In this document: piece by piece, positions 1 through 64,000 of the stretch
Numbering within the stretch: position 1 is the first letter of the stretch
Layout of the letters: each line of letters starts with the position of its first letter
Assembly (NCBI RefSeq): GCF_022844445.1
Contig: NZ_JALHLS010000006.1
Location: 1-64,000 of the forward strand
DNA from: Hyphomonas sp.
GTDB taxonomy: Bacteria; Pseudomonadota; Alphaproteobacteria; Caulobacterales; Hyphomonadaceae
Direction: 5' to 3'
DNA length: 64,000 nucleotides
Notes under the pieces: model-generated
Told to the model about the DNA's origin: nothing
Database searches by the model: none
Seen by the model: only the letters and a program-made list of their open reading frames with translations
Made by a program: the position numbers and the translations under genes

Positions 1-794
1 TCGACATAATACTCGCCTAGATACTCGCGGGCGTTCAGATGCCCGGGGTCGACCGATAGCGCTGCGGTGTAAAACGAGAGCGCGGTTTCAAAATGCCCCT
101 GCTTTCGATTGGCAAAGCCGAGATAGGTCAGGACATCGGGATTCGGTCCAACAGCCGTGAGCACAGCCTGAAGTTCAGCTTTGGCGCCGTCAAAGTCGCC
201 CAGATTGATGCGGCGGACGGCGCTAAGATAGGAGCCATCAGCCGACGCCAGTTGCAAAGTCTCGCCATACGCGCTGACATCGCCGGGTCCACTTTCAGGG
301 CTTGTTCTTGCAGCTTCGATCCGGGCCAGCGCCGCATCGATGTCTGCAGAGGCCGCACACGATCCGGCACACGCGGTCTTTGCGGCAACGAGTTCTGCCA
401 ATTGCTGATCTGCTTTTTCAATGTCGCCGAGCTGAATGTAAGCAGCACCAAGACGGGACCTTGCATCATGCAAATCAGGATTGAGCCTAACTGCATTCTT
501 GAGGGCGCGAACGGCTGGTTTCCATTCCGCTTGCTCAAGGTGGGATATACCGAGCAAGTAGTGTGAATTTGCGTCTGTCTTTGCTACGCCGACCACGCGC
601 TTGAATGCCCGCTCCGCCTTCTCAAAATCGCCGGCCTGCAAGAACTTCAGACCAGCCTGGTACTCAATCACCGGGTCGTAGCTGGGCCCTGTCGCGCTAG
701 GCAGGGAGGAGCCCCCCCCCCCGCCTCCTGCGGCGAACCCGGGACCCGAAAAAACGCAAACTGCGACTGCGGCGATGAGAGTACGGAAGGTCAT
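1..794 (-). CDS. Exported TPR-repeat protein (3' end outside window)
   Basis: The gene runs off the left edge, so only its first 264 codons are seen; no stop occurs in this frame. It starts MTFRTLIAAVAVCVF, a Sec signal peptide ending near the AA at residues 21-22, then a polyglycine stretch and a serine-rich linker. From about residue 45 the protein is a series of TPR helix pairs (AGDFEKAERAF, YLLGISHLEQ, AYIQLGDIEKA, YLGFANRKQGHFETAL). TPR arrays bind other proteins; the signal peptide puts this one in the periplasm or outer envelope. The polyglycine is coded by a run of 11 G, and reading is in frame with exactly 11. Its partner is unknown and no neighbouring gene in the window suggests one. 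Confidence 0.85.
   Translation of the reverse strand, partial: MTFRTLIAAVAVCVFSGPGFAAGGGGGGSSLPSATGPSYDPVIEYQAGLKFLQAGDFEKAERAFKRVVGVAKTDANSHYLLGISHLEQAEWKPAVRALKNAVRLNPDLHDARSRLGAAYIQLGDIEKADQQLAELVAAKTACAGSCAASADIDAALARIEAARTSPESGPGDVSAYGETLQLASADGSYLSAVRRINLGDFDGAKAELQAVLTAVGPNPDVLTYLGFANRKQGHFETALSFYTAALSVDPGHLNAREYLGEYYV
712..722. repeat. Homopolymeric 11-G tract (C on + strand) inside the TPR gene
   Basis: Eleven consecutive C on the plus strand code for glycines just after the signal peptide of the minus-strand TPR gene. A gain or loss of one base would shift the frame about 25 codons into the protein. Runs of this length are known to slip during replication, but no experiment or second allele is visible here. 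Confidence 0.9.
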
Positions 795-991
795 AAGCGC
801 AACTCCGTTTAGTTATCGCAGCTTACTTTCAAGCTGCCCTCACTAGCAAGCCAGGAGCCGGTCCGGTCAATCTTTTGTGATCGATAGGGTGGTTTCAAAG
901 GTCGGCGTCACCTAGTCGGGAATTGCCCCAAGAATTTCGGATCAGCGATAGCTTGCGGACCGATTTTTAGATTAGAGCGAATGTGGCAATA

Positions 992-1096
992 GGGCCAGGT
1001 TAGCTCCCGCCGTCAAACTCCGGAACTGACCGGATCCATCCGATCGGGTCATTCGGCCGCCTCACGGGAACCATGCCGGACTTCGCCGAATTGCGG
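992..1096. repeat. Dispersed intergenic repeat, copy A
   Basis: About 105 bp starting GGGCCAGGT and ending near TTCGCCGAATTGCGG. It shares its opening GGGCCAGGT, a central ATCCGATCGGGTC-like block and a closing GCCGGACTTCGCCGAA block with three other copies in the first 7 kb. The copies are diverged and no reading frame is conserved. The remaining part of this 344-base gap (795-1138) shows nothing else clear. Confidence 0.55.
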
Positions 1097-1138
1097 CGCC
1101 CCCTGTCTTCGGTGCCGACATCGTGTATCGTTTCTTCG

Positions 1139-1741
1139 ATGGTTGAGCGTCTAGATAAAACAAGCGGAGAACGCGACGGGACGGCCGCCAAGGCCGAGTT
1201 GAGTTTTCGTGAAGTAACTGCCGAGACGTGGCCCGACTTCGAAAAACTGTTTGAGAGTCGCGGCGGACCGAAAAGTTGCTGGTGCATGGTATGGCGGAGC
1301 AGCGGCGCTGAGTCACCCTCAACCGACGGCGCCAGCCGCAAGGCCGCAATGAAGCAGCGGATCCATACGGGTGGGCCTGTCGGCATTCTCGGTTATGCTG
1401 GCGAAGTGCCGGTTGCCTGGTGCTCAATTGCGCCTCGCGATACCTACCGAACAACCATGGCAGGCATGCAGCCTGGCGACGCCAAAGAGCAAGTCTGGTC
1501 AGTTGTTTGCTTCTTCGTGGCGCGTTCGGCTCGCGGCCAACGTGGTTTCAACAGCCTCCTGGAAGCAGCCGAGGCCCTTGCTAAATCGCACGGCGCGACG
1601 GTGTTGGAAGGCTATCCCGTCGATGAAGACTCTCCGAGCTATCGTTTCGGCGGATTTGTGGGCTCCTTCGAGAAGACAGGATTCGAACGGATCGGGCGCG
1701 CCGGCACTCGTCGGTACATTGTGCGCAAGAGGCTCGCTTGA
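1139..1741 (+). CDS. GNAT-family N-acetyltransferase
   Basis: A 200-residue protein of the GNAT acetyl-CoA-dependent acyltransferase fold. The N-terminal half has the family block TWPDFEKLFESRGG followed by CWCMVWR, and the second half has WSVVCFFVARSARGQRG, which carries the beta4/alpha3 pantetheine-binding region (R-G-x-R-G variant), then GATVLEGYPVD. This sub-family of small GNATs has no assigned substrate. The start at 1139 (MVERLDK) was preferred because an in-frame ATG at 1073 lies inside repeat copy A; neither has a convincing ribosome site, so the start is uncertain. It stands alone between two repeat copies. Confidence 0.8.
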   Translation: MVERLDKTSGERDGTAAKAELSFREVTAETWPDFEKLFESRGGPKSCWCMVWRSSGAESPSTDGASRKAAMKQRIHTGGPVGILGYAGEVPVAWCSIAPRDTYRTTMAGMQPGDAKEQVWSVVCFFVARSARGQRGFNSLLEAAEALAKSHGATVLEGYPVDEDSPSYRFGGFVGSFEKTGFERIGRAGTRRYIVRKRLA

Positions 1742-1753
1742 AACGGTCCGTTG

Positions 1754-1860
1754 GGGCCAGGTCCGCTACGATCGTCAGATTCCGGACCGGCAGCGTCAGT
1801 TCAAACCAGTCGCTGGGAAGCCACGCCGCCGCTCGACGGAATCTCGCCGGAAGTGGTCAT
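1754..1860. repeat. Dispersed intergenic repeat, copy B
   Basis: About 107 bp starting GGGCCAGGTCCGCTACGATC and continuing with CCGGCAGCGTC, CAGTCGCTGGGAAGCC and TCTCGCCGGAAGTGGTCAT. It aligns along its length with copies C and D. It lies 12 bp after the GNAT stop codon, within a gene-free stretch of 394 bases (1742-2135). Confidence 0.6.
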
Positions 1861-1948
1861 AGGCCGCCTGTCGCCGAATGACGGATTGTGAGCAAATTCT
1901 CGACTTAGATGCGGGACCAATTTGGGCTCAGGTCACTGCGGTTCCACG

Positions 1949-2086
1949 ATGCAGATCGTCGGCGCTGGTGTCAGCGCGGTGGCACCGCAATCGACGCTCC
2001 TTGCGTTGCAGTACCGCGGCGCAACATTGGACGATATGCACCTATCCGACGAGCATCCTCCCAGATTGGTGCGCATGGTGCGCTGA
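1949..2086 (+). other. Possible gene remnant: 45-codon open frame
   Basis: In the gap between the GNAT and TIR-WD40 genes, one frame reads MQIVGAGVSAVAPQSTLLAL, then YRGATLDD and SDEHPPRLVRMVR before TGA, with protein-like composition. The frame stays open upstream of the ATG to about 1901, so it may be the tail of a decayed gene rather than a small gene. No ribosome site is visible and no family was recognised. Confidence 0.2.
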
Positions 2087-2135
2087 CGTCGGGGACAGAT
2101 GGCTTGAAGGTCAAAGGGATTGGAAGGTGGGTTAT

Positions 2136-5100
2136 TCAGTTCCGTTCCGCCTGCGCCTCCCACAGGTTCGCGCGCTGGCGCAGGGTGTTGATACTCTCTA
2201 CCCCCGGCACGTCTTCGCACACATCGCGCGTGGCGTCTGACCACTCGGCGAGGAGAAGCTGATCGGCGTCGATTTCGCGTTGTTCAAATGCCCGACCTTT
2301 GGCACCAAGAAGGTTAGTGCAGGCCTCCCGCTGAAGTGTTGCCCAGTCTTGAGCGAGGCGGCGCACATCCCAGACTATGGCGGTCCGGTCCTCGCTCGCC
2401 GTGACAATGCGCTTGCCATCCGTCGAGAACTTCGCGTCTCGTACTCGGTTTTCGAATCCGCTGAATGTGGCAAGATGCTTTCCATCGGCAGCGTTCCAGA
2501 TCCTAGCTGTTCGATCCTCACTTGCAGTAACAACGAGATGCCTGTCTGGTGAAAATGCCGCGCTCAAGACACTTCCGTCATGCCCGGTGAGGGTGGCAAC
2601 AAGGCGTCCGCTAACCGCGTCCCAGATCTTTGCGGTCTTATCCTGACTCGTTGTCACCACGCGCCGACTATCATTTGAATAAGCGGCACTTAATACTTGG
2701 TCTCCATGGCCGCTGAGTGTTGCTACGAGGCGTCCGTTGCTAGCGCTCCAAACTTTCGCCGTTTCGTCATCGCTTGCAGTGACAATGCGGCTACCATCCG
2801 GGGAGTACGCTGCACTTTTTACGCCCAGTTCGTGTCCTTTAAGGAGCAACGCTAGACGCCCGTTACTTGCTTCCCAGACACTAACCATTCCGGATTCGTT
2901 CGCAGTGGCGATGCGTTGCCCATCTGGCGAGAACGCGACTCCATTTACCGTCCATGACTGATCATCGCCGCTAAGCTTGGCGACGAAGCTTCCGTCAGTT
3001 GCATTCCGTACGCTGACGGTCTCCTCTCCTCCGCGCCAAATTGCGACGATGCGTTGCCCGTCTGGTGAGAAGGTGACGCTATGCAATCCGTTATCGCTAG
3101 GGCCTCCGTCATTGCGCTCTTTAAATGCTGTGACCAATTCCCCATTGAAAGTGTCCCAAACCTCGACGGCATTGCCCCTAGATCTAGTAGCCACCAATGC
3201 ACCATTCGGCGAGAGTGCCACCAATTTTATTGGCTTCCCGTTCCCGCGAAGGGTGGACACCAGGCGCCCGTCGCCAACATCCCAGACGCTGGCGGTGAGT
3301 TCATCGCTAGTTAATACAAAATGTTGACCGTCAGATGATATAATCGGTGCTTTCATTCCTCCTTTGTTTCCGGTCAGATTGACGAGCCGTCGTCCAGAAA
3401 GTTCCTCCCAGACTTTTGCCGAATTGTCCTTGCTAGCCGTAACAATTCGCTTGCTATCTGGCGAGAAAGCGGCGCTGAAGACTTCATATTCATGCCCACG
3501 GAGGCTGGAGACAAGGTGCCCATCGACGGCGCTCCAGACCTTGGCAGTTTTATCGAGACTAGCGGTAACGATCAGCGCGCCATCCGGTGAAAACGCTGCG
3601 CCAGAAATTGCTGATTTATGCCCGCTGAGAGTCGCAACAAGGCTCCCATCGCTTGCGTCCCAGATTTTGGCGGTCTGATCGTTGCTTGCGGTGACAATGC
3701 GTCGCCCGTCAGGGGAGAACTCTGCGCTTAGTACTGCGTCTTGATGGCCGGCCAGAGTGACGACTAAGAGTCCGTCGTCTGGGGCCCAGACTGCGGCCGT
3801 TCCATCACGGCTTGCGGTGACTAAGAACCGTCCGTCCAATGAGTATTTCGCAACAATCACTGGCTCGCTATGTCCGCGGAAAGTGGAGACCAAATTGCCG
3901 TCGTCTGCGTTCCAGACTTTTGCGGTCCCGTCCTCACTTGCGGTAACAATATGCCGACCGTCCGGAGAGAAAGCTGCGCTAAGCACCGCAAAATCATGGC
4001 CGTCAAGAGAGGCAATCAAGCGTCCGTTGCTTGCGTCCCAGACTTTTGCCGTTCCGTCTTTACTGGCAGTCACAATCCGCCGTCCATCAGGCGAGTACGC
4101 TGATTCGTAGACGTCGCCTGTATGTCCATCAAGGGTGGCGACAAGGATGCCATTTTCAGCGTCCCAAACAATAGCTTTCTTATCCATACTCGCGGTCACT
4201 ACGCGCCGGCCGTCAGGCGAGAATGCTGCTCCGAACACAAAGCCCAAGTGTCCACCCAAGGTAACGATATGGCGCCCGTCAGCAACGTTCCAGATTTTGG
4301 CGCCTTCACCGAAGGGCACCGTCACGATCTGAGTACCGTCAGGCGAGAAGCTCGCCGCTACAACCTCGCCGTCATGCATAAGCGGAGGTGCGCTTTCGCC
4401 CGCTTCGTGCATCGCCGCGCCAAGCACAGCTTGGTAAAGCCCCTCATTTTCTGGTGAAAGTCGCATTCCAGCCAAAGCATAACGTGCTGCGGCGAGATAC
4501 TGACCTGCTTCAATTTTTTCCCAGGCTTGGGTGGCGAAGAGGCGGTGCAGAGTATTGCGCGCCCGTTCAGCGTTGGCGCTGGCGAAGCCTTCTTGACGTT
4601 CGGCTTCGCGGGCGGCGACGATGGCTTTGGCGGTTTCGGCGTCAGCGCGTTCGCGTTCGGCGACTTCCGCCACTCGGGCAGAACGTTCCGCTGCGGCGTT
4701 CGCCACGGCCTCAGCTTCGCTTTTCAGCGCCCGCTGTTCATTCTGCATTGCCTGTTCTCCACGCACCTGCGCTAGCCAGCCGAGCCCGCCCGCCGCGACC
4801 GCGAGCCCTGCGAACACCAAAGCCGCTGCGCTTAAGGCTGCTACCAGAAAGCGCTGTCGCCGCCGTTCGCGCCGCGCTAACGCGTCGAGATCCACGCCCA
4901 AAAGCCCGGCGATCAACTTCAACCGCCCGCCTTCACGCCCGTCGCCCACCAATTGACCGTTCGGCAATTTGATCTCGCGCAGGTCCGCCGCCAGGATGCC
5001 TTTGCCGCGCAGGGCCGGCGGAAAGCACTCGGCTTCGGGATCGCCGCAGTCCGGGCTCCCCGCACCGATCACTGGGAAGATCCGATCCTCTCGCCCTAGC

Positions 5101-5402
5101 CGCAGGAACGTCTCCACCTCCTGATTGACCCAGAAGCTCTTCGCCGAAGCGGGAGTGCAAAGCACGATCAGTCGCTCGCTAGCCTCAAGTGCGGCCTCCA
5201 GTTCCTCTGTGACATGGCCGCCGGAGCCGAGATCGGCGCGGTCGCGAAAAATCTTGTGCAGTTTGTCCGGTATCGGGCCGAGCTTGCCTTCAACCCCTAT
5301 TAGCCCTTTCGGCGTGCGGTAGCGGTCGAGCTGGGCCCAGAGCCAGTTGGCGATTTTGTCGTCAACTCGCCCATAGCTAAAGAATGCCCGGTAATATGCC
5401 AT
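2136..5402 (-). CDS. TIR domain, transmembrane helix, coiled coil and 16 WD40 repeats
   Basis: A 1088-residue multidomain protein. Residues 1-115 are a TIR domain (AFFSYGR at the start; SFWVNQEVETF at 89-99, where E95 matches the catalytic glutamate of NAD-cleaving TIR domains). A basic patch RRERRRQR is followed by one membrane helix (about 185-211), then an Ala/Glu/Arg-rich coiled coil (215-285). From about 343 to 1020 there are 16 WD40 units of about 42 residues (pattern FSPDGRRIVTAS, then TAKVWDA, then LVATLSGH); units 9-11 are the most diverged. A GGGAG ribosome site precedes the start. The likely arrangement is a cytoplasmic or periplasmic beta-propeller sensor tethered to a cytoplasmic TIR effector, as in bacterial signalling or defence proteins; that role is inference. 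Base composition is lower in GC than the surrounding genes, suggesting transfer. Confidence 0.85.
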   Translation of the reverse strand: MAYYRAFFSYGRVDDKIANWLWAQLDRYRTPKGLIGVEGKLGPIPDKLHKIFRDRADLGSGGHVTEELEAALEASERLIVLCTPASAKSFWVNQEVETFLRLGREDRIFPVIGAGSPDCGDPEAECFPPALRGKGILAADLREIKLPNGQLVGDGREGGRLKLIAGLLGVDLDALARRERRRQRFLVAALSAAALVFAGLAVAAGGLGWLAQVRGEQAMQNEQRALKSEAEAVANAAAERSARVAEVAERERADAETAKAIVAAREAERQEGFASANAERARNTLHRLFATQAWEKIEAGQYLAAARYALAGMRLSPENEGLYQAVLGAAMHEAGESAPPLMHDGEVVAASFSPDGTQIVTVPFGEGAKIWNVADGRHIVTLGGHLGFVFGAAFSPDGRRVVTASMDKKAIVWDAENGILVATLDGHTGDVYESAYSPDGRRIVTASKDGTAKVWDASNGRLIASLDGHDFAVLSAAFSPDGRHIVTASEDGTAKVWNADDGNLVSTFRGHSEPVIVAKYSLDGRFLVTASRDGTAAVWAPDDGLLVVTLAGHQDAVLSAEFSPDGRRIVTASNDQTAKIWDASDGSLVATLSGHKSAISGAAFSPDGALIVTASLDKTAKVWSAVDGHLVSSLRGHEYEVFSAAFSPDSKRIVTASKDNSAKVWEELSGRRLVNLTGNKGGMKAPIISSDGQHFVLTSDELTASVWDVGDGRLVSTLRGNGKPIKLVALSPNGALVATRSRGNAVEVWDTFNGELVTAFKERNDGGPSDNGLHSVTFSPDGQRIVAIWRGGEETVSVRNATDGSFVAKLSGDDQSWTVNGVAFSPDGQRIATANESGMVSVWEASNGRLALLLKGHELGVKSAAYSPDGSRIVTASDDETAKVWSASNGRLVATLSGHGDQVLSAAYSNDSRRVVTTSQDKTAKIWDAVSGRLVATLTGHDGSVLSAAFSPDRHLVVTASEDRTARIWNAADGKHLATFSGFENRVRDAKFSTDGKRIVTASEDRTAIVWDVRRLAQDWATLQREACTNLLGAKGRAFEQREIDADQLLLAEWSDATRDVCEDVPGVESINTLRQRANLWEAQAERN

Positions 5403-5629
5403 GCTACCGTCTCCCTATACGGCGAGAATTTAACGAGCGGATCGTGACGTGTCACGTTTGAGCGCTTGCGGCTTCTGGCCTGCTTAGAAATTGGGGGGGG
5501 CATTGTCTGGGCGTCGCAGGCCCCTCCTGGCGGAGAACTACCCAAGGCGGGATCAACCCGCTCAGCGCTGGGCGTAGGGTTTCCGGCGGTGACCTGACAC
5601 TGGTCAGAGCGATTGGCAGCGGCAGGTTT

Positions 5630-5741
5630 GGGCCAGGTCGGCTCCGATGACCGATCTCGGCATCCGGCAGGGTCGCCTCAGTCCAGTCATCCGGCTGCGT
5701 CCTCGCCGCCAGGCCGGACATCGCCGGAACTGGACATTCCG
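5630..5741. repeat. Dispersed intergenic repeat, copy C
   Basis: About 112 bp starting GGGCCAGGTCGGCTCCGAT, with CCGGCAGGGTC, GTCCAGTCATCCGG, CGCCGCCAGGCCGGA and TCGCCGGAACTGG blocks shared with copies B and D. It lies in the 394-base gene-free stretch (5403-5796) upstream of the TIR-WD40 gene. The rest of that stretch must hold the TIR-WD40 promoter, but no clear -35/-10 pair was found. Confidence 0.65.
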
Positions 5742-5796
5742 TCCACGGTTGGGCCGCTGCGTGCTTTCAATTTTCGCTGATCTGCCGATTGAATGT

Positions 5797-6312
5797 TTAG
5801 AAGCAGGACACTTCGATTTGCTGCTTCCTGGATCGTTCTGCAGCGCGGAGAATGGCATGAGACAAGGAGAACAGGAATACTGGCCAGTTGAGAAGTACCC
5901 AAAAAGCTGCAAGCCGACCACCAAGCGAGCTTGATACTTTATCTGCAGTAACAGCCGCCAAAGTGAAATAGAATGAAGCGAAAACTGCTACAGCGCCGCG
6001 TGCAATTTCATTTGCCGCCTCTGGTTTCATCAGTGGGGCGAAAAATCCCCAAAAGACAAAACTCCCGCTAAAGCCAGTAAACGCTATAGCCCAGACGACC
6101 TGAGCCCGTGCTTTCAGGCCGAACACATCTAGTTCGATCGCTACTGCAACGAGCCATAGGGCGTGTAGCCATGCCATTAGATTGGCTGCAGCTCCCAGGC
6201 ACCGATCCGATGGCCAAGACATCACTACGAAACAGAACGCATAAACGGCCGCCCCGCTTAATAGCAGTATGCTGAGCATCAGAACATGATTGACAAGCCA
6301 GTTTACTTTCAT
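5797..6312 (-). CDS. Small integral membrane protein, unknown function
   Basis: A 171-residue protein beginning MKVNWLVNHVLMLSIL. About five hydrophobic helices are visible (for example LMLSILLLSGAAVYAFCFVV, WLHALWLVAVAIEL, VVWAIAFTGFSGSFVFWGFF, AVFASFYFTLAAVTA and FWVLLNWPVFLFSLSHAIL), ending in a basic tail RAAERSRKQQ. The start was set at 6312 because GGAGGGG lies just before it; the frame remains open upstream to 6633, but that extension reads through repeat copy D and has no protein character. No family was recognised and no neighbour suggests a role. Confidence 0.7.
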   Translation of the reverse strand: MKVNWLVNHVLMLSILLLSGAAVYAFCFVVMSWPSDRCLGAAANLMAWLHALWLVAVAIELDVFGLKARAQVVWAIAFTGFSGSFVFWGFFAPLMKPEAANEIARGAVAVFASFYFTLAAVTADKVSSSLGGRLAAFWVLLNWPVFLFSLSHAILRAAERSRKQQIEVSCF

Positions 6313-6553
6313 CGCCCCTCCAGCGTGGCTCACCAAATCTGTCAACCGGATTTCGTCAAATCTGGGACATGATACTTTGCTAGCGCCATCGCCGAGCGTA
6401 TCGGCTTTCGGTTCACGTTGAAACAGTTTTGGTCGTCGCCAGCGCGTGAGAGTCAAAGGTCGCCCGGAGCCTGAGAGTTTCTGCGGGATGACCTGATTGA
6501 CCTGAACCTCTGGGCAGCGAGGCGTCCGTGATGGATGAGCGGCCGGGTCAAAA

Positions 6554-6664
6554 GGGCCAGGTCGGCTCAGATCGTCAGGGTACTCGACCGGCAGGGTCGA
6601 TCCAATCGTGCCGTCTGGCGGCCTCACCGCCACCAGGCCGGGGTTCGCCGAAAGCAGTCATTGG
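6554..6664. repeat. Dispersed intergenic repeat, copy D
   Basis: About 111 bp starting GGGCCAGGTCGGCTCAGATC, with GACCGGCAGGGTCGATCC, CGCCACCAGGCCGGGG and TTCGCCGAAAGCAGTCATT. The last block resembles the 'AATG(A/T)CTGCTTTCGGC' type of dispersed sequence common in alphaproteobacterial intergenic DNA (general recollection, not a search result). It occupies part of the 503-base gap 6313-6815; nothing else was recognised in that gap. Confidence 0.65.
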
Positions 6665-6815
6665 AGAAGCATCGCAGCGCGCGTTTTCTCAACCGTCAAA
6701 GGTGAGATGATCCCCCGCCTGACAATTGTTCAAGCGAACCGAGCAAGCTCTGTATCCGCAGGTGCCGAATTGAGATCTGCGGTCTGCGCAGCCCCGTGCA
6801 CGCAATCCGCCGCCG

Positions 6816-8531
6816 TTACGGATACTCCGCCACGCAACCTCTGCCACCATCACTTGAGGTCGCGCGGCAGCCACTCATGCCTGTTTCCTTGGAGCCGTTG
6901 AGCGCGTTCCAGTTGGTCGTGAAATCCGATTCAGACATACAGCCGCGATACTTCTCCAATATCTTCAAACTTTCCGTGCCAAAGAAGATCGAGAACTTGT
7001 ACAGGTCGCGCGTTCCCCACTGCGGCTGGACCGGATAGCGCGCGTTGAAGCCTTCCAATTCGTTGTTGAATGCAGCAAAAGCTTGGCTAGGGCTGCCGGT
7101 ACACGCAGCGGATTGCACAGTGGCGGACCGGGTACCACCTTTCACGAACAGGTCGTTCCAGCCATCCGGGTTTGTGATACGCAACCTATCCGGCCCTTCC
7201 ATCCGGATTGTGGCCTGCATGCCGTCCGAAAACGTGTGAACATAAACGCCCGGGCTTTGAACCCGGAAGAGTTGTGTTCCCTCAGCCTGTCCGGGCGCGC
7301 GCGGTCCGGCAGCCACGATGGAGATGCCCTCGAGCTTAAAATCGACTTCTACACGGTTGCCAGTGCTTTCGCCGACCCAGACGCCGGTGAAGTCCACCGT
7401 GCCAGTAAAGGTTTCGGCCGACGGACTGGAGCGGGACGTGGATGCGGCGCCGCCGCCGGACAGTCTGTCCGTGGCCTTGATGGCGAAAGGGCTGTCCGGG
7501 AAGCGCTTGATGAGTTCGCGCCAGGCGGACTTGGCTTTGGCCATATCGCCCTTCTCGGCCCACTCGTCGCCAAGGGCATAGAGGGCGCCGGGATTCTTTT
7601 CGCTGGAGAGCTGGGCGGCGAAGGCGGCCGCTTCCGCAGCGGCTTTCTCGGCCGCTTCCTCTTGAGGGGACTTGGGAGTGGGCGGCACCTGACCTTTGGC
7701 CACCTTTGGTCCGGCGACGATCAGCTTCCCGTCCTTCCACAATTCCTTCCGTGAACTGAAGTCCGGATATGTCGCCAGCATCATGCCGTCCGGCTGATTG
7801 TCCTTGAAGGTTCCTTCCAGAACGGGTGCATTGCCGGTCCCGTCAGACTTGAGCTGGTACCCATCGCCTTCGAGACGGCCGGACTTGAAATTTCCACCTG
7901 CCCAGGAGGCATCCGGCGTGCGTGCGATCCCGCCGCCGCCAATGGCGTCATCAATCAGGATGCCGGCCCTGATGCGACCCGTGGAGTCGATCTGCACGCC
8001 ATTGCCGGACAGCTGTTTCGACGCATTGCGCGCGCCGGTGCCCTCAAACCAGCGGACCGTGCCGTCTTTGTCCCAGTTGAGGGAGCCGGATGGCTTTCCG
8101 TCCACCGGCGGCTCCATGCTGATCTGAGCCGCATTTGTCCGGTCATAGGACGGCAGGCGCGCACCTTCATAGTAAGGCCGCGCACTTGCATTCGTGCTTT
8201 TCACCCCGGAGGTTTGCGGAACTTCGGAACGATTCAGAGCTTCAAGCACATCCATATTGTCGGGCGTACTGCGCCCGCTGAGTGCGCCGCCGAGATTGGA
8301 GAAGAAGTCCTTCACCTTGCAGGCCGAGGTCATCGCTTTCTGGGTGAGCCGGCAGCCGACATGCGCCGAGCAGAGCTCCTGCTGCACCATTTCGTCGGCG
8401 GTGTAGTTGCGCGGATCGCAGTTGGCGTCATAGCCGCTGGCTTGTGCCAGCGCCGGACTGGCCAGCAGGCCAAACAGGCTGGCAAACACAAGGGCGCGGC
8501 CGGTTTTCGCAAGTTGTCGATCATTGCCCAT
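6816..8531 (-). CDS. Secreted protein with MORN-like and TPR-like parts, unknown function
   Basis: About 571 residues with an N-terminal signal peptide (LVFASLFGLLASPALAQA). A cysteine-containing region follows (YDANCDPRNYTADEMVQQELC). Residues ~210-270 have MORN-like strands (GRLEGDGYQLKSDG, LEGTFKDNQPDGMMLATYP). A charged Ala/Glu linker leads to a TPR-like pair (ALGDEWAEKGDMAKAKSAW, then RFPDSPFAIKATDRL) and a beta-rich domain (VDFTGVWVGESTGNRVEVDF). The ATG at 8531 was chosen; a GTG lies one codon earlier. The ATG overlaps the stop of the upstream gene (TGATG), so the two are co-translated. The role is unknown; an envelope protein is the safest reading. Confidence 0.7.
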   Translation of the reverse strand: MGNDRQLAKTGRALVFASLFGLLASPALAQASGYDANCDPRNYTADEMVQQELCSAHVGCRLTQKAMTSACKVKDFFSNLGGALSGRSTPDNMDVLEALNRSEVPQTSGVKSTNASARPYYEGARLPSYDRTNAAQISMEPPVDGKPSGSLNWDKDGTVRWFEGTGARNASKQLSGNGVQIDSTGRIRAGILIDDAIGGGGIARTPDASWAGGNFKSGRLEGDGYQLKSDGTGNAPVLEGTFKDNQPDGMMLATYPDFSSRKELWKDGKLIVAGPKVAKGQVPPTPKSPQEEAAEKAAAEAAAFAAQLSSEKNPGALYALGDEWAEKGDMAKAKSAWRELIKRFPDSPFAIKATDRLSGGGAASTSRSSPSAETFTGTVDFTGVWVGESTGNRVEVDFKLEGISIVAAGPRAPGQAEGTQLFRVQSPGVYVHTFSDGMQATIRMEGPDRLRITNPDGWNDLFVKGGTRSATVQSAACTGSPSQAFAAFNNELEGFNARYPVQPQWGTRDLYKFSIFFGTESLKILEKYRGCMSESDFTTNWNALNGSKETGMSGCRATSSDGGRGCVAEYP

Positions 8532-9517
8532 CACTGCGCGCCCCCAGCTGCGACCTTGTCCTTCAGCCTTGCTTCAAGCGCAGCTTCAAGAGGCGCGTAG
8601 CGGGCAAAGATTTCCTGGTTTGCGGCGGCACGGGCGGCTCGGCTGCCTGCCATTATGGATTGGACTTCCGCAAAATCTTTGCCGAGCGCTTCCTTCAGAA
8701 GTTTGCCGCACTCGAATGACGAGCCGTCCTGACTGACCGCACAAGCCTTTAACCAAACAGGTGGAAAGTCACCGTGATACTCCCCCTGCAGAACTTCACT
8801 GCGAACAAGGACGAGCTTTTCAGCGGTCTTCCTGCGACAGGACTTTTTGATTTCCCCGCTGAAAGCTTCAAATAATGGCCAGCCGTGACCCGAACAAAAA
8901 TTCAGCATGTCTAGGGCATGTATTAGCGTTTGCCGGCCCACACCTGCAGAATCCGTATACTCGAGCGAAAGTGAGCTCAAATGCTGGGACAGGAAATCTG
9001 GCTCAGAAAAAAATGTCCCGCCAAGGTCACGACTTAAGTCGAACATTTTGACTGTTTTGGCGCTAGGGTCGTGAAACGCCGTGCCACTAAAAAAGGCAAC
9101 GTCATGTCGTTCCGCGCGAAGCTCTTCGGCGGCAGGAACGGGCACGCCGTACATCATCTTTTGTGGCAGAAAAACTGAATCGCGGACCTTCAGGTAGGCT
9201 TCACCATGCGCAAGTCCGAACCGGCAAGCGCCGAACCATTCGCGTTCGCTCCAGAATGTCTTATGAACCTGAAAGAGCTTCTCTCGCGGCGCAAAGACAA
9301 CAGCCGAGCAATCCCCCGTCCCGATGGGCACGAGTCGTTCGCCCGGGCGCAGCGGCAGGTCGATGCCGAGGAGGGTCGGCACTTTCTCCGGCGGCGGCAG
9401 TGTGAACGCCTGAGCGTGGGCGTGAAGGGAGGCGGGGACCATGGCCGCTGCCAGGACAGCAAATCTAAGAATGCCAAACAACTTGGCCAGCCGAACGCGG
9501 CGCACCTCAGACGTCAT
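8531..9517 (-). CDS. Secreted protein of unknown function
   Basis: A 328-residue protein with a signal peptide ending near HAHAQA (residues 32-37). The mature part has no motif I recognise; it contains ERLVPIGTGDCSAVVFAP, several cysteines and a charged C-terminus with a basic tail (EARLKDKVAAGGAQ). A GGAAGAG ribosome site precedes the start. Its stop overlaps the start of the next minus-strand gene, another exported protein, so the two likely act in one envelope process. Upstream transcription would start within 9518-9859. Confidence 0.65.
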   Translation of the reverse strand: MTSEVRRVRLAKLFGILRFAVLAAAMVPASLHAHAQAFTLPPPEKVPTLLGIDLPLRPGERLVPIGTGDCSAVVFAPREKLFQVHKTFWSEREWFGACRFGLAHGEAYLKVRDSVFLPQKMMYGVPVPAAEELRAERHDVAFFSGTAFHDPSAKTVKMFDLSRDLGGTFFSEPDFLSQHLSSLSLEYTDSAGVGRQTLIHALDMLNFCSGHGWPLFEAFSGEIKKSCRRKTAEKLVLVRSEVLQGEYHGDFPPVWLKACAVSQDGSSFECGKLLKEALGKDFAEVQSIMAGSRAARAAANQEIFARYAPLEAALEARLKDKVAAGGAQ

Positions 9518-9859
9518 TTTTCTCTTCCCCCGGCCGCAGGATTTCGCCTGCCAGATTGCTGAAGTCTACATAGAACTGAATGGGCGGCAAGTGAGGGGGA
9601 GCGGCACTGCATGGAGGCAAGGGTGCGCGGGACCGCCGGCAGTCAAAAGCGCGTTCCGTGCTCCCAAGCCCCCGAAAAGCTCGGGTACATTCGGTTCTTG
9701 AGCGTCGCAAATGGGCCAAACCCAGTCGATACGAGCTTCAATCTCCAATGTCTCTTTCTGGGCCCGTTTCTGCCGATCGAGCGCTTGAGCGCACGCGACA
9801 ATATCGGCCGCATCCAGCCGGTTCGACCCAACCGCTGCATAACCAAGGCGCCTCATCGC
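9518..9859. other. Gene-free stretch between argS and the secreted-protein pair
   Basis: These 342 bases hold no gene I can support. A minus-strand frame (9566-9856) opens with a sequence resembling the first strand of VOC proteins (MRRLGYAAVGSNRLDAA), but the similarity stops there and no frame continues the fold. It should contain the promoter for the secreted-protein pair on its left. Confidence 0.4.
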
Positions 9860-11629
9860 CTACATCCGCTCTGGCACCGCAATACCCAGCAGACCAAGTC
9901 CCGTCTCCAGCTGGTGACGCACAGCGTCGGCCAGGGCCAGACGGCTCGCGCGGTTGCCTGCGTCCGCTTCTGCCGCAATCGGCAGCGCCGCATAGAACGC
10001 GCTGAACGCCTGCGCGAGGCTGTAGAGATGCTCGCAAAGAATGTGCGGCATCCGCTTCTCGCGCGCGCCGAGCAGCGCCGCGCCGAAGCCGTCGAGCTGC
10101 AGCACAAGCGCGCGCTCTGTATCTTCAGTCACTGCTACTTTTCCCGGCGCATGACCCGCTTCCGCCGCCTTGCGCAGTACGGATTTCACCCGCACCGCTG
10201 CATACATCAGGTAGGGCCCGGTCTTGCCCTCGAAGCTCGTAAAGCGCTCAAGGTCGAACACATAATTCGTCGTGCGCGTGTTCATCAGGTCCGAGAAACG
10301 CAGCGCCGCTACCGCGACCTTCTTCGCCACATCGGCGCGTTCTTCCGCGCCCATATCCGCCGGCAGGTTCGCGGCGACAAGTTTCTTGTCCGCCTCTTCC
10401 AGCGCCATCGCCTGCAGGTCCGCGAGCCGCAGCACGCCGCCCTCGCGCGTCTTGAACGGCTTGCCATCCGTGCCGTTCACCGTGCCGAAGCCGATATGCT
10501 CCAGCCGGCTTTCCTCGATCAAGCCCAGCATGTCAGCCGCGCGGTAGACCTGCTCGAAGTGCAGCGCCTGACGCTGGTCCACTACGTACAGCATCCGCTC
10601 CGGCTTGGGGCTTAGGTTTTCCATCCGGTCGAGGATCGTGGCGAGATCCGTCGTGTGATAGCCTGTGCCGCCGCGGCTGTTGACCAGCATCACCGGCGGG
10701 ATTTCCTTCTTGTCGCTTTCTTTCGCCACGCGGACGATCCATGCCCCGTCGCTCTTTTCGGCAAGGCCCGCCGCCTTGAACCGCTCCACGAGACCCGGGA
10801 TCAGGTCGTCTACATCGCTCTCACCCTTCCACAGGTCGAACGAGACGTTGAGAAAGCCATAGTCCTTCTTGAGCGCCTCCACCGACACCTCGATGAAGTG
10901 GCGCAGCAGCGCGCGGTACCCTGCCCGGCCCGCCTGCATTTCTGCGACCGCCTTCTGCGAGCGCTCGTTGCGCGCCTCGTCGGCCTTGGCCTTGTTGCTG
11001 GCCTGCGGATAGAGCCGCCCTAGGTCACCGATCGTGACCGGCGCCTCCTTTGGATACGGCCCCGTGAACGCGGCATCAAAATAGACCAGCCCCGGTTGCT
11101 CGTCCTCAAGCTCGGTGACGAGGTGGCCCATCTGCAGGCCCCAGTCGCCGAGATGCACGTCCGAGATCACCGTATCGCCGGCAAAGCGCAGCATGCGCTG
11201 CAGCGTGTCGCCGATCACCGCCGAGCGCAGGTGCCCAACATGCATGGGCTTCGCCACGTTCGCGCCGCCGAAGTCGATCACGGTCACAGCCGCATCCGCC
11301 GCCTTCTCCGCCCCCGCCATCGCATCGCCGCGCACAGCGTCGGCCCGCAAGGACAGCGCCGCCTCCGAAACGCGCAAGTTGATGAACCCTGGCCCCGCGA
11401 CCTCGGCCGACAGCACCAGGGGATGCGCCTTCAGCGCCGCAGCAATCTCCACCGCAATCTCGCGCGGGTTGCGCCCGGCCGACTTGGCCGCCGCCATCGC
11501 GCCATTGCACTGGAAATCCGCAAGCTCCGGCTTGTCGCTCCGGCGCACTTCGCCGAAACGTGCCTCCAGGCCCACGGCTTCGAACGCGGCGCCCGCGGCG
11601 GCCGACAGCTCCCTAGCCAGGCTCGCCAT
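9860..11629 (-). CDS. argS: Arginyl-tRNA synthetase
   Basis: This class I aminoacyl-tRNA synthetase charges tRNA-Arg in the cytoplasm. The 589-residue length fits the family. The N-terminal arginyl-specific domain (residues 1-95) is followed by the catalytic domain with the HIGH-type motif as HVGH at 130-133 (AKPMHVGHLRSAVIGD). Later come the family blocks MLYVVDQRQALHF and GTVNGTDGKPFKTREGG, the EGKTGPYLMYAAVR block, and a C-terminal anticodon-binding DALR-type domain ending LLGIAVPERM. Three bases separate it from the upstream lipoprotein gene, so the pair is one transcript. Confidence 0.97.
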   Translation of the reverse strand: MASLARELSAAAGAAFEAVGLEARFGEVRRSDKPELADFQCNGAMAAAKSAGRNPREIAVEIAAALKAHPLVLSAEVAGPGFINLRVSEAALSLRADAVRGDAMAGAEKAADAAVTVIDFGGANVAKPMHVGHLRSAVIGDTLQRMLRFAGDTVISDVHLGDWGLQMGHLVTELEDEQPGLVYFDAAFTGPYPKEAPVTIGDLGRLYPQASNKAKADEARNERSQKAVAEMQAGRAGYRALLRHFIEVSVEALKKDYGFLNVSFDLWKGESDVDDLIPGLVERFKAAGLAEKSDGAWIVRVAKESDKKEIPPVMLVNSRGGTGYHTTDLATILDRMENLSPKPERMLYVVDQRQALHFEQVYRAADMLGLIEESRLEHIGFGTVNGTDGKPFKTREGGVLRLADLQAMALEEADKKLVAANLPADMGAEERADVAKKVAVAALRFSDLMNTRTTNYVFDLERFTSFEGKTGPYLMYAAVRVKSVLRKAAEAGHAPGKVAVTEDTERALVLQLDGFGAALLGAREKRMPHILCEHLYSLAQAFSAFYAALPIAAEADAGNRASRLALADAVRHQLETGLGLLGIAVPERM

Positions 11630-11632
11630 GGA

Positions 11633-12190
11633 TTATTTCGCCGCGTCGAGGCGGAAGCGGCTGCCGGATCGGTTGAATTCGATCTGCTCGGGCGTCAGTT
11701 CAAAGCCCACGATCACCTCGAAGTTCACGCCCGAGATCGACTCGTCGGCGCGCGGGATGACAATCTTGTTCACCAGCTCCGACGTGCCTGTCACCAGGCC
11801 CCTCTCGAACTCGGCGCGCGTATTGAAGTATTCCTTCGCCAGCACCTTCCCGTTGCGGCGGGTCACCGCCACGAAATACCGGTAGTCATGCGCATTCGCC
11901 GTCGCCGCTGGGCCCTTGCCGAAGGCAAACTCCACCTCGATCTCGGCCTCCAGCGGGGTCTCCTTGAAATACCGGCAATACAGCCGGACATTCGTGATCT
12001 CGCCGGTATAAGCGATGTCGGAGTAAAGCTGCCCGCCGCCATCCTGGAACTTCACATACCGGGCCGCGTCGTGAATCGACCCCGCCACCGGGCACGGGCC
12101 CGCGTTCGGCGTGTCATCCAGCTGCTGCGCGAGGCGCGTACTGCAGCCCGCAAGGACCAGAGCGAGGAAAAGAGGAGCAAATTTCAGCAT
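11633..12190 (-). CDS. Lipoprotein of unknown function
   Basis: A 185-residue protein with a classic lipoprotein signal (FAPLFLALVLAGC; lipobox LAGC, cysteine at about 15). The mature part is beta-rich (YVKFQDGGGQLYSDIAYTG, TNVRLYCRYF, EIEVEFAFGKGP) and has no motif I recognise. It is the first gene of a two-gene unit with argS, three bases away, an arrangement without an obvious functional link. It faces away from ispH, so 12191-12306 holds promoters for both directions. Confidence 0.75.
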   Translation of the reverse strand: MLKFAPLFLALVLAGCSTRLAQQLDDTPNAGPCPVAGSIHDAARYVKFQDGGGQLYSDIAYTGEITNVRLYCRYFKETPLEAEIEVEFAFGKGPAATANAHDYRYFVAVTRRNGKVLAKEYFNTRAEFERGLVTGTSELVNKIVIPRADESISGVNFEVIVGFELTPEQIEFNRSGSRFRLDAAK

Positions 12191-12306
12191 GCGTCGGCGT
12201 TTCCGTCTTGGCCAAGTGTAAAGGCCGGTCCATGTAATAGCCCGCTCGTGTTAAATGCCTTGGCGCCCGCACGCAACTTACCTGGCGCAGGAGATTTCAG
12301 CCCCCC

Positions 12307-13266
12307 ATGACGCCCGCCCAGCCCCCCGGACGCCCCCTCACCCTCCGCCTGGCCGCCCCCCGGGGCTTCTGCGCCGGGGTCGACCGGGCCATCCAGATCG
12401 TGGAGGAATCCCTCGCCAAGTGGGGCGCCCCCGTCTACGTGCGCCACGAGATCGTCCACAACCGCCATGTGGTGGAGCGCCTGGAGGCCCTCGGCGCCGT
12501 CTTCGTCGAGGAGCTGGACGAGTGCCCGGACGACCGCCCGGTCATCTTCTCGGCCCACGGCGTGCCCAAATCGGTGCCCGCTGAGGCGAGCCGCCGCAAC
12601 ATGATCTACCTGGACGCCACCTGCCCCCTCGTCTCCAAGGTCCACATCGAGGCCGAGCGCCACTACCAGAACCAGCGCGAGATCGTCCTCATCGGCCATG
12701 CCGGCCACCCCGAAGTGATCGGCACGATGGGCCAGCTCCCCGAAGGCACCGTCACGCTCATCGAAACCGTGGAAGACGTGGCCTCCTACGCCCCGAAAAA
12801 CCCGGCCAACCTCGCCTTCCTCACGCAGACGACTCTCAGCGTGGACGACACTGCCGAAATCGTCGCCGCCCTGCAGGCGCGCTTTCCAGGAATTTCCACG
12901 CCGCACAAGGAAGACATCTGCTACGCCACCACCAACCGCCAGGAAGCCGTCAAGGTCCTCGCCCCCGGCGCGGGCCTCGTTCTGGTGATCGGTGCACGGA
13001 CGAGTTCAAACTCCGTCCGCCTCGTCGAGGTCGCCCTGCGCGCCGGCGCTGCGAGCGCGCAGCTCATCGCCTCCGCCGACGACATCGACTGGTCCTGGTT
13101 CGACGGCGTCTCGACCCTGGGGCTCACCGCTGGCGCAAGCGCCCCCGAAGACCTGGTCCAGGGCGTCATCGACGCCTGCCGCGCCCGCTTCGACGTGAAG
13201 ATGGAAACCGTGAAGACGGCCGACGAAACCGTGACGTTCAAACTGCCACGGGTGTTGGTGGGGTGA
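12307..13266 (+). CDS. ispH: 4-Hydroxy-3-methylbut-2-enyl diphosphate reductase
   Basis: IspH (LytB) carries out the last step of the MEP isoprenoid pathway, reducing HMBPP to IPP and DMAPP with a [4Fe-4S] cluster. The three cluster cysteines are visible at C22 ([11 protein letters not shown]), C106 ([11 protein letters not shown]) and C205 ([10 protein letters not shown]). The substrate-binding blocks [11 protein letters not shown] and TQTTLSVDD are intact. Length (319) is normal. It is transcribed alone; the Pro-rich N-terminus means the true start could be a few codons later. Confidence 0.97.
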
Positions 13267-13401
13267 ACCCGTCGTAAGCGCCAAGTATAGTTGGCCAACG
13301 AAGCACCGAAACTCAGGCTGCACATTCAAAGACCGATAAGCGCGTGCGCGGCGTCCGCCCGGCGCTCTGGTCCGGCCTCGAGCCAGACCCCGGCTAGGGC
13401 C

Positions 13402-13887
13402 TCACCAGATCCCGCTCGTCACCCCCGCCATCATCCCGGCGCCCAGTTCGCGGCATTTTGCCAGCGTCGGCAGCGCCAAACTCTTGCGCGCCAGAATTGT
13501 CTCCGTGGTCTGAGCATCCGTATTCACGATCATCGGCGGCTGCACTTCCCGGAGGCGCCAGCCCGTCGCAATCCGCGCCAGCTGCCGCGCCGCATTCGCC
13601 CCGTCCGATCCCGCCGCAATCATCTGCGCATAGGGCCGTCCTTCGGCCCGCCCCAGAACAGGATAATAGCACCGGTCAAAAAACTCCTTCATCTCCCCGC
13701 TGAGGCTCGCAAGGTTCTCGGGCGCCGCAAACAGGTACCCGCTTGCCGCCAGCACATCCTCGGCTTGCGCCTCGCCCGCCCGAAGCAGCCGCGCCTCGCC
13801 TTCCCCGCGCGCGCCCTCATACGCCGCCCGCGCCATCGCCTCCGCCGCCCCGGTCCGCGAATGCCAGATGATCAGAAGCTGTTTCAT
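13402..13887 (-). CDS. Flavodoxin-fold protein (NADPH-dependent FMN reductase type)
   Basis: A 161-residue protein beginning MKQLLIIWHSRTGAAEAMA, the first strand and FMN-phosphate loop of the flavodoxin fold. It continues with YLFAAPENLASLSGEMKEFFDRCYYP, the FMN-binding loop typical of small NAD(P)H-dependent flavin or quinone reductases. The start at 13887 is supported by AGGA eight bases upstream; an in-frame ATG six codons earlier lacks a site. Substrate is unknown. It is convergent with ispH. Confidence 0.8.
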   Translation of the reverse strand: MKQLLIIWHSRTGAAEAMARAAYEGARGEGEARLLRAGEAQAEDVLAASGYLFAAPENLASLSGEMKEFFDRCYYPVLGRAEGRPYAQMIAAGSDGANAARQLARIATGWRLREVQPPMIVNTDAQTTETILARKSLALPTLAKCRELGAGMMAGVTSGIW

Positions 13888-13955
13888 TGCAAGCATCCTA
13901 AACACGTGCTCCGCGCCGTGCTATGCTTCCCCCGGCGGTGGGGAGGCCGCATGAC

Positions 13956-14333
13956 ATGCTGACGAACGCCAAAGCCATCACCTTCGTTCTCACACCGGAC
14001 CATAAGCGCGCGAGCGCATGGTACCAAGACGTGCTCGGCCTAACCCACCTCTCCACCGACGATTTCGCCGCCGTGTTCGATCTCGCCGGCACCACGCTGC
14101 GCCTTACGACCGTGCCGGGCCACACCGCGGGCGCCCACACCGTGCTCGGCTGGGCCGTGCCGGACATCCGCGCCGCCATCGCCGCCCTGAAGGCGAAGGG
14201 CGTCGAATTCCTCGTCTATCCCGGCTTCGGCCAGGACGGCGATGGCGTCTGGTCTGCGCCCGGCGGGATGGTGAAAGTCTGCTGGTTCAACGATCCGGAT
14301 GGCAACAATCTGAGCCTCACCCAGATGCCGTGA
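13956..14333 (+). CDS. VOC (glyoxalase/bleomycin-resistance) family protein
   Basis: A 125-residue single-unit VOC protein with the repeated beta-alpha-beta-beta-beta fold: KAITFVLTPDHKRASAWYQD, LGLTHLSTDDFAAVFDLAG, then VPDIRAAIAALKAKGVEF and WFNDPDGNNLSLTQ. The terminal DPDGN-L motif is typical of the superfamily, which holds metal-dependent dioxygenases, isomerases and binding proteins; no substrate can be named. The start at 13956 follows GGGGAGG. It stands alone, tail to tail with the flavin oxidoreductase gene. Confidence 0.85.
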   Translation: MLTNAKAITFVLTPDHKRASAWYQDVLGLTHLSTDDFAAVFDLAGTTLRLTTVPGHTAGAHTVLGWAVPDIRAAIAALKAKGVEFLVYPGFGQDGDGVWSAPGGMVKVCWFNDPDGNNLSLTQMP

Positions 14334-14343
14334 GCCCGCTTCT

Positions 14344-15597
14344 TCAGGCGCCGCTCGCCCGCCAGGCCTTGTACCGCTTTGTCAGTTTCTGCGTTTTCAT
14401 CTGGTCACGGATCACGGTGAGAAGCGGCGAGGCTTTCCAGGCGGCGGGCTTACCGCTAGCCGCAAGGTTCAGTTGCCGCTTGGCCAGCGCCATAGTCGCC
14501 ATGCCCGCCATCGTGCGGTTTTTCCACGTTACTTCCGGCAGGTTCACCTCGGTCATCCTGCCGGCCCGCCACTGGTTCGGCAAGTCCGGCACATAGGCCA
14601 TCGCCCGGCCGATCCCCAGCACTTCCACGCCGAAACCCTTGGCATCCTTGGTCAGCGCCGCTTCGGCCGTCGCCAGGCGGTATATCCCGCCCGTCACCAT
14701 GATCGGCACGCTCGTCACTTCGGCAATCTGGCGCGCGAAATCGATAAAGTAGGCTTCGCGTTTGGAAGTCGACGTATCATCCGTCTGCCCCTGCATCGCC
14801 GGGCTTTCATAGTTTCCGCCGGACAGTTCAAGAAGGTCCAGGCCTAGCGTGTTCAATTGCCCCGCCACCCATTTTGCATCTTCGAAGTCAAACCCGCCCT
14901 TCTGGAAATCCGCCGAGTTGAGCTTCACCGAAACACAAAAGCCGCGGCTGACTTTGGCGCGCACAGCCTTCACCGCCTCCAGCAGGAAACGCGCGCGGTT
15001 CTCACGGCTGCCGCCCCACTGGTCGGTGCGTTTGTTGACGAGCGGCGAGAGGAACTGGCTGATCAGATAGCCGTGCGCGGCATGCACCTGCACGCCGGTG
15101 AAGCCTGCCTCTTCTGCGAGGGCGGCGGTGGTTGCGAACCGGGCAATTATCTCGCGGATCTCGCTCTCTTCGAGCGCGCGTGGCTGCGCCAGCAGTTTGG
15201 AGTGCTGCCCCAGGTCCACCGGCACAGGAGAAGGCGCGACCGCCTGCTCCCCCATTGCGGCGAACATTTGCCGGCCGGGGTGATTGATCTGCATGAAGAG
15301 GTGGCCGCCCGCTGGCTTGCCAGCCTTCGCCCATTCGCGGAACGGAGCGAGGTCGCTGCCCGCCTGAAGCACGACGCCGCCAGGGCCGGTCATTGCGGCG
15401 GGGCTGACCATCACGTTGCCGGTCAGCACGAGGCCGACGCCGCCTTTTGCCCAGGCCTGATAGAGGCTGAACAGGTCCTTGCCCGGCACCTGACCGGGCG
15501 CGGAGAGGTTCTCCTCGAGAGCCGCCTTGCAGAGGCGGTTCGGCAGTACGGCCCCGTTGGGCAGGGTCAGAGGCGCAAAAAGCGGCGAAGAAGACAT
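14344..15597 (-). CDS. NADH:flavin oxidoreductase (old yellow enzyme family)
   Basis: A 417-residue FMN-dependent TIM-barrel oxidoreductase. Recognisable blocks are PNRLCKAALEENLS near the N-terminus, FMQINHPGRQ, GFTGVQVHAAHGYLISQFLSP (substrate-binding and catalytic region), KRTDQWGGSRENRARFLLE, VSVKLNSADF and PIMVTGGIYR. Family members reduce activated alkenes with NAD(P)H. The start at 15597 (MSSSPLFAPLTLPNG) fits the family; an open extension to 15795 covers the promoter and MerR gene and is not real. It is divergent from a MerR regulator, with a MerR-type promoter between them aimed at this gene, so induction by the MerR ligand is likely. Confidence 0.93.
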   Translation of the reverse strand: MSSSPLFAPLTLPNGAVLPNRLCKAALEENLSAPGQVPGKDLFSLYQAWAKGGVGLVLTGNVMVSPAAMTGPGGVVLQAGSDLAPFREWAKAGKPAGGHLFMQINHPGRQMFAAMGEQAVAPSPVPVDLGQHSKLLAQPRALEESEIREIIARFATTAALAEEAGFTGVQVHAAHGYLISQFLSPLVNKRTDQWGGSRENRARFLLEAVKAVRAKVSRGFCVSVKLNSADFQKGGFDFEDAKWVAGQLNTLGLDLLELSGGNYESPAMQGQTDDTSTSKREAYFIDFARQIAEVTSVPIMVTGGIYRLATAEAALTKDAKGFGVEVLGIGRAMAYVPDLPNQWRAGRMTEVNLPEVTWKNRTMAGMATMALAKRQLNLAASGKPAAWKASPLLTVIRDQMKTQKLTKRYKAWRASGA

Positions 15598-15632
15598 GGA
15601 ATCAGACCTCGGTTGAATGGCGGACGCAGCTG

Positions 15633-15663
15633 GCCTAAACCTTAAACCATGGTTGAAGGTCAA
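15633..15663 (-). promoter_or_regulatory. MerR-type promoter with 19-bp spacer and 22-bp palindrome
   Basis: Read on the minus strand there is TTGACC (15658-15663), a 19-base spacer, and TTAGGC (15633-15638). The spacer contains nearly all of the palindrome at 15639-15660 (ACCTT...AAGGT, central CATG, one mismatched pair). An overlong 19-bp spacer filled by a dyad is the hallmark of promoters untwisted by MerR-family activators. The promoter points to the old-yellow-enzyme gene. Confidence 0.8.
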
Positions 15664-15668
15664 GGCAG

Positions 15669-16058
15669 ATGAAAATCGGCGAGCTCTCTGAACGCACCGG
15701 CCTGCCCGCTTCGCGCATCCGGTATTATGAAACCAACGGTTTGATCCCAGCGGCCGACCGCGCACCCAACGGCTACCGGGACTATGACGTTGCAACGATC
15801 GAGCGCCTCCGGATGATTGATCTTGCCAAGTCGCTCGGTTTTTCGCTTGAGGAAATCTCGGCGCTCATGGCCTCCAGCCCCGGCACGCGGCCAAGCTGCG
15901 AGACCGTCTCGGCGGCGCTGGAGCAAAAGCTCGGCGCCATCAACGCGCATATGAAAGCGCTACGGGACACGCGCCGGCGCGTCGAATCCGCCATCCGTTA
16001 CTTCAAGGAGAATCCCGGACCGGACAATCATGCCGATGTCAGCCGGATCCGGTTCTAG
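15669..16058 (+). CDS. MerR-family transcriptional regulator
   Basis: A 129-residue regulator: winged helix-turn-helix at the N-terminus (KIGELSERTGLPASRIRYYE, then NGYRDYD), a linker helix (RLRMIDLAKSLGFSLEEISAL) and a C-terminal coiled-coil dimer helix. Cysteine is scarce (one, in PSCETV), so the CueR or SoxR metal and Fe-S ligand sets are absent and an organic ligand is more likely. The gene starts 8 bp from the palindrome and diverges from the old-yellow-enzyme gene, its probable target. It probably also represses itself. Confidence 0.92.
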   Translation: MKIGELSERTGLPASRIRYYETNGLIPAADRAPNGYRDYDVATIERLRMIDLAKSLGFSLEEISALMASSPGTRPSCETVSAALEQKLGAINAHMKALRDTRRRVESAIRYFKENPGPDNHADVSRIRF

Positions 16059-16112
16059 GGCGCGCTGCTCCGTCCCATGGAAACCCCGCCCGCCCTTTGT
16101 CATAAGCCGCCC

Positions 16113-17045
16113 ATGAGCTTTCGCGTCGCCGCCTTCTACAAGTTCTTCCGATTCCCGGACTATACCGAGCGCCGCGCGGCGCTTGCGCAGCGCTTCTGCA
16201 ATCTCGGCATCAAAGGCTCGGTGCTGATTGCGGAGGAAGGCGTCAACGGTACAATCGCCGGCAGCGCGGAGAGCGTGGAGGCGGCGCTCGCCACCTTGCG
16301 CGCCCTGCCCGGTGCAGAAACGCTGGAGGCAAAGTTTTCCGAAGCGGACGCGATGCCTTTCCCGCGCCTCAAGGTACGGCTGAAGCGCGAGATTGTGACC
16401 ATGGGCGTGCCGGGCACCGATCCCAATGCGCTGGTCGGCACTTATGTGAAACCGGAAGACTGGAATGCGCTGATCTCCAATCCGGATGTGGTTCTGATCG
16501 ACACGCGCAACGAATATGAAGTGTCGATCGGTACCTTCGAAGGCGCGATTGATCCGAAGACGGAGAGTTTCCGGGAATTCCCGGCATGGTTTCGGGACTT
16601 CCGCACGCGCCTCGAAACCGAGGGGCGCACGCCGAAGATCGCCATGTTCTGCACCGGCGGCATCCGATGCGAGAAGGCGACCAGCTTCGTTAAGGCCGAA
16701 GGCATAGAGGATGTCTTCCATCTGCAGGGCGGCATCCTGAAATACCTCGAAACAGTGCCGGAGCCGGAGACGAAGTGGCACGGCGAATGCTATGTGTTTG
16801 ACGAGCGCGTGTCTGTTCGCCATGACCTGACGCAAGGCGAACATGTTTTGTGTCATGCCTGCGGGCGGCCTGTATCAGCTGAGAGCCGTCAGTCAGCTGA
16901 CTATGTGGAAGGCATCTCCTGCCCGGCCTGTATCGGTGAGATGACGGACGCCCAGCGTGCGCGCTTTGCCGAGCGCCAGCGCCAGATCGAACTGGCCCGC
17001 ACCCGAGGCGAGCGCCATATGGCGCCAAAGGCAGAAGACGCGTGA
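16113..17045 (+). CDS. trhO: tRNA uridine-34 5-hydroxylase TrhO
   Basis: TrhO (YceA) makes 5-hydroxyuridine at the wobble position of tRNAs, using molecular oxygen. The 310-residue protein has the N-terminal domain ([30 protein letters not shown]), a rhodanese domain from about residue 120 with ID-TRNEYE and the active-site cysteine C180 in [12 protein letters not shown], and a C-terminal Cys cluster (CHACGRPV ... CPACIGE) that may bind a metal. The start at 16113 matches the family. It overlaps the following GST gene by 4 bp. Confidence 0.93.
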
Positions 17046-17689
17046 GCGCGCCTGCGCCCATCCTCTATTCCTTTCGCCGGTGTCCCTATGCCATGCGCGC
17101 CCGGCTCGCTCTCGCCGCAAGCGGCCTGCCCGTCCGCGTGCGCGAAGTTGTGCTGCGCGACAAGCCGCCGGAAATGCTCGCCGCAAGCCCAAAGGCAACC
17201 GTTCCCGTCCTTGTGCTGACGGATGGACGCGTGATCGACGAGAGCCTTGACGTGATGCACTGGGCCCTCGCGCAGAATGATCCGGAGGGCTGGCTGCGCG
17301 CCGACGCGGCAGAGACCGCACGCCTCATCCGGCAGAATGACGGCCCGTTCAAACGCGCCCTCGACCGCTACAAATATCCGGAACGCCACGCAGAGCCGAA
17401 AGGCAACGCGCGCGATGCCGGATTGGAAATTCTTGCCGGCCTTTCGGCGCACCTTGAAGACAATGGCGGACAACTCTTCGGCGCCCTTCCGACGCTGGCC
17501 GACTTTGCCATCTTCCCCTTCGTGCGCCAGTTTGCAGCGACGGATACGGACTTCTGGACGGCCAAAGCGCCCGCCGTCTTGCGGCGCTGGCTGACGGAAC
17601 ACAACGAAAGCCCACGCTTTGCTGCCATCATGGCCAAGCTGCCGCGCTGGCAGGCGGGCGATACCGAGCTCTTTCTCACTCCGGTGTGA
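17042..17689 (+). CDS. Glutathione S-transferase family protein
   Basis: A 215-residue protein beginning with the thioredoxin-like domain: [20 protein letters not shown] (the CPY motif where GSTs and glutaredoxins place the reactive residue), [15 protein letters not shown] (the glutathione-binding P and ES loop), then an all-helical C-terminal domain with [17 protein letters not shown]. The GTG start overlaps the trhO stop, so it is translationally coupled to trhO. Substrate is unknown. Its last 14 bases overlap the convergent amidase gene. Confidence 0.87.
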
Positions 17690-18383
17690 TCGCCGCGCGC
17701 ACATCCGCCAGCGGGAAGAGCGGGCCGGGATCGAGATTGCGCCGAAGGGGCACGCCGCCGCACTCGGGCTGCATGCGGTCATCCAGGGCAGCGTGGGTGA
17801 CCAGGGCTTCGGGCCGCAGGCCATAGCGCGCTGCGATGTCGGCCACGAGGGCGGAGAGGGCGGCAAGCTGCGGCTGCGGGAACGGCTCGAGCCCATCGCC
17901 GCGGTTGACCAGTTCGATGCCGATCGAGCGCCGGTTCACCTGAGACATGATCCCGCCGAAGCTGACATGCCCGGCCGTGCGCAGCTCGGGCCGCTGCTGG
18001 GCGATATCGCCGTCACGCCCGATCACATAATGGATGCTCTTGCCGCTTTCGCCGAGGAACCAGTCGCGCCAGAACACCGCGCTGCCATTGGCGGGGGTGA
18101 AGTAGACTGCGCCGTCCCGGCAGGTGGGTCCGCCGATGGAATGCACGACGATGAGGTCGATATCGGCAGCTTCGCGGGCCTCCCCGCCGTGCGGGAAATC
18201 GCCCGGCAAGCGGTCGATTGTCAGCGGACCAGCCGGCGGTTGGGAGGGCTGTGGGGCTGGAGCGTCTGGCGCGGCAGGCACGGCGATGTCCGGGAGGTCT
18301 GCTCCGGTCGCCGCATCCGGCAGCGCAGCGCAGCCGGCGAGCCAGAAGGCCGCCAGTCCACCAGAAAGCCATGCTGCGCGCAT
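17676..18383 (-). CDS. N-acetylmuramoyl-L-alanine amidase lipoprotein (Amidase_2)
   Basis: A 235-residue lipoprotein (lipobox LAGC, cysteine at about 18) with a Pro/Ala-rich linker and then an amidase_2 domain. It shows DLIVVHSIGG (first zinc histidine), FLGESGKSIHYVIGRDGDI, NRRSIGIELVN and VTHAALDD (second histidine region) followed by NLDPG. The family cleaves the amide bond between muramic acid and the stem peptide. Lipid anchoring suggests action on peptidoglycan from the inner face of the outer membrane, in turnover or recycling. Confidence 0.9.
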   Translation of the reverse strand: MRAAWLSGGLAAFWLAGCAALPDAATGADLPDIAVPAAPDAPAPQPSQPPAGPLTIDRLPGDFPHGGEAREAADIDLIVVHSIGGPTCRDGAVYFTPANGSAVFWRDWFLGESGKSIHYVIGRDGDIAQQRPELRTAGHVSFGGIMSQVNRRSIGIELVNRGDGLEPFPQPQLAALSALVADIAARYGLRPEALVTHAALDDRMQPECGGVPLRRNLDPGPLFPLADVRAAITPE

Positions 18384-18556
18384 CTCACCTCACTTTGCCC
18401 CGCGCAGGACCCTGCCCGGCAATTCCGGCAGGATTATTGCGGGCGGGCAATCGCCCGGCGCCGCCCCTTTTGCCCCCTTGCAAAATCCGGCACCGCGCGT
18501 AAAAGCGCCACTTCCCGGCCAGGACGCCTCGCGGCGCCCCCGGCAAAGGATGGTAT

Positions 18557-18633
18557 CGGAGTGTGGCTCAGCCTGGTAGAGCACTAGCTTCGGGAGCTAG
18601 GGGTCGGAGGTTCGAATCCTCTCACTCCGACCA
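18557..18633 (+). tRNA. tRNA-Pro (anticodon CGG)
   Basis: A 77-nt cloverleaf can be folded by eye. The acceptor stem pairs CGGAGTG (18557-18563) with CACTCCG (18623-18629), followed by discriminator A and an encoded CCA. The anticodon stem-loop is CTAGC-TTCGGGA-GCTAG with CGG in the loop. The T-loop reads GGTTCGAATCC. It lies alone between two minus-strand lipoprotein genes. Confidence 0.96.
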
Positions 18634-18664
18634 TCTTTCCCGCCCCTTCCGGACCGCTCCGAAC

Positions 18665-19459
18665 TCAGGGTGAAAACTGATAGCCATGCAGGGTCATGTT
18701 GATCGTCTGGCCGGGCGCCAGCGGCTTCCATGTTCCGCACCATCCCGGCGCATTGCAGCGCCAGAGTTCCGTGAACGGAAACATCGGGATGGTGTCGGGC
18801 GGAAAGTGCAGGTTCGGCGGCGCCCGGTCCAGCCTGGCCCATCGCGCAACGGTCGCGGGGCGCACGACCAGCCGGTCGGTCCAGCCATCTGTGAGGCTGA
18901 GGACTGACATAGTCACCCGGCCGGGCCGGCGTTCGATCGTCCAGCGCACACGGTGGCCTGCGAGATCCTTGCGGACTGAGCGCATGCGAAAACCGCCATC
19001 GCCATTGTGCAGGTTGTATTCGAGGCGCCCGTCCATGTACTCGAAGTCGAACTCGTGACCGCTCTCGGCGCTGCCTTCGGAATAGAGCCAGAGCGGCGCG
19101 TAGACGACACCGGGCCACACTTCGGAGATCGTGGCCTCGACCACATACTTTCCCTGGGTCTTGGCCAGTTGCCGCTCGCCCTCCCACTTGATGGCAGAGC
19201 CCCAGCTTTGCGTCAGCTTCTGTACGATCGACCCGTCCGGCTGCGGCTCGACTGCGTCGAACCGGAACTCGAAGCCGGGCGGGAACTTCCTCGGCTGGTG
19301 GCCCTCCAGCGGATGATAGACCTGGGTGTAGTTGCGATATTCGACGGAAGACGGCGGAAAAGGCGTCAGCTCGATCTTGCCGCGATTGGCAGCGCAACCG
19401 ACGAGCACGGCGAAGACCATCAGGCACACTGGCAAAAGGCTGCGCTTGTTCAGGTGCAT
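18665..19459 (-). CDS. Lipoprotein with GH16-like motif, unknown function
   Basis: A 264-residue protein with a lipoprotein signal (LMVFAVLVGC, cysteine at about 22). The mature part is beta-rich. Near the middle, VVEATISEVWPGVVYAPLWL is followed by SGHEFDFEYMDGRLEYNLHN. The E-F-D-F-E sequence resembles the compact catalytic motif of GH16 glucanases (E-x-D-x-E), and the W/Y-rich strands before it fit a jelly-roll lectin fold. This is a pattern match by eye, not a confirmed family. It is probably an envelope-anchored carbohydrate-binding or hydrolysing protein. Confidence 0.6.
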   Translation of the reverse strand: MHLNKRSLLPVCLMVFAVLVGCAANRGKIELTPFPPSSVEYRNYTQVYHPLEGHQPRKFPPGFEFRFDAVEPQPDGSIVQKLTQSWGSAIKWEGERQLAKTQGKYVVEATISEVWPGVVYAPLWLYSEGSAESGHEFDFEYMDGRLEYNLHNGDGGFRMRSVRKDLAGHRVRWTIERRPGRVTMSVLSLTDGWTDRLVVRPATVARWARLDRAPPNLHFPPDTIPMFPFTELWRCNAPGWCGTWKPLAPGQTINMTLHGYQFSP

Positions 19460-19505
19460 TCTGGGCCCGTCTGCTTATCGGCTCAAGTTTCCGCTTCCTG
19501 CACCT

Positions 19506-19910
19506 TCACCGCATTTCCTTGCGGATGACCAGCTTCAAACCGGACCAGACCGCATCGACCGCGCAGACTTTCACGTCAACGAAGCCCATCGGCAGCGCCC
19601 GGGCGCGAATCACGTCCTCGGTAATGTCGGTAGCCACCTTCGCCGCCCTCTTGGGCCAGGAGACCCAGACCATACCATCAGGGGCGAGCAGCGGGCGAAG
19701 CGTCGCGAGGTCTGCATCCAGCTCTGCCGCAGCCGTGTGGAACAGAAGCGCCGCCGCGAGACCTTTCACCGGGCGTGCCACAAAGCGGGGGCTTGCGGCC
19801 ACTCCGATTTCGGTGCGCACACTGCCTGGCAGATTGCACGCCCAGACGGGCAAGCCATCGGTGAACCCGAGCTTCTTCGCGAGCGGTGTGCCTGAGTATC
19901 CGGCTGGCAA
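19506..19910 (-). CDS. DUF3052-family protein
   Basis: A 134-residue protein opening PAGYSGTPLAKKLGFTDG, the typical start of DUF3052 proteins, and continuing AAALLFHTAAAELDADLATLRPLLAPDGMVWVSWPKRAAKV, which resembles the end of a methyltransferase-like fold. The start is TTG, preceded by an unusually strong GGAGGAGG site. It lies 27 bp downstream of alaS in the same direction and is probably in its operon. Function of the family is unknown. Confidence 0.82.
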   Translation of the reverse strand: MPAGYSGTPLAKKLGFTDGLPVWACNLPGSVRTEIGVAASPRFVARPVKGLAAALLFHTAAAELDADLATLRPLLAPDGMVWVSWPKRAAKVATDITEDVIRARALPMGFVDVKVCAVDAVWSGLKLVIRKEMR

Positions 19911-19937
19911 GAGCCCTCCTCCGGCCAGCCGCCCGGC

Positions 19938-22580
19938 TCAGCCCTTCAGGGCCGCACGCACAGCTTCCAGGGCCTCATCGGCCTTACTGGCGTCCGATCC
20001 GCCGGCCTGCGCCATGTCGGGGCGCCCACCGCCGCCGGCACCGCCCATGGCCGCCGCCGCGACCTTCACGAGGTCGACAGCCGAATGCGTGGCGGTGAGA
20101 TCCTTGGTGACGCCGACCGCGATGCCGGCCTTGCCGCCTTCGATGCCGACGAACACGACCACGCCCGAGCCGATGGTGGCTTTCGCCTCCTCCACGAGCG
20201 GGCGCAGGTCCTTGCTGCCGACGCCGTCCGCGACGCGGGCGATCAGGTTGACGCCATTGATCACTTCCGGGCCGGAGGCGCCGCCACCGCCGCCCATCGC
20301 CAGCTTGCGCTTGGCATCGTTGAGCTCGCGCTCCAGCGTGCGGCGTTCTTCAGTCAGCGCGGCGACGCGCCGCGGCAGATCCTTCAGCGGGACTTTCAGG
20401 CTCTTGGCGACATCCGCCGCGATCTGGGCGCGGCCCTTGAGATAGTTCAGCGCTTCGGCGCCGGTGGCCGCCTCGATCCGGCGCACACCCGCAGCCACGC
20501 CGCCTTCCGAGAGGATCGCGAACACGGCAATATCGCCGCTGCGCGACACGTGCGTGCCGCCGCACAGCTCGACTGAGTAGGACCGGCCACCATCGCCGGG
20601 CTCCCCCATCGACAGCACACGGACTTCATCGCCATACTTCTCGCCAAACAGCGCCAGCGCGCCAGCCTCGATGGCCTTCTCGGGACTCGTCACCTTGATG
20701 CCGGTCTCGATGTTAGCGCGGATCTGGGCGTTGACTTCGTCCTCCACCGCTTCGATCTCGGCCGGCGTCATCGGCGCGCCGTGCGAGAAGTCGAACCTGA
20801 ACCGGTCGGCCTCGACCAGCGAGCCTTTCTGCGTGACATGGGCGCCGAGCACCTTGCGCAGCGCGGCGTGCATCAGGTGCGTCGCCGAATGGTTCGCCAT
20901 CACCTGCTTGCGGCGGACCGCGTCAACTCTCAGCTGCCCCTTCGCACCGAGCTTCGCGTTGCCGGACACGAGTTCGCCGATATGGACATGCAGGTCGCCG
21001 GCGCGCTTCTGCACGTCGCGCACGATGAAGCGCGCGCCTCCGTCGAAGATGATCTCGCCGTGGTCGCCTGCCTGGCCACCGGACTCGGCGTAGAAGGGCG
21101 TCGTGTCGAACACGAGCTCGGCCTCGCCCGGGAGAAGCTCCGGGGCCAGCACGCCGCCGACTGCAATAGCGACCAGTTTGCCGTCTCCGGAGGTTGCGCC
21201 ATAGCCGGCAAACTTCGTGGCGCCGGTTTTTGCACGCGCCTCGAACCAGATTTCTTCGGTCGCCCGGTCACCCGAGGAGAAGCCGGCGGCGCGGCTCGCA
21301 TCGCGCTGCACATCGAGCGCGGCTTCGAAGCCGGCAACGTCGACTTCAAGGCCGCGGCCCCGCAGGATGTCCTGCGTCAGATCAAGCGGGAAGCCGTAAG
21401 TGTCCGACAGTTTGAAGGCGACATCGCCGGGCAGCGCGGCGCCCGGCTTGAGGTCAAGCAGCGCCTTGTCGAGCAGCGCGAGGCCATTGCCCAGCGTGCG
21501 CTGGAAGCGGGCCTCTTCCTGCTCAATGGCAGCTTCGATGGCAACCTGAGCGCGGCCGAGTTCCGGATAGGCCTTGCCCATCTCGGCGACCAGCGCGGGG
21601 ACGAGCTTGTGCATCAGCGGCTCGCGCGCGCCGAGCATATGGCCGTGACGCATGGCGCGGCGCATGATCCGGCGCAGCACATAGCCGCGCCCTTCGTTTG
21701 ACGGCAGCACGCCGTCCGCCACGAGGAAGGCAGACGTGCGCAGGTGGTCGGCGATGACGCGGAAGGAAGGCGCCTTGTCGCCTGCTGCCTTCTGGCCATA
21801 GACGGCCTCTTCGGCATTGATCAGCGTACGGAAGAGATCGATGTCGTAGTTGTTGTGCTGGCCTTGCAGCACGGCGGCGATGCGCTCGAGACCCATGCCC
21901 GTGTCGATCGACGGTTTGGGGAGGCTTGTGCGCTTGCCACCTTCGTGCTGTTCGAACTGCATGAAGACGAGGTTCCAGACCTCGATGAACCGGTCACCGT
22001 CCTGGTCGGCGCTGCCCGGCGGGCCGCCCGCAACCTTGTCGCCATGGTCGAAGAAGATTTCCGAACAGGGGCCGCAAGGGCCGGTGTCGCCCATCGACCA
22101 GAAATTGTCGCTTGTGGCGATGCGGATGATCTTCGAATCGTCGAAGCCGGCGACCTTCTTCCAAATACTGGCAGCCTCTTCGTCTTCGGCATAGACCGTG
22201 ACCAGCAGGCGTTTGGGGTCGAGCCCGTAATCTTTCGTGATCAGCTCCCAGGCGAGGCGGATCGCGTCATCTTTGAAATAATCGCCGAAGGAGAAATTCC
22301 CCAGCATTTCGAAGAAGGTGTGGTGGCGGGCGGTATAGCCGACATTGTCGAGGTCATTGTGCTTGCCGCCGGCGCGCACGCACTTCTGCGAGGTGGTGGC
22401 ACGGGGCGCAAACGGCACCTCGGCTCCGGTGAAGATGTTCTTGAACGGCACCATGCCGGCATTCACGAACAGCAGGGTCGGGTCGTTCTGCGGCACCAGC
22501 GGCGCAGACGCCCGGCGCGTATGGCCGTTCTTCTCAAAAAAGCTGAGGAACGTTTCGCGGATCTCGTTAACGCCTTGCAT
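19938..22580 (-). CDS. alaS: Alanyl-tRNA synthetase
   Basis: AlaS charges tRNA-Ala and edits mischarged Ser and Gly. The 880-residue length is full. The N-terminal class II core has [19 protein letters not shown] and [19 protein letters not shown]. The editing domain has the zinc-binding pair [11 protein letters not shown] and [12 protein letters not shown]. The C-terminal C-Ala domain includes a Gly-rich hinge ([11 protein letters not shown]) and the end [13 protein letters not shown]. It follows recA in the same direction, with a 274-base gap, an order widely kept in alphaproteobacteria. Confidence 0.98.
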
Positions 22581-22854
22581 GTTTCGCTTCTGGTCCTTGC
22601 CAAATCTGGAACGGTTCTCGGGCCCGCCTTAGCCGAGGCGCGCACAGGATTACAGAGGCGATATAAAGGCCCCTTTGCAGCACGCCAAGACAAGGCGCGC
22701 CGCAAAGGGGACTCTTCCGGCCCGGAGATCGATAGGCCGGAAGCTTACCGGACCGGCCCCGCGCAGGTTCCATCCTGCGCGCCGGTCTGGCCAGCGGCCT
22801 CCTGTGTTACGGCAGGAAACCGCGAAACCGTTGTCCCTTTCTCACCCGCCAGGA
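22581..22854 (-). other. recA-alaS spacer with two hairpins
   Basis: No gene is seen. Two stem-loops are visible: CTTCCGGCC (22714-22722) with GGCCGGAAG (22735-22743), and a larger imperfect one at 22751-22787 (GACCGGC...GCCGGTC). Neither is followed by a T-run on the minus strand, so their role as recA terminators is uncertain. The alaS promoter must lie here. Confidence 0.4.
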
Positions 22855-23949
22855 TCAACCTTCGGCGGCGTCGGGCGCTTCGTCATCCTCGGACGCATTC
22901 ATCCCGGCTGCAAGGAGTTCTTCTGCAAGAAGACCTGCATTCCGGCGGATTGCATCCTCGATCTCGTTGGCGATCGGGACATTGTCCTTGAGGAACTGGC
23001 GGGCCTTTTCACGGCCCTGACCGATGCGCTCGCCGTTATAGGAGTACCAGGAGCCCGATTTCTCGACGACATTGGCCTTAACACCCAGATCGATCAGCTC
23101 GCCGGTCTTGGAAATGCCCTCGCCATAGAGGATGTCGAACTCGACCTGCCGGAATGGCGGGGCGACCTTGTTCTTGACCACCTTGACGCGCGTCTGGTTG
23201 CCGATCACCTCCTCGCGTTCCTTGATCTGGCCGATGCGGCGGATATCGAGGCGCACAGAAGCGTAGAATTTCAGGGCGTTACCGCCCGTCGTGGTCTCGG
23301 GGTTGCCGAACATCACGCCGATCTTCATGCGGATCTGGTTGATGAAGATCACCATGCATTTCGACTTGGAGATCGACCCCGTGAGCTTGCGCAGGGCCTG
23401 GCTCATCAGACGGGCCTGAAGGCCGGGCAGCGAATCGCCCATCTCGCCTTCAAGTTCCGCGCGCGGGGTGAGAGCCGCAACCGAGTCGATGACCAGAAGG
23501 TCGACGGCGCCGGAGCGCACCAACGTATCGGCAATCTCGAGTGCCTGCTCACCCGAATCGGGCTGCGAAATCAGCAGGTCGTCCAAGTCGATGCCCAGCT
23601 TGCCGGCATAGACGGGGTCCAACGCGTGTTCGGCGTCGATAAAAGCGCACACGCCGCCATTGCGCTGGGCTTCGGCCACGCAGTGCAGCGAAAGGGTCGT
23701 CTTGCCCGAGCTTTCCGGCCCGAAAATCTCGATGATCCGGCCTTTCGGCAGGCCGCCAATACCAAGGGCAATGTCCAGACCCAGCGAACCGGTAGAAATC
23801 GCCTCGATATCCATCGATTTCTTGTCGCCGAGGCGCATCACGGAGCCCTTGCCGAAGGAACGCTCGATGTTGCCGAGCGCCGTTTCGAGGGCTTTTTGCT
23901 TATCCACGCCAGTTTCCTTCTGCACGATCGCCAGAGCAGGTTTGGTCAT
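22855..23949 (-). CDS. recA: Recombinase RecA
   Basis: RecA forms filaments on single-stranded DNA, drives strand exchange and triggers LexA self-cleavage. The 364-residue protein is complete: Walker A GPESSGKT at 77-84, [10 protein letters not shown], Walker [14 protein letters not shown]-type [11 protein letters not shown], loop 2 around [18 protein letters not shown], and an acidic C-terminus ([13 protein letters not shown]). A palindrome at 24029-24046, some 80 bp upstream, is the likely damage-response operator. A transposon sits just beyond it. Confidence 0.99.
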
Positions 23950-24028
23950 TGAGTCGTCTCCTTAGGTCTACCATGGGGGTCGGTTTGGCAAGGCCCCCGA
24001 TTGCCGTGCTGGAACCGGGTGTACACTA

Positions 24029-24046
24029 TTTGTTCCGGAGAACAAA
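24029..24046. promoter_or_regulatory. Palindromic operator upstream of recA (SOS-box-like)
   Basis: An 18-bp inverted repeat, TTTGTTC-N4-GAACAAA with perfect 7-base arms, lies about 80 bp before the recA start. Its GTTC/GAAC half-sites are those recognised by LexA proteins. The usual alphaproteobacterial form is a direct repeat GTTC-N7-GTTC, which is not present here, so the match is to the half-site rather than the full consensus. On the minus strand TAGTGT just downstream could be a -10 element. Confidence 0.55.
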
Positions 24047-24051
24047 GAGGA

Positions 24052-24059
24052 AACTTTTT
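24052..24059. repeat. Target-site duplication, left copy
   Basis: AACTTTTT directly next to the left inverted repeat; the same 8 bases follow the right inverted repeat at 26983-26990. An 8-bp duplication is within the range (8-10) known for IS1-family elements. Confidence 0.88.
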
Positions 24060-24081
24060 GGTACTGTCTCAGTTTGAATTT
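24060..24081. repeat. Left terminal inverted repeat
   Basis: Starts GGTACTGTCTCA and ends TTTGAATTT. It matches the reverse complement of the right end (26961-26982) at 20 of 22 positions; the differences are T/C at position 3 and G/C at position 13. Confidence 0.9.
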
Positions 24082-24377
24082 TTTGGATCGATCTCGGGGG
24101 TTAGCCCGTGACTCTTCAGATAGTCGAACAGTCCGGCGGACAGCGCTTGAGCGCCCGCAATTGGCATAACCAAGCGCCCAACCGTAACCCACTTGGCGGC
24201 GCCCTTGTCGCCATTGTCAAACCTTAAGGAGGTAAGCTGTATGGATACGTTCCCGTTCTTGTGCGCAAAGAATAGTGCAGTATCTGCGTACAATTCGAGC
24301 CCCAACAAATTCTCGACAACCGGAGGAATACCCTCTGGCTGGCCCGTCGCAGCTTCAACTTCCTTTTTGTCAGTCAT
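24069..24377 (-). CDS. Transposon cargo protein, unknown function (102 aa)
   Basis: A small acidic soluble protein beginning MTDKKEVEAATGQPEG, with a core VVENLLGLELYADTALFFA and NGNVSIQLTSLRFD that looks like a beta-alpha-beta fold. The start is fixed by AGGAG nine bases upstream. The stop lies within a few bases of the left inverted repeat, so the gene fills the end of the element. No signal peptide or membrane segment. No family recognised. Base use matches the other cargo genes rather than recA. Confidence 0.75.
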   Translation of the reverse strand: MTDKKEVEAATGQPEGIPPVVENLLGLELYADTALFFAHKNGNVSIQLTSLRFDNGDKGAAKWVTVGRLVMPIAGAQALSAGLFDYLKSHGLTPEIDPKNSN

Positions 24378-24447
24378 GAAAAATTCTCCTGGTGAGAAGG
24401 TGTGGATGTCTGAGGATGGCGGTCAGACTTGGCGCCCTCTCGGCGCC

Positions 24448-25380
24448 TCACGCTGACTTCTTTTTGTAGGGACCGCGCGGCTTCGGTGGCGGTGCAGCGG
24501 TGTCAATCTTTCCGACAATCCAAGTCATGTCGTGCTGCTTGTCCGTCAGGCCAGCGGCCATTGCCGGTGTCATGCCGAGCGTCTGATGCTTCCGGCAGAA
24601 GTTGTAGTGCATGAAGTACAGCGCCAGCGCGTACAGGTGCTGCTCATACTTTTTCGAGTGTGCATTTGTCAGGCGCGTGAACCGGCGCATACCCATCCGC
24701 ATAGAGAGGTTCTGGCGCTCGACGTAGGACGTTGAAGCCTTGCGCAGATCAGGCTTACCGCACTCTGCGTCCTTCTTCACGCCAACACATTCCAGCGGGG
24801 CGTAGTGCTTGTGACCTGATTTCACGTTGGCATAGATTTTGACGATTGAGGCATGGTCAATCATGCCGCGAAAAACCTTTTTGATCGTGGGCGCGTAGGC
24901 GGAGTGACCATCCGTGTCGATCTGGATGCGATCTGCGAGACGGCCAGACAGATCCGACAGAAATGCTTCTGCGCTGACAGCGGTGCGAGTGCCTGCAAGA
25001 TAGGACACGATCAGTTTGGAGTCGGCATCGATAGCCGTCCACGTCCACACGTCGCCGTGTTCAGCGGTGAAGTTTTTGGCGGCGCCTTTGTTGCGCTCTT
25101 TCGTGTGAATGAATGACCAGATTTCATCGCACTCGACGCGCTTGGAATTGACGCCGCGCACCAGTTCGTCATGGGCCAGCAGGCAAGCCTCGCCAGCGTC
25201 CACGAGCAGCTTGGCGACCGTGTTGATGGAGACGCCAGCAATGCGGCTGATGGAGCGCATGGAAGAGCCCTCCACCATCATCTGAAGGATCAGCGCGCGC
25301 TTTTCGAGGGGAAGGACATTTGCCATGCCCTTTTGATATGAACTTTTATCCTTAGCGTCAAGCATTTTGCTGGCATCCAT
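24448..25380 (-). CDS. IS1-type DDE transposase
   Basis: A single-frame transposase of up to 310 residues. An N-terminal helix-turn-helix (MVEGSSMRSISRIAGVSI then TVAKLLVDAG) is followed by the catalytic domain with CDEIWSFIHTKERN (first acidic residue), WTAIDADSKLIVSYLAGTR, IQIDTDGHSAY (second Asp) and the C-terminal block STSYVERQNLSMRMGMRRFT containing the Glu, then HYNFCRKHQTL. These blocks are those of single-ORF IS1-family transposases. The true start may be 25323 (MANVLPLEKRA), because the first ATG lies 2 bp from a palindrome in the divergent promoter. It should mobilise the whole element. Confidence 0.9.
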   Translation of the reverse strand: MDASKMLDAKDKSSYQKGMANVLPLEKRALILQMMVEGSSMRSISRIAGVSINTVAKLLVDAGEACLLAHDELVRGVNSKRVECDEIWSFIHTKERNKGAAKNFTAEHGDVWTWTAIDADSKLIVSYLAGTRTAVSAEAFLSDLSGRLADRIQIDTDGHSAYAPTIKKVFRGMIDHASIVKIYANVKSGHKHYAPLECVGVKKDAECGKPDLRKASTSYVERQNLSMRMGMRRFTRLTNAHSKKYEQHLYALALYFMHYNFCRKHQTLGMTPAMAAGLTDKQHDMTWIVGKIDTAAPPPKPRGPYKKKSA

Positions 25381-25382
25381 AA

Positions 25383-25400
25383 AATTATGCTTGCATAATT
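25383..25400. promoter_or_regulatory. Palindrome in the transposase/P63C divergent promoter
   Basis: AATTATGC-TT-GCATAATT, perfect 8-base arms, lies between the divergent transposase and P63C genes. The same region also has a 13-base direct repeat, ATTTTGCTGGCAT, at 25364-25376 and 25433-25445. The spacing and AT-rich sequence fit a repressor operator that could keep transposition low; the repressor is unknown. Confidence 0.55.
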
Positions 25401-25456
25401 AGCATTAATGGCGGATATGCCTGCTTAACCTAATTTTGCTGGCATAGGAAGCTGTT

Positions 25457-26491
25457 ATGGATGACGGGATTGAACACAAAGGAAAGGCAAAGGGCGGCGC
25501 GGCGCGTATGGCGTTGCTCACAACCGAGCAGCGAAAGGCTCAGGCAAAAAAGGGCGCTGCTGCTCGTTGGTCGGGAGAAGTAAAGCAGGCAACCCACGGA
25601 TCTGAAGACCACCCCCTTCGCATCGGTAATATTGATATTGCCTGCTACGTGCTCGATGACGGTCGGCGCGTTCTCCAGCAATCGGGTCTGATTGGGGCGC
25701 TAAACATGTCCCATGGTGGCAGCTACAGCAAAGGTGGGGACCGCCTTGCGAAATTTACTGCGCAGGGTCGCCTAAAACCTTTTGTTTCCAGTGAGTTGAT
25801 CGACCGGACCGCTGAACCAATTCGCTTCCGCACCACGTCGGGAAGCCTAGCATACGGGTATGAGGCAACCGTACTTGCGGACATTTGTGAAGCAGTGTTG
25901 GCCGCACGAAGTGCAGGGGTATTGCAAAAGCAACAGGAACACATTGCGCGACAGGCGGAAATTCTCGTGCGCGGGTTCGCGCGCATAGGCATTATTGCGC
26001 TTGTTGATGAAGCAACCGGCTACCAGCGGGATCGCGCCAAGGATGCGCTGGCAAGGTTGTTGGAGGCTTGGGTGGCGAAAGAGCTGCAAACATGGGTGCA
26101 AACATTTCCACCGGAATTTTATGAACACATGTTTCGTCTTCGGGGATTGGATTTTTCTCCAGAGTCCGTTCGTAGGCCGCAATACTTCGGCCACCTGACC
26201 AACGACATTGTGTACAAAAGGCTGGAAGCGGGTGTCTTGAAAGAACTCAAGCGCGTCACTCCGCGCAACAGTTTAGGGCGTCCAACAGCGCGTTACACTC
26301 AAAGTCTGACCAAAAACATCGGGTACCCCAAGCTCAAAGAACATCTCGGTGCAGTGGTTGCGTTTATGCGGATAAGCAAATCGTGGGGCGAGTTCATGAA
26401 CTTGTTGGATGAGCACTACCCGCGCAAAGGGGAGACGCCGATGCTCCCGATGGATTACGATCAAGAAAAAGATGACGGCAAAGGCCTCTAA
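25457..26491 (+). CDS. P63C-domain protein (transposon cargo)
   Basis: A 344-residue protein. The N-terminus is Lys/Ala-rich (AQAKKGAAARWSG). Residues ~55-110 have IDIACYVLDDGRRVLQQSGL, LNMSHGGSYSKGG and RLKPFVSS, and the middle has the P63C hallmark LVDEATGYQRDRAKDALARL followed by PPEFYEHMFRLRGLDF and YFGHLTNDIVYKRL. P63C proteins are known from phages and mobile elements, where their job is unresolved. The start has AGGA seven bases upstream. The C-terminus overlaps the convergent 75-residue gene by 4 bp. Confidence 0.88.
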   Translation: MDDGIEHKGKAKGGAARMALLTTEQRKAQAKKGAAARWSGEVKQATHGSEDHPLRIGNIDIACYVLDDGRRVLQQSGLIGALNMSHGGSYSKGGDRLAKFTAQGRLKPFVSSELIDRTAEPIRFRTTSGSLAYGYEATVLADICEAVLAARSAGVLQKQQEHIARQAEILVRGFARIGIIALVDEATGYQRDRAKDALARLLEAWVAKELQTWVQTFPPEFYEHMFRLRGLDFSPESVRRPQYFGHLTNDIVYKRLEAGVLKELKRVTPRNSLGRPTARYTQSLTKNIGYPKLKEHLGAVVAFMRISKSWGEFMNLLDEHYPRKGETPMLPMDYDQEKDDGKGL

Positions 26492-26715
26492 TCTTTCTTC
26501 CACCGCTTCTGAGCAGCCTTCTTAGCAATCTCCGCACGCTTCTCGGGCGTCAGCTTTGACGCCCGAGCCTTGCCGCCCTTGCGGCCCATCTCTGCGGCTG
26601 CGCTGGATAGCGACTCGTCATCCTTCGGATCTTCACCCGTCGCCATCCTGGCGATCTTGATGGCGTTGCCGATGACGTCTGCGGGGCGTTTTTCGCCTTT
26701 GGGTCCTTTAGGCAT
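26488..26715 (-). CDS. Small basic KGG-type protein (transposon cargo)
   Basis: A 75-residue basic protein with SSAAAEMGRKGGKARASKLTP (the GRKGGKARA stretch seen in small proteins often labelled RNA-binding) and a C-terminal repeat-like helix EKRAEIAKKAAQKRWKK. The composition suggests nucleic-acid binding, but that is inference. A strong AAGGAGG site fixes the start. It overlaps the upstream 63-residue gene by 8 bp, so the pair is co-translated. Confidence 0.8.
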   Translation of the reverse strand: MPKGPKGEKRPADVIGNAIKIARMATGEDPKDDESLSSAAAEMGRKGGKARASKLTPEKRAEIAKKAAQKRWKKD

Positions 26716-26899
26716 GTTTGCCTCCTTTGGTCATGGCTTGGCAGTAGTGAAGCTTGACAGGACCGCCGTCATAAGTGGGGATCGTTGTCATAAACAATCC
26801 GCCCACTAGCCTCCAGCCGTCGTTGAGATTGCTTTCTACCGCTACCTCAAACGCTTCCTTTTCGTGGTTCTGGACCACAAAATATTGTGGACGGGCCAT
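26708..26899 (-). CDS. Small cargo protein, unknown function (63 aa)
   Basis: A 63-residue protein, MARPQYFVVQNHEKEAFEVA at the start, then NLNDGWRLVGGLFMT and LHYCQAMTK. The pattern of a short beta strand, helix and G-W-x-L-x-G-G strand resembles small DUF1737-type proteins. AGGAG precedes the start. It is the first gene of a pair with the KGG-type protein and lies near the right end of the element. Confidence 0.72.
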   Translation of the reverse strand: MARPQYFVVQNHEKEAFEVAVESNLNDGWRLVGGLFMTTIPTYDGGPVKLHYCQAMTKGGKHA

Positions 26900-26960
26900 G
26901 CGAACTCCTGTTGCTTGACGCTAAGCATACAGTAGTTCGCGCGGGCCTTCAAATGCCTGT

Positions 26961-26982
26961 AAATTCAAAGTGAGACAGTGCC
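26961..26982. repeat. Right terminal inverted repeat
   Basis: Reads inward as GGCACTGTCTCACTTTGAAT plus two T; 20 of 22 positions match the left end at 24060-24081. Confidence 0.9.
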
Positions 26983-26990
26983 AACTTTTT
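26983..26990. repeat. Target-site duplication, right copy
   Basis: AACTTTTT immediately after the right inverted repeat, identical to the left copy at 24052-24059. Removing the element and one copy rejoins a plain intergenic sequence between the recA operator and the DUF2093 gene. Confidence 0.88.
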
Positions 26991-27036
26991 CCCGGGCGGC
27001 TTTTCTTCTGCGGCTGTCTCAGGCATGGTACCGGCC

Positions 27037-27261
27037 ATGCTCACACGTTCTGCAACTTCCGGCGGCGAAGCCCGCCTGCGCTACGGCGATAATGACTATG
27101 ACATCCTGTCGCCGGGCAGTTTCGTCGCCTGCGCCGTGACCGGTAGACCGATTCCCCTCAGCGCGCTGCGCTATTGGAGCGTTGACCTGCAGGAAGCCTA
27201 CTGGGACGCGGAAGCCGCCGCACAGCGCCTGACGCCGCCCCTGACCCCGCCCAGGGGCTGA
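27037..27261 (+). CDS. DUF2093-family protein
   Basis: A 74-residue protein with the family core EARLRYGDNDYDILSPGSFV, CAVTGRPIPLSALRYWSV and LQEAYWDAEAAAQR. DUF2093 proteins are small, found in alphaproteobacteria and of unknown function. It begins 46 bp beyond the transposon's right duplication and is followed 4 bp later by the kinase gene, with which it is probably transcribed. Confidence 0.88.
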   Translation: MLTRSATSGGEARLRYGDNDYDILSPGSFVACAVTGRPIPLSALRYWSVDLQEAYWDAEAAAQRLTPPLTPPRG

Positions 27262-27265
27262 GCGG

Positions 27266-28075
27266 TTGACGCGTGCCATTGCGCGGGCTGTGGGCGCGTG
27301 GATTGACGGTGCGATTGCGGCTGCGCCGGCCGGGCATACGCCGCTACTGATGCTGTCAGGCCCGCAAGGGGCGGGCAAGTCCACCGCCCTGGCCGAAGCG
27401 ATCGCGGCGCTGGTCCGGCCAGTCGCGGGCCTCAGTCTCGATGATGTGTATCTCACCCGTGCCGAGCGAGGCCTGCTCGCGGTGCAGGTGAGCCCCCTGT
27501 TCCAGACGCGCGGTCCGCCGGGGACGCATGATCTTGTGCTGCTGGCGCAAACCCTCGCGGCGCTGCGCAGCGCAGGCGACGACGCGCAAACGCCCCTGCC
27601 GGTATTCAACAAGCTCGCCGATGACCGTGCGTCGCCAGAAGCGTGGCGCCGGTTTGCGGGCCGGCCCGCCGCCATCGTCGTGGAGGGCTGGATGATGGGC
27701 GCCCTGCCCGATGCGGCCGCGCCCGATGCCGCGGCGCTGAATGCGGTCGAGGCGTCCGACATCGACGGGGCATGGCGCCGGTATCAGGAGGCGGCACTCG
27801 CGGGCAGCTATGCAGACTTGTGGGACCGCGCAGACAGCTTCTGTCATCTCGCTGCACCGGACTTCGCATGCGTCGCGGGCTGGCGCCTGCAGCAGGAGGC
27901 CGCGCTATGGGCGGGCCGCGGCGAAGTGATGCCGGCGGAGCGGCGCGACTGGGTATTGCGGTTCATCCAGCACTATGAGCGCCTCACGCGGCGCATGATC
28001 GCGGGCGGGCGGCGGGCGGGCGCAGTGATCGAGATCGACGCGGCGCGCAACGTCAAGGCCGTTTCGGGCTTCTAG
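27266..28075 (+). CDS. P-loop kinase, D-glycerate 3-kinase type
   Basis: A 269-residue P-loop protein. Walker A is GPQGAGKST at about 32-40, then LSLDDVYLTRAERGLLA, PLFQTRGPPGTHDLVLL, PVFNKLADDRA and VVEGWMMGA, the ordered blocks of plant-type glycerate kinase and YggC-like proteins. Glycerate kinase makes 3-phosphoglycerate from D-glycerate; the substrate here is inferred from the family. It starts 4 bp after the DUF2093 gene. Confidence 0.8.
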   Translation: MTRAIARAVGAWIDGAIAAAPAGHTPLLMLSGPQGAGKSTALAEAIAALVRPVAGLSLDDVYLTRAERGLLAVQVSPLFQTRGPPGTHDLVLLAQTLAALRSAGDDAQTPLPVFNKLADDRASPEAWRRFAGRPAAIVVEGWMMGALPDAAAPDAAALNAVEASDIDGAWRRYQEAALAGSYADLWDRADSFCHLAAPDFACVAGWRLQQEAALWAGRGEVMPAERRDWVLRFIQHYERLTRRMIAGGRRAGAVIEIDAARNVKAVSGF

Positions 28076-28084
28076 CGGCTTCGC

Positions 28085-28570
28085 CTAGACCGCTACGCGG
28101 GCCTGCGGATTCAACTGCCAGACACGCAGGTTCAACGCCGATGCAATGGTCACCCAGACGAGATAGGGCGCCAGCATCCATGCAGCGGCGGCGCTGAACG
28201 GCGCGAACGCCGCCAGGATGCCTACGATCGACACCCAAAGCGTCAGGACGATGCCAAAGGCGAGCCCCATCCGCCGCAGGCCAAAGAACACGGCCGACCA
28301 GCTTGCATTGACCACGAGGCTCGCTCCGTAGAGCGCCAGAGCCCAGGCCGCATCCATTCCGCCCGCCAGCCAGACCAGCCAACCCGCGACGGCGTTCAGT
28401 ACAAAGAGGATCGTCCACACGATCGGAAAGGCGATGTTCGGCGGCGTCCAGGGCGGCTTGGCAAGGCCCGCATACCAGGCGCCGGGCCGGAAGACCGCGC
28501 CACTGGAGGCCGCAGCAAAGTTGGCGAGGACGAACCCGCCGAGCGCGGCGAGGTTTTCGGGTGTCAGCAT
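28085..28570 (-). CDS. TspO/MBR-family membrane protein
   Basis: A 161-residue protein with five hydrophobic segments and the tryptophan-rich TspO pattern: KPPWTPPNIAFPIVWTILF, LALYGASLVVNASWSAVFF and PYLVWVTIASALNLRVWQLN. TspO proteins bind porphyrins and sterol-like ligands; in alphaproteobacteria they modulate pigment and tetrapyrrole gene expression. It is convergent with the kinase gene. Confidence 0.93.
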   Translation of the reverse strand: MLTPENLAALGGFVLANFAAASSGAVFRPGAWYAGLAKPPWTPPNIAFPIVWTILFVLNAVAGWLVWLAGGMDAAWALALYGASLVVNASWSAVFFGLRRMGLAFGIVLTLWVSIVGILAAFAPFSAAAAWMLAPYLVWVTIASALNLRVWQLNPQARVAV

Positions 28571-28661
28571 CGTCCGGTGTCCTCTGAGGCCTGCGGCTCC
28601 GGTCCATATGGGGCCGCGCCCGGCGCCTGCAAACTTTCCGTGGATGATCGCAACAGTCCGA

Positions 28662-29342
28662 TCAGTTCGGACTGTAGTCCCGGATCAGCCGCTTACCCTG
28701 CTCCCACTGGGCTGCCCAGATAATCACGGTCGGCGATGACGCGATATAGGCGTCCTTCACCTTGCCGGAGCCAATGCCCTCGACAATGCTGATCATGTCC
28801 GCCGCAATCACCGACAATTCGGTCGGCTGGCCTGCCGCCGACAGACTGTTCTGCGCCGCCACACGGGCGGCATCGGCTGCGATCGCATCAACATAAAAAA
28901 CTATCCGCGTGTCACCTTCCACAGGCTGGATAAGCGGGTCATCGCCCGGTCCGGTGACATAGAACAACGGAGGACGGGTCGCGTCGCCGTTCACCAGCAA
29001 AGCGTTCTCCGCATTCGTCCGCCAGATGATCTCGCCCTTCGCCAGCGAAATCAGTTCGGCCGCGTTGACCAGGCGGCCCTCTGCTCGGTCCGCCAGCCCG
29101 GCCTTCACCGCTGTGCGCGCCGCATCGTTTGCATCCAGGAAGGCCACGACGACCTGCTGCTCGCCGCCCTCCGGCGTCTTCACGACTTCCATCATCGATG
29201 CCCCGGTCGCCGGATCGGTGGGAATCACAACAAACAGGCCTCCCATCGCATCCTGCAAGGCTTTCAGCCCCGGTACTTCGTCGGCCACCGCGAACGGCGC
29301 GGCGGCCAGCATCATCAGGGCAGCGGCTGTTTTTCGCATCAT
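28662..29342 (-). CDS. Exported Tic22-like protein
   Basis: About 226 residues with a signal peptide (AALMMLAAAPFAVADEVPG). The mature part repeats a pattern of beta strand plus helix: GGLFVVIPTDPATGASMMEV then VVVAFLDANDAARTAVKAG, and PPLFYVTGPGDDPLIQP then RIVFYVDAIAADAARVA. Two such units with 'plFyvt...pl' strands are characteristic of Tic22-like proteins, whose bacterial members are periplasmic chaperones or envelope factors. The start at 29342 has AGGTGG upstream. The assignment is by pattern only. Confidence 0.6.
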   Translation of the reverse strand: MMRKTAAALMMLAAAPFAVADEVPGLKALQDAMGGLFVVIPTDPATGASMMEVVKTPEGGEQQVVVAFLDANDAARTAVKAGLADRAEGRLVNAAELISLAKGEIIWRTNAENALLVNGDATRPPLFYVTGPGDDPLIQPVEGDTRIVFYVDAIAADAARVAAQNSLSAAGQPTELSVIAADMISIVEGIGSGKVKDAYIASSPTVIIWAAQWEQGKRLIRDYSPN

Positions 29343-29417
29343 CAGATCCACCTGTTTAATCCAACCGGCAGCGTACCGGGCATCGAGGCCGCGTCCATAG
29401 GCCGGAATCAGTGGATC

Positions 29418-29891
29418 TCAATACGTCTCGGTAATGTCCGGCATGGGAGCCAACTGGTCATCGATCGCCGATTTGACTGGCTCCGGCCAGTCATCTCCCG
29501 TGCCGACACAGTCCCGTTTGAAGCCGGTGTCGGTCTCGTCCACACTGTCCGGCGTCTTCGGATCGCTGGTCAACGACACTTCCCAATCAAACTGGCAGGC
29601 GCGCGAAGCAAAGCTGCGCGTGCACACGGCTGCGGGCTCCGGATAGTCCTCATGTGCTTCGCCAAAGGTGCATTCATAGCCCGCCTCGGCCAGCTGCGCG
29701 ATCGTGGCGGCACGACCTGCGCGGTGGGCGATGCGGCTGAATTCCTTTGCCATCGAAGCCTGCAGCTCGGCGCCGGGCTCGTGCTGCCAGGTATGTTGCT
29801 GGTGCAGCTCGGTCACCGTCTTCGGTCCCGAAGCCTCGTGCGCGCATGCGCCGAGTCCTGCCGCCAGAACCACCACCCAGATCGCCTTCAT
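29418..29891 (-). CDS. Lipoprotein of unknown function
   Basis: A 157-residue lipoprotein (MKAIWVVVLAAGLGAC, lipobox LGAC). The mature protein has five cysteines (YECTFGE, AVCTRSF, RACQFDWEV, KRDCVGTG), consistent with disulfides in the periplasm, and a charged start (TWQHEPGAELQASMAKEF). The start at 29891 is chosen for the GGAG seven bases upstream. No family recognised. Confidence 0.72.
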   Translation of the reverse strand: MKAIWVVVLAAGLGACAHEASGPKTVTELHQQHTWQHEPGAELQASMAKEFSRIAHRAGRAATIAQLAEAGYECTFGEAHEDYPEPAAVCTRSFASRACQFDWEVSLTSDPKTPDSVDETDTGFKRDCVGTGDDWPEPVKSAIDDQLAPMPDITETY

Positions 29892-29939
29892 GACTGTCTC
29901 CACTTTGCCTGTTGAAGCTCCACCTGAATTGCGGCGAGA

Positions 29940-30521
29940 CTAGGGAATAGTCAGCAGAGATTGAAAGGCAAATCCTGCAAGCCCGCCCGCGAGGGCTCCC
30001 GTCAGCACATCTGCCAGGCTATGCCTCGCCAGGTAAATCCGCGACCAGCCAATCAGGCATCCAATCGCGAGTCCGCATCCGACAAGGCGCAGATCCGGCC
30101 AGAACAGGCTCGCCGCAAAAAAGGCGAAGCTCACATGCAACGAGAGTTTCAGCCAACGCGACGCAAGGACTGCAAGGCAAACCAGCCCTGCTGCGACAGA
30201 TAAACCTGCAGAAAGCGCCTCAGGCTGGTCGCTCCACACACTCCAGGCTGCTGCGACAGCCAGCACCGGCAGGAGGAACAGGTTCAACTGGCTGCGTTCC
30301 GCGGGCACGGACGCATCGGTGTCTGCCCATTTTCCGCGGCGGACCTGAAGCAGCGCGAACGCAGACACTGAGGCGGCAACGATCCCGGCGGCAACAAGTA
30401 CTGTGCTGGCCATTTCCGGCGAGCGCCCATCAGAGACCGCGGCGAGCGCCGACGCAAGCGGCATAAGGATCGCGGGATGTCCCGTCAGTGATAATCCGTG
30501 TGCAACCGTTGTGCGGCTCAT
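29940..30521 (-). CDS. PAP2-type membrane phosphatase-like protein
   Basis: A 193-residue protein with about six hydrophobic segments. The C-terminal half has the reduced PAP2 motifs: LKLSLHVSFAFFAASL (corresponding to the P-S-x-H loop, histidine kept) and SRIYLARHSLADVLTGALAGG (the S-R-x5-H-x3-D motif, intact). The N-terminal K-x6-RP motif is not seen, so activity on lipid phosphates is uncertain. It overlaps the quinone oxidoreductase gene upstream by 4 bp. Confidence 0.78.
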   Translation of the reverse strand: MSRTTVAHGLSLTGHPAILMPLASALAAVSDGRSPEMASTVLVAAGIVAASVSAFALLQVRRGKWADTDASVPAERSQLNLFLLPVLAVAAAWSVWSDQPEALSAGLSVAAGLVCLAVLASRWLKLSLHVSFAFFAASLFWPDLRLVGCGLAIGCLIGWSRIYLARHSLADVLTGALAGGLAGFAFQSLLTIP

Positions 30522-31495
30522 GGGATAAGCAGCGTTGCCCCGGTCGTGGTACCGCTCTCGAGCGCGCGGTGCGCTTCGGCGGCGTCCTTGAGCGCAAACC
30601 TCTGACCGATATCGGCATTCAGCACGCCTTTCTCGACCAGCGAAAACAGGCGCTTTGAAGCCCGCGCCAGAGAGGCCGGAGTGTCGGTGAAGTTGAACAA
30701 TGTCGGCCGTGTCATCACCAGCGAGCCGCCAGCGGCCAGCCGTCCCGGCGCGATCGGGTCTGCTGCGCCGGACGCGTTGCCATAGGTGATGAACCAGCCA
30801 CGCGGACGCAGGCTGGCGAGCGAAGCCTCCGCTGAAATCCTGCCGACGCTGTCATAGACCACGTCGACGCCCTTCCCGCCCGTCAGCTCACGGACTTTCT
30901 GCGCCACGTTGTCATAGCCAGTCACCACGTCATCCGCGCCGAGCGCCTTTGCGCGCTCCGCCTTTGCCGCGCTGGAGGTGACCGCGATCACCCGCGCGCC
31001 AATGTGCTTCGCCCAAGGTGTCAGAAGCGAGCCGACCCCGCCGACCGGCGCCCAGACGAGTGCCGTCTCGTCCTTCTGCAGCGGGCGGATTTCCTCCAGC
31101 AGCATCCAGGCGGTCATGCCCTTCAACAGGATCGCGGCGGCCTCCTCATCGCTGATGCCCGCCGGCAATGGCACAACGCCGGCGGCTGGCCCGGTATAAT
31201 GCGTCGCGTAGGTGCTGCGCCCGGTATAGGCGACCCGGTCGCCCGGTCCGACATGCTCGACGCCTTCGCCCACATCCTCGACGATACCCGCGCCTTCCGA
31301 TCCAGGAACAAAGGGCAGCGGCAACTTGTAGAGGCCCGTGCGATGATAGGTGTCGATGAAGTTTACCCCGACCGCTGTCTGGCGCACCAGCACCTCGCCC
31401 GGCCCCGGCTCGCGGGGCGCGAGCGCCTCCACCTTAAGTACGTCCGGACCGCCCGTCTCGTGCATCCGGATCGCGTAAGAATTAGGATGGGTCAT
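30518..31495 (-). CDS. Zinc-free quinone oxidoreductase (MDR family)
   Basis: A 325-residue protein of the NADPH:quinone reductase branch of the medium-chain dehydrogenases. It shows the N-terminal GroES-like domain (PREPGPGEVLVRQTAVGVNF, HRTGLYKLPLPFVPGSEGAG), the cofactor domain (VWAPVGGVGSLLTPWAKHIG) and VVYDSVGRISAEASLASLR. The Cys and His zinc ligands of alcohol dehydrogenases are absent, as expected for this branch. It follows the crotonase gene by 3 bp and overlaps the PAP2 gene by 4 bp, forming a three-gene unit. Confidence 0.93.
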   Translation of the reverse strand: MTHPNSYAIRMHETGGPDVLKVEALAPREPGPGEVLVRQTAVGVNFIDTYHRTGLYKLPLPFVPGSEGAGIVEDVGEGVEHVGPGDRVAYTGRSTYATHYTGPAAGVVPLPAGISDEEAAAILLKGMTAWMLLEEIRPLQKDETALVWAPVGGVGSLLTPWAKHIGARVIAVTSSAAKAERAKALGADDVVTGYDNVAQKVRELTGGKGVDVVYDSVGRISAEASLASLRPRGWFITYGNASGAADPIAPGRLAAGGSLVMTRPTLFNFTDTPASLARASKRLFSLVEKGVLNADIGQRFALKDAAEAHRALESGTTTGATLLIP

Positions 31496-31498
31496 TGC

Positions 31499-32287
31499 CT
31501 ATTTCCCTGTAAACTTTGCCGGCCGCTTCTCGAGGAAGGAGGCCACGCCTTCCTTGTGGTCGGCAGACTTGAAGCACGCCGACATTGTGGCGACGTGTTC
31601 CTTCATGTGCTCCGGCAACTCACGCGCAAGGCCTTGGTAGACGAGGCTCTTCATGTGACGGATGGAGAAGGGCGAAGAAACTAGGTAGCGCTTGGCTTCC
31701 GCGATGGCGGCATCCATCAGCGCTTCCGGCGTGACGATCTCGTTGGCATAGCCGATCTCTTTCGCCTCCGCCGCCTCAAGGAAGGCGCCGGAGTAGAGCA
31801 GTCGCAGCGCGCGTGAATGACCGATCAGGCGCGGCAGCAGCCAGCTGCCCGCGCCGGTATCCGGCACGAGGCCCCGGTGCGCAAAGTTCCAGGCAAACCG
31901 CGCCCGGTTTGTCACAATGCGCACGTCGCACTGGCTGGTGAACTCGGCGCCCATGCCGACGGCATAGCCGTCAATCGCGCCGATCACCGGCTTCGGGCAG
32001 GACACCAGCGGCCACCAGACGTCATTCTCGTGCGCCCCACCGCGCACGCCGCGCGTCTCGCCCGGAATGGTGGAGAGGTCTGCCAGGTCGGTGCCGGCGC
32101 AGAACGTGCCGCCCGCCCCGGTTACGATCAGTACACGGACGGAATCATCCTGCGCCGCCTCGCGAACCTTGCCGATGAAGGCCGCGAGCATCGCATAGGT
32201 CATCGCGTTCTTCTTTTCGGCCCGGTCGATGGTCAGGATGCCGATCCCGTCTTCCCGCCGCTCGAACTTGATATGGTGTGCCGTCAT
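31499..32287 (-). CDS. Enoyl-CoA hydratase/isomerase (crotonase) family
   Basis: A 262-residue crotonase-fold enzyme. The first oxyanion-hole segment is GAGGTFCAGTDLADL and the second is KPVIGAIDGYAVGMGAEFTS. The C-terminal part has ETRGVRGG and a helix set ending SFLEKRPAKFTGK. The position usually holding a catalytic Glu (in LVPDTGAGSWLLPRLIG) has Asp/Thr, so the reaction may not be simple hydration. It heads an operon with the quinone oxidoreductase and PAP2 genes. Confidence 0.9.
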   Translation of the reverse strand: MTAHHIKFERREDGIGILTIDRAEKKNAMTYAMLAAFIGKVREAAQDDSVRVLIVTGAGGTFCAGTDLADLSTIPGETRGVRGGAHENDVWWPLVSCPKPVIGAIDGYAVGMGAEFTSQCDVRIVTNRARFAWNFAHRGLVPDTGAGSWLLPRLIGHSRALRLLYSGAFLEAAEAKEIGYANEIVTPEALMDAAIAEAKRYLVSSPFSIRHMKSLVYQGLARELPEHMKEHVATMSACFKSADHKEGVASFLEKRPAKFTGK

Positions 32288-32313
32288 GTATTCCTCCCGT
32301 ATCTTTTTTCTGC

Positions 32314-32341
32314 GCCCCGCCCCAGTTCATCGGGGCGGGGC
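32314..32341. other. 10-bp perfect hairpin between TerC and crotonase genes
   Basis: GCCCCGCCCC (32314-32323) pairs with GGGGCGGGGC (32332-32341) across an 8-base loop. It separates the terC-like gene from the crotonase gene, both minus. No T-run follows on either strand, so a terminator or attenuator role is uncertain. Confidence 0.5.
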
Positions 32342-32359
32342 CTTCTGTTCAGCGCGGCG

Positions 32360-33139
32360 TCAGTGCGCCGTCAGCTTCGACCCCGCACGCTTGCGTGTCT
32401 GGATGTTGAGAAGCTCCACGCCCAGCGAGAAGGCGATGGCGAAGTAGAGATACCCGCGCGGAATGTGGAAGCCGAGCCCGTCCGCCACCAGCGCCACGCC
32501 GACCAGCAAAATGAAGGCGAGCGCCAACATCTTCGTCGTCGGATGCTCCGCTATGAACTTCGACAGCGGGTCCGCCGCCACCGCCATCACGATGGTCGAG
32601 AGCACCACGGCTGCCACCATGACCGCCAGGATGTCGGTCATACCGATCGCAGTGATTACCGAGTCCAGCGAGAAGACGATGTTGATGACGAACAGCTGGA
32701 TAACCACGCTCGTGAGGGTCGACTTGGCCGTCGTCTCCTCGTGGTGTGTGCCTTCGACCGAGGCATGGATCTCCTGCGTGCCTTTCCAGAGCAGGAACAG
32801 GCCGCCCGCAAGCAGGATCAGGTCCTTGATCGTGATCTCTTCGAAATGGTGTGCCGCTTGTGCATCGCCGCCCGCCACGAACATCGCCAGTTCGTGCGGC
32901 AGGATGAATAGCGCCTCCTTATCCAGCCCGATGATAACGAAGATCAGCGACAGCATGATGATGCGCAGCCCCATCGCGCCCCAGATACCGATCTGGGTGG
33001 CGCGCTTGCGCTCTGCGCCCTGCAGCTTGCCGGTCGCGATGGAGATGAACAGTAGGTTGTCGATCCCCAGCACAACCTCCAGGAAGGTCAGCGTCGCGAG
33101 GGATCCCCAGAAGGCGGGAGAGGCGAGAAGTTCGGCCAT
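32360..33139 (-). CDS. TerC-family membrane protein
   Basis: A 259-residue protein with seven or so hydrophobic helices. It begins MAELLASPAFWGSLATLTFLE then VVLGIDNLLFISI, the acidic TerC motif, and has the matching VINIVFSLDSVITAIGMTD motif in the second half; between them is a cytosolic, His-rich loop. TerC/Alx/MeeY proteins export manganese or other divalent cations during cotranslocational metallation. The start at 33139 follows family alignment; the frame stays open upstream, but that part is not protein-like. It is divergent from the epoxide-hydrolase-like gene. Confidence 0.93.
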   Translation of the reverse strand: MAELLASPAFWGSLATLTFLEVVLGIDNLLFISIATGKLQGAERKRATQIGIWGAMGLRIIMLSLIFVIIGLDKEALFILPHELAMFVAGGDAQAAHHFEEITIKDLILLAGGLFLLWKGTQEIHASVEGTHHEETTAKSTLTSVVIQLFVINIVFSLDSVITAIGMTDILAVMVAAVVLSTIVMAVAADPLSKFIAEHPTTKMLALAFILLVGVALVADGLGFHIPRGYLYFAIAFSLGVELLNIQTRKRAGSKLTAH

Positions 33140-33275
33140 GGGTGTCGCCTTTGTTTTTGGAGATCTGGCGCTGAGTGAAGCCTGCGCCGCGATTTTCGGC
33201 AAGGCCTTCCCTTCGGGAGCGTCTTGCGCGCATGCCTGCCCTGCAGCAGCATCAGGCGATCCACGGGAGAGCTCC

Positions 33276-34259
33276 ATGCCAGAATTCCGCAACATCGACG
33301 CTGGCGCCGCGCAGATCCGCGTCGCCATTGAAGGCTCCGGCCCGCTTGTGCTGATGGTCCACGGCTTCCCCGAAAGCTGGTATTCGTGGCGCCACCAGAT
33401 CGCCCCCATCGCCGCCGCCGGCTTTACGGCCGCCGCAATGGACGTGCGCGGCTATGGCGGCTCCTCCCGCCTGCCGGATGTCGCGGACTACCGCATGGAA
33501 GCCCTCATCGGTGACATCATCGGTGTAGGCGGCGCGCTCTCGCCGGATGCGCCCTTCACCCTCATCGGCCATGACTGGGGTGCGCCGCAGGTCTGGAACA
33601 CGGCCCTGACGCGGCCGGACCGGATCGCTGCCGTCGCCGCCCTCTCCGTGCCCTTCTACGGCGCCCCCGAATTTTCCTTCGACGATGTCATCAAGCGCGT
33701 CTTTGACGACCGTGACCGTTTCTTCTACCAGTCCTATTTCCGCAATCCAGGCCGCGCCGAAGCCGACCTCGAAGCAGACCTTCGCCGCTTCCTCGCCGGC
33801 TTCTACTACTCGATCTCCGGCGATGCGAAGGAGGGCGAATGGAAGCTCGGCCTGCCGTCCAGCGCGACCCTCATGGACACCCTTACCGTGCCTGCCGCAA
33901 TGCCCGGCTGGATGACCGAAGCCGACCTCACCTATTACGAAAACGAGTTCCGCGCCTCCGGCCTCTTCGGCCCGATCAGCCGCTACCGCAACCATACGCG
34001 CGACTTCGACTACCTCTCCGCCTTCCGCGGCCGGACGATCGCCCAGCCCGCCTGCTTCGTCGCCGGCGACAAGGACCCTGCCTTCAACGGCTTCGGCATG
34101 GTGACGGACCCCATCGGCAAGATGCGTCCGGCCGTGCCGAACCTGGAATTGGCCGTCGTCCTGCCCGGCTGCGGCCACTGGACCCAGCAGGAACGTCCCG
34201 CCGAGGTCAACGCCGCACTCGTTGCCTGGCTCACAAGCCTGAAGGGGCGCGTCGTCTAG
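33276..34259 (+). CDS. Alpha/beta hydrolase, epoxide-hydrolase type
   Basis: A 327-residue protein. The oxyanion motif is VHGFPESWYSWRHQ (H-G-x-P), the nucleophile elbow is IGHDWGAPQVWN (Asp nucleophile in HDWG, as in epoxide hydrolases and haloalkane dehalogenases), and the catalytic His is in PGCGHWTQQERP. The cap domain has Tyr residues (YYSISG, TYYENEFRASG) that protonate the epoxide in this family. GGGAGAG precedes the start at 33276; the long open frame upstream lies antisense to terC and is not coding. Confidence 0.93.
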   Translation: MPEFRNIDAGAAQIRVAIEGSGPLVLMVHGFPESWYSWRHQIAPIAAAGFTAAAMDVRGYGGSSRLPDVADYRMEALIGDIIGVGGALSPDAPFTLIGHDWGAPQVWNTALTRPDRIAAVAALSVPFYGAPEFSFDDVIKRVFDDRDRFFYQSYFRNPGRAEADLEADLRRFLAGFYYSISGDAKEGEWKLGLPSSATLMDTLTVPAAMPGWMTEADLTYYENEFRASGLFGPISRYRNHTRDFDYLSAFRGRTIAQPACFVAGDKDPAFNGFGMVTDPIGKMRPAVPNLELAVVLPGCGHWTQQERPAEVNAALVAWLTSLKGRVV

Positions 34260-34330
34260 GCGCGCAAAATCGCTCTATCTATTTTCCGGCGGCCCTGATT
34301 AGCTGCGCCCATCTTTGGGGAGACGAATCC

Positions 34331-34762
34331 ATGTTCCGCACACTTGCTGCCGCTGTCCTGTCCGCTGTGCTGGCCCTGCCCGCGCTGGCCGACGAAGTCT
34401 GGACCCTGCCCAGCGGCAATCAGGTCACCTATCTCAGCGATGAAGGCGACACCGCCGTCCTCGGCTACACACCCGTTATGGGCGTCGAGCAGTCCTTCAT
34501 CTTCGTGCCCGGTCTCGGCGGCAACTACGATAATCGCGGCACCTTCACCGGCTACTGGGTCGAGCCCACCTATGTCGGCAAGACCTGCCCAGCCGCTCTC
34601 GTCGCGCCCGGCGGCGTCGTCTGGGATCGCTGGGGGATCGTGGAACTGAAGTTCCAGAAAAAGGGCTTCCCGTCCAAGATCACGATGAAACGCGGCGACT
34701 GCTTTGCGCAGCCCACCGAGAAGATTGTCCTCAAACCGGTCGTTGGCGCGGGCCTTCAATAG
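34331..34762 (+). CDS. Small secreted protein, unknown function
   Basis: A 143-residue protein with a clear signal peptide (LAAAVLSAVLALPALADE). The mature part is beta-rich with many Gly and aromatic residues (GNQVTYLSDEGDTAVLGYTP, FTGYWVEPTYVGKTCP, WDRWGIVELKFQKKG) and two cysteines in TCPAAL and GDCFAQP that could pair. It follows the epoxide-hydrolase-like gene by 71 bases. No family recognised. Confidence 0.78.
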   Translation: MFRTLAAAVLSAVLALPALADEVWTLPSGNQVTYLSDEGDTAVLGYTPVMGVEQSFIFVPGLGGNYDNRGTFTGYWVEPTYVGKTCPAALVAPGGVVWDRWGIVELKFQKKGFPSKITMKRGDCFAQPTEKIVLKPVVGAGLQ

Positions 34763-34829
34763 ACCGCTCGCGGATTAAAGCGCTGACACCCCGCTTGCCC
34801 CCGCACAGGGAGGAGCGCGCGGCCTTATC

Positions 34830-35603
34830 CTACCGTGTCTGCCCGCCATCCACTGCCAGTACCGCGCCGTTCACGAAGCTTGCCCGCTCGGACAGAAGGT
34901 AAGCTGCCGCATCGCCGATCTCGCGCGGCTGACCGAAGCGCTTCATCGGAACCTCGCGCTTGATCCAGCGCCACCAGTTATCTGCACGCGGACCGGTCGA
35001 CTGTTTCTCCCAGTTGTTGCCGGGGAAGATGATATTGCCGGGCGCGATTGTATTGACACGGACTTTCGTCTCGGCCGCAAAGCGCGCCGTACTGGTCGAG
35101 AGGTGGTTCACTGCCGCTTTGGTTGCGCCATAGTCGAGCGGCGTGCCGAGCGCGGCGAGGCCTGCGATGGAGCTGATGAACAGGAAACTGCCGCCGCCAT
35201 TCTTCGCCATGCGCGGAATAGCGCCGCGCGCGAGGCGGAAGGCGGAGTTGAGGTTCTGGTCGAGCCCCGCCTGCCATTCGTCGTCGCTCACATTCAGACC
35301 GAGCGGCGAAGGCGACAGGCCCACATTTGCCACTGCCCCGGTGATCGGCCCGAACTCGGTCTCGCACGCCGCGAGCGCCGCCTCGATGGGCGCGGTCTGC
35401 GTCAGGTCGCCTGCAAAGCTCCAGACCTTGTCCTTGCCGAAACGCTTTGCAAAATCCGCACGCGTCTCTTCCAGGGATTCCGCGCCCCGCGCCGTCAGCG
35501 CGACCTTTGCGCCCTCTTCCAGCAGCACTTCGGCAATCCCGTGGCCGATGCCGCGGCTAGCGCCCGCGATGAAGATCACCTTGTCCTTCAGTCCCAGATC
35601 CAT
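34830..35603 (-). CDS. Short-chain dehydrogenase/reductase
   Basis: A 257-residue classical SDR: cofactor loop IAGASRGIGHGIAE, NVG motif in VANVGLSPSPLG, the catalytic Ser in FLFISSIAGLA and Y-x3-K in LDYGATKAAVNHL, and the C-terminal FVNGAVLAVDGGQTR. The R after the second beta strand (TARGAESL) suggests NADP preference. It follows the WYL regulator by 73 bases on the same strand. Substrate unknown. Confidence 0.93.
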   Translation of the reverse strand: MDLGLKDKVIFIAGASRGIGHGIAEVLLEEGAKVALTARGAESLEETRADFAKRFGKDKVWSFAGDLTQTAPIEAALAACETEFGPITGAVANVGLSPSPLGLNVSDDEWQAGLDQNLNSAFRLARGAIPRMAKNGGGSFLFISSIAGLAALGTPLDYGATKAAVNHLSTSTARFAAETKVRVNTIAPGNIIFPGNNWEKQSTGPRADNWWRWIKREVPMKRFGQPREIGDAAAYLLSERASFVNGAVLAVDGGQTR

Positions 35604-35676
35604 AACCGTTCCTCCGTTTTGGCCATGCTGGCGCCCTCCGCAGCGAAAGGCCAGACTTTACCCCGCGCCAAGCCGC

Positions 35677-36669
35677 TCAGGCGTGCTGCGCGGCGGCCGC
35701 CTTTGCCTCTGCCGCGATCTGCCGCCTCAGCGCCGGCGGCGTCAGCACTTCGGCTTCGCTGCCTAGCCCCAGCCATTGCAGCCGAGCAAAGCGCGAGGCT
35801 TCAAGCGGTATCCGCGCCCGCTGCCAGCCGGGCTTCGTGTGTGCGCCTGCGCCTCTCTCGAAGGCCGCCGCGGCGCGCGGGTTCACATCGCGCAGCCAGG
35901 TCAGCCCCAGCGGCGACAACGCCACATCCGCCGTCTCGGTGACGAGGCTCGCCTCGAAAGCCTTGGCGGACTTTGCCCAGTAGCGCGCCAGATTGAACTT
36001 CGCCGGACGCCTGAACCCGCCTTGAGTCACGTGCAACGCGTCAATATTCGCTACGCGGTAGGTGCGTATCGCGCGGCCATCGCGCGCCACGAGATACCAG
36101 GTGCCCGCCTTCAGCACGAGGCCGAGCGGATCGAGGCGGCGCGATACCGGCGCTTTCCAGCTGCGATAATCAATTTCGATGCGGCGCGCCTGCCAAACGG
36201 CTTCTGCCAGCGGGCTGAGCCAGCGCGCAGCAGCGTCCGTCGCGTACCAGTTCTCCGTATCCAGATGAAAGCGCGATGCTGTGCGGTCGGCCTGGGCGGC
36301 GGCGTCCGGTGGCAGGCTGGCGAGCAGCTTCAGCCGCGCCTCGGCAAGCTCACCGCCAATGCCCAGCGCCTCGGCCGCCTGTCCCGCGCCTGCCAGCATC
36401 AGCGCGTCCGCCTGCGCGGGCGTCATGCCGGTCAGCTGGGTGCGATAGTTGCCGGCCAGCTGGAAGCCGCCGCTGCGTCCACGTTCACCGTAGACTGGAA
36501 CACCCGCCGCGCTCAGCTGGTCGATGTCGCGGTAGATCGTGCGCACCGAGACTTCGAATTCCTCGGCCAGCGTCTCGGCGCTGACGCGCCCGCGCAGCTG
36601 CAGCAGCATCAGGATCGACAAGAGACGGCTCGCCTGCATTTTTTTCGCGCCCGCGTTAAATCCTGACAT
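35677..36669 (-). CDS. HTH-WYL transcriptional regulator (YafY type)
   Basis: Up to 330 residues. An N-terminal HTH_11 domain (RLLSILMLLQLRGRVSAETLAEEFEVS, then VRTIYRDIDQLSAAGVPV) and the wing ERGRSGGFQL are followed by a WYL domain (RRIEIDYRSWKAPVSRRLDPLGLVLKAGTWYLVARDGRAIRTYRV) and a C-terminal extension. WYL regulators sense nucleic-acid or small-molecule ligands. The first ATG (36669) lies inside a palindrome, so either the transcript is leaderless or translation begins at 36639 (MQASRLL). It diverges from a two-gene unit that may be its target. Confidence 0.92.
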   Translation of the reverse strand: MSGFNAGAKKMQASRLLSILMLLQLRGRVSAETLAEEFEVSVRTIYRDIDQLSAAGVPVYGERGRSGGFQLAGNYRTQLTGMTPAQADALMLAGAGQAAEALGIGGELAEARLKLLASLPPDAAAQADRTASRFHLDTENWYATDAAARWLSPLAEAVWQARRIEIDYRSWKAPVSRRLDPLGLVLKAGTWYLVARDGRAIRTYRVANIDALHVTQGGFRRPAKFNLARYWAKSAKAFEASLVTETADVALSPLGLTWLRDVNPRAAAAFERGAGAHTKPGWQRARIPLEASRFARLQWLGLGSEAEVLTPPALRRQIAAEAKAAAAQHA

Positions 36670-36679
36670 TCTATGTCAG
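36663..36679. promoter_or_regulatory. Palindromic operator at the WYL regulator start
   Basis: CTGACAT-TCT-ATGTCAG has perfect 7-base arms. It overlaps the first ATG of the WYL regulator and lies in the divergent promoter region with the small membrane protein gene. TGACA/TGTCA dyads are the type bound by YafY-like regulators, so autoregulation is likely. Confidence 0.68.
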
Positions 36680-36723
36680 TTTATGCCGTGTATGCCCGTC
36701 CCATGCAATCCGGAGCTGCCGCC

Positions 36724-37101
36724 ATGTGGGCCATCCTGCCTGCTCTTGCTTTCCTCTGCCTTGCGGCCCTGCACGTAGTGCCGGCCCTTGCTGCCGTGCG
36801 CCCGGCGCTGATCACCGTGCTCTACGCAGTGCCATCGCATGACGCCGCGTTTGCCCTGCTGCACCACCGCGCCGCGCTGTTTGCCGGCGTCTGCGCCCTC
36901 TGCCTCTGGGCCGCCTTTGATCCTGCGGCTCGCCCGGCCGCCGCAATCCTTGCGGCCATCAGCATGGTGAGCTTCGTGTGGATCTATCAGTCCGCCGGCC
37001 AGCCGCCCCACCTGCGCACCATTGCCCTTGCAGACCTTGCCGGCCTGCCCGCCCTCGGCTTCGCGATTTGGTCCGCCTTCCGGCCGGAGGCCCGCGCATG
37101 A
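36724..37101 (+). CDS. Small membrane protein, unknown function
   Basis: A 125-residue protein with four hydrophobic helices (MWAILPALAFLCLAALHVVP, FALLHHRAALFAGVCALCLW, AAAILAAISMVSFVWIY, LADLAGLPALGFAIWSAF). The start at 36724 is favoured by GGAG nine bases upstream; an ATG at 36673 lies in the regulator's palindrome. Its stop overlaps the start of the next gene by 4 bp. Function unknown; its position suggests control by the WYL regulator. Confidence 0.75.
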   Translation: MWAILPALAFLCLAALHVVPALAAVRPALITVLYAVPSHDAAFALLHHRAALFAGVCALCLWAAFDPAARPAAAILAAISMVSFVWIYQSAGQPPHLRTIALADLAGLPALGFAIWSAFRPEARA

Positions 37102-37688
37102 CACCCGACCGCCGCCAGGCCCTCGCCCTCCTCTTCGCGGCGCTTGCCGCCGCAGCCTGCACCCACACAGACAAAGGAACCCCTCCGATGACGGACATTC
37201 CCACGGGCCAGCCCGGCCAATTCGACTTCCTGCAAGGCGAATGGAAGATCACACATCGCCGCCTGCCATCCCCCGGCGCCCAATGGGACACGTTCGAAGG
37301 CGAAGCGTCCTGCTGGACCATCCTGAGCGGCGCCGGCAGCGTCGAGGAGCTGCGCATCCCCGCCCGCGATTTTTCGGGCATGGGCCTGCGCCTGCTGGAC
37401 CAGGACAAGAAGGTCTGGAACGACCTCTGGGTCAACGCCAAGAGCGGCGTCCTCCTTGGGCCCGGCACGTCCGGCGGCTTTGCCAGCGGCGCCGGCATCT
37501 TTGACGCCGCCGAAACCGTGGACGGAAAGACCTTCATCTATCGCGGCGTCTGGGACGAAATCACGCCAACGTCCTGCCGCTGGCGCCAAATGGCCTCCGA
37601 CGACGGCGGCGCCACCTGGACCGAAAACTGGCTCATGCACTGGACCCGCGTCGCCGCGCTCCCGGTGCGTCAGCCCGTCAGCGGCTGA
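37098..37688 (+). CDS. Putative lipoprotein with DUF1579-like domain
   Basis: A 196-residue protein starting MTPDRRQALALLFAALAAAAC, a lipoprotein-type signal with two arginines. The mature part opens FDFLQGEWKITHRRL, the typical first strand of DUF1579-like beta-barrels, and continues EGEASCWTILSGAGSVEELRI, YRGVWDEITPTSCRWRQMAS and WTENWLMHW. These small barrels are thought to bind lipophilic ligands. It is co-translated with the preceding membrane protein. Its last 19 bases overlap a convergent gene. Confidence 0.72.
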   Translation: MTPDRRQALALLFAALAAAACTHTDKGTPPMTDIPTGQPGQFDFLQGEWKITHRRLPSPGAQWDTFEGEASCWTILSGAGSVEELRIPARDFSGMGLRLLDQDKKVWNDLWVNAKSGVLLGPGTSGGFASGAGIFDAAETVDGKTFIYRGVWDEITPTSCRWRQMASDDGGATWTENWLMHWTRVAALPVRQPVSG

Positions 37689-38098
37689 AGGTCCGGCGCC
37701 AGCCATGCGCGCCGGGCCTCGGGCGACATCAGCCGATCCTTCGTCCAGTGCGCAAGGATCCAGCCGGATTGGCCGCACGGGCCTGCCATCAGCGATGCGA
37801 GCACATCGCTCAGAGGCGCGTCTCCGGCCGCCGAGAGCGCCCGCGAAGCTATAAGCAACGAGGCCTGCGTGATCGTCTCGTGGTAGCCTTCTGTATCGGT
37901 ATTCCGTCCGCCTACGGACTCGTTATATTGCCGGATTAGCCCCGGCATTTCAGCCCGCGCCGCCGCTTCGCCGCGGTGCCGCACCAGCCAGAGCGCCGCC
38001 GCAAAATGCGCAGCATGCGTCCAGCCTGCCTTCGGCAAGCTACAGGCCAGAAAGCCGCGCACGGTCTCGTCAATCTCGTCATCAGTCATCGGTGTCAT
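37670..38098 (-). CDS. Conserved cytosolic protein, unknown function
   Basis: A 142-residue protein beginning MTPMTDDEIDETVRGFLAC. Conserved-looking blocks are GWTHAAHFAAALWLVR and YNESVGGRNTDTEGYHETIT, a pattern known from uncharacterised alphaproteobacterial proteins in which the histidines may bind a metal. An alternative start is three codons later. Upstream minus-strand transcription would be stopped by the hairpin at 38126-38154, so the gene likely uses its own promoter in the ~30 bases after it or reads from an unseen one. Confidence 0.68.
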   Translation of the reverse strand: MTPMTDDEIDETVRGFLACSLPKAGWTHAAHFAAALWLVRHRGEAAARAEMPGLIRQYNESVGGRNTDTEGYHETITQASLLIASRALSAAGDAPLSDVLASLMAGPCGQSGWILAHWTKDRLMSPEARRAWLAPDLQPLTG

Positions 38099-38125
38099 TT
38101 CAAATCCGTTCAGGATACGGAAAGC

Positions 38126-38154
38126 AAAAAGCCCGCCTCGGGGGCCGGGCGGGC
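38126..38154 (-). terminator. Rho-independent terminator, minus strand
   Basis: On the minus strand GCCCGCC (38148-38154) pairs with GGCGGGC (38131-38137), followed by five T (38126-38130). No clear minus-strand gene lies upstream between it and rnhB; only a start-less 40-codon frame is seen there. Confidence 0.5.
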
Positions 38155-38352
38155 AGCGGCTCATTGAGGAGAGCGGGGAATCAGCGTCCCTGTCGCTCGC
38201 GCCCACGCGCCGGCGCCGCCGCCTGGCGGATCTGTTTCTGCTTGAGAGGCGCGCACTGGATCATCATGGCGGGCTGGATAATCCCGCCGTCTGCGACGGT
38301 CAATGCTGCCGCGATCTGGCCATCCGGCCCGACTCCCGTCTAGACTCAGGCT

Positions 38353-38961
38353 ATGCGCGTCTCCCTCCTCACCTGCGGCGTCGATGAAGCCGGCCGGGGC
38401 CCTTGGGCCGGGCCCGTCACTGCCGCCGCCGTGATCCTCGACCCTGCACGCGCCATCCCCGGCCTCACCGATTCCAAAAAACTCAGCGAGGCTGCGCGCG
38501 ACCGCCTCGCCCCGGAAATCCGCGCGCGCGCCCTCGCCTGGGCCGTCGCCGAAGCCAGCCCCGAGGAGATCGACCGCCTCAACATCCGCGAGGCCACCTT
38601 CCTTGCCATGACGCGCGCCATCGCCGCACTCTCCCGCGCGCCCGCCGAAATCCTCATCGACGGCAACGCACTGCCGAAGGCGCTGCCCGCCCCCGCCCGC
38701 GCCGTCGTCAAGGGCGACCTCACCGAGCCCGCCATCTCCGCCGCCTCGATCCTCGCGAAAACCCACCGCGACGCGCAGATGAAAGCCTTCTGCACCCAGC
38801 ATCCCGGCTACGGCTTCAGCCAGCACAAGGGCTACGGCACTGCCGCCCATGCGCAGGCCCTCGCCCGCCTCGGACCCTGCATCCTCCACCGGATGAGTTT
38901 CGCCCCGGTCAGGTCGGTGCGCGAAGCCATGTCCTCAGGGCCGCTTCCCCGGACGGCGTGA
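38353..38961 (+). CDS. rnhB: Ribonuclease HII
   Basis: RNase HII removes ribonucleotides misincorporated in DNA. The 202-residue protein has the first active-site Asp and Glu in [13 protein letters not shown], the DSKKL motif, the third Asp in [10 protein letters not shown], and the fourth in [11 protein letters not shown], plus the tyrosine-bearing [13 protein letters not shown]. It overlaps the convergent ArsR gene by 53 bp. Confidence 0.97.
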
Positions 38962-39595
38962 ACTGGATCACCCGCGTACCCGCCACGCGCTTCGCCCACT
39001 TGCGCTCGAACATCCGTACAAGGAGCGCCGCGCCGACCTGCCCCGCCAGGTGATGGCGCCGCATGCTCCAATCGAGACAGTCCTTGCACACCGGCCGCCG
39101 CGATCTTGCAAGCCCGTCTTCCGTCACACCGATCTCGCCGAGCCGCGCCCAGCCTGCCTTGCTTACGCCCAGCACGCCGCTGCGACGCACCAGAACGCCG
39201 TCCTCCATCAGCCTGTCATAAGACAGCACACCCAGTTCGCCTGCCAGGTGATCGTAACAGATGCGCGCCTTGCGCAGCGCCGGGTCGCGTGGCCCCGTCC
39301 GCGTGCGTGTGCCGGTACGCCCTTCCGAAACCCCTAGCAGCGCCTCCAGCGCCTGCGCCACATCCGCGCCGCCCAGCCGGTAGTAATGATGCCGCCCCTG
39401 CACCTCGCGCGCAACCAGCGCGCCATCAAGCAGCCGCGCCAGGTGCGAGCTGGCCGTCTGCTTGGTGATCCCGGCCTGCGAGGCAAGCTCGCCCGCCGTC
39501 AGCGCCCGCCCGTCCAGCATTGCCAGCAACATGTTGCTGCGCGCCGGATCACCTATCAGCGCAGCTATCCGCGAGATGTCAGGTCCATCCTTCAT
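38909..39595 (-). CDS. ArsR-family regulator with C-terminal extension
   Basis: A 228-residue protein. Residues ~5-90 form an ArsR winged helix: [41 protein letters not shown] (recognition helix) and [16 protein letters not shown]-terminal part of about 120 residues ([38 protein letters not shown]) is longer than metal-sensing ArsR proteins; it has a C-x2-C pair but no classical arsenic site. A perfect palindrome overlaps the start codon, so it probably represses itself and the divergent oxygenase operon. Confidence 0.9.
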
Positions 39596-39617
39596 GGTTC
39601 GACGCTAATCGAACCAT
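39594..39617. promoter_or_regulatory. ArsR operator: perfect 9-bp dyad over the start codon
   Basis: ATGGTTCGA-N6-TCGAACCAT (24 bp) has perfect 9-base arms. It overlaps the ATG of the ArsR gene and lies 55 bp before the NIPSNAP gene of the divergent operon. Position and symmetry fit an ArsR-family operator that controls both directions. Confidence 0.78.
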
Positions 39618-39671
39618 TGCGCGCAGACAAGCCGCTACAAGGCCGCCATTCCAACCAAGGACAAACGCCCC

Positions 39672-40001
39672 ATGATCACCTGTTTCATCCGCTACGAAAT
39701 CGATCCCTTCAAGCAGGACGCCTTCGCCCACTATGCCCGCCATTGGGGCCAGGCGATCCCGCGCTGCGGCGCAGACCTGATCGGCTATTTCGCGCCGCAT
39801 GAAGGCTCCACGACCACCGCCTACGGCGTCTACACGCTGCCCTCGCTCGCCGCTTACGAAGCCTACAAGGCGCGCCTCGCCGACGATCCCATCGGGCGCG
39901 AAAACTACGCTTTCGCCAAACGTGAGCAGTTCCTTCGCCGCGAAGACCGGATCTTCCTGAAGCTCGCCTCCGCTCCCCACGCGCCGTTGGTGCGCGCATG
40001 A
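39672..40001 (+). CDS. NIPSNAP-family protein
   Basis: A 109-residue ferredoxin-like alpha-beta protein: MITCFIRYEIDPFKQDAF, IPRCGADLIGYFAPHEG, TTAYGVYTLPSLAAYEAYKA and a helix ending RREDRIFLKL. NIPSNAP proteins are dimeric and related to ABM monooxygenases; substrate unknown. It leads a four-gene unit in which each of the next two junctions is tight, and its stop overlaps the ABM gene by 4 bp. Confidence 0.87.
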   Translation: MITCFIRYEIDPFKQDAFAHYARHWGQAIPRCGADLIGYFAPHEGSTTTAYGVYTLPSLAAYEAYKARLADDPIGRENYAFAKREQFLRREDRIFLKLASAPHAPLVRA

Positions 40002-40342
40002 TCGCTGTCATTTTCGAAGCCTTCCCCAATGAGGGACACGCGCAGGACTATTTCGACATCGCTGCTGCCCTGAACCCGCAGCTCGCCCTGATCGACGGCT
40101 TCCTATCGATCGAGCGGTTCCAGAGCCTCGCAAATCCGGGCCGCTTCCTCTCCCTTTCCTTCTGGCGCGATGAAGAGGCCATCGCCCAGTGGCGCAATAT
40201 CCAAGCACACCGTACAGCGCAGGCCGCCGGACGCGCCAGCATCCTCAGCGACTACCGCCTGCGCATCGCCGAAGTCACGCGCGACTATGGCCGCCTCGAG
40301 CGGGCCCAGGCCCCCGCCGACAGCCGCGCCGCGATCGGCTGA
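39998..40342 (+). CDS. Antibiotic biosynthesis monooxygenase (ABM) domain protein
   Basis: A 114-residue ABM-fold protein: MIAVIFEAFPNEGHAQDYFD, DGFLSIERFQSLANPGRFL, SLSFWRDEEAIAQWRN and HRTAQAAGR. The F-W-R-D-E-x-A-x-x-W-R-x3-H segment is typical. ABM enzymes oxidise polyketide-like aromatics without a cofactor, or act as accessory proteins in such pathways. It is co-translated with the NIPSNAP gene (4-bp overlap). Confidence 0.9.
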   Translation: MIAVIFEAFPNEGHAQDYFDIAAALNPQLALIDGFLSIERFQSLANPGRFLSLSFWRDEEAIAQWRNIQAHRTAQAAGRASILSDYRLRIAEVTRDYGRLERAQAPADSRAAIG

Positions 40343-40419
40343 ACAAAGGCCGGACGCCGCGTCAGGGTTTGCCATTGCGCCCGTTCCGGCGTTACCTACC
40401 GATACGGAGGAATACGCCT

Positions 40420-41658
40420 ATGACTTACGATCTTGTTATCGTCGGCGGCGGCATCGGCGGCAGCGCCCTGGCCACTGTCATGGCCCGCGCCGGGCGCTCT
40501 GTCCTGCTGCTGGAAAAATCCGAACAGTATGAAGACCGCGTGCGCGGCGAATGGATCGCGCCCTGGGGCGTCACCGAAACGAAGCGCCTCGAACTCTACG
40601 ACCTGCTGATGTCGGTTGGCGGCCACCACATCACCGACCACGTCACTTACGACGAAAGCCTCGCTCCGGAGACATGCGAAGCAGCTCCCCTGCCCCTCGG
40701 CATCTTCGCCACCGACGTGCCAGGCCCCCTCTGCCTTGGCCATCCACGGCACTGCCAGACGCTCTATGACGCCGCAACTGCCGCCGGCGCCGAAACGCTC
40801 CGCCCTGTGATCATCGACAAGATCACGCTCGGCGCGAGCCCGTCAGTGACGTACACGCATAAAGACCGCCAGCACACCGCTCAAGCGCGCCTCGTCGTCG
40901 GCGCCGAAGGCCGCCAGTCCGAAGTACGCGCCGCCGCCGGCATCCCGCTGCATCAGGACAAGCCACACCACTGGTTCGCCGGCCTGCTGGTCGAGAACGT
41001 AAAGGGCTGGAACCCCACGCGCCAGGCTATCGGCACCGAGAACAATTTCGGCTTCCTTGCCTTCCCGCAGGGAGGTGACCGCGTGCGGGTCTATGGCGGC
41101 TACGCCCTAGAGGAGAAGGGCCGCTTCAACGGCGAGGACGGCGCACGCCGCTTCCTCGAAGCCTTCCGCATGGCCTGCGCCCCAGACAATGCCGCCCTCG
41201 CCGCCGGCACGCCCGCCGGCCCGCTCTTCTCCTATTTCAACAATGACAGCTGGACCGATGAGCCCTTCCGCGAAGGCTGCGTCCTCATCGGCGACGCCGC
41301 CGGCTGGAACGATCCGATCAACGGCCTTGGCCTGTCGATCACCTACCGTGACGTGCGCATGGTTTCCGACATCCTGAAGGCAACGCCCGCTGGCCAGCAG
41401 CCCAATTTTGCTTCGTATGCGGAGGAGCGCACCGAGCGGATGCGCCGCCTGCGCTTCGCCGGCCAGATCCAGGCTGCGCTCGACATGGAGTTCGGCGAGG
41501 CTGCCCGCGAGCGCCGCCGACTCTATCATGAGCGCAAGGCCGCAGATCCGATGCTCGGCCTCCACGGCGTCGCCATCATGGCGGGCCCCGAAAACGCCCC
41601 GCCCGAAATTTTTACCGAGGCTCACCGCGCCCGCGTCCTGGGACTGGAGACAGCATGA
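40420..41658 (+). CDS. FAD-dependent monooxygenase (group A type)
   Basis: A 412-residue flavoprotein. The Rossmann motif is VIVGGGIGGSALATVMARAG, followed by LLLEKSEQYEDRVRGEWIAPWG, LVVGAEGRQSEVR (the DG-type loop) and VLIGDAAGWNDPINGLGLS (the G-D motif that binds the FAD ribose). Group A enzymes hydroxylate aromatic or polyketide substrates with NAD(P)H. GGAGG precedes the start at 40420. Its stop overlaps the SnoaL-like gene by 4 bp, and 77 bases separate it from the ABM gene. Confidence 0.92.
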   Translation: MTYDLVIVGGGIGGSALATVMARAGRSVLLLEKSEQYEDRVRGEWIAPWGVTETKRLELYDLLMSVGGHHITDHVTYDESLAPETCEAAPLPLGIFATDVPGPLCLGHPRHCQTLYDAATAAGAETLRPVIIDKITLGASPSVTYTHKDRQHTAQARLVVGAEGRQSEVRAAAGIPLHQDKPHHWFAGLLVENVKGWNPTRQAIGTENNFGFLAFPQGGDRVRVYGGYALEEKGRFNGEDGARRFLEAFRMACAPDNAALAAGTPAGPLFSYFNNDSWTDEPFREGCVLIGDAAGWNDPINGLGLSITYRDVRMVSDILKATPAGQQPNFASYAEERTERMRRLRFAGQIQAALDMEFGEAARERRRLYHERKAADPMLGLHGVAIMAGPENAPPEIFTEAHRARVLGLETA

Positions 41659-42014
41659 GCTTCGACATCGACCGTTTCAATGCCGACTGGCTCGCCGCCT
41701 GGAGCGCCAAGGATGTGGAAAAGCTTTTGAGCTTCTATTCCGCAGATACCGTCTACAAGGACGCCCAGACCGCCGCCGGCCTCACCGGCCATATCCTGCT
41801 GCGGCCCTATCTCGAAGGCCTCTTCGCTTCCACGCCGAAGATGATCTACACGCCGGACGAAACCTGGCCGATCCCCGGCGGTTTCTGTGGCCGCTGGTAC
41901 TGCGCCATCGGCCCCAGTGGCGCGGACGGGAGAATGCGCGGTTTCGATCTCTGCCTCGTGCGCGACGGCAAGATCACGCTCAACGAAGTTTATGTCCATG
42001 TGATGCCTGCCTGA
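41655..42014 (+). CDS. SnoaL-like (NTF2-fold) protein
   Basis: A 119-residue NTF2-fold protein: FNADWLAAWSAKDVEKLLSFYSADTVY at the start, LRPYLEGLFASTP, and strands RWYCAIGPSGADGRMRGFDL and ITLNEVYVHV. SnoaL-like proteins include polyketide cyclases and hydroxylases. As the last gene of the NIPSNAP-ABM-FAD monooxygenase unit it probably acts on the same oxygenated intermediate. Confidence 0.88.
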   Translation: MSFDIDRFNADWLAAWSAKDVEKLLSFYSADTVYKDAQTAAGLTGHILLRPYLEGLFASTPKMIYTPDETWPIPGGFCGRWYCAIGPSGADGRMRGFDLCLVRDGKITLNEVYVHVMPA

Positions 42015-42023
42015 GGTCAGCAG

Positions 42024-42039
42024 TTAATGCAGTGTTAAC
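42024..42039 (+). promoter_or_regulatory. CtrA box TTAA-N7-TTAAC
   Basis: TTAATGCAGTGTTAAC matches the full Caulobacter CtrA consensus (two TTAA half-sites with seven bases between, and the terminal C). It lies 25 bp before the GIY-YIG start and 10 bp after the SnoaL-like stop, placing it at the -35/-10 region of the GIY-YIG gene. Confidence 0.75.
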
Positions 42040-42063
42040 CGCAAATCGCCGATTCTGCACCGC

Positions 42064-42561
42064 GTGTCCCGCATCCTCGCGGGCGGCAGTGGTGGGTTCA
42101 TGTTCCTTTTCCAATGGTTCCTTTTCGGCTGGCATGTCTGGCGCGGTGAAACCGGCGCGGGCTACCGGTTCAAGATCACGCTGACGCGCAAGGGCATTCC
42201 CGAAGGCAGCGGCATCTACATCTTTGTGCGCCGCCGCTTCGGCTTCTTCCTGGAGCCCCTCTATATCGGCAAGGCGACCAGCTTCCGGTCGCGCCTTTAC
42301 GGCCATGAACGCTGGTGGGAGGCCTGGTGGAAACGCGGCGCCACCGAGCGCCATGTCCTCCTTGTACGGACGGCGGCGGAGCGCGCCCGCATTGAGGAAG
42401 ACCTCATCCGCCGCTACCAGCCGCTCATGAACGACATGCTCGTCCCTCGCGGCGCGCTCGACATGCCGTCGAACGCCAAGCTCCGCCGCGCCTGGCGCTG
42501 GCGCCAATGGTGGAAAAACCTCTTCCGCCTCCCCTTCGGCGGCGGCAACCGGCTCGCCTGA
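42064..42561 (+). CDS. GIY-YIG nuclease-superfamily protein with N-terminal hydrophobic segment
   Basis: Up to 165 residues. GGFMFLFQWFLFGWHVW is a short hydrophobic start, then the GIY-YIG domain: GSGIYIFVRRRFG (GIY), LEPLYIGKATSFRSRL (YIG, catalytic Tyr and Arg), and RARIEEDLIRRYQPLMND with the metal-binding Glu. The C-terminus is Arg/Trp-rich. Such small proteins often act in DNA repair or as unknown nucleases. The GTG start at 42064 could be replaced by ATG at 42100. A CtrA box just upstream suggests cell-cycle control. Confidence 0.82.
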   Translation: MSRILAGGSGGFMFLFQWFLFGWHVWRGETGAGYRFKITLTRKGIPEGSGIYIFVRRRFGFFLEPLYIGKATSFRSRLYGHERWWEAWWKRGATERHVLLVRTAAERARIEEDLIRRYQPLMNDMLVPRGALDMPSNAKLRRAWRWRQWWKNLFRLPFGGGNRLA

Positions 42562-42720
42562 CGCAAATCAATTCGCTCCACGCGCGAGCGTGACCTGAAA
42601 CACGCAGCGGCGCCAAAATCGCCTTCAAGAACCTGTCATCCCCTTGAGAATTTTCAGTCACGGATATTCTTGGTGACCGGGCGCCTGTCGCGCTTTTTTA
42701 GTCATCCCGGAGACTGTTCC

Positions 42721-44958
42721 ATGAAACCTACACGAACATGGCGCGCCGCCATGGCCTCCTGCTGTGCCATTGCAATCCTCGCCCCCTTCGCACTCGCTCA
42801 GGATGCATCGACCGAAGATGCGGCGCTGAAGCTCAAGTCGGTCACCGTGACCGCGACGAAGCGCGAAGAAAACATCAAGGACGTTCCCGTCTCCCTGACG
42901 TCGCTCGATGAGTCCGCTCTCGCCACTTTCGGCCAGGCCGGCGAGGACATTCAGTTCCTCACTGCCCGGGTCCCCAGCCTGATCATCGAAACCTCGTATG
43001 GCCGCATCTTCCCGCGCCCCTATATCCGCGGCCTCGGCAATACGGATTTCGATTTCAATGCGTCCCAGCCCGTCTCGTTCATCTATGACGAGATTGTCTA
43101 TGAAAACCCTGTCCTGAAGGGCTTCCCCGTCTTCGACACCGCGCGCGTCGAAGTCCTGCGCGGGCCGCAGGGCACCCTGTTCGGCCGCAACACGCCGGCC
43201 GGCGCGCTGAAGTTTGAAAGCGTCAAGCCCGGCGACGAACTTGATGCCTATGCCCGTGCCTCCTACGGGACGTTCGGCACAGCCAATATCGAAGGCGCTG
43301 TCGGTGGACCGATCTCGGACCGCGTCTCTGTGCGCCTCGCCGGCGTCTTCCAGACGCGCGACGACTTTATCGAAACGGCCCTTCCTACAGGCGGCGCCGA
43401 TGCAGGTGGTTACGAGGACCTCGCCTGGCGCGCGCAGGTGAAGGTCGATGTCACCGACAATCTCACCTGGCTCGGAAACCTGCACGGCCGCACGCTCGAC
43501 GGCGGCCAGGTCTCATTCCAGGCCAACGCCTTCCAGACCGGCCAGTCCGGTCCTCGGCCCGGCTTTGACCGCGAAGTGAACTTTGCCGATGCGCAGATCT
43601 ACTCTACTCTCGAAACGGATGCCCTCGGCTTCACGTCGCGCGCCGACTGGGAGCTCTCAGCCGCCACGCTGACTTACCTCTTCGGCTACGAAACCGTTGA
43701 AACCTTCTCACGCGGCGATGTCGACGGCGGCGCCGGCGCCGCCTTCCTGCCGACCGGATCGGCGCCCGGGGTAATTCCGTTCCCGGCCGAGTCGGCCGAC
43801 GGGATCGATGATCACCAGCAGATTACCCACGAACTTCGCCTGTCGAACGGCGAAGACGCCGCCCTGCGCTGGACCGCTGGCCTTTACGCCTTCAATGAAG
43901 AGATCGACATCAGTTCGCGCAGCTATAACACGCTCGCAGGCGGCGCCGAAAACGGTACGGCCTTCCAGACCCAGGAAACGGACTCGATCGCCGTGTTCGG
44001 TAGCCTCGCCTATGACCTGACCGATCGGCTCACCGGCCAGGTCGGTCTTCGGTACACGGACGAAAGCAAGGACCTGACCGCCCGCCGCACGCTCTCGCCG
44101 TTCGGCGCGCCGAATATCAACCCGCCCACCGTCAGCGTCGGTGACGAACAGCTCTCGTGGGATGCCTCGCTCACCTATGCGGTGGACGACAACACTAACG
44201 TCTATGGCCGTATAGCCCGGGGTTTCCGTGCCCCGTCGATCCAGGGCCGCCTCGTTTTCGGCGACGCGATCACGACAGCCGATTCCGAAATCCTCGACAG
44301 CTATGAAGTGGGTGTCAAAACAACCCTGCTGGATGGCCGTCTCGACACCAACTTGGCTGCTTACACCTATACCGTTGAAGACTTGCAGCTCACCGCCATC
44401 GGCGGCGCCGGCAACTTCAACCAGCTGCTGAACGCCGAAGAAGGCAAGGGCTACGGCTTTGAAGCCGACATCCGCGCCCTGCTTACCGAAAGCCTCGCCT
44501 TCAGCGCGGGCCTTTCCTACAATAACACCGAGATCGATGATGCAGGTCTCACGGCCGGCATCTGCGGCTCGCCCTGCACCGTGCTCAACCCGATAGATCC
44601 GGTCACCGGCGGCGCCCTGATCGACGGCAACCCGTTCCCGCAAGCGCCGGAATGGATCGCCAATTTCGCGTTTGACTATTCGCGCGACTGGCGCGGCGGC
44701 GAGGTCTTCGCTTCCACCGACTGGTCGTTCCGTTCCGACTCGAACATTTTCCTGTACGAATCGACGGAGTTCACCGCCGAAGGGCGCTGGGAGGGCGGCG
44801 CGGCGCTCGGCTACCGCAAGGGGCCCTGGTCGGCGAAAGCCTTCGTCCGCAACCTGACCGACGAAGTCGGCACGGTTTCGGCAATCGACTTCAACAACCT
44901 GTCCGGCATCTTCAACCAGCCTCGCATCTACGGCATCGAACTCGGCTGGTCCCTGTAA
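42721..44958 (+). CDS. TonB-dependent outer membrane receptor
   Basis: A 745-residue receptor with a signal peptide (CAIAILAPFALAQ), a TonB box region (LKSVTVTATKREEN), the plug domain (NIKDVPVSLTSLDESAL, RPYIRGLGNTDF, RVEVLRGPQGTLFGRNTPAG) and a beta-barrel (repeated strands such as DRVSVRLAGVFQTRDD and NTNVYGRIARGFRAPS) ending GIELGWSL. It imports siderophores, vitamins, sugars or aromatic compounds with energy from TonB; the substrate cannot be read. It is followed by a hairpin and then ttcA. Confidence 0.95.
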   Translation: MKPTRTWRAAMASCCAIAILAPFALAQDASTEDAALKLKSVTVTATKREENIKDVPVSLTSLDESALATFGQAGEDIQFLTARVPSLIIETSYGRIFPRPYIRGLGNTDFDFNASQPVSFIYDEIVYENPVLKGFPVFDTARVEVLRGPQGTLFGRNTPAGALKFESVKPGDELDAYARASYGTFGTANIEGAVGGPISDRVSVRLAGVFQTRDDFIETALPTGGADAGGYEDLAWRAQVKVDVTDNLTWLGNLHGRTLDGGQVSFQANAFQTGQSGPRPGFDREVNFADAQIYSTLETDALGFTSRADWELSAATLTYLFGYETVETFSRGDVDGGAGAAFLPTGSAPGVIPFPAESADGIDDHQQITHELRLSNGEDAALRWTAGLYAFNEEIDISSRSYNTLAGGAENGTAFQTQETDSIAVFGSLAYDLTDRLTGQVGLRYTDESKDLTARRTLSPFGAPNINPPTVSVGDEQLSWDASLTYAVDDNTNVYGRIARGFRAPSIQGRLVFGDAITTADSEILDSYEVGVKTTLLDGRLDTNLAAYTYTVEDLQLTAIGGAGNFNQLLNAEEGKGYGFEADIRALLTESLAFSAGLSYNNTEIDDAGLTAGICGSPCTVLNPIDPVTGGALIDGNPFPQAPEWIANFAFDYSRDWRGGEVFASTDWSFRSDSNIFLYESTEFTAEGRWEGGAALGYRKGPWSAKAFVRNLTDEVGTVSAIDFNNLSGIFNQPRIYGIELGWSL

Positions 44959-44969
44959 TACTAGGCATC

Positions 44970-44998
44970 CCTCCTCTCCCACTGTGTGGGAGAGGAGG
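44970..44998. other. 12-bp perfect hairpin after the TonB receptor gene
   Basis: CCTCCTCTCCCA (44970-44981) and TGGGAGAGGAGG (44987-44998) pair perfectly around a 5-base loop. There is no T-run after it, so it resembles a repeated REP-like hairpin or mRNA-stabilising stem more than a standard terminator. Confidence 0.55.
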
Positions 44999-45132
44999 AC
45001 CCCATTGCGAAGCAATGGAAGATGGCAGGCTTTGCTCAGAAACAGGGCAAGCCATCAGTCTGCGCCAGCAGCAGCGGCTGCGTGCAACCTCCTGCCCTTG
45101 CTGACCAACCCCGCCCGTGGCAAATCCCCGGC

Positions 45133-46017
45133 ATGGCCGATACCTTCGCCCCCTCGCCCAGCCTGTTCGCGGACGCGCCAGATTCCGTGAGCTTCAAGAA
45201 GCTGCGCAAGCGCCTCGTGCGCGGGGCGCTGGAAGTGATCGACACCTACGGTCTCGTCGACCGCCGCGCCATCGAGGCCAGCGATAAACGGCGCCCGAAA
45301 TGGCTCGTCTGCCTCTCCGGCGGCAAGGACTCCTACGGCCTCCTTGCGGTCCTGCTTGACCTGCAATGGCAAGGCGCCCTGCCGGTGGACCTGATTGCCT
45401 GCAACCTTGACCAGGGCCAACCTGGTTTTCCGAAACACGTCCTTCCGGACTGGCTCGCCAAGGTCGGCGTGCCGCACCGGATCATCACCGAAGACACCTA
45501 TTCGATCGTCACCGAAAAGGTCGAAGCCGGGCGAACCTATTGCTCCATGTGCTCGCGCCTGCGCCGCGGCATCCTCTACCGCGTCGCGCGCGAAGAAGGC
45601 TGCGAGGCGATCGTGCTCGGCCATCACCGGGATGACGCGCTTGAGACCTTCATGATGAATTTCGTGCATGGCGGCCGCCTTGCCGCGATGCCGCCGAAAC
45701 TCCTGAACGATGAGGGCGACGTGATGGTCTTCCGTCCTCTGATCACCTCGGCGGAGTCCGACCTTGCGAAGTTCGCCGAGGCGATGAACTTCCCGATTAT
45801 CCCCTGCAATCTCTGCGGCAGCCAGGACGGCCTGCAGCGCGTGGCGATGAAACACCTGCTCGACGAATGGGAACGCAAGAAGCCAGGCGTGCGCCAGGTC
45901 ATGGCCCGCGCGCTCGCGAATGTCCGCCCGAGCCATCTGCACGACCCGCAAGTCTTCGATTTCGCCGGCCTCGCGCTCGGCGCGGCCGGCGAGGACGATC
46001 CCAACGTGCCGTTCTGA
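45133..46017 (+). CDS. ttcA: tRNA 2-thiocytidine biosynthesis protein TtcA
   Basis: TtcA thiolates cytidine-32 of tRNA with an ATP-pyrophosphatase domain and a [4Fe-4S] cluster. The 294-residue protein has the PP-loop SGGKDS at 62-67, C137-x2-C140 in [12 protein letters not shown], and the pair C225-x2-C228 in [23 protein letters not shown] is the signature block. The start at 45133 was chosen for family length; the reading frame stays open upstream. Its stop is at the end of the PepSY pseudogene on the other strand. Confidence 0.96.
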
Positions 46018-46722
46018 CCAATTCAGCAGGCGCCTCTTCAGCAGCCGGTCGATGACCAGCCAGATCCCGGCGAGCGACAGCACCAGCGCGCCGAACGAGA
46101 ACAGCTTCATCCACCAGGACGAAATCGTCTCGCGGCTCGTCCAGTCCATGATGTGCAGGCTCCCGGAAAGGTCAAAAGCGCGCCACCAGTCCGTGCGGAC
46201 GGCGGCAATCTCGCCGACCTGCGGGTCGATCCAGAAGGTCGCCCTGTCGGCGCCTTCGAACTCGGCGCGCCACATCGGCCGGCCGGCGCCGCGGCCGGCT
46301 TCAGGCGGTGTTTCATCAACAAGCCTAAGCCCGGTTAGCCTGCCCTCGCCCGCTCAGCCGGCCTCGGCCATCTGGCGGGCATCGGCGTCCGAAACCGGAG
46401 TCAGCGGTTGGCCCGTCGCACAATCGAGCATCACCTTGCCGGAATGGGTCTCCGCCTCCCAGACCGGGCGGCCGAGCCAGGGCTTCACCTTCAGCGCCAT
46501 CACCGGCTCACCCGTCGCGGCGAGGATCCCATCCATGGGCGCGGCGCTGGCGGGCAGCTCCGCGAAGGTCGCATGCGCACTGCTGCGCAGATGTTCGCCG
46601 CGCACTTGCTCGATCGGACGCAGGAAAAAAAGGCCGGACGCGGCCCAGAGAACAAATTGCGCGCCAAGGATCAGGCCCAACACATTGTGTAGCCGACGGA
46701 AGAAATGCGTCAGCCGGTTCAC
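46018..46722 (-). pseudogene. PepSY-domain membrane protein, interrupted by an in-frame TGA
   Basis: The first 122 codons (46354-46722) give an N-terminal membrane helix (LHNVLGLILGAQFVLWAASG) and a PepSY region ending DARQMAEAG before TGA at 46354-46356. The same frame continues after the stop with GRLTGLRLVDETPPEAGR, MWRAEFEGADRATFWIDP, a second PepSY-like unit, and the C-terminal helix LFSFGALVLSLAGIWLVIDR. So a gene of about 235 codons is split by one nonsense codon. It also lacks its own stop: the frame runs on antisense to ttcA to 45055. Confidence 0.8.
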
Positions 46723-46782
46723 TCACGCCCCCTCGGAATACGGCGCTACGGATGCCGAAATCCCAGCACGTGGGCAAGACTG

Positions 46783-47493
46783 CTACTCGCCGCCGCTCTC
46801 CAGGTTCAACGTGTACGGAATGAAAATCTCCAGCTCCAGCGGACCGGAAGGCTGGGTGATGATCCGGCTTTCGAGCCCGGTAAGCGTGACCTTGGCCGGT
46901 GCAAAGCTTGTTTTCAGGGCAGCGACCTCGGCGGCAATATCGGCAACCAGATCGGCGCGGTGTTTGGCGACGTCGCGGGCGCCAATGAACTGGTTGTCGC
47001 CGAGATAGGCTTCGGAGCGGCCGGCCATCTCGATCGACGCAACGAAAGCCTGCGCCCGCTTCATCAGCGCCTCGAACGATTCATCGGCCTTCGTGTCGAC
47101 GCTCAATGTCAACGTGAATCGGCCGGTGCCGGAATAGTCGTTCGTGTAAACGTCCGTGAACAGAACGGTGTCGATATCCGCCGTGGACTGGCCAAGCGTG
47201 CCGCCGACAAGATTGATGCCGTCAGTCTTCGCCGCCTTGGCTTTGAGGCGATTGAACATCGTCTCCAGTTCCTTGGCGCGCTCGCCGGTGTCGCGCGTGG
47301 CGCTCTGGAAAGTCAGCGCCACGAGCAGGAAGTCTGCCGGTATCTGCCGGTAGACGGCGGGGGCGCTCTGCCGCTCGCTCTCCTCGACGCGGTTGGCGGT
47401 GACAATCATCCGCTCCATGTCCTGCGCCAGGGCGGGCGCAGCCGGGATCGCAGCTATCAGAGACAGGGCAACTAACGCAGACTTGAAACGCAT
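46783..47493 (-). CDS. Exported protein of unknown function
   Basis: A 236-residue protein with a signal peptide (LSLIAAIPAAPALAQ). The mature start ERMIVTANRVEESERQSAP looks like a TonB receptor plug entry, but the rest does not: it has alternating beta strands and helices (DFLLVALTFQSATRDT, RAKELETMFNRLKAKA, TGRFTLTLSVDTKADE). The general plan (strand, long helix, strand) recalls SIMPL-type periplasmic proteins; this is weak. It is upstream of the PepSY pseudogene on the same strand. Confidence 0.6.
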   Translation of the reverse strand: MRFKSALVALSLIAAIPAAPALAQDMERMIVTANRVEESERQSAPAVYRQIPADFLLVALTFQSATRDTGERAKELETMFNRLKAKAAKTDGINLVGGTLGQSTADIDTVLFTDVYTNDYSGTGRFTLTLSVDTKADESFEALMKRAQAFVASIEMAGRSEAYLGDNQFIGARDVAKHRADLVADIAAEVAALKTSFAPAKVTLTGLESRIITQPSGPLELEIFIPYTLNLESGGE

Positions 47494-47548
47494 GGCACGG
47501 GTCCTTCCTTGAAGCGGCGAGCGTCTGCCTGTGGCAGGCCGGTGTCAA

Positions 47549-47564
47549 TCCGGACGTATCCGGA
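47549..47564. promoter_or_regulatory. Candidate TetR operator
   Basis: TCCGGA-CGTA-TCCGGA is an inverted repeat of two 6-base palindromes, ending 14 bp before a -35 element and 48 bp before the tetR start. TetR regulators bind short dyads of this size next to their own promoters. Confidence 0.5.
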
Positions 47565-47577
47565 CAAGTTTCCAGGC

Positions 47578-47605
47578 TTGACGCAGGGTAGATTTTATTT
47601 ATTAT
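47578..47605 (+). promoter_or_regulatory. Strong promoter that likely gives a leaderless tetR transcript
   Basis: TTGACG (47578-47583), a 16-base spacer, and TATTAT (47600-47605). With transcription beginning about 7 bases after the -10 element, the first base of the message would be at or next to the ATG at 47613; no ribosome site is present before that ATG. Confidence 0.6.
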
Positions 47606-47612
47606 CACGGTT

Positions 47613-48185
47613 ATGCCAAAAATTGTTGACCATGACGAACGCCGACGCGCCCTTGCCAGCGCTGCTGCCGAAGCAGTTGCCCGGAGCGGGCTGGATGAGG
47701 TTAAGCTGTCGGACATCGCCCGCGCCGCAGGCGTGACGACCGGAGCCCTGGCCCACTATTTTCCGGACAAGGACGCCTTGCTGGCAGCCGCGCTGGAGGA
47801 AATCTGCGCCCGCCTCGCTGAGCGGATCGACTCGGTCGGCACGGGCCTCAGGCTCGAGGATTTTGCCGACGCGCTGCCGCTGGATGATGCGGGGCGGAGC
47901 GCCTGGCGCGTCTGGCTCGCCTATTGGGGCCGCGCGCCTTTCTCTGAAAGTTTGCGGGCGATCCACCAGCAATACTACCTCGAGATTGAGACGGCGCTGA
48001 GCGAGCGCTTCGCGGCGGTTTCGAAGACGCCCCGCGTCGTGGCCTGCGCAGTCATCGCTGCGGTCGACGGCGTCGGCACGCGCGCGACCCTGGAGCCGGA
48101 CAGCTGGCCGCCGGAGCGCCAGAAAGCTCAGCTCGCCGCCTTGCTCGGCCCCCTGTTTGCCAGCCTGAAACCCAAACCTGCCTGA
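47613..48185 (+). CDS. TetR-family regulator
   Basis: A 190-residue protein. The helix-turn-helix is RRRALASAAAEAVARSGLDEVKLSDIARAAGVTTGALAHYFPDKDALL-like (residues ~9-56), followed by a helical ligand domain (WRVWLAYWGRAPFSESL, VAAVDGVGTRATLEP). It is the first gene of a run with the phytanoyl-CoA dioxygenase gene (12-base gap) and the VOC gene. It probably represses this run through the TCCGGA dyad upstream. Confidence 0.92.
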   Translation: MPKIVDHDERRRALASAAAEAVARSGLDEVKLSDIARAAGVTTGALAHYFPDKDALLAAALEEICARLAERIDSVGTGLRLEDFADALPLDDAGRSAWRVWLAYWGRAPFSESLRAIHQQYYLEIETALSERFAAVSKTPRVVACAVIAAVDGVGTRATLEPDSWPPERQKAQLAALLGPLFASLKPKPA

Positions 48186-48197
48186 AGGAGGCCCGCC

Positions 48198-49088
48198 ATG
48201 CCCAGCCTGAAACACCTTCCCGCAACTGCCACCTGTGACGAGGTGATGAAGATTCTGGCGGAGGATGCCGCCGTGATCATCGACGGCCTGATGACGCCCG
48301 AACTTCTTGCCCGTGTGCGGACGGAAATCATGCCCTATGTGGAGGCAACGCCCCATGGCCGGGACGATTTCACCGGGCGACTGACGACGCGCACCGGCGC
48401 TCTCGTCGCGCGCTCACCGGCATGCCGCGACCTGGTGATGGATCCGCTGGTGAACGCCGCGACGGGCGCTTTCCTCGCGCCCTTCTGCGACCGCTACCAG
48501 CTGCACCTGACGCAGGTGATCCGCATCAAGCCGGGACAGGGCGCGCAGGTGCTGCACCGCGACCGCCTCGCCTGGGGCGGCTACCTGCAACGCAGCATCG
48601 AGCCGCAGCTGAACATGATCTGGGCCGTGACGGATTTCACCCGGGAGAACGGCGCAACGCGCGTCGTGCCCGGCAGCCATCTCTGGGAAGACGGGCGCGG
48701 CGCGCACGAGGATGAGACCACTTATGCCGAGATGAAGGCCGGGTCAGTCATCTTGTATACCGGCTCGGTGATCCATTCGGGCGGCGCGAACGTCTCGAAC
48801 GCTGATCGCGTCGGCATCAATATCACCTACTCGCTCGGCTGGTTGCGGCAGGAGGAGAACCAGTATCTCTCCTGCCCGCCGGAAATCGCCGCGAGGTTGT
48901 CGCCGGAGCTGCAGCGCCTGATCGGCTATTCGATGGGCAGTTATGCGCTCGGCTATTTCTCCCCGCCGCTTGCGCCCGGACTGGGTCCGGAAATCGTGCC
49001 GCCGGAAACGCTGTTCTCCGGCGAAGTGAAAGGCTGGGGTGATGATCTGTATGCGAAGGTTTCACAGCGTGCGGCCACCTCATCCTGA
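48198..49088 (+). CDS. Phytanoyl-CoA dioxygenase (PhyH) family enzyme
   Basis: A 296-residue Fe(II)/2-oxoglutarate oxygenase. The metal H-x-D is in LHRDRLAWGG and the distal His in TGSVIHSGGANVS, with the 2-oxoglutarate Arg in ADRVGINITYSLGW (R after the last His). Blocks NGATRVVPGSHLW and YSMGSYALGYFSPP are also typical. The family hydroxylates fatty acyl or other hydrophobic substrates. AAGGAGG precedes the start; the TetR gene ends 12 bases upstream. Confidence 0.93.
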   Translation: MPSLKHLPATATCDEVMKILAEDAAVIIDGLMTPELLARVRTEIMPYVEATPHGRDDFTGRLTTRTGALVARSPACRDLVMDPLVNAATGAFLAPFCDRYQLHLTQVIRIKPGQGAQVLHRDRLAWGGYLQRSIEPQLNMIWAVTDFTRENGATRVVPGSHLWEDGRGAHEDETTYAEMKAGSVILYTGSVIHSGGANVSNADRVGINITYSLGWLRQEENQYLSCPPEIAARLSPELQRLIGYSMGSYALGYFSPPLAPGLGPEIVPPETLFSGEVKGWGDDLYAKVSQRAATSS

Positions 49089-49110
49089 CACGCCAGATCA
49101 AGGAGCAGGC

Positions 49111-49623
49111 ATGCCAAACCGGACGATCAAGATGATACCGCGCACCGCAGGCCGCGTCTTTCTGGCCGCTGCGATCTGGACAGTCGCGTCTTGCGCCTCC
49201 GCCCGCGACACCCGCCCCGAAATACAGGACAAGGCACAGGAAACAATGCCGATGACACCGGCCATGACCTATTTCGAGATTCCTGTCACCGACATGGACA
49301 GGGCCGTCCAGTTCTATGCTTCCGTATTCGGCGTATCCCTGACCCGTGAAATCATCGACGGTTACGACATGGCCCTATTTCCACCTGCGCAAAACGGTCT
49401 CGGCGCGAGCGGCGCGCTGGCCAAGGGCGATGTTTATGTCCCGTCGAAGACAGGGGCGATCCTTTATTTCCGCGTCGCCTCAATTGACCATGTCCTTGCC
49501 CGGGCGACCGCTGCCGGCACGCGCATACTCTATCCAAAGAAAGACATAGGCGATCTCGGCTATGTGGCCGAGTTCGAAGACAGCGAAGGCAACCGGATCG
49601 CCCTGACTGAGCAGAAGCCGTGA
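49111..49623 (+). CDS. VOC-family protein with lipoprotein-like signal
   Basis: A 170-residue protein. The N-terminus IPRTAGRVFLAAAIWTVASC is a lipoprotein-type signal, then a charged linker leads into a VOC unit: TYFEIPVTDMDRAVQFYASV, VSLTREIIDGYDMALFP, GAILYFRVASIDHVLA and YVAEFEDSEGNRIALTEQ. AGGAG precedes 49111, but a second site (AGGA) precedes an in-frame ATG at 49249, which would give a cytosolic VOC protein. It ends the TetR-PhyH run. Substrate unknown. Confidence 0.8.
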   Translation: MPNRTIKMIPRTAGRVFLAAAIWTVASCASARDTRPEIQDKAQETMPMTPAMTYFEIPVTDMDRAVQFYASVFGVSLTREIIDGYDMALFPPAQNGLGASGALAKGDVYVPSKTGAILYFRVASIDHVLARATAAGTRILYPKKDIGDLGYVAEFEDSEGNRIALTEQKP

Positions 49624-49697
49624 CGCAGCGCTACTGACAAGAAAGCGCGCGGAGGTTTCCCGCCGCGCGCCCTCATGTCTTCAATCCGTAGCCGGAC

Positions 49698-50999
49698 TTA
49701 CTTGCGCCAGATGGCCGCGAGGGAGGGGTCTTCGACGCCGCCTTCATACTTGCGCAGTTCATGGCGGCCGACGACCATGTGGTGGACTTCGTCCGGACCG
49801 TCAGCGAGGCGCAGGGTGCGCTGGCTGGCATACATGCGGGCAAGCGGGGTCCATTGCGAAACGCCGGTCGCGCCATGGATCTGGATCGCCTGGTCGATGA
49901 TCTGGCAGACGCGCTCAGGCACCATGGCTTTCACCATCGAGATCCAGATGCGGGCTTCCTTGTTGCCGAGGACGTCCATCGCCTTGGCCGCTTTCAGCAC
50001 CATCATGCGCATGGCTTCGATCTCGATACGGGCGCGGGAGATGATCTCGGTATTGCCGCCGAGCTTGGCCAACGGCTTACCGAAGGCTTCGCGGCTGAGG
50101 CCGCGGATGCACATCAGGTCAAGCGCGCGTTCAGCCTGGCCGATTGAGCGCATGCAGTGGTGGATACGGCCCGGGCCGAGGCGCAGCTGCGAGATCTCGA
50201 AGCCGCGGCCTTCGCCGAGCAGCATGTTTTCCTTCGGCACACGCACGTTCGTGAAACGCAGGTGCATGTGGCCGTGAGGGGCGTCCGGCTCGCCGAAGAC
50301 GTGCATCGGGCCAACGATCTCGACACCCGGATGGGGCAGCGGGACAAGGACTTGCGACTGCTGGCGGTTCACGTCCGGGCCGTTGTTGGAGCGGCACATC
50401 ACGATCATGATGCGGCAGCGCGGATCGCCGGCGCCGGAGGCGTAGTATTTCTCGCCGTTCAGCACATACTCGTCACCGTCGAGTTCGCATTTCATCGAGA
50501 CGTTCTTGGCGTCCGATGAGGCCATGTGCGGCTCGGTCATCACATAGGCAGAGCGGATCTTGCCTTCGAGCAGCGGCTTCAGCCACTTTTCCTTCTGGGC
50601 GGGGGTGCCGACGCGCTCGAGCACTTCCATGTTGCCGGTGTCCGGCGCCGAGCAGTTCATCGTCTCCGACGCCATCGGGTTCTTGCCAAGCTCGGCGGCG
50701 ATGTAAGCATAGTCGAGGTTCGACAGGCCTTCGCCGGTTTCGGCGTCCGGCAGGAAGAAGTTCCAGAGACCCTGCTTCTTGGCTTCGTCCTTGGCTTTCT
50801 CGAGGCACTCGAGCTGGCCGGGGGCGTAGGTCCAGATGTTCTTGTTGCCTTCCCCGAGGCGGTGGAACTCGACGCTCATCGGGTTCACGGTCTCGGCAAT
50901 AAACTTCACCACATGGTCGTAAAGCGGGCGAACCGCCTCCGACATGCGAAGGTCATTCAGGTCGGCGGGTTCTGCGCCGGTGCGTTGGGTGTCAGGCAT
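49698..50999 (-). CDS. Acyl-CoA dehydrogenase
   Basis: A 433-residue flavoprotein of the acyl-CoA dehydrogenase family. It shows the N-terminal helical domain, YVMTEPHMASSDA (FAD-contact region), LNGEKYYASGAGDPRC, and the C-terminal four-helix domain with LGPGRIHHCMRSIG, REAFGKPLAKLGGN and QIHGATGVSQWTPLARMY. The usual catalytic Glu region is replaced by ADGPDEVHHMVVGR in the C-terminus, as in the FadE9/ACAD11-like branch, so the Glu may be the E of DEVH. It oxidises fatty acyl-CoA to enoyl-CoA. The start at 50999 fits the family. Confidence 0.93.
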   Translation of the reverse strand: MPDTQRTGAEPADLNDLRMSEAVRPLYDHVVKFIAETVNPMSVEFHRLGEGNKNIWTYAPGQLECLEKAKDEAKKQGLWNFFLPDAETGEGLSNLDYAYIAAELGKNPMASETMNCSAPDTGNMEVLERVGTPAQKEKWLKPLLEGKIRSAYVMTEPHMASSDAKNVSMKCELDGDEYVLNGEKYYASGAGDPRCRIMIVMCRSNNGPDVNRQQSQVLVPLPHPGVEIVGPMHVFGEPDAPHGHMHLRFTNVRVPKENMLLGEGRGFEISQLRLGPGRIHHCMRSIGQAERALDLMCIRGLSREAFGKPLAKLGGNTEIISRARIEIEAMRMMVLKAAKAMDVLGNKEARIWISMVKAMVPERVCQIIDQAIQIHGATGVSQWTPLARMYASQRTLRLADGPDEVHHMVVGRHELRKYEGGVEDPSLAAIWRK

Positions 51000-51129
51000 G
51001 GGTCTGTTTCCTCTCCGAGGGTTCATATTTTCTGCTGTTCTTGGACGCCAGCGTACCTGACGCGCCGGGGGGCGCGCAAATTCTTTCTGGCTCTCGCGCT
51101 GGCGAAGGGACTCGGCTAAGGCGCTGGAT

Positions 51130-51876
51130 ATGAGCTTTGCCTCGGCGTTCGTGATCCTTGTGACTGTGCTGGTCACCGCCTTCATTTCCGGCATATTCGG
51201 CATGGCCGGCGGGCTGATCCTGATGGGCGTCCTTGCCGCGATGCTGCCCGTCGCGACCGCAATGGTCGTTCACGGCGCCGTGCAAATGGTCTCCAACGGC
51301 TATCGCGCTTTCCTTTGGCGCCAGTACATCGACTGGCGCGTGTTCCGCCGCTACGCCCTTGGCGCAGTTGCGGGTTTTTTCGTTCTCATGGCCATTTCCT
51401 GGCGCCCGGAGGCCCGCGCGGTCTACCTGTTCCTCGCCGCCACCGCGATGCTCGTCTGGCTGCCGAAGGGCTGGATCCGCCTGGACATACTCAAGCGAGG
51501 CCAAGCGGAACTGGCGGGTTTTGCCGTGCAGGCCCTGAATACGCTGGGGGGCGTTGCCGGGCCCTTGCTCGATATCTTTTTTGTCACGACTGATATGGAC
51601 CGGCGCGCGATCGTGGCTACCAAGTCGGTAACGCAGGTGCTCGCCCATCTTGTGAAGATCGTGTTCTGGAGCGTTCCGGTTATTGCCGCCGCTGGCGGGG
51701 CTTCCATTCCGCCCGTCTGGTTTTTTGCGCTGGCGGTCCCGCTCTCGATGCTCGGAACGACTCTCGGCGGCAAGCTGCTCGAGCGCATGAGTGATGTCGA
51801 CTTCAAGCGGGCGATGAAATGGCTGGTCACCGCGATTGGCGCGGCGATGTTGCTGAAGTCGGCGGGATGGCTGTAG
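51130..51876 (+). CDS. TSUP-family membrane transporter (TauE/SafE)
   Basis: A 248-residue protein with about eight hydrophobic segments and the two TSUP half motifs: FISGIFGMAGGLILMGVLAAMLP near the start and LNTLGGVAGPLLDIFFVTT in the second half. TSUP proteins move sulfite, sulfoacetate or other organic anions out of or into the cell. It is divergent from the acyl-CoA dehydrogenase gene, with 130 bases between. Confidence 0.9.
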   Translation: MSFASAFVILVTVLVTAFISGIFGMAGGLILMGVLAAMLPVATAMVVHGAVQMVSNGYRAFLWRQYIDWRVFRRYALGAVAGFFVLMAISWRPEARAVYLFLAATAMLVWLPKGWIRLDILKRGQAELAGFAVQALNTLGGVAGPLLDIFFVTTDMDRRAIVATKSVTQVLAHLVKIVFWSVPVIAAAGGASIPPVWFFALAVPLSMLGTTLGGKLLERMSDVDFKRAMKWLVTAIGAAMLLKSAGWL

Positions 51877-51964
51877 CACGGCGGGCATGCGCAAGGTCTC
51901 CACTTCTGCGCGATGCAATGCCCCAGTATCGACTATTCGGCTACTTTATTCTATGAAACTCAAT

Positions 51965-51981
51965 CATCACCATCCGTGATG
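51965..51981. promoter_or_regulatory. Candidate LysR operator
   Basis: CATCAC-N5-GTGATG lies 17 bp before the lysR start. LysR proteins bind dyads of this kind, often with a T-N11-A core; autoregulation is likely but unproven. Confidence 0.4.
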
Positions 51982-51998
51982 TACGAGATTTACCATAG

Positions 51999-52892
51999 AT
52001 GAACCTGCGCAGCCTCGACCTGAACCTCCTGCCCGTGCTGGAAGCGATCCATACCGAGCGCAGCCTGACGCGCGCCAGTGAGAGCCTGCACATCACGCAG
52101 CCGGCGGTAAGCAATGCGCTGGCGCGCCTTCGCCTGCATTTCGAGGACCCGCTGTTCGTGCGCGATGGGCGCGGCGTGAAGCCGACCGCGATGGCAGAAG
52201 CGCTGATGCCGGCGGTGCGTGACGCGCTGGACCGGTTGCGCGGCGGGCTGGAGCCGCGCTCGGAATTCGATGCTGCGCGCTCGACGCGCGTCTTCAACAT
52301 TTCGGCGCGCGATGCCTCGGCCTACATGCTGGTGCCGCCGATGGCGGCGAAGCTGGAGCAGGTTGCGCCCGGCCTGCGGCTCGCCTGGAGCCAGATCGAC
52401 CGGGGCGCGATCTCCACAGAACTCGCCTCCGGCCGGCTTGACCTTGCCATCGATGTTCCGGAACTGCGCGGCGCAAACCTCGAGCGCGAGGCACTGTTCT
52501 CGACACCCTATGCCTGCATGCTGGCGCCGGATCATCCGGTGGCGAAAAAGAAGCTGACGCCGGAGCGTTTCTTCGCTCTGCGCCACGTGGCCGTCTCCAG
52601 CCGGCGCGAGGGGCGAAGCCTGGTGGAGGAAATAGCGCGTGCGGCCGGCGGGCGGATCACGCCCGTGCTGCGCCTGCCGAACCACCAGCCGGCCATTGAG
52701 GCCGTGCGCCGTTCGCACCTGGCACTGGTGGCGCCGCGGCCGATGGCGGAGGCGTCCGGACTTGTGGTGCTGGACCTGCCGATTCCTTCTCCGATGCTGG
52801 GGAGCGTGGTGTACTGGCGCCGGGAGAATTCCGAGGACCCGGCGATGATCTGGCTGCGCGGCGTGTTGCGCGAGATTGCGGCGGAGCTCTAG
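51999..52892 (+). CDS. LysR-family transcriptional regulator
   Basis: A 297-residue protein. The N-terminal winged HTH is LNLLPVLEAIHTERSLTRAS, ITQPAVSNALARLRLHF and DPLFVRDGRG. The C-terminal inducer-binding domain has two alpha/beta lobes (ARDASAYMLVPPMAAKLEQ, LASGRLDLAIDVPELRG, LVALVAPRPMAEASG-like). No target gene is divergent from it; TSUP lies upstream in the same direction and is a possible target. Confidence 0.92.
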   Translation: MNLRSLDLNLLPVLEAIHTERSLTRASESLHITQPAVSNALARLRLHFEDPLFVRDGRGVKPTAMAEALMPAVRDALDRLRGGLEPRSEFDAARSTRVFNISARDASAYMLVPPMAAKLEQVAPGLRLAWSQIDRGAISTELASGRLDLAIDVPELRGANLEREALFSTPYACMLAPDHPVAKKKLTPERFFALRHVAVSSRREGRSLVEEIARAAGGRITPVLRLPNHQPAIEAVRRSHLALVAPRPMAEASGLVVLDLPIPSPMLGSVVYWRRENSEDPAMIWLRGVLREIAAEL

Positions 52893-52914
52893 CCTTCCGT
52901 TCTGGCGGGCCAGC

Positions 52915-54663
52915 TCAGGCCCGGCGATACTCCTCGTCGCGGGCCTGGCCGATCCGGGTGCGGACGGTTTCCTGGTCGTAGCCGAAGATTTCGAGGGCGA
53001 TGCGGACCATCTGGAGGCCGGACTCGATGGCTTCGGGCACGACATGGCTGGCGCCGGCGGCGCTGAGGCGGACCATGTGGTCGCCGTCATGTGCGCGGGC
53101 GAGGATGGTCATGTCAGGGCGCAACTCCAGGGCGCAGCGCACCATGGCTTCGGCACGGTCGGGGTCATCAACCGTGATGATCAGCATGGCTGCACGCGAA
53201 ATGCCCGTGGCCTTCAGGAACTCCCCGCGGGCGGCGTCACCGACATAGGCGTGCACCCCGGCCTTGCGGGCCAGGCGGATCTTGTCGGGCTCGCGGTCTA
53301 TCGCAACGATGGCAGCTTCCTCGTTGACCAGAAGACGCGCGATGGACTGGCCGACGCGGCCATACCCGGCGAGGATCACGTGGTCGGTCAGATGGTCGAG
53401 GTCCATCATCGGCGGCAGTTCGCCTTCTGCGGTCTTGCCGCGGGCGAGGCGGCGGCCGAGCTGGCCAAGCAGCGGCGTCAGCAGCATGGAAAGTCCGGCC
53501 ACGGCGGAGGCGAACGTGGCGGCATCAGCAGGCACGGCCTCTGCGGCGCGGGCGGCGGTCAGCACCACGAAGGCGAACTCTCCGGCGGGCGCGAGCAGCA
53601 GGGCCGCCTCGAGCGAGAGCGGATGGTTGCCTGCGAAGAGGCGGCAGGCGACATAGGCGATCAGCACCTTCATGGTGACCAGCGCCGCGAGCGCAGCAAG
53701 GATCCAGACGATCTGGTCGGCGATCACCGGCAGGTCGAGGCTCATGCCGACGGTCATGAAGAATAAGCCGAGCAGGAGGCCCTTGAAGGGTTCGAGGTCG
53801 ACCTCGGTCTGGTGCTTGAACTCGGTCTCGCCGACGAGGAGGCCGGCAAGGAAGGCGCCGAGGGCAAGCGAGAGGCCGGCGCTGTAGGTGATTGCGGCGG
53901 CGCCCACGACCGTGAGCAGGGTCAGCGCCATCAGGAAGTCGCGTCCGCCGCTGGCGGCGGCAAGGCGGAAAACGCGGCCGAGGAGGTAGTGACCGATGGC
54001 CCAGATCACGGCAATGGCGATCAGTCCCCGGATCAGGGCATCGATCAGGACACCGGCCATGTTGGCGTCGGCCTTCATGCCGGCAAAGCCGACGAAAATA
54101 AGGATCGGCGCGACCAGGATGTCCTGGAAGAGCAGCACGCCGAGCGTGGCGCGGCCGACCGGCTGGGCGGCGCGCTTGCTCTCGATCAGTACCTGCATGA
54201 CGATGGCGGTGGACGACAGGGCGAGCGCGAGACCGAGGATCATCGCGACGGGAAGGTCCAGCCCGAAGGCGAGACAGACCCCGGCGATGGCCACCGCACT
54301 GAGGATCGCCTGCCCGCCGCCGGCGCCGACCACGACCTTGCGCAGCGCCCAGAGCCTGGCGAAGGAGAACTCGACCCCCAGCAGGAACAGGAGGAACAGC
54401 ACGCCCAGCTCTGCGAAGGGCAGCGCGGATTCCGGCGAAGAGATTGAGAAGAACTCGAGAATCGGGATGTCCAGGGCGAGACGCCCGAGCGCGAAGGGAC
54501 CGAGCGCAAGCCCCGCTAGCATGAAGGCGATGACGGTCGGGATCTTTATGAAGCGCATGGCCGGCACGAGGATGCCGGTGGCGATCAGGAAGACCAGCAG
54601 GTCCTTGATCAGGACCGGGCTGGGGCCGTGGCCGGAGGCGGCGTGATCGATGACCTGTTCCAT
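52915..54663 (-). CDS. Monovalent cation:proton antiporter-2 with TrkA-N domain (KefB/KefC type)
   Basis: A 582-residue protein. Residues 1-390 form a CPA2 transporter with about twelve helices (AFMLAGLALGPFALG, PFAELGVLFLLFLLGVEFS, VAIAGVCLAFGLDLPVAMILG, ALGAFLAGLLVGETEF). From about 405 a TrkA-N/RCK domain follows (HVILAGYGRVGQSIARLLVNE with G-x-G-x2-G, then DKIRLARKAGVHAYVGDA). It exports K+ in exchange for H+, gated by the NAD-type domain. No KefF/KefG gene is next to it. Confidence 0.95.
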   Translation of the reverse strand: MEQVIDHAASGHGPSPVLIKDLLVFLIATGILVPAMRFIKIPTVIAFMLAGLALGPFALGRLALDIPILEFFSISSPESALPFAELGVLFLLFLLGVEFSFARLWALRKVVVGAGGGQAILSAVAIAGVCLAFGLDLPVAMILGLALALSSTAIVMQVLIESKRAAQPVGRATLGVLLFQDILVAPILIFVGFAGMKADANMAGVLIDALIRGLIAIAVIWAIGHYLLGRVFRLAAASGGRDFLMALTLLTVVGAAAITYSAGLSLALGAFLAGLLVGETEFKHQTEVDLEPFKGLLLGLFFMTVGMSLDLPVIADQIVWILAALAALVTMKVLIAYVACRLFAGNHPLSLEAALLLAPAGEFAFVVLTAARAAEAVPADAATFASAVAGLSMLLTPLLGQLGRRLARGKTAEGELPPMMDLDHLTDHVILAGYGRVGQSIARLLVNEEAAIVAIDREPDKIRLARKAGVHAYVGDAARGEFLKATGISRAAMLIITVDDPDRAEAMVRCALELRPDMTILARAHDGDHMVRLSAAGASHVVPEAIESGLQMVRIALEIFGYDQETVRTRIGQARDEEYRRA

Positions 54664-54787
54664 GCGGCGCCCCCTTTGTCTGGTATGGTTGGATGCATCC
54701 TATGCGAGCCGGGAGTCGCCTGACACCCCATGCAGCCACATTAGATAGCCTGCGCACCGGCGAAACACAGTGCTGCCTCAAGCCTGT

Positions 54788-55048
54788 TCAGGCGAGGCCG
54801 TCCGGCTCCAAAGGATGGGCAGGCGCGCGCGGTGCAACCGTTTCGCCGAAGTCCAGCAGGTCGCCGGGCTTGCAGTCCAGCGCCTCGCACAGCTTCGCCA
54901 GCGTCTCGAAACGCACGCCCTTGACCTTGCCCGACTTCAGAAGCGAGAGGTTCGCCTCGGTGATGCCGATGGCGGCGGCGAGCTCTTTCGCCTTCATCTT
55001 TCGGCGCGCGAGCATCACGTCGAGTGTGACGATGATGTCCCGCGCCAT
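54788..55048 (-). CDS. Cro/CI-type helix-turn-helix regulator
   Basis: An 86-residue XRE protein: IIVTLDVMLARRKMKAKELAAAIGITEANLSLLK-like helix-turn-helix (residues ~5-38), then FETLAKLCEALDCKPGDLLDF. Its ATG overlaps the stop of the DUF2975 gene (TGATG), so the two are co-translated. DUF2975 membrane proteins paired with a small XRE gene are common and thought to form a sensing unit. Confidence 0.93.
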   Translation of the reverse strand: MARDIIVTLDVMLARRKMKAKELAAAIGITEANLSLLKSGKVKGVRFETLAKLCEALDCKPGDLLDFGETVAPRAPAHPLEPDGLA

Positions 55049-55566
55049 CAGATGATCTGGTCGCTGTCGGACTTGAGACGGATGCCTTCGGCGAAGACAT
55101 GGGACAGGCCTAGGATGGCCGCGCCCATGGCGGCTGTGCCGAGGGCGAGGTCGTTGACCTGCCAGATGAAGCCGCGCCCGTCGCCGGTGGTCCAGCTGAG
55201 GACGGTCGGCACGATGATCGCGCTGGCGGCGGCGGCCCAGATGAGGCCGCTGCCCGCACTGCGCAGGGATCTGAGATTGCGGGGCGAGAAGACCTCGCCC
55301 TCGCCGGTGCGGCCGAACAGGCCGGCGAAGTCCCCGAGGACGCCCACGATGATCAGGGTCGGCGTGTTGACCAGCAGCGCCAGCAGGAAGGCCTGCAACA
55401 CGTCGCGCCAGGTCTCCTGCGTGACCACCATGGCGCCGACCTTGCCTGTTATGTCGGCAGCGACAGAGCCAAGCATCATGACGACGACGACAATGGCCGC
55501 GACGGACAGCCAGGATGTGTCGCGCAGGGCCGAGGCCGGCGTTTCGTTGGTATCGGAGCGGGTCAT
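55048..55566 (-). CDS. DUF2975-family membrane protein
   Basis: A 172-residue protein with four hydrophobic helices: WLSVAAIVVVVMMLGSVAAD, FLLALLVNTPTLIIVGVLGD, GLIWAAAASAIIVPTVLSW and LGTAAMGAAILGLSHVFAEG. The EVFSPRNLRSLRSAGSG segment before the third helix is typical of DUF2975. The start at 55566 follows a GGGAG site. It leads the pair with the XRE regulator gene. Confidence 0.88.
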   Translation of the reverse strand: MTRSDTNETPASALRDTSWLSVAAIVVVVMMLGSVAADITGKVGAMVVTQETWRDVLQAFLLALLVNTPTLIIVGVLGDFAGLFGRTGEGEVFSPRNLRSLRSAGSGLIWAAAASAIIVPTVLSWTTGDGRGFIWQVNDLALGTAAMGAAILGLSHVFAEGIRLKSDSDQII

Positions 55567-55683
55567 GCGAAGATCTCCCTGTTCGGCAGTTACATAGGGC
55601 AAAAATTATTGTTTTACAATAATTTCTTTTCGCTTTTCGGAGTTGGAACAGGCTGGTGCCCGCCCTCTATGCGATCCACTCAG

Positions 55684-56424
55684 TCATGGGGCCGTCTCCA
55701 CATGCGTGATCTCCAGCTCGATATCGAGCGCGTCGTGCAGGCCCTGGCGGAGACCCTGCTGGCCCTGGATCACCCCGGCGGCATAGGCCTTGAACCGTCG
55801 CTCGTTGTCGAGCAAGTCGTTCCGGAAGGCCTGTGACTGCGCCATTGCCGGGAAATCGCAGACGCTTTGGGCCCGGTCGACCGGCGAGAGCCGGATCAGG
55901 TCCGGATACTTCCGCGAAAGGACCATCCGGTCCACCTGAATGTCATGGCGCAGCTGTCCATACTCGTCGATGGCCTGCGCGAAGCGGACGATCCGCATTC
56001 GGAGTGCCTGGTTCGATACAAGCAGGATCTGCCCTGTCGAAATCAGTTCACTGATCGTCGGCGGAAGGGTGATGTCGCCGGCAAATAAGTGGGATGAAAT
56101 CACGCCGCTGCAGTGTTCGCTAACCGGTTCAGGCGTCGCAGCGTCCGGCGTGCCGAACGCCTCGAAATAGGCCGCGACCTCTTCCAGGCGTTTGGCCCGC
56201 GCCACGGTTTCTGCCCGTTCGGTTTCCTGCTGCGTGATCATGATCGAGACTTCTTCATGCAGACGCAGGAGATAGGCCCGCTCCAGTTCGCGCTCGATAA
56301 GCGCCGCGTTCCAGTTGGCGACCTGGGTCGCCACGAACACACCGAGCACGACGATCAGGAAGTCGATGGCGATGGCGGTCCATTCCTGGTTGCGGACATG
56401 GCTGATCACGCGGCGCAGCAGCAT
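55684..56424 (-). CDS. Membrane-anchored protein, DUF6090-like
   Basis: A 246-residue protein with one N-terminal membrane helix (TAIAIDFLIVVLGVFVATQVANWN) followed by a long helical part (LERAYLLRLHEEVSIMITQQ, TVARAKRLEEVAAYFEAF) and a C-terminal domain with two Cys (EHCSGV, VCDFPA). The plan fits small membrane proteins of the DUF6090 type with no known role. The next gene upstream, a crotonase, is 66 bases away. Confidence 0.72.
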   Translation of the reverse strand: MLLRRVISHVRNQEWTAIAIDFLIVVLGVFVATQVANWNAALIERELERAYLLRLHEEVSIMITQQETERAETVARAKRLEEVAAYFEAFGTPDAATPEPVSEHCSGVISSHLFAGDITLPPTISELISTGQILLVSNQALRMRIVRFAQAIDEYGQLRHDIQVDRMVLSRKYPDLIRLSPVDRAQSVCDFPAMAQSQAFRNDLLDNERRFKAYAAGVIQGQQGLRQGLHDALDIELEITHVETAP

Positions 56425-56490
56425 TCGGCATCCCCCCGGAAGTTCCCGTGGGAAAATCCTGGGAGGGGACGGGCGCGGTGGCCAGAGCGA

Positions 56491-57159
56491 TCAGTCGGCC
56501 AGGGTCGGCAGAATCGCGTCGATGGCGGGCTGGCGGGCGAGGATCTTGTTGCGCCAATAGGCGCCGTTGGCGATCAGCTTCAGGCGTTCGGCCTCGGCCA
56601 TCGCGGCAGCGTGGACCTCGCCGGGCTCCACCACCTTGTCCAGCCAGCCAACGGGCACGGCCTCGTCCGGCGTATAGAGACGGGCCTGCACGAGCGCTTC
56701 GGTGAGGTACATCGGGTTAAGGCGGGCGCGGGGCAGCTCGACGCCGAAGCCAGGCAGCGTCATGCCGTTGACGGTTTCGTTCGCACCGATCTTGTAGGCG
56801 CCGCGCGCGCCGATGCGCGTGTCTGCGCCGAGCAGCAGGAAGGCGCCCATTGCGATGGCATGGCCTGTGGCGGCGATGATGATAGGCTGCTTTGAAGTGA
56901 ACAGGCGGAACGCCAGCCTGCCGCCGCCATTAACCAGGCGGCGGACGTCTTCAGGCGCGGCGGAAGCGAGGAATTTCAGGTCGAACCCGGCGGAGAAACG
57001 CTCGGGGCGCCCGGTAAGGACGGTCACGCTCGCGGACTTCTCCGCCTCGTCAAGCGCAGCATTGACGGCCTCCAGCATCGCGAGGCTGATGGCGTTGGCC
57101 TTGCCATCATCCATGGTGATGAGGGCGATGTCGTTCTCGATCTTCAGCGTGGCGGTCAT
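56491..57159 (-). CDS. Enoyl-CoA hydratase/isomerase (crotonase) family
   Basis: A 222-residue crotonase, short for the family. It has LITMDDGKANAISLAML, the first oxyanion segment RPERFSAGFDLKFL and the second QPIIIAATGHAIAMGAFLLLG. Around the usual catalytic positions it has IGANETVNGMTLPGFGVELPR, with an acidic residue retained. The start at 57159 is set by the family; the upstream frame is antisense to tadA. It belongs to a minus-strand cluster with tadA and another crotonase. Confidence 0.92.
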   Translation of the reverse strand: MTATLKIENDIALITMDDGKANAISLAMLEAVNAALDEAEKSASVTVLTGRPERFSAGFDLKFLASAAPEDVRRLVNGGGRLAFRLFTSKQPIIIAATGHAIAMGAFLLLGADTRIGARGAYKIGANETVNGMTLPGFGVELPRARLNPMYLTEALVQARLYTPDEAVPVGWLDKVVEPGEVHAAAMAEAERLKLIANGAYWRNKILARQPAIDAILPTLAD

Positions 57160-57224
57160 GGAGGCTCCTGTGTCTGGAGCCGATGTGAGCGGCGTGACAT
57201 AAGGGAAAGCAAGCCCCCTGCGGC

Positions 57225-57683
57225 CTACCTCCGTGAGCGGAAGAATTCGCGCAGCATGTCTCCCGCCTCGATGTCGTTTGCGTCGTCCTGCTCCACCTCC
57301 GGCCGCCAGTGGCACGTCGGCTGCTGGAAGAAGCGCGGGCCATGGAGGATAGCGCCGCCCTTTGGATCCGTGGCAGCGTAGATGACCTTGCCGATACGCG
57401 CGAAGCTGATCGCGCCGGCGCACATCGCGCAGGGCTCCAGCGTGACGTAGAGATGCAGGCCGGTGAGCCGGTAGTTGCCAAGCTTCGCCGCCGCCGAGCG
57501 CAGCGCGATGATCTCGGCATGGGCCGTCGGATCATGCGCCATCACAGGGGCATTGGCACCCTCGCCGATGATCTCGCCGGTGGCGGGATCAACAATCACG
57601 GCGCCGACGGGCACCTCGCCCGCCTGAGCGGCGGCACGAGCGAGTTCCAGGGCGCGAAGCATGGGGGAAGGCAGCGTGGTCAT
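57225..57683 (-). CDS. tadA: tRNA adenosine(34) deaminase
   Basis: TadA converts the wobble adenosine of tRNA-Arg(ACG) to inosine. The 152-residue protein has the zinc and proton-shuttle motif H55-A-E57 (DPTAHAEIIALR) and P84-C85-A-M-C88 (TLEPCAMCAGA), followed by the TadA-type block ATDPKGGAI and the C-terminal helix GDMLREFFRSRR. The start at 57683 lies 2 bp from the upstream crotonase stop. Chromosomal TadA is essential in many bacteria. Confidence 0.93.
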   Translation of the reverse strand: MTTLPSPMLRALELARAAAQAGEVPVGAVIVDPATGEIIGEGANAPVMAHDPTAHAEIIALRSAAAKLGNYRLTGLHLYVTLEPCAMCAGAISFARIGKVIYAATDPKGGAILHGPRFFQQPTCHWRPEVEQDDANDIEAGDMLREFFRSRR

Positions 57684-57685
57684 CG

Positions 57686-58468
57686 CTACCGTGTAATGTC
57701 TTCGCCGGTGGCGAGGAAGTCCTTCATCGCCGCCATCGCGCTGTCGGCTTTCAGGACAGCGTGGAAGCCGTGCTGTTCCTCGCGCGTGCCCACCTCGAGA
57801 CCCCAAGTGAGGGCGCCGCGCACGAGGCGCTTGGCGTGAGCGAGGCCCTCGGCGCCTCGTTCGGAGAGTTCGGCTGCGATGGCCAGCGCTTCGGTCACGG
57901 CGTCTGCGGCGACCGCGTTCACGATACCGAGTGCCAGCGCGCCTTCGGCGTCGACTGTCTGGCCACGGAGTATGAACTCGAGTGCCCGCGCTTCACCGAT
58001 CATCCGCGGCAGGCGCTGCGTGCCGCCACCTCCCGGGAAGATGCCAACGCGCGTCTCCGGTAGGCCGATCAGGGGCACGCGGTTCGCCACGATGCGCAGG
58101 TCGCAGGCCAGCGCAAGCTCGAAGCCGCCGCCCATGCAGACACCGTTGATAGCCGCAATGACGGGCTTCGGAGAGTCGAAGACTGCGCGGATCATGTCAG
58201 CAAATCCGCCGCGCTCGAAATCCTCCGGCTTCAGCTGCCCGGCCCGTACCGCCTCGCCCACCGCGACGATCTCGGACACATCATAGTGGCGCACGAACAC
58301 ATCATCCGTACCCGTCAGGACGATGGCGCGGATGCCCGGATCGGCAGACGCCGCCTGCACCGCCGCCAGCATCAACCCCGCGCCCTCGGCGGTCATGTAA
58401 TGGCGCGGCGGATTCGCATAGCGGATGAGGCGGGTTGCGCCTTTGGTTTCAGTTGTGACGCTCGCCAT
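57686..58468 (-). CDS. Enoyl-CoA hydratase (crotonase) family
   Basis: A 260-residue crotonase: AIVLTGTDDVFVRHYDVSEI (first oxyanion segment), KPVIAAINGVCMGGGFELALACD (second) and LPETRVGIFPGGGGTQRLPR, with a Glu-Thr pair where the hydratases place one catalytic Glu. The C-terminus REEQHGFHAVLKADSAMAAM fits the family. It is followed by tadA at a 2-base gap. Confidence 0.93.
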   Translation of the reverse strand: MASVTTETKGATRLIRYANPPRHYMTAEGAGLMLAAVQAASADPGIRAIVLTGTDDVFVRHYDVSEIVAVGEAVRAGQLKPEDFERGGFADMIRAVFDSPKPVIAAINGVCMGGGFELALACDLRIVANRVPLIGLPETRVGIFPGGGGTQRLPRMIGEARALEFILRGQTVDAEGALALGIVNAVAADAVTEALAIAAELSERGAEGLAHAKRLVRGALTWGLEVGTREEQHGFHAVLKADSAMAAMKDFLATGEDITR

Positions 58469-58578
58469 CCCGGACCTCCCGATTTTTGGCAGACTGCGCC
58501 TGCGCAGGAACGAGCGCAAGGCTGTTCAAGTGCCCTCGTCATGCTAAAGCGCTGTCGTCTTCAACCTGGACACATCGC

Positions 58579-59139
58579 ATGCGCATCATCGCCGGACAGC
58601 ACAAGGGCCGCGCCCTGATTGCCCCCAAGGGGATGGGTACGCGGCCGACCAGTGACCGGACGCGGGAGAGCCTGTTCAACGTGATCGCCCATGCGGACTG
58701 GGCTCCGCCGCTGGAGGGCGCGCGGGTGATCGATCTGTTCGCGGGCTCGGGCGCCCTAGGGCTTGAAGCGATGAGCCGGGGCGCGGCCTTCTGCCTGTTC
58801 GTCGAGACAGACCACGGCGCGCGCGGCGCGATCCGTGACAATATCGAGGCGCTGGGCCTGTTCGGCAACACGCGCCTGCACCGGCGCTCGGCCACCGACC
58901 TCGGCGACAAGCCGGCGGGCGTCGGCAGCCCCTTCACGCTCGCTTTCCTCGACCCGCCCTATCACAAGGGCCTGGTGCAGCCGGCGCTGGATTGCCTGGC
59001 GGATGGCAAGTGGCTGGCGGACGACGCGCTGGTGGTTGCCGAGACGGGATCGGACGAGATGCTCATGTTCCCTGGCTGGACGCTGATCGACGTCCGCGAC
59101 TATGGCGCCGCGCGCGTGAGTTTTCTGAAAAGAATGTAA
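58579..59139 (+). CDS. rsmD: 16S rRNA (guanine(966)-N(2))-methyltransferase RsmD
   Basis: RsmD methylates G966 of 16S rRNA during 30S assembly. The 186-residue protein has MRIIAGQHKGRALIAP, the TRPTSDRTRESLFN block, the SAM motif IDLFAGSGALGLEAMSRGA and the catalytic motif DPPY at 125-128 (LAFLDPPYHKG). The frame stays open upstream, but the family begins at MRIIAG. It is divergent from the crotonase gene. Confidence 0.96.
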   Translation: MRIIAGQHKGRALIAPKGMGTRPTSDRTRESLFNVIAHADWAPPLEGARVIDLFAGSGALGLEAMSRGAAFCLFVETDHGARGAIRDNIEALGLFGNTRLHRRSATDLGDKPAGVGSPFTLAFLDPPYHKGLVQPALDCLADGKWLADDALVVAETGSDEMLMFPGWTLIDVRDYGAARVSFLKRM

Positions 59140-59204
59140 TCCGAAACGGATTCAGCATCGGCAAAAAAGATGGTTCAATACCGGCGTCGATCCGGAGAAA
59201 ATGA

Positions 59205-59612
59205 ATGGACCTCAATCGTCGAGCCTTCATCGCTGCGGCCGGGGGACTGCCATTGATCACAGCGGCGTCCGCACAGACGCCGCTCAAGAAATCCGCATTC
59301 TTCCAAACAAGGGGAGACTTCCTGGTCGAAATCCTGGCCGACTGTGTTCGCAAAGAATTTGGCGTGCACGCGGAATGGTTTCGGGGAGATTTCCGACGGG
59401 TCGAGAGGTTCCTTGCGCGCAACCGAGATCAATTCGGACTGATCGGCTGCGTTGTACAACCGCCACCCATCATAAGCACGGGTTGGCCGGCATACCGGCT
59501 TTCGACGGTTGATCTTTGTCCGCAAACAGAGGAAATCCAGATGCCTTTTCCGGTTCGGAAAATCCGGGATTCGATTCAAAGACTGACAGGCTGGAGCCGT
59601 ATCGACGTCTGA
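59205..59612 (+). CDS. Short exported protein with twin-arginine signal, unknown function
   Basis: A 135-residue protein beginning MDLNRRAFIAAAGGLPLITA, a Tat-type signal (N-R-R-x-F) with cleavage likely near ASAQ. The mature part is short and has VEILADCVRKEFGVHAEWF and a basic end. It could be a truncated solute-binding protein, but no family was recognised. Local composition is less GC-rich than in the neighbours. It is convergent with the patatin gene. Confidence 0.5.
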   Translation: MDLNRRAFIAAAGGLPLITAASAQTPLKKSAFFQTRGDFLVEILADCVRKEFGVHAEWFRGDFRRVERFLARNRDQFGLIGCVVQPPPIISTGWPAYRLSTVDLCPQTEEIQMPFPVRKIRDSIQRLTGWSRIDV

Positions 59613-59626
59613 TACTATCCACGCCG

Positions 59627-60628
59627 TCAGGCCTCCAGAAACTCACTTCTGATGTCAAAGCTCGATTTATTTGTCCCGACATCCTTGGCGCAATCGGCGA
59701 GCCACCGGTCGGCGGCTTCAATTCCCCTGTCCCGCAGTTCGAGGAGGAAGCGCCAGCGCGTGTCGGACTTGGTGGCGAGGTTGTAGCCGATCAGGTCCTG
59801 CCCGCCCCTGATGGCGTGGATGTTCAGCCTGCGGTATTTCTTCATCACCGTCTCTTTCAGCATGCCGTCGTCGATGAGGCGCTGGACGAACGCGATCGCG
59901 CGCAGCTCGCCGATCAGCGAGGCGTTGAAGCTGATCTCGTTGAGGCGTTCCTGGATTTCGGCCGCACGCTTCGGCGTGCCGGGGCGCGTGAGCGGATTGA
60001 GGATGACGAGCAGCACGTCGCGCGGGGCGCCGGAATAGATCAGCGGGAAGAGGCTGGGGTTTCCCATGTAGCCGCCATCCCAATAAGGCGTGCCGCCGAT
60101 CTCCACGGCCTGGAAGCTCTGCGGCAGGCAGGCCGAGGCGAGCACGGCATCTGTGGTGATCTCCCCCTTCGAGAAGACGCGCACCTTGCCGGTTTCAACA
60201 TTCGTGGCCGACAGGAAGAGTTTGAGGCCAGACGCGTGGACTGCGCCGAAATCGATCTCGGCTTCGACGAGGGTGCGTAGCGGATTGTAGTTGAAGGGGT
60301 TCAGGTCGTAGGGGCTGGCGAGGGATTGCAGCGCCGTCGCCATGGCAAACCCGGCCGAGCCAAAAGCGCCTAGGGCCGAGCTGGCATCGGACACCTTGCG
60401 CCAGAGTGACGCCAGTTCGGCGCGTGCGCCTTCCGGGCCGCCCTTGGCGAGACCGGCCGCATAGGCCACTGCGTTGATCGCCCCGGCGGAGGTGGCTGAG
60501 ATGGCCTCAATGGCGAGACTTTCCTCGCTGCTCAGCCGGTCGAGCACGCCCCAGGTGTAGGCGCCGTGCGCGCCGCCGCCTTGCAGGGCAAGGCTGATGG
60601 GGCGGGGTTTTCCTTTGGCCTTGGCCAT
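59627..60628 (-). CDS. Patatin-like phospholipase
   Basis: A 333-residue patatin. The oxyanion loop is LALQGGGAHGAYTWGVLDRL (residues 14-33), the nucleophile is S47 in AISATSAGAINAVAY (A-T-S-A-G instead of G-x-S-x-G) and the catalytic Asp is in YWDGGYMGNPSL. Patatins hydrolyse acyl chains of membrane lipids. AAGGAG sits just before ATG 60628, five codons after another ATG. The central ASCLPQSFQAVEI block is typical. Confidence 0.92.
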   Translation of the reverse strand: MAKAKGKPRPISLALQGGGAHGAYTWGVLDRLSSEESLAIEAISATSAGAINAVAYAAGLAKGGPEGARAELASLWRKVSDASSALGAFGSAGFAMATALQSLASPYDLNPFNYNPLRTLVEAEIDFGAVHASGLKLFLSATNVETGKVRVFSKGEITTDAVLASACLPQSFQAVEIGGTPYWDGGYMGNPSLFPLIYSGAPRDVLLVILNPLTRPGTPKRAAEIQERLNEISFNASLIGELRAIAFVQRLIDDGMLKETVMKKYRRLNIHAIRGGQDLIGYNLATKSDTRWRFLLELRDRGIEAADRWLADCAKDVGTNKSSFDIRSEFLEA

Positions 60629-60699
60629 GAGGGCTCCTTTCATGCAGCGCCTGCCCCTGCTAACGGAGTGCGCACCAGCCCGCCAGCCCCGGAGACCGG

Positions 60700-61965
60700 A
60701 TGCCTGCCCCGCAAGACGCCCCTGCCTCCGGCCCGCGCAGCTTAACCATTCAGTCGGTCGGCGCGCAGGGCGACGGGCGCGCCGAGGAGAAGGGCGCCTG
60801 GGTGAGCGTGCCGTTTACGCTGGCGGGCGAGACGGTAAGGGTGGAGGGTATGGGCGAGCGGCTGAAGCTGCTGGAGGTGCTGGCGCCCTCGCCGGAGCGG
60901 GCGCGGCCAGCCTGCCGGCATTTCGGCACATGCGGCGGGTGCACGCTGCAGCATATGGCGCCCGCGCCATATGCTGCGTTCAAGCGCGAGCAGATCCTCC
61001 GTACACTGAGGGCCCGGGGGATTGAAGCGGACGTGGTGGACACATGGGTGACGCCGGCCGGCTCGCGTCGGCGTGCGGCGTTCACGGCCAGGCGGATGGG
61101 CAAGCAGGTGGTGGTCGGCTTCCACGCGCGCAGGAGCCATGAACTGGTGGCGCTGGCAGAATGTCCCGTGGCGCGCTCGTCGATCGTCGCTGCCCTGCCG
61201 CGCCTCAGGGAGATCGCCGGATACCTGGTGGATGACAAGGACGGGATTGGCATGCTGGTCACGGAGACGGCCTCAGGCCTCGATTTGCACATCACGGGCC
61301 TCGCGAAAGAGGTGAAAGCGCTCGCCCGCGCGGAGGCAGCAAGCGCGGCGCTGAGGGCCGGCTTTGCGCGCGTCTCGATTGAAGATGCGGACGTGCTGAC
61401 CGAGCGGAGGCCGAGCCTGCCGGCGGGCGGCGCGAACCTCTTGCCGCCGCCGGGGAGCTTTCTGCAGGCAAGCGCCGAGGCCGAGGCGGAGATGGAGCGG
61501 ATTGTGCGCGAACACCTGAAGTTCGCTGTCCACGTCGCGGACCTTTTCTCCGGATGCGGAACATTCGCGCTGCGCCTCGCCGCCGAGGCCAGCGTGCTGG
61601 CGGCGGAAGGCAATGCGGCAGCGATCGAGGCGCTGAAAGAGTCCGTGCGTGCCGCGCACGGGCTGAAGCCGGTCACGGCCGAGGTGCGCGATCTCTTCCG
61701 CAACCCCTATGGCGCGGCGGAGCTGTCGCGGCTTGGCGGCGTCGTGCTCGATCCGCCTCGCGCCGGCGCTGCCGCGCAGGTGGCGGAGCTTGCAAAATCA
61801 CGCGTACCGAAGATCGCTTATGTCTCGTGCGATCCTGCCACGCTGGCACGCGACCTGCGCACGCTGGTGGATGGCGGCTACCGGATCGTCCGTATTCACC
61901 CCATCGACCAGTTCCTCTGGTCTGCGCACGTCGAGGCCGTCGCGCTGCTGGAGCGAAGGCTATGA
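60700..61965 (+). CDS. RNA (uracil-5-)methyltransferase, TrmA/RlmC/RlmD type
   Basis: A 421-residue SAM-dependent enzyme. A TRAM-like N-terminus (TIQSVGAQGDGRAEEKGAWV) leads to the iron-sulfur cysteines C72, C78 and C81 (CRHFGTCGGCTLQHM) plus ECPVARSS. The SAM motif is DLFSGCGTFALRLA, and the catalytic Cys is in YVSCDPATLARDL, with HPIDQFLWSAHVEAVALL at the end. It makes 5-methyluridine in 23S rRNA or tRNA; which site cannot be told. It overlaps the Nudix gene by 4 bp. Confidence 0.93.
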   Translation: MPAPQDAPASGPRSLTIQSVGAQGDGRAEEKGAWVSVPFTLAGETVRVEGMGERLKLLEVLAPSPERARPACRHFGTCGGCTLQHMAPAPYAAFKREQILRTLRARGIEADVVDTWVTPAGSRRRAAFTARRMGKQVVVGFHARRSHELVALAECPVARSSIVAALPRLREIAGYLVDDKDGIGMLVTETASGLDLHITGLAKEVKALARAEAASAALRAGFARVSIEDADVLTERRPSLPAGGANLLPPPGSFLQASAEAEAEMERIVREHLKFAVHVADLFSGCGTFALRLAAEASVLAAEGNAAAIEALKESVRAAHGLKPVTAEVRDLFRNPYGAAELSRLGGVVLDPPRAGAAAQVAELAKSRVPKIAYVSCDPATLARDLRTLVDGGYRIVRIHPIDQFLWSAHVEAVALLERRL

Positions 61966-62384
61966 CCGGCAAACCGCAACCCGCCGTTGGCACGGTGTGC
62001 TTCAAGGGCGACGACGTACTGCTGATCCGCCGGGGCACGAAGCCGCTGGCGGGAGACTGGTCGATACCCGGTGGACGCATCGAGTTCGGCGAACGCGCCG
62101 AGGCGGCAGCGCTGCGCGAACTTGCGGAAGAGACCGGCATCACGGCGCGGCTCGTCGGCCTCGTCGATGTGGTGGATGCGATTTTCACCTCGCGCAGCAC
62201 CGGCGCCGTGGCGCGCCATTATGTGCTTTTTGACTATGCGGCCGTCTGGATCAGCGGCGAGCCGGTCGCGGGCGACGATGCCGACCATGCCGAGTGGATC
62301 TCTCCCGCGCAGCTGACAGCGCTGCCGCTCTGGGACGAGACCCGCCGGGTGATTGAGTCGGCGCGCAGGTTGGCGCGAGGGTAG
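61962..62384 (+). CDS. Nudix hydrolase
   Basis: A 140-residue protein. The Nudix box is GGRIEFGERAEAAALREL followed by AEETGI (G-x5-E-x7-R-E-L-x-E-E-x-G). It begins QPAVGTVCFKGDDVLLIRRG and ends with a helix SARRLARG. It hydrolyses nucleoside diphosphate-X compounds; the ADP-ribose or sanitising branch is likely. It is translationally coupled to the preceding RNA methyltransferase. Confidence 0.92.
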   Translation: MTGKPQPAVGTVCFKGDDVLLIRRGTKPLAGDWSIPGGRIEFGERAEAAALRELAEETGITARLVGLVDVVDAIFTSRSTGAVARHYVLFDYAAVWISGEPVAGDDADHAEWISPAQLTALPLWDETRRVIESARRLARG

Positions 62385-62460
62385 GCCCTTGACCCTCCGC
62401 GGCGGAAGGCCAGTGTAGACGGTCACAACACCAGAAGATTTCCAGGGAGGATTTCCGCAC

Positions 62461-63246
62461 ATGACTTACAAACCCTTTGATCTCAGCGGCAAGGTTGTCG
62501 TCGTCACCGGCGGCAACAAGGGTATCGGCCTCGGCATGGTCGAGGCGCTGGCCGCCTCCAATGCCGATGTCGTCATCTGGGGCCGCAAGACCGCAGACAA
62601 TGATGCCGCCGTCAAATCCGCCTCCAAGCTTGGCACGGGCAAGGTGAAGGCATGGGTCGTCGATGTCGGTGAGGAAGACCAGGTCGTGAAGGCGATGAAA
62701 GAGGCAGAAGAAGAGTTCAAGCGCATCGACGCCTGTATCGCGAACGCCGGCGTCGGCCGCGGCGCGGCCTCCTTCGAGACCATGACGCTGGACACCTGGC
62801 GCTACAATCAGCGGATCAACGCCGAGGGCGCCTTCTTCACGCTGCGTGAAGCGGCCAAGTCGATGGTAACACGCGCCAAGGCAGGCGATCCGGGTGGCAG
62901 CCTCGTCGGGACGGCCTCGCTTGCCGGCATCGAGGGCGCCGGCCGCAACCAGGCCTATGCCCATACCAAAGGCGGTCTGATCGCCATGATGAATGCGTGC
63001 GCCGTGGAATATGGCCGCTACGGCATCCGGGCCAACTCGGTTCTGCCGGGCTGGATCGCCACCGACATGACCGAAGGCGCGCAGGGCAATGACGTGTTCG
63101 CCACGAAGGTCATCACCCGAGTGCCGATTCGCCGTTGGGGTGAACCGGCAGACTTCGGCGGCATCGCGGTTTACCTGGCTTCGGACGCCTCGAAGTATCA
63201 CTCGGGCGACACGCTTGTCATCGATGGCGGCTACGCGAAGTTCTGA
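62461..63246 (+). CDS. Short-chain dehydrogenase/reductase
   Basis: A 261-residue SDR: VVVTGGNKGIGLGMVE (cofactor loop), IANAGVGRGAASFE (N-A-G), the Ser in SLVGTASLAGIEGAG, Y-x3-K in AYAHTKGGLIAM, and the C-terminal YHSGDTLVIDGG. GGGAGG lies 10 bases before the start. A terminator follows. Substrate unknown. Confidence 0.94.
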   Translation: MTYKPFDLSGKVVVVTGGNKGIGLGMVEALAASNADVVIWGRKTADNDAAVKSASKLGTGKVKAWVVDVGEEDQVVKAMKEAEEEFKRIDACIANAGVGRGAASFETMTLDTWRYNQRINAEGAFFTLREAAKSMVTRAKAGDPGGSLVGTASLAGIEGAGRNQAYAHTKGGLIAMMNACAVEYGRYGIRANSVLPGWIATDMTEGAQGNDVFATKVITRVPIRRWGEPADFGGIAVYLASDASKYHSGDTLVIDGGYAKF

Positions 63247-63270
63247 TTCGGCCAGTCCAGATCAATGCGA

Positions 63271-63295
63271 AGGGGCGCTTCGGCGCCCCTTTTTA
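63271..63295 (+). terminator. Rho-independent terminator after the SDR gene
   Basis: AGGGGCGC-TTCG-GCGCCCCT followed by a T-run: an 8-bp GC-rich stem with a stable TTCG loop, 24 bases after the SDR stop. Confidence 0.9.
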
Positions 63296-63311
63296 TGCGC
63301 CGTTCCGCCAA

Positions 63312-63344
63312 ATAAAAAGGCCGCCTCCCGAAGGAGGCGGCCTT
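63312..63344 (-). terminator. Rho-independent terminator for the acidic lipoprotein gene
   Basis: On the minus strand AAGGCCGCCTCC (63333-63344) pairs with GGAGGCGGCCTT (63317-63328) around TTCG, followed by TTTATT. It lies 33 bases after the stop of the lipoprotein gene. Confidence 0.85.
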
Positions 63345-63377
63345 ATCTTTTAGGCCGGCAAGCCGGGCCGCGGGAGA

Positions 63378-63647
63378 TTACTCCGGAGCGGCTTCGGTCG
63401 TTGCTTCTTCGGTTGCTTCAGCGACAGCGCCTTCAACGGCGTCGGTCGCTGCTTCAACGGCAACGTCGGTGGCTTCGGTCGTAGCTTCGACAGCTTCGAC
63501 GACAGCTTCTTCGGTCGTTGCAGCAGCTTCAGCAGCCACTTCTTCGACGGTCACTTCTTCAGCGGCCGGAGCAGCTTCTTCGGTCGCGCCGCAAGCGGCG
63601 AGGACGAGGGCGGAAGCAGCGGCGGCAGCAAGGACGAGCATTTTCAT
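63378..63647 (-). CDS. Small acidic lipoprotein, Ala/Glu/Val/Thr repeats
   Basis: An 89-residue protein. MKMLVLAAAAASALVLAAC is a lipoprotein signal (LAAC lipobox), and the mature chain is low-complexity: repeats built from EEAVVEAVEATTEATDVA-like units, strongly acidic and without Gly-rich or aromatic core. It ends TEAAPE. Such proteins may act as flexible surface or periplasmic linkers; no function is known. It is the second of two tandem related genes. Confidence 0.72.
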   Translation of the reverse strand: MKMLVLAAAAASALVLAACGATEEAAPAAEEVTVEEVAAEAAATTEEAVVEAVEATTEATDVAVEAATDAVEGAVAEATEEATTEAAPE

Positions 63648-63809
63648 GATGGTAGTACCCCTGTTGAGTGTTCTTGCGAACGATCGGTGCTCTAGCACCT
63701 GTTGAACATTGCTGAAAGTTAATTCTTCAGTTCTGTGCGATCTATTCGCTTCGGTTGAAGAAAACCCTCGCCCGCCTATGGGAAAGGGCAGCTTCAAGCC
63801 AGCTTCCGA

Positions 63810-64000
63810 TTACTCGGGAGCGGCTTCTTCGGTAACGCCTTCTTCGGTGTCAGCGGTCGCCGGGCCGACTTCGGCCTCAACGGTGGCTTCGACTTCAACG
63901 GCTTCGGCTTCACCATCGTCTTCCACTGCGACCGCTTCGACAGCGGCTTCAGCTTCCACGATTTCAGTTGCGGGGGCCGGTTCACCTGCGAACGCGACAC
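63810..64000 (-). CDS. Acidic repeat protein, paralogue of the preceding gene (5' end outside window)
   Basis: Only the last 63 codons are in the window. The frame reads EIVEAEAAVEAVAVEDDGE then EAEAVEVEATVEAEV and ends EEAAPE, nearly the same C-terminus as the small lipoprotein downstream (TEAAPE). Composition is Ala/Glu/Val-rich and acidic. The shared sequence suggests tandem duplication; whether it has a lipoprotein signal cannot be seen. Confidence 0.7.
   Translation of the reverse strand, partial: VAFAGEPAPATEIVEAEAAVEAVAVEDDGEAEAVEVEATVEAEVGPATADTEEGVTEEAAPE

What the first reader, a model, noticed from the sequence alone, without database searches (positions are those of the whole stretch)
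24060..26982. Complete IS1-type transposon carrying a P63C gene and three small genes
Both 22-bp inverted ends (20/22 identical), an 8-bp target duplication and an intact single-ORF transposase are present, so this is a whole, possibly active element. Unlike a plain IS1 it carries four non-transposase genes with good ribosome sites. IS elements with passenger genes exist, but this cargo set is one I do not recognise from the literature.
Basis: partly seen in the sequence, partly recalled or inferred. Interest (0 to 1): 0.8.

Follow-up and report, generated by a model that had tools for sequence, protein, structure and literature searches.

The report
Promoter-seeking transposon carrying swappable defence cargo
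The stretch is an intact jumping gene from a widespread, little-described family that often lands at a fixed distance from gene switches (here beside the DNA-repair gene recA) and carries exchangeable cargo, often known antiviral or toxin-antitoxin genes, which makes its own unexplained cargo gene a candidate for a new antiviral gene.

Summary
Confirmed: 24060-26982 has 20/22-bp inverted ends, an 8-bp duplication, an intact DDE transposase, a P63C gene and three small genes. It belongs to a family: 101 elements with both ends (97 exact duplications) were collected from many phyla. Besides the transposase they share one small uncharacterised gene (here 26488-26715): 78 of 84 elements found through the transposase. 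Between the two lies exchangeable cargo: HTH-M78 (RosmerTA-like) proteins in 24 of 101, P63C in 10, Panacea in 8; others carry restriction-modification, PD-Lambda-5, Fic, Abi_2 or unnamed genes. Insertion is promoter-linked: a -35/-10 pair starts exactly 7 bp beyond the duplication (15 bp from the element end), in either orientation, in 10 of 48 discovery elements, then 10 of 28 and 4 of 16 new ones (0.07-0.18 expected). Beside recA, three genomes carry elements at the same position with three different cargoes; the two congeneric insertions look independent (28 of 28 other congeners examined are empty). P63C matches no defence model, but in phages it sits alone at accessory, often lysogeny-linked places. 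Best reading: a promoter-targeting, IS1-related transposon shuttling defence/TA genes, with P63C a candidate new one. New variant of a known kind.

The parts
24052..24059 (.). target-site duplication, left copy (AACTTTTT)
   Evidence: read; congener G058 has an empty site with AACTTTTT (L120)
26983..26990 (.). target-site duplication, right copy (AACTTTTT)
   Evidence: read
24060..24081 (+). terminal inverted repeat, end nearest recA
   Evidence: similar ends across the family
26961..26982 (-). terminal inverted repeat, other end
24448..25326 (-). DDE transposase, IS1-related (ORF open to 25380; probable start 25326, 292 aa)
   Evidence: PF03400 29.4 bits (cut-off 24.1), NF033558 73.2 bits (cut-off 100); D85, D157, E221 (numbered from the 25380 start; assignment as the DDE triad is mine) in 100 of 100 transposases of at least 250 aa
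25333..25365 (-). predicted tnp promoter: -35 TTGACG (25356-25361) inside the family motif ATGCTTGA (25358-25365), -10 TATCAA (25333-25338)
   Evidence: ATGCTTGA in 43 of 101 tnp upstream regions against 5 of 202 flank segments; near-fixed position before the start; hexamers read by eye
26488..26715 (-). orf75: core accessory gene, GG.KGG.ARA..LTPE.R.EIAKKAA..RW protein
   Evidence: 78 of 84 and 95 of 101 (includes 17 elements chosen through orf75); alignment; no Pfam, NCBIfam or PADLOC hit
25457..26491 (+). P63C gene (344 aa), main cargo
   Evidence: PF10546 E 5e-30; phrog_2384 E 2e-113; 10 of 101 elements
26708..26899 (-). orf63, small gene, DUF1737-like below cut-off
   Evidence: PF08410 19.8 bits (cut-off 24)
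24069..24377 (-). orf102, small cargo gene downstream of tnp
   Evidence: ORF; 41% relative in the element of G090 (L113); no family
24032..24045 (-). recA promoter region hit by the insertion: palindrome GTTCCGGAGAAC (24032-24043) and -35-like TTGTTC (24040-24045, - strand), 6 bp from the duplication
   Evidence: promoter role inferred
22855..23949 (-). recA, host gene downstream of the targeted promoter
   Evidence: ORF (named from its protein sequence); relatives aligned

Best explanation
An intact, low-copy transposon of an IS1-related DDE family with two core genes: the transposase and a small basic accessory protein (Orf75). The transposase joins GGTA[GC]TG-type ends into an 8-bp staggered target. 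The target is chosen relative to promoters, most detectably with the -35 box 15 bp from the element end, so the host gene can keep its promoter; here, and in two other genomes, the target is the recA promoter. Exchangeable cargo sits mostly between orf75 and tnp and is often a known antiviral or toxin-antitoxin module, so the element acts as a carrier of defence genes; in this copy the cargo is P63C plus two small genes. Shown by calls: anatomy, core pair, promoter-fixed insertion in part of the family, recurrent insertion at recA, different cargo at one site, recurring defence/TA cargo. Inferred: that transposition is active; that P63C defends or excludes phages; that Orf75 regulates transposition or guides targeting; that cargo is exchanged by recombination.
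For: Ends and duplication in 101 elements, 97 exact, 100 with a transposase ORF of at least 250 aa. orf75 in 78 of 84 elements found through the transposase, 76 of them on the same strand upstream. Reverse scan: 31 of 299 genomes have orf75; 25 of these 31 have the transposase, and in all 25 an orf75 copy lies on the same contig and strand within about 3 kb (rows compared by eye). Promoter at offset 7, score at least 8: discovery 10 of 48 (background 0.178 per offset), hold-out 10 of 28 (0.106), second hold-out 4 of 16 (0.068); Poisson 7e-15, 4e-17, 8e-7. recA site: of 30 fetched loci two filled, 27 empty, one cut by a contig end and empty on its second contig; the two filled genomes' duplications equal the empty sites of other congeners (G058 AACTTTTT, G074 AACTTTCT). 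Terricaulis L015 is inserted at the same position. Cargo: HTH-M78 24, P63C 10, Panacea 8 of 101; RmrA models match 11 of 118 cargo ORFs, while in 118 flanking ORFs no model matched more than 2. Same site, other cargo: G036 carries an RmrA-type protein. Transposase regions 90-91% alike with different cargo: L069/L074, L201/L206. Phage P63C: overlaps the end of cI in SPN9CC, in the repressor-integrase cluster in Petra and Javan441.
Against: No promoter at offset 7 reached the score in 68 of 92 tested elements, and in the second hold-out the right-hand side alone gave only 1 of 16, level with other offsets. The recA insertions have offset 6 with a non-canonical -35 and the comM-site insertions appear to lie downstream of the -10 (by eye), so targeting is not one simple rule. 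P63C and the three small proteins match no PADLOC model; the P63C model (pLDDT 74, pTM 0.48) has no useful PDB match, so its function rests on company kept. 19 of 40 cargo proteins scanned singly had no Pfam hit. Flanking ORFs also hit PADLOC models (110 models, against 206 for cargo; only 25 are listed in each output). The transposase is below NCBIfam's IS1 cut-off. Transposition was not observed.
Confidence: 0.72

Rival explanations
1. An ordinary IS1-family element with arbitrary passenger genes (a 'tIS'): the cargo is whatever was trapped, orf75 is one more passenger, and insertion is near random.
For: tIS are known in several IS families (PMC7986276, passage); 19 of 40 cargo proteins have no Pfam hit; duplications show no strong consensus; most elements show no detectable promoter at offset 7.
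Against: orf75 in 78 of 84; the offset-7 peak recurs in two further sets; the same cargo families recur in the hold-out and differ from flanking ORFs.
Confidence: 0.12
2. The elements at recA in this genome and in G036 descend from one ancestral insertion, and only the cargo was replaced in place by recombination.
For: The transposase (82% DNA) and the recA-side flank (83%) have diverged to a similar extent; orientation and site are identical.
Against: 28 of 28 other congeners examined are empty, among them genomes with 84-89% recA-region identity to this one where G036 has 83%; both duplication copies agree within each genome but differ between the two (AACTTTTT, AACTTTCT), and each equals an empty site in another congener; position 9 of both ends differs between the two elements. 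No species tree was built.
Confidence: 0.12
3. The apparent promoter targeting is survivor bias: insertions inside genes are lost and what remains lies near promoters.
For: Not excluded by a test: how many insertions are intergenic was not counted.
Against: Survivor bias should not give a peak one base wide at offset 7 on both sides with offsets 6 and 8 far lower.
Confidence: 0.06
4. P63C is not a defence gene but a phage-derived regulator (anti-repressor-like) that controls the element or a resident prophage.
For: Weak similarity to a phage anti-repressor family (phrog_2899 E 0.02); in three of seven phage or satellite neighbourhoods read it sits with the repressor and integrase.
Against: Only 10 of 101 elements carry it and other cargo takes its place, so it is not needed by the family; in DC1, Lodos, SEN34 and 611R6 it stands at single-gene accessory positions.
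Confidence: 0.3

Closest known systems
IS1 family, single-ORF and large members (ISMhu11 group; recalled, no paper found)
   Same: DDE transposase related to IS1 (PF03400; NF033558 the best NCBIfam hit), ends beginning GGT, 8-bp duplication; ISfinder lists large members (recalled)
   Different: below the NCBIfam IS1 cut-off; 1.9-4.7 kb; second core gene orf75; defence/TA cargo; promoter-linked insertion
tIS (insertion sequences with passenger genes)
   Same: passenger genes between the ends of an IS-like element (PMC7986276, passage)
   Different: at least 400 bp beyond orf75 and tnp in 93 of 93 elements measured, mostly in one slot, rich in defence/TA genes, with a conserved accessory gene
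TnGBS, ISLre2 and ISKra4-group elements (Mutator-type DDE)
   Same: insertion 15-17 bp upstream of the -35 of housekeeping promoters; promoters on both sides when the ends are near-perfect repeats (PMC3942029, passages)
   Different: unrelated transposase (IS1-related here); no conjugation family among the cargo families listed; convergent specificity
RosmerTA and Panacea toxin-antitoxin / defence systems
   Same: HTH-M78 (RmrA) and SocA/Panacea proteins are the commonest named cargo besides P63C (PMC10440598, passages)
   Different: the window's own cargo, P63C, matches neither
P63C proteins of temperate phages (PF10546, phrog_2384)
   Same: sequence, including the ARW-type N-terminal module in most aligned
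   Different: here carried by a transposon rather than a prophage

Membership tests
IS1 family | DDE catalytic triad | tested here: met
   D85, D157, E221 in 100 of 100 transposases aligned; which residues form the triad is inferred
IS1 family | terminal inverted repeats beginning GG(T) and 8-9 bp target duplication (recalled) | tested here: met
   window; 101 elements, 97 exact duplications, 99 of 8 bp; GG...CC ends were required by the search
IS1 family | Pfam DDE_Tnp_IS1 gathering score | tested here: met
   29.4 bits against 24.1; DDE_Tnp_IS240 also passes, 30.5 against 27
IS1 family | NCBIfam IS1 equivalog cut-off | tested here: not met
   73.2 bits against 100; hence filed as IS1-related, not as IS1
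IS1 family | insA/insB' two-frame transposase of classical IS1 (recalled) | tested here: not met
   single ORF; Orf75 has no InsA/HTH_Tnp_IS1 match
IS1595 family | NCBIfam IS1595 cut-off | tested here: not met
   25.7 bits against 75
tIS | non-transposase genes between the ends of an IS-like element | tested here: met
   window; family
promoter-targeting elements (TnGBS, ISLre2, ISKra4) | fixed 15-17 bp spacing from element end to -35 | tested here: met
   family level: 15 bp, 24 of 92 elements at score 8; for the window itself 14 bp and a non-canonical -35
promoter-targeting elements (TnGBS, ISLre2, ISKra4) | Mutator-type transposase | tested here: not met
   best matches are IS1/IS240 models; IS256 only 11.3 bits against 150
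known anti-phage defence systems | PADLOC model match of the window's cargo | tested here: not met
   0 models for P63C and the three small proteins
known anti-phage defence systems | protection against phage | not testable with these tools
   needs a plaque assay

The most novel reading that the evidence does not exclude
Orf75 is a dedicated targeting adaptor that brings an IS1-related transposase to promoter-bound RNA polymerase, and the family is a specialised shuttle that parks interchangeable antiviral modules beside host promoters (recA, comM) without breaking the genes, with P63C a new single-gene antiviral system also used by temperate phages.
Probability: 0.22. Interest if true: 0.9.

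Novelty: new variant of a known kind. Interest (0 to 1): 0.74.

Why it matters
Defence genes are known to move on phages, satellites, plasmids and large transposons (general knowledge). A compact transposon family seen in many phyla that carries small interchangeable modules gives a direct way to look for new defence genes: read the slot between orf75 and tnp. Promoter-fixed insertion by an IS1-related transposase would be a separate origin of a specificity described for Mutator-type elements, and Orf75 makes its mechanism testable. Recurrent landing at recA suggests how a transposon can sit at a key promoter while the gene stays intact; expression was not tested.

Tried and rejected
Shared operator of the orf75 and tnp promoters as a family rule: the window shows it (inverted repeat I2) and G036 by eye, but a 20-nt comparison in 76 elements hardly exceeded shuffled pairs (mean 13.3 against 13.0); only the tnp motif ATGCTTGA generalises.

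Folds of P63C and Orf75 (three helices, pLDDT 74, pTM 0.32): no useful PDB match (best E 0.65 for P63C, none for Orf75); profile search of PDB sequences with P63C gave nothing better than E 0.49, with the transposase nothing. By eye the middle of P63C recalls KilA-N/BRO-type domains; that is memory, not a test.

tRNA or other RNA genes as the targeted genes: some tRNAs lie in the fetched stretches (L050 has three just after the element), but not as a rule (25 loci, 12).

Consensus of the duplication: none strong, at most 0.32 bit per column. Targeting of LexA-type boxes was considered because the recA and comM sites look like such boxes (recalled motif); the TTGACA sites do not.

Literature: listings of the held library for P63C with transposase, 'P63C domain', IS1595/passenger gene/IS1 family, ISMhu11, tIS, IS1 family with upstream insertion, passenger gene with toxin-antitoxin and defence, IS1 family transposase with cargo and insertion specificity upstream of promoters showed no description of this family in the titles and abstract openings listed. 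Only passages of PMC10440598, PMC7986276, PMC6536676 and PMC3942029 were read. Subscription papers, ISfinder and TnPedia could not be read, so earlier cataloguing of members is likely.

Rows dropped: L077 (same sequence as L020) and L241 (same contig as L015); L221, L222, L231, L238 (weak or atypical ends) from the 101. L222 was still among the 28. No ends: 30 of 86 discovery loci (this set holds overlapping loci of one genome), 11 of 43, 1 of 20 had no transposase. Promoter tests further dropped inexact duplications and repeats under 16/24; L001 and L111 were left out. Before those filters the discovery count was 12 of 55. The rule (offset 7) was fixed, but the flanks printed had been seen before the tests. 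The 17 elements of the last set were found through orf75, so they cannot speak for its frequency. In one search two M78 matches at E 5e-6 and 9e-6 and five P63C matches at E 2e-8 to 1e-6 were not counted; the seed proteins of each profile are among the counted ones (12, 4 and 6).

Full report
Observation. The 2,923-bp element is real: 20/22 inverted ends, AACTTTTT on both sides, a transposase ORF, a P63C gene and three small ORFs. It occurs once in its genome. The transposase is closest to IS1 among NCBIfam models (73.2 bits, under the cut-off of 100) and passes Pfam DDE_Tnp_IS1; I file it as IS1-related.

The family. A scan of one genome per species with the transposase kept 80 of 107 confirmed loci, from many phyla by their record titles. 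A search for paired ends with a duplication confirmed 56 of 86 transposase-bearing loci. More came from 385 class-level and 398 phylum-level genomes (33 and 16 with a match; 40 regions), from three regions of the window's own family (L111-L113), with ends in 32 of 43, and from 20 order-level regions chosen through orf75. After dropping duplicates and doubtful cases there are 101 elements (55, 29 and 17): 1,862-4,745 bp, median 3,225; 97 exact duplications; 100 with a transposase ORF of at least 250 aa; D85, D157 and E221 in 100 of 100. Only L069/L074 and L201/L206 share 90% identity over 500 bp or more, along 872 and 1,140 bp. Copy number is low: 5 of the 33 class-level genomes have more than one match.

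Core accessory gene. The 75-aa product of 26488-26715 has a small relative in 78 of 84 elements found through the transposase or DNA, 76 of them on the same strand upstream of tnp; in all 101 the count is 95, 93 so placed, but 17 of these were found through orf75. The consensus is MpkGpkg.KRP.D....A..v..IATGE, then GG.KGGkARa..LtpE.R.eIAkkAA..RW. In reverse, 31 of 299 genomes have orf75; 25 of the 31 have the transposase, each with an orf75 copy on the same contig and strand within about 3 kb; 6 have none. Some members lack the C-terminal module (for example L050, L082, L092, L093); a similar module opens P63C proteins, also of viral contigs. A tnp promoter motif, ATGCTTGA, lies upstream of tnp in 43 of 101 elements against 5 of 202 flank segments. 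Its near-fixed place suggests that the transposase starts at 25326, since the codons upstream translate this motif.

Cargo. In 93 elements with orf75 upstream on the same strand, the gap between orf75 and tnp has a median of 1,256 bp (300 bp or more in 91), and 51 of 93 have 300 bp or more after tnp. Named cargo: HTH-M78 in 24 of 101 (two weak matches not counted), P63C in 10 (five weak matches not counted), Panacea in 8. Others: N6 methylase with specificity subunit, a type IIG model (L044); D12 methylase with PD-Lambda-5_A (L050); Fic (L051); Abi_2 and a STAND-like ATPase (L053); N6 methylase (L054); methylase with Mrr domain (L068); PemK/MazF and Gp49 among the discovery ORFs; HipA and Fic among the hold-out ORFs. 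In the hold-out 76 ORFs, M78 matched 8, P63C 2, Panacea 1. PADLOC RmrA models match up to 11 of 118 cargo ORFs; in 118 flanking ORFs of the same loci no model matched more than 2, though 110 models were hit there against 206 for cargo, and each output lists only 25. ORFs were called mechanically. Of 40 cargo proteins scanned singly, 19 had no Pfam hit, so 'defence' describes the recognisable part.

Promoter targeting. Pre-insertion sites showed TTGACA (5 of 6 or better) starting 7 bp beyond the duplication in 6 of 55 sites on one side, and 4 and 2 of 55 at the two mirrored positions. With a -35/-10 score of at least 8, offset 7 was the top of 500 offsets on each side, 12 of 55 in all. With offset 7 fixed: discovery 10 of 48, background mean 0.178; hold-out 10 of 28, background 0.106, five per orientation; second hold-out 4 of 16, background 0.068, and 7 of 16 at score 6, background 0.206. 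In the second hold-out the left side gave 3 and the right side 1, the latter level with other offsets. Poisson values: 7e-15, 4e-17, 8e-7. The element end is thus 15 bp from the -35. A weaker peak at offset -3, one helical turn away, was seen in the discovery set (6 of 48 at score 6) and 2 of 28 at score 8 in the hold-out. TnGBS, ISLre2 and ISKra4-group elements insert 15-17 bp upstream of -35 boxes (PMC3942029, passages) with transposases of another superfamily. In 68 of 92 elements no such promoter was scored; phyla with other promoter types, a poor matrix or other site classes may explain part of that.

recA. In this genome and congener G036 the elements sit at the same base in the same orientation, 111 bp from recA, with duplications AACTTTTT and AACTTTCT. 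Of 42 genus genomes with the recA region, 30 loci were fetched: two filled, 27 empty, one cut by a contig end; the last, G071, is empty on its other contig. Each duplication equals an empty site in another congener (G058, G074). That argues for separate insertions; no species tree was built. L015 (a Terricaulis MAG) has a third element with its duplication 8 bp from a GTTCnnnnGAAC-like box, as in the other two, 107 bp from the RecA match; empty sites around it were not examined. Cargoes differ: P63C here; HTH-M78 (RmrA) with a 222-aa protein in G036; in L015 a 238-aa protein without a match in Pfam or PADLOC and a 142-aa protein with one marginal PADLOC match. The spacing is offset 6 with a TTGTTC box, and these were not counted in the promoter statistics (L015 was in the discovery set and did not score).

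comM. In another genus, 27 of 30 genomes match the comM side; of 25 loci read, 4 have an element end at one position and 21 do not (comM named from the protein by eye). L234, L239 and L240 have duplications GATGCGAG, AGGGATCC and CGGGTCTC, transposases 80-85% alike in DNA and no DNA similarity between orf75 and tnp, apart from short matches of 31 and 61 bp after tnp; L234 has P63C, L240 HTH-M78. By eye this position lies downstream of a -10, so promoter association takes another form there.

P63C. Relatives: 16 of 72,556 plasmid records, 49 of 50,697 phage records, 17 viral-contig loci. Seven phage or satellite neighbourhoods were read: overlapping the end of cI (SPN9CC), with repressor and integrase (Petra, Javan441), between recT and integrase (DC1), near integrase (Lodos), alone on the opposite strand among NinG-type genes (SEN34), near Arc/Ant (611R6). 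Such places often hold prophage-expressed genes, exclusion genes among them (general knowledge). Together with its place among defence cargo this supports, but does not show, a defensive role. No PADLOC match, no informative fold.

Mechanism. Shown: ends, duplication, core pair, promoter-fixed sites in part of the family, recurrent sites, different cargo. Inferred: insertion upstream of the -35 leaves the host gene expressed; cargo changes by recombination between conserved orf75 and tnp segments; Orf75 regulates tnp or guides targeting. P63C as defence 0.5, as phage-type regulator 0.3.

Novelty. IS with passenger genes (tIS) are known (PMC7986276, passage), and large IS1 members are recalled from ISfinder. 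The listings searched showed no account of this family, its accessory gene, its cargo or its promoter targeting. New variant of a known kind.

Noticed in passing
L234, L239, L240, L253 (genus g467): Elements of this family begin at one base-precise position beside comM in 4 of 25 loci read, 21 without; the duplications of L234, L239 and L240 differ, so several insertions are probably independent (L253 resembles L234 and its other end was not examined).
   Followed up: partly
L018 and L019: Two loci of one MAG are over 99% identical around orf75 and tnp, but L018 has about 1.6 kb of extra DNA between them; parts of the region recur inverted further on. Ends were not confirmed.
   Followed up: no
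L043 4159-5121, L061 5846-6799, L063 5820-6737: Cargo proteins of 305-320 aa after tnp; two have weak similarity to proteasome subunits and the third resembles one of them.
   Followed up: no
window 26488-26715 and 25457-26491: The ARW-type helical module of Orf75 also forms the N-terminus of P63C and occurs in other large cargo proteins such as L054 (684 aa) and L082 (508 aa); function unknown.
   Followed up: partly
window 25347-25364 and 26912-26929: Near-identical inverted 18-mers (94%) at the tnp promoter and upstream of orf63/orf75, with a similar pair in G036: possible shared operator, not general in the family.
   Followed up: partly
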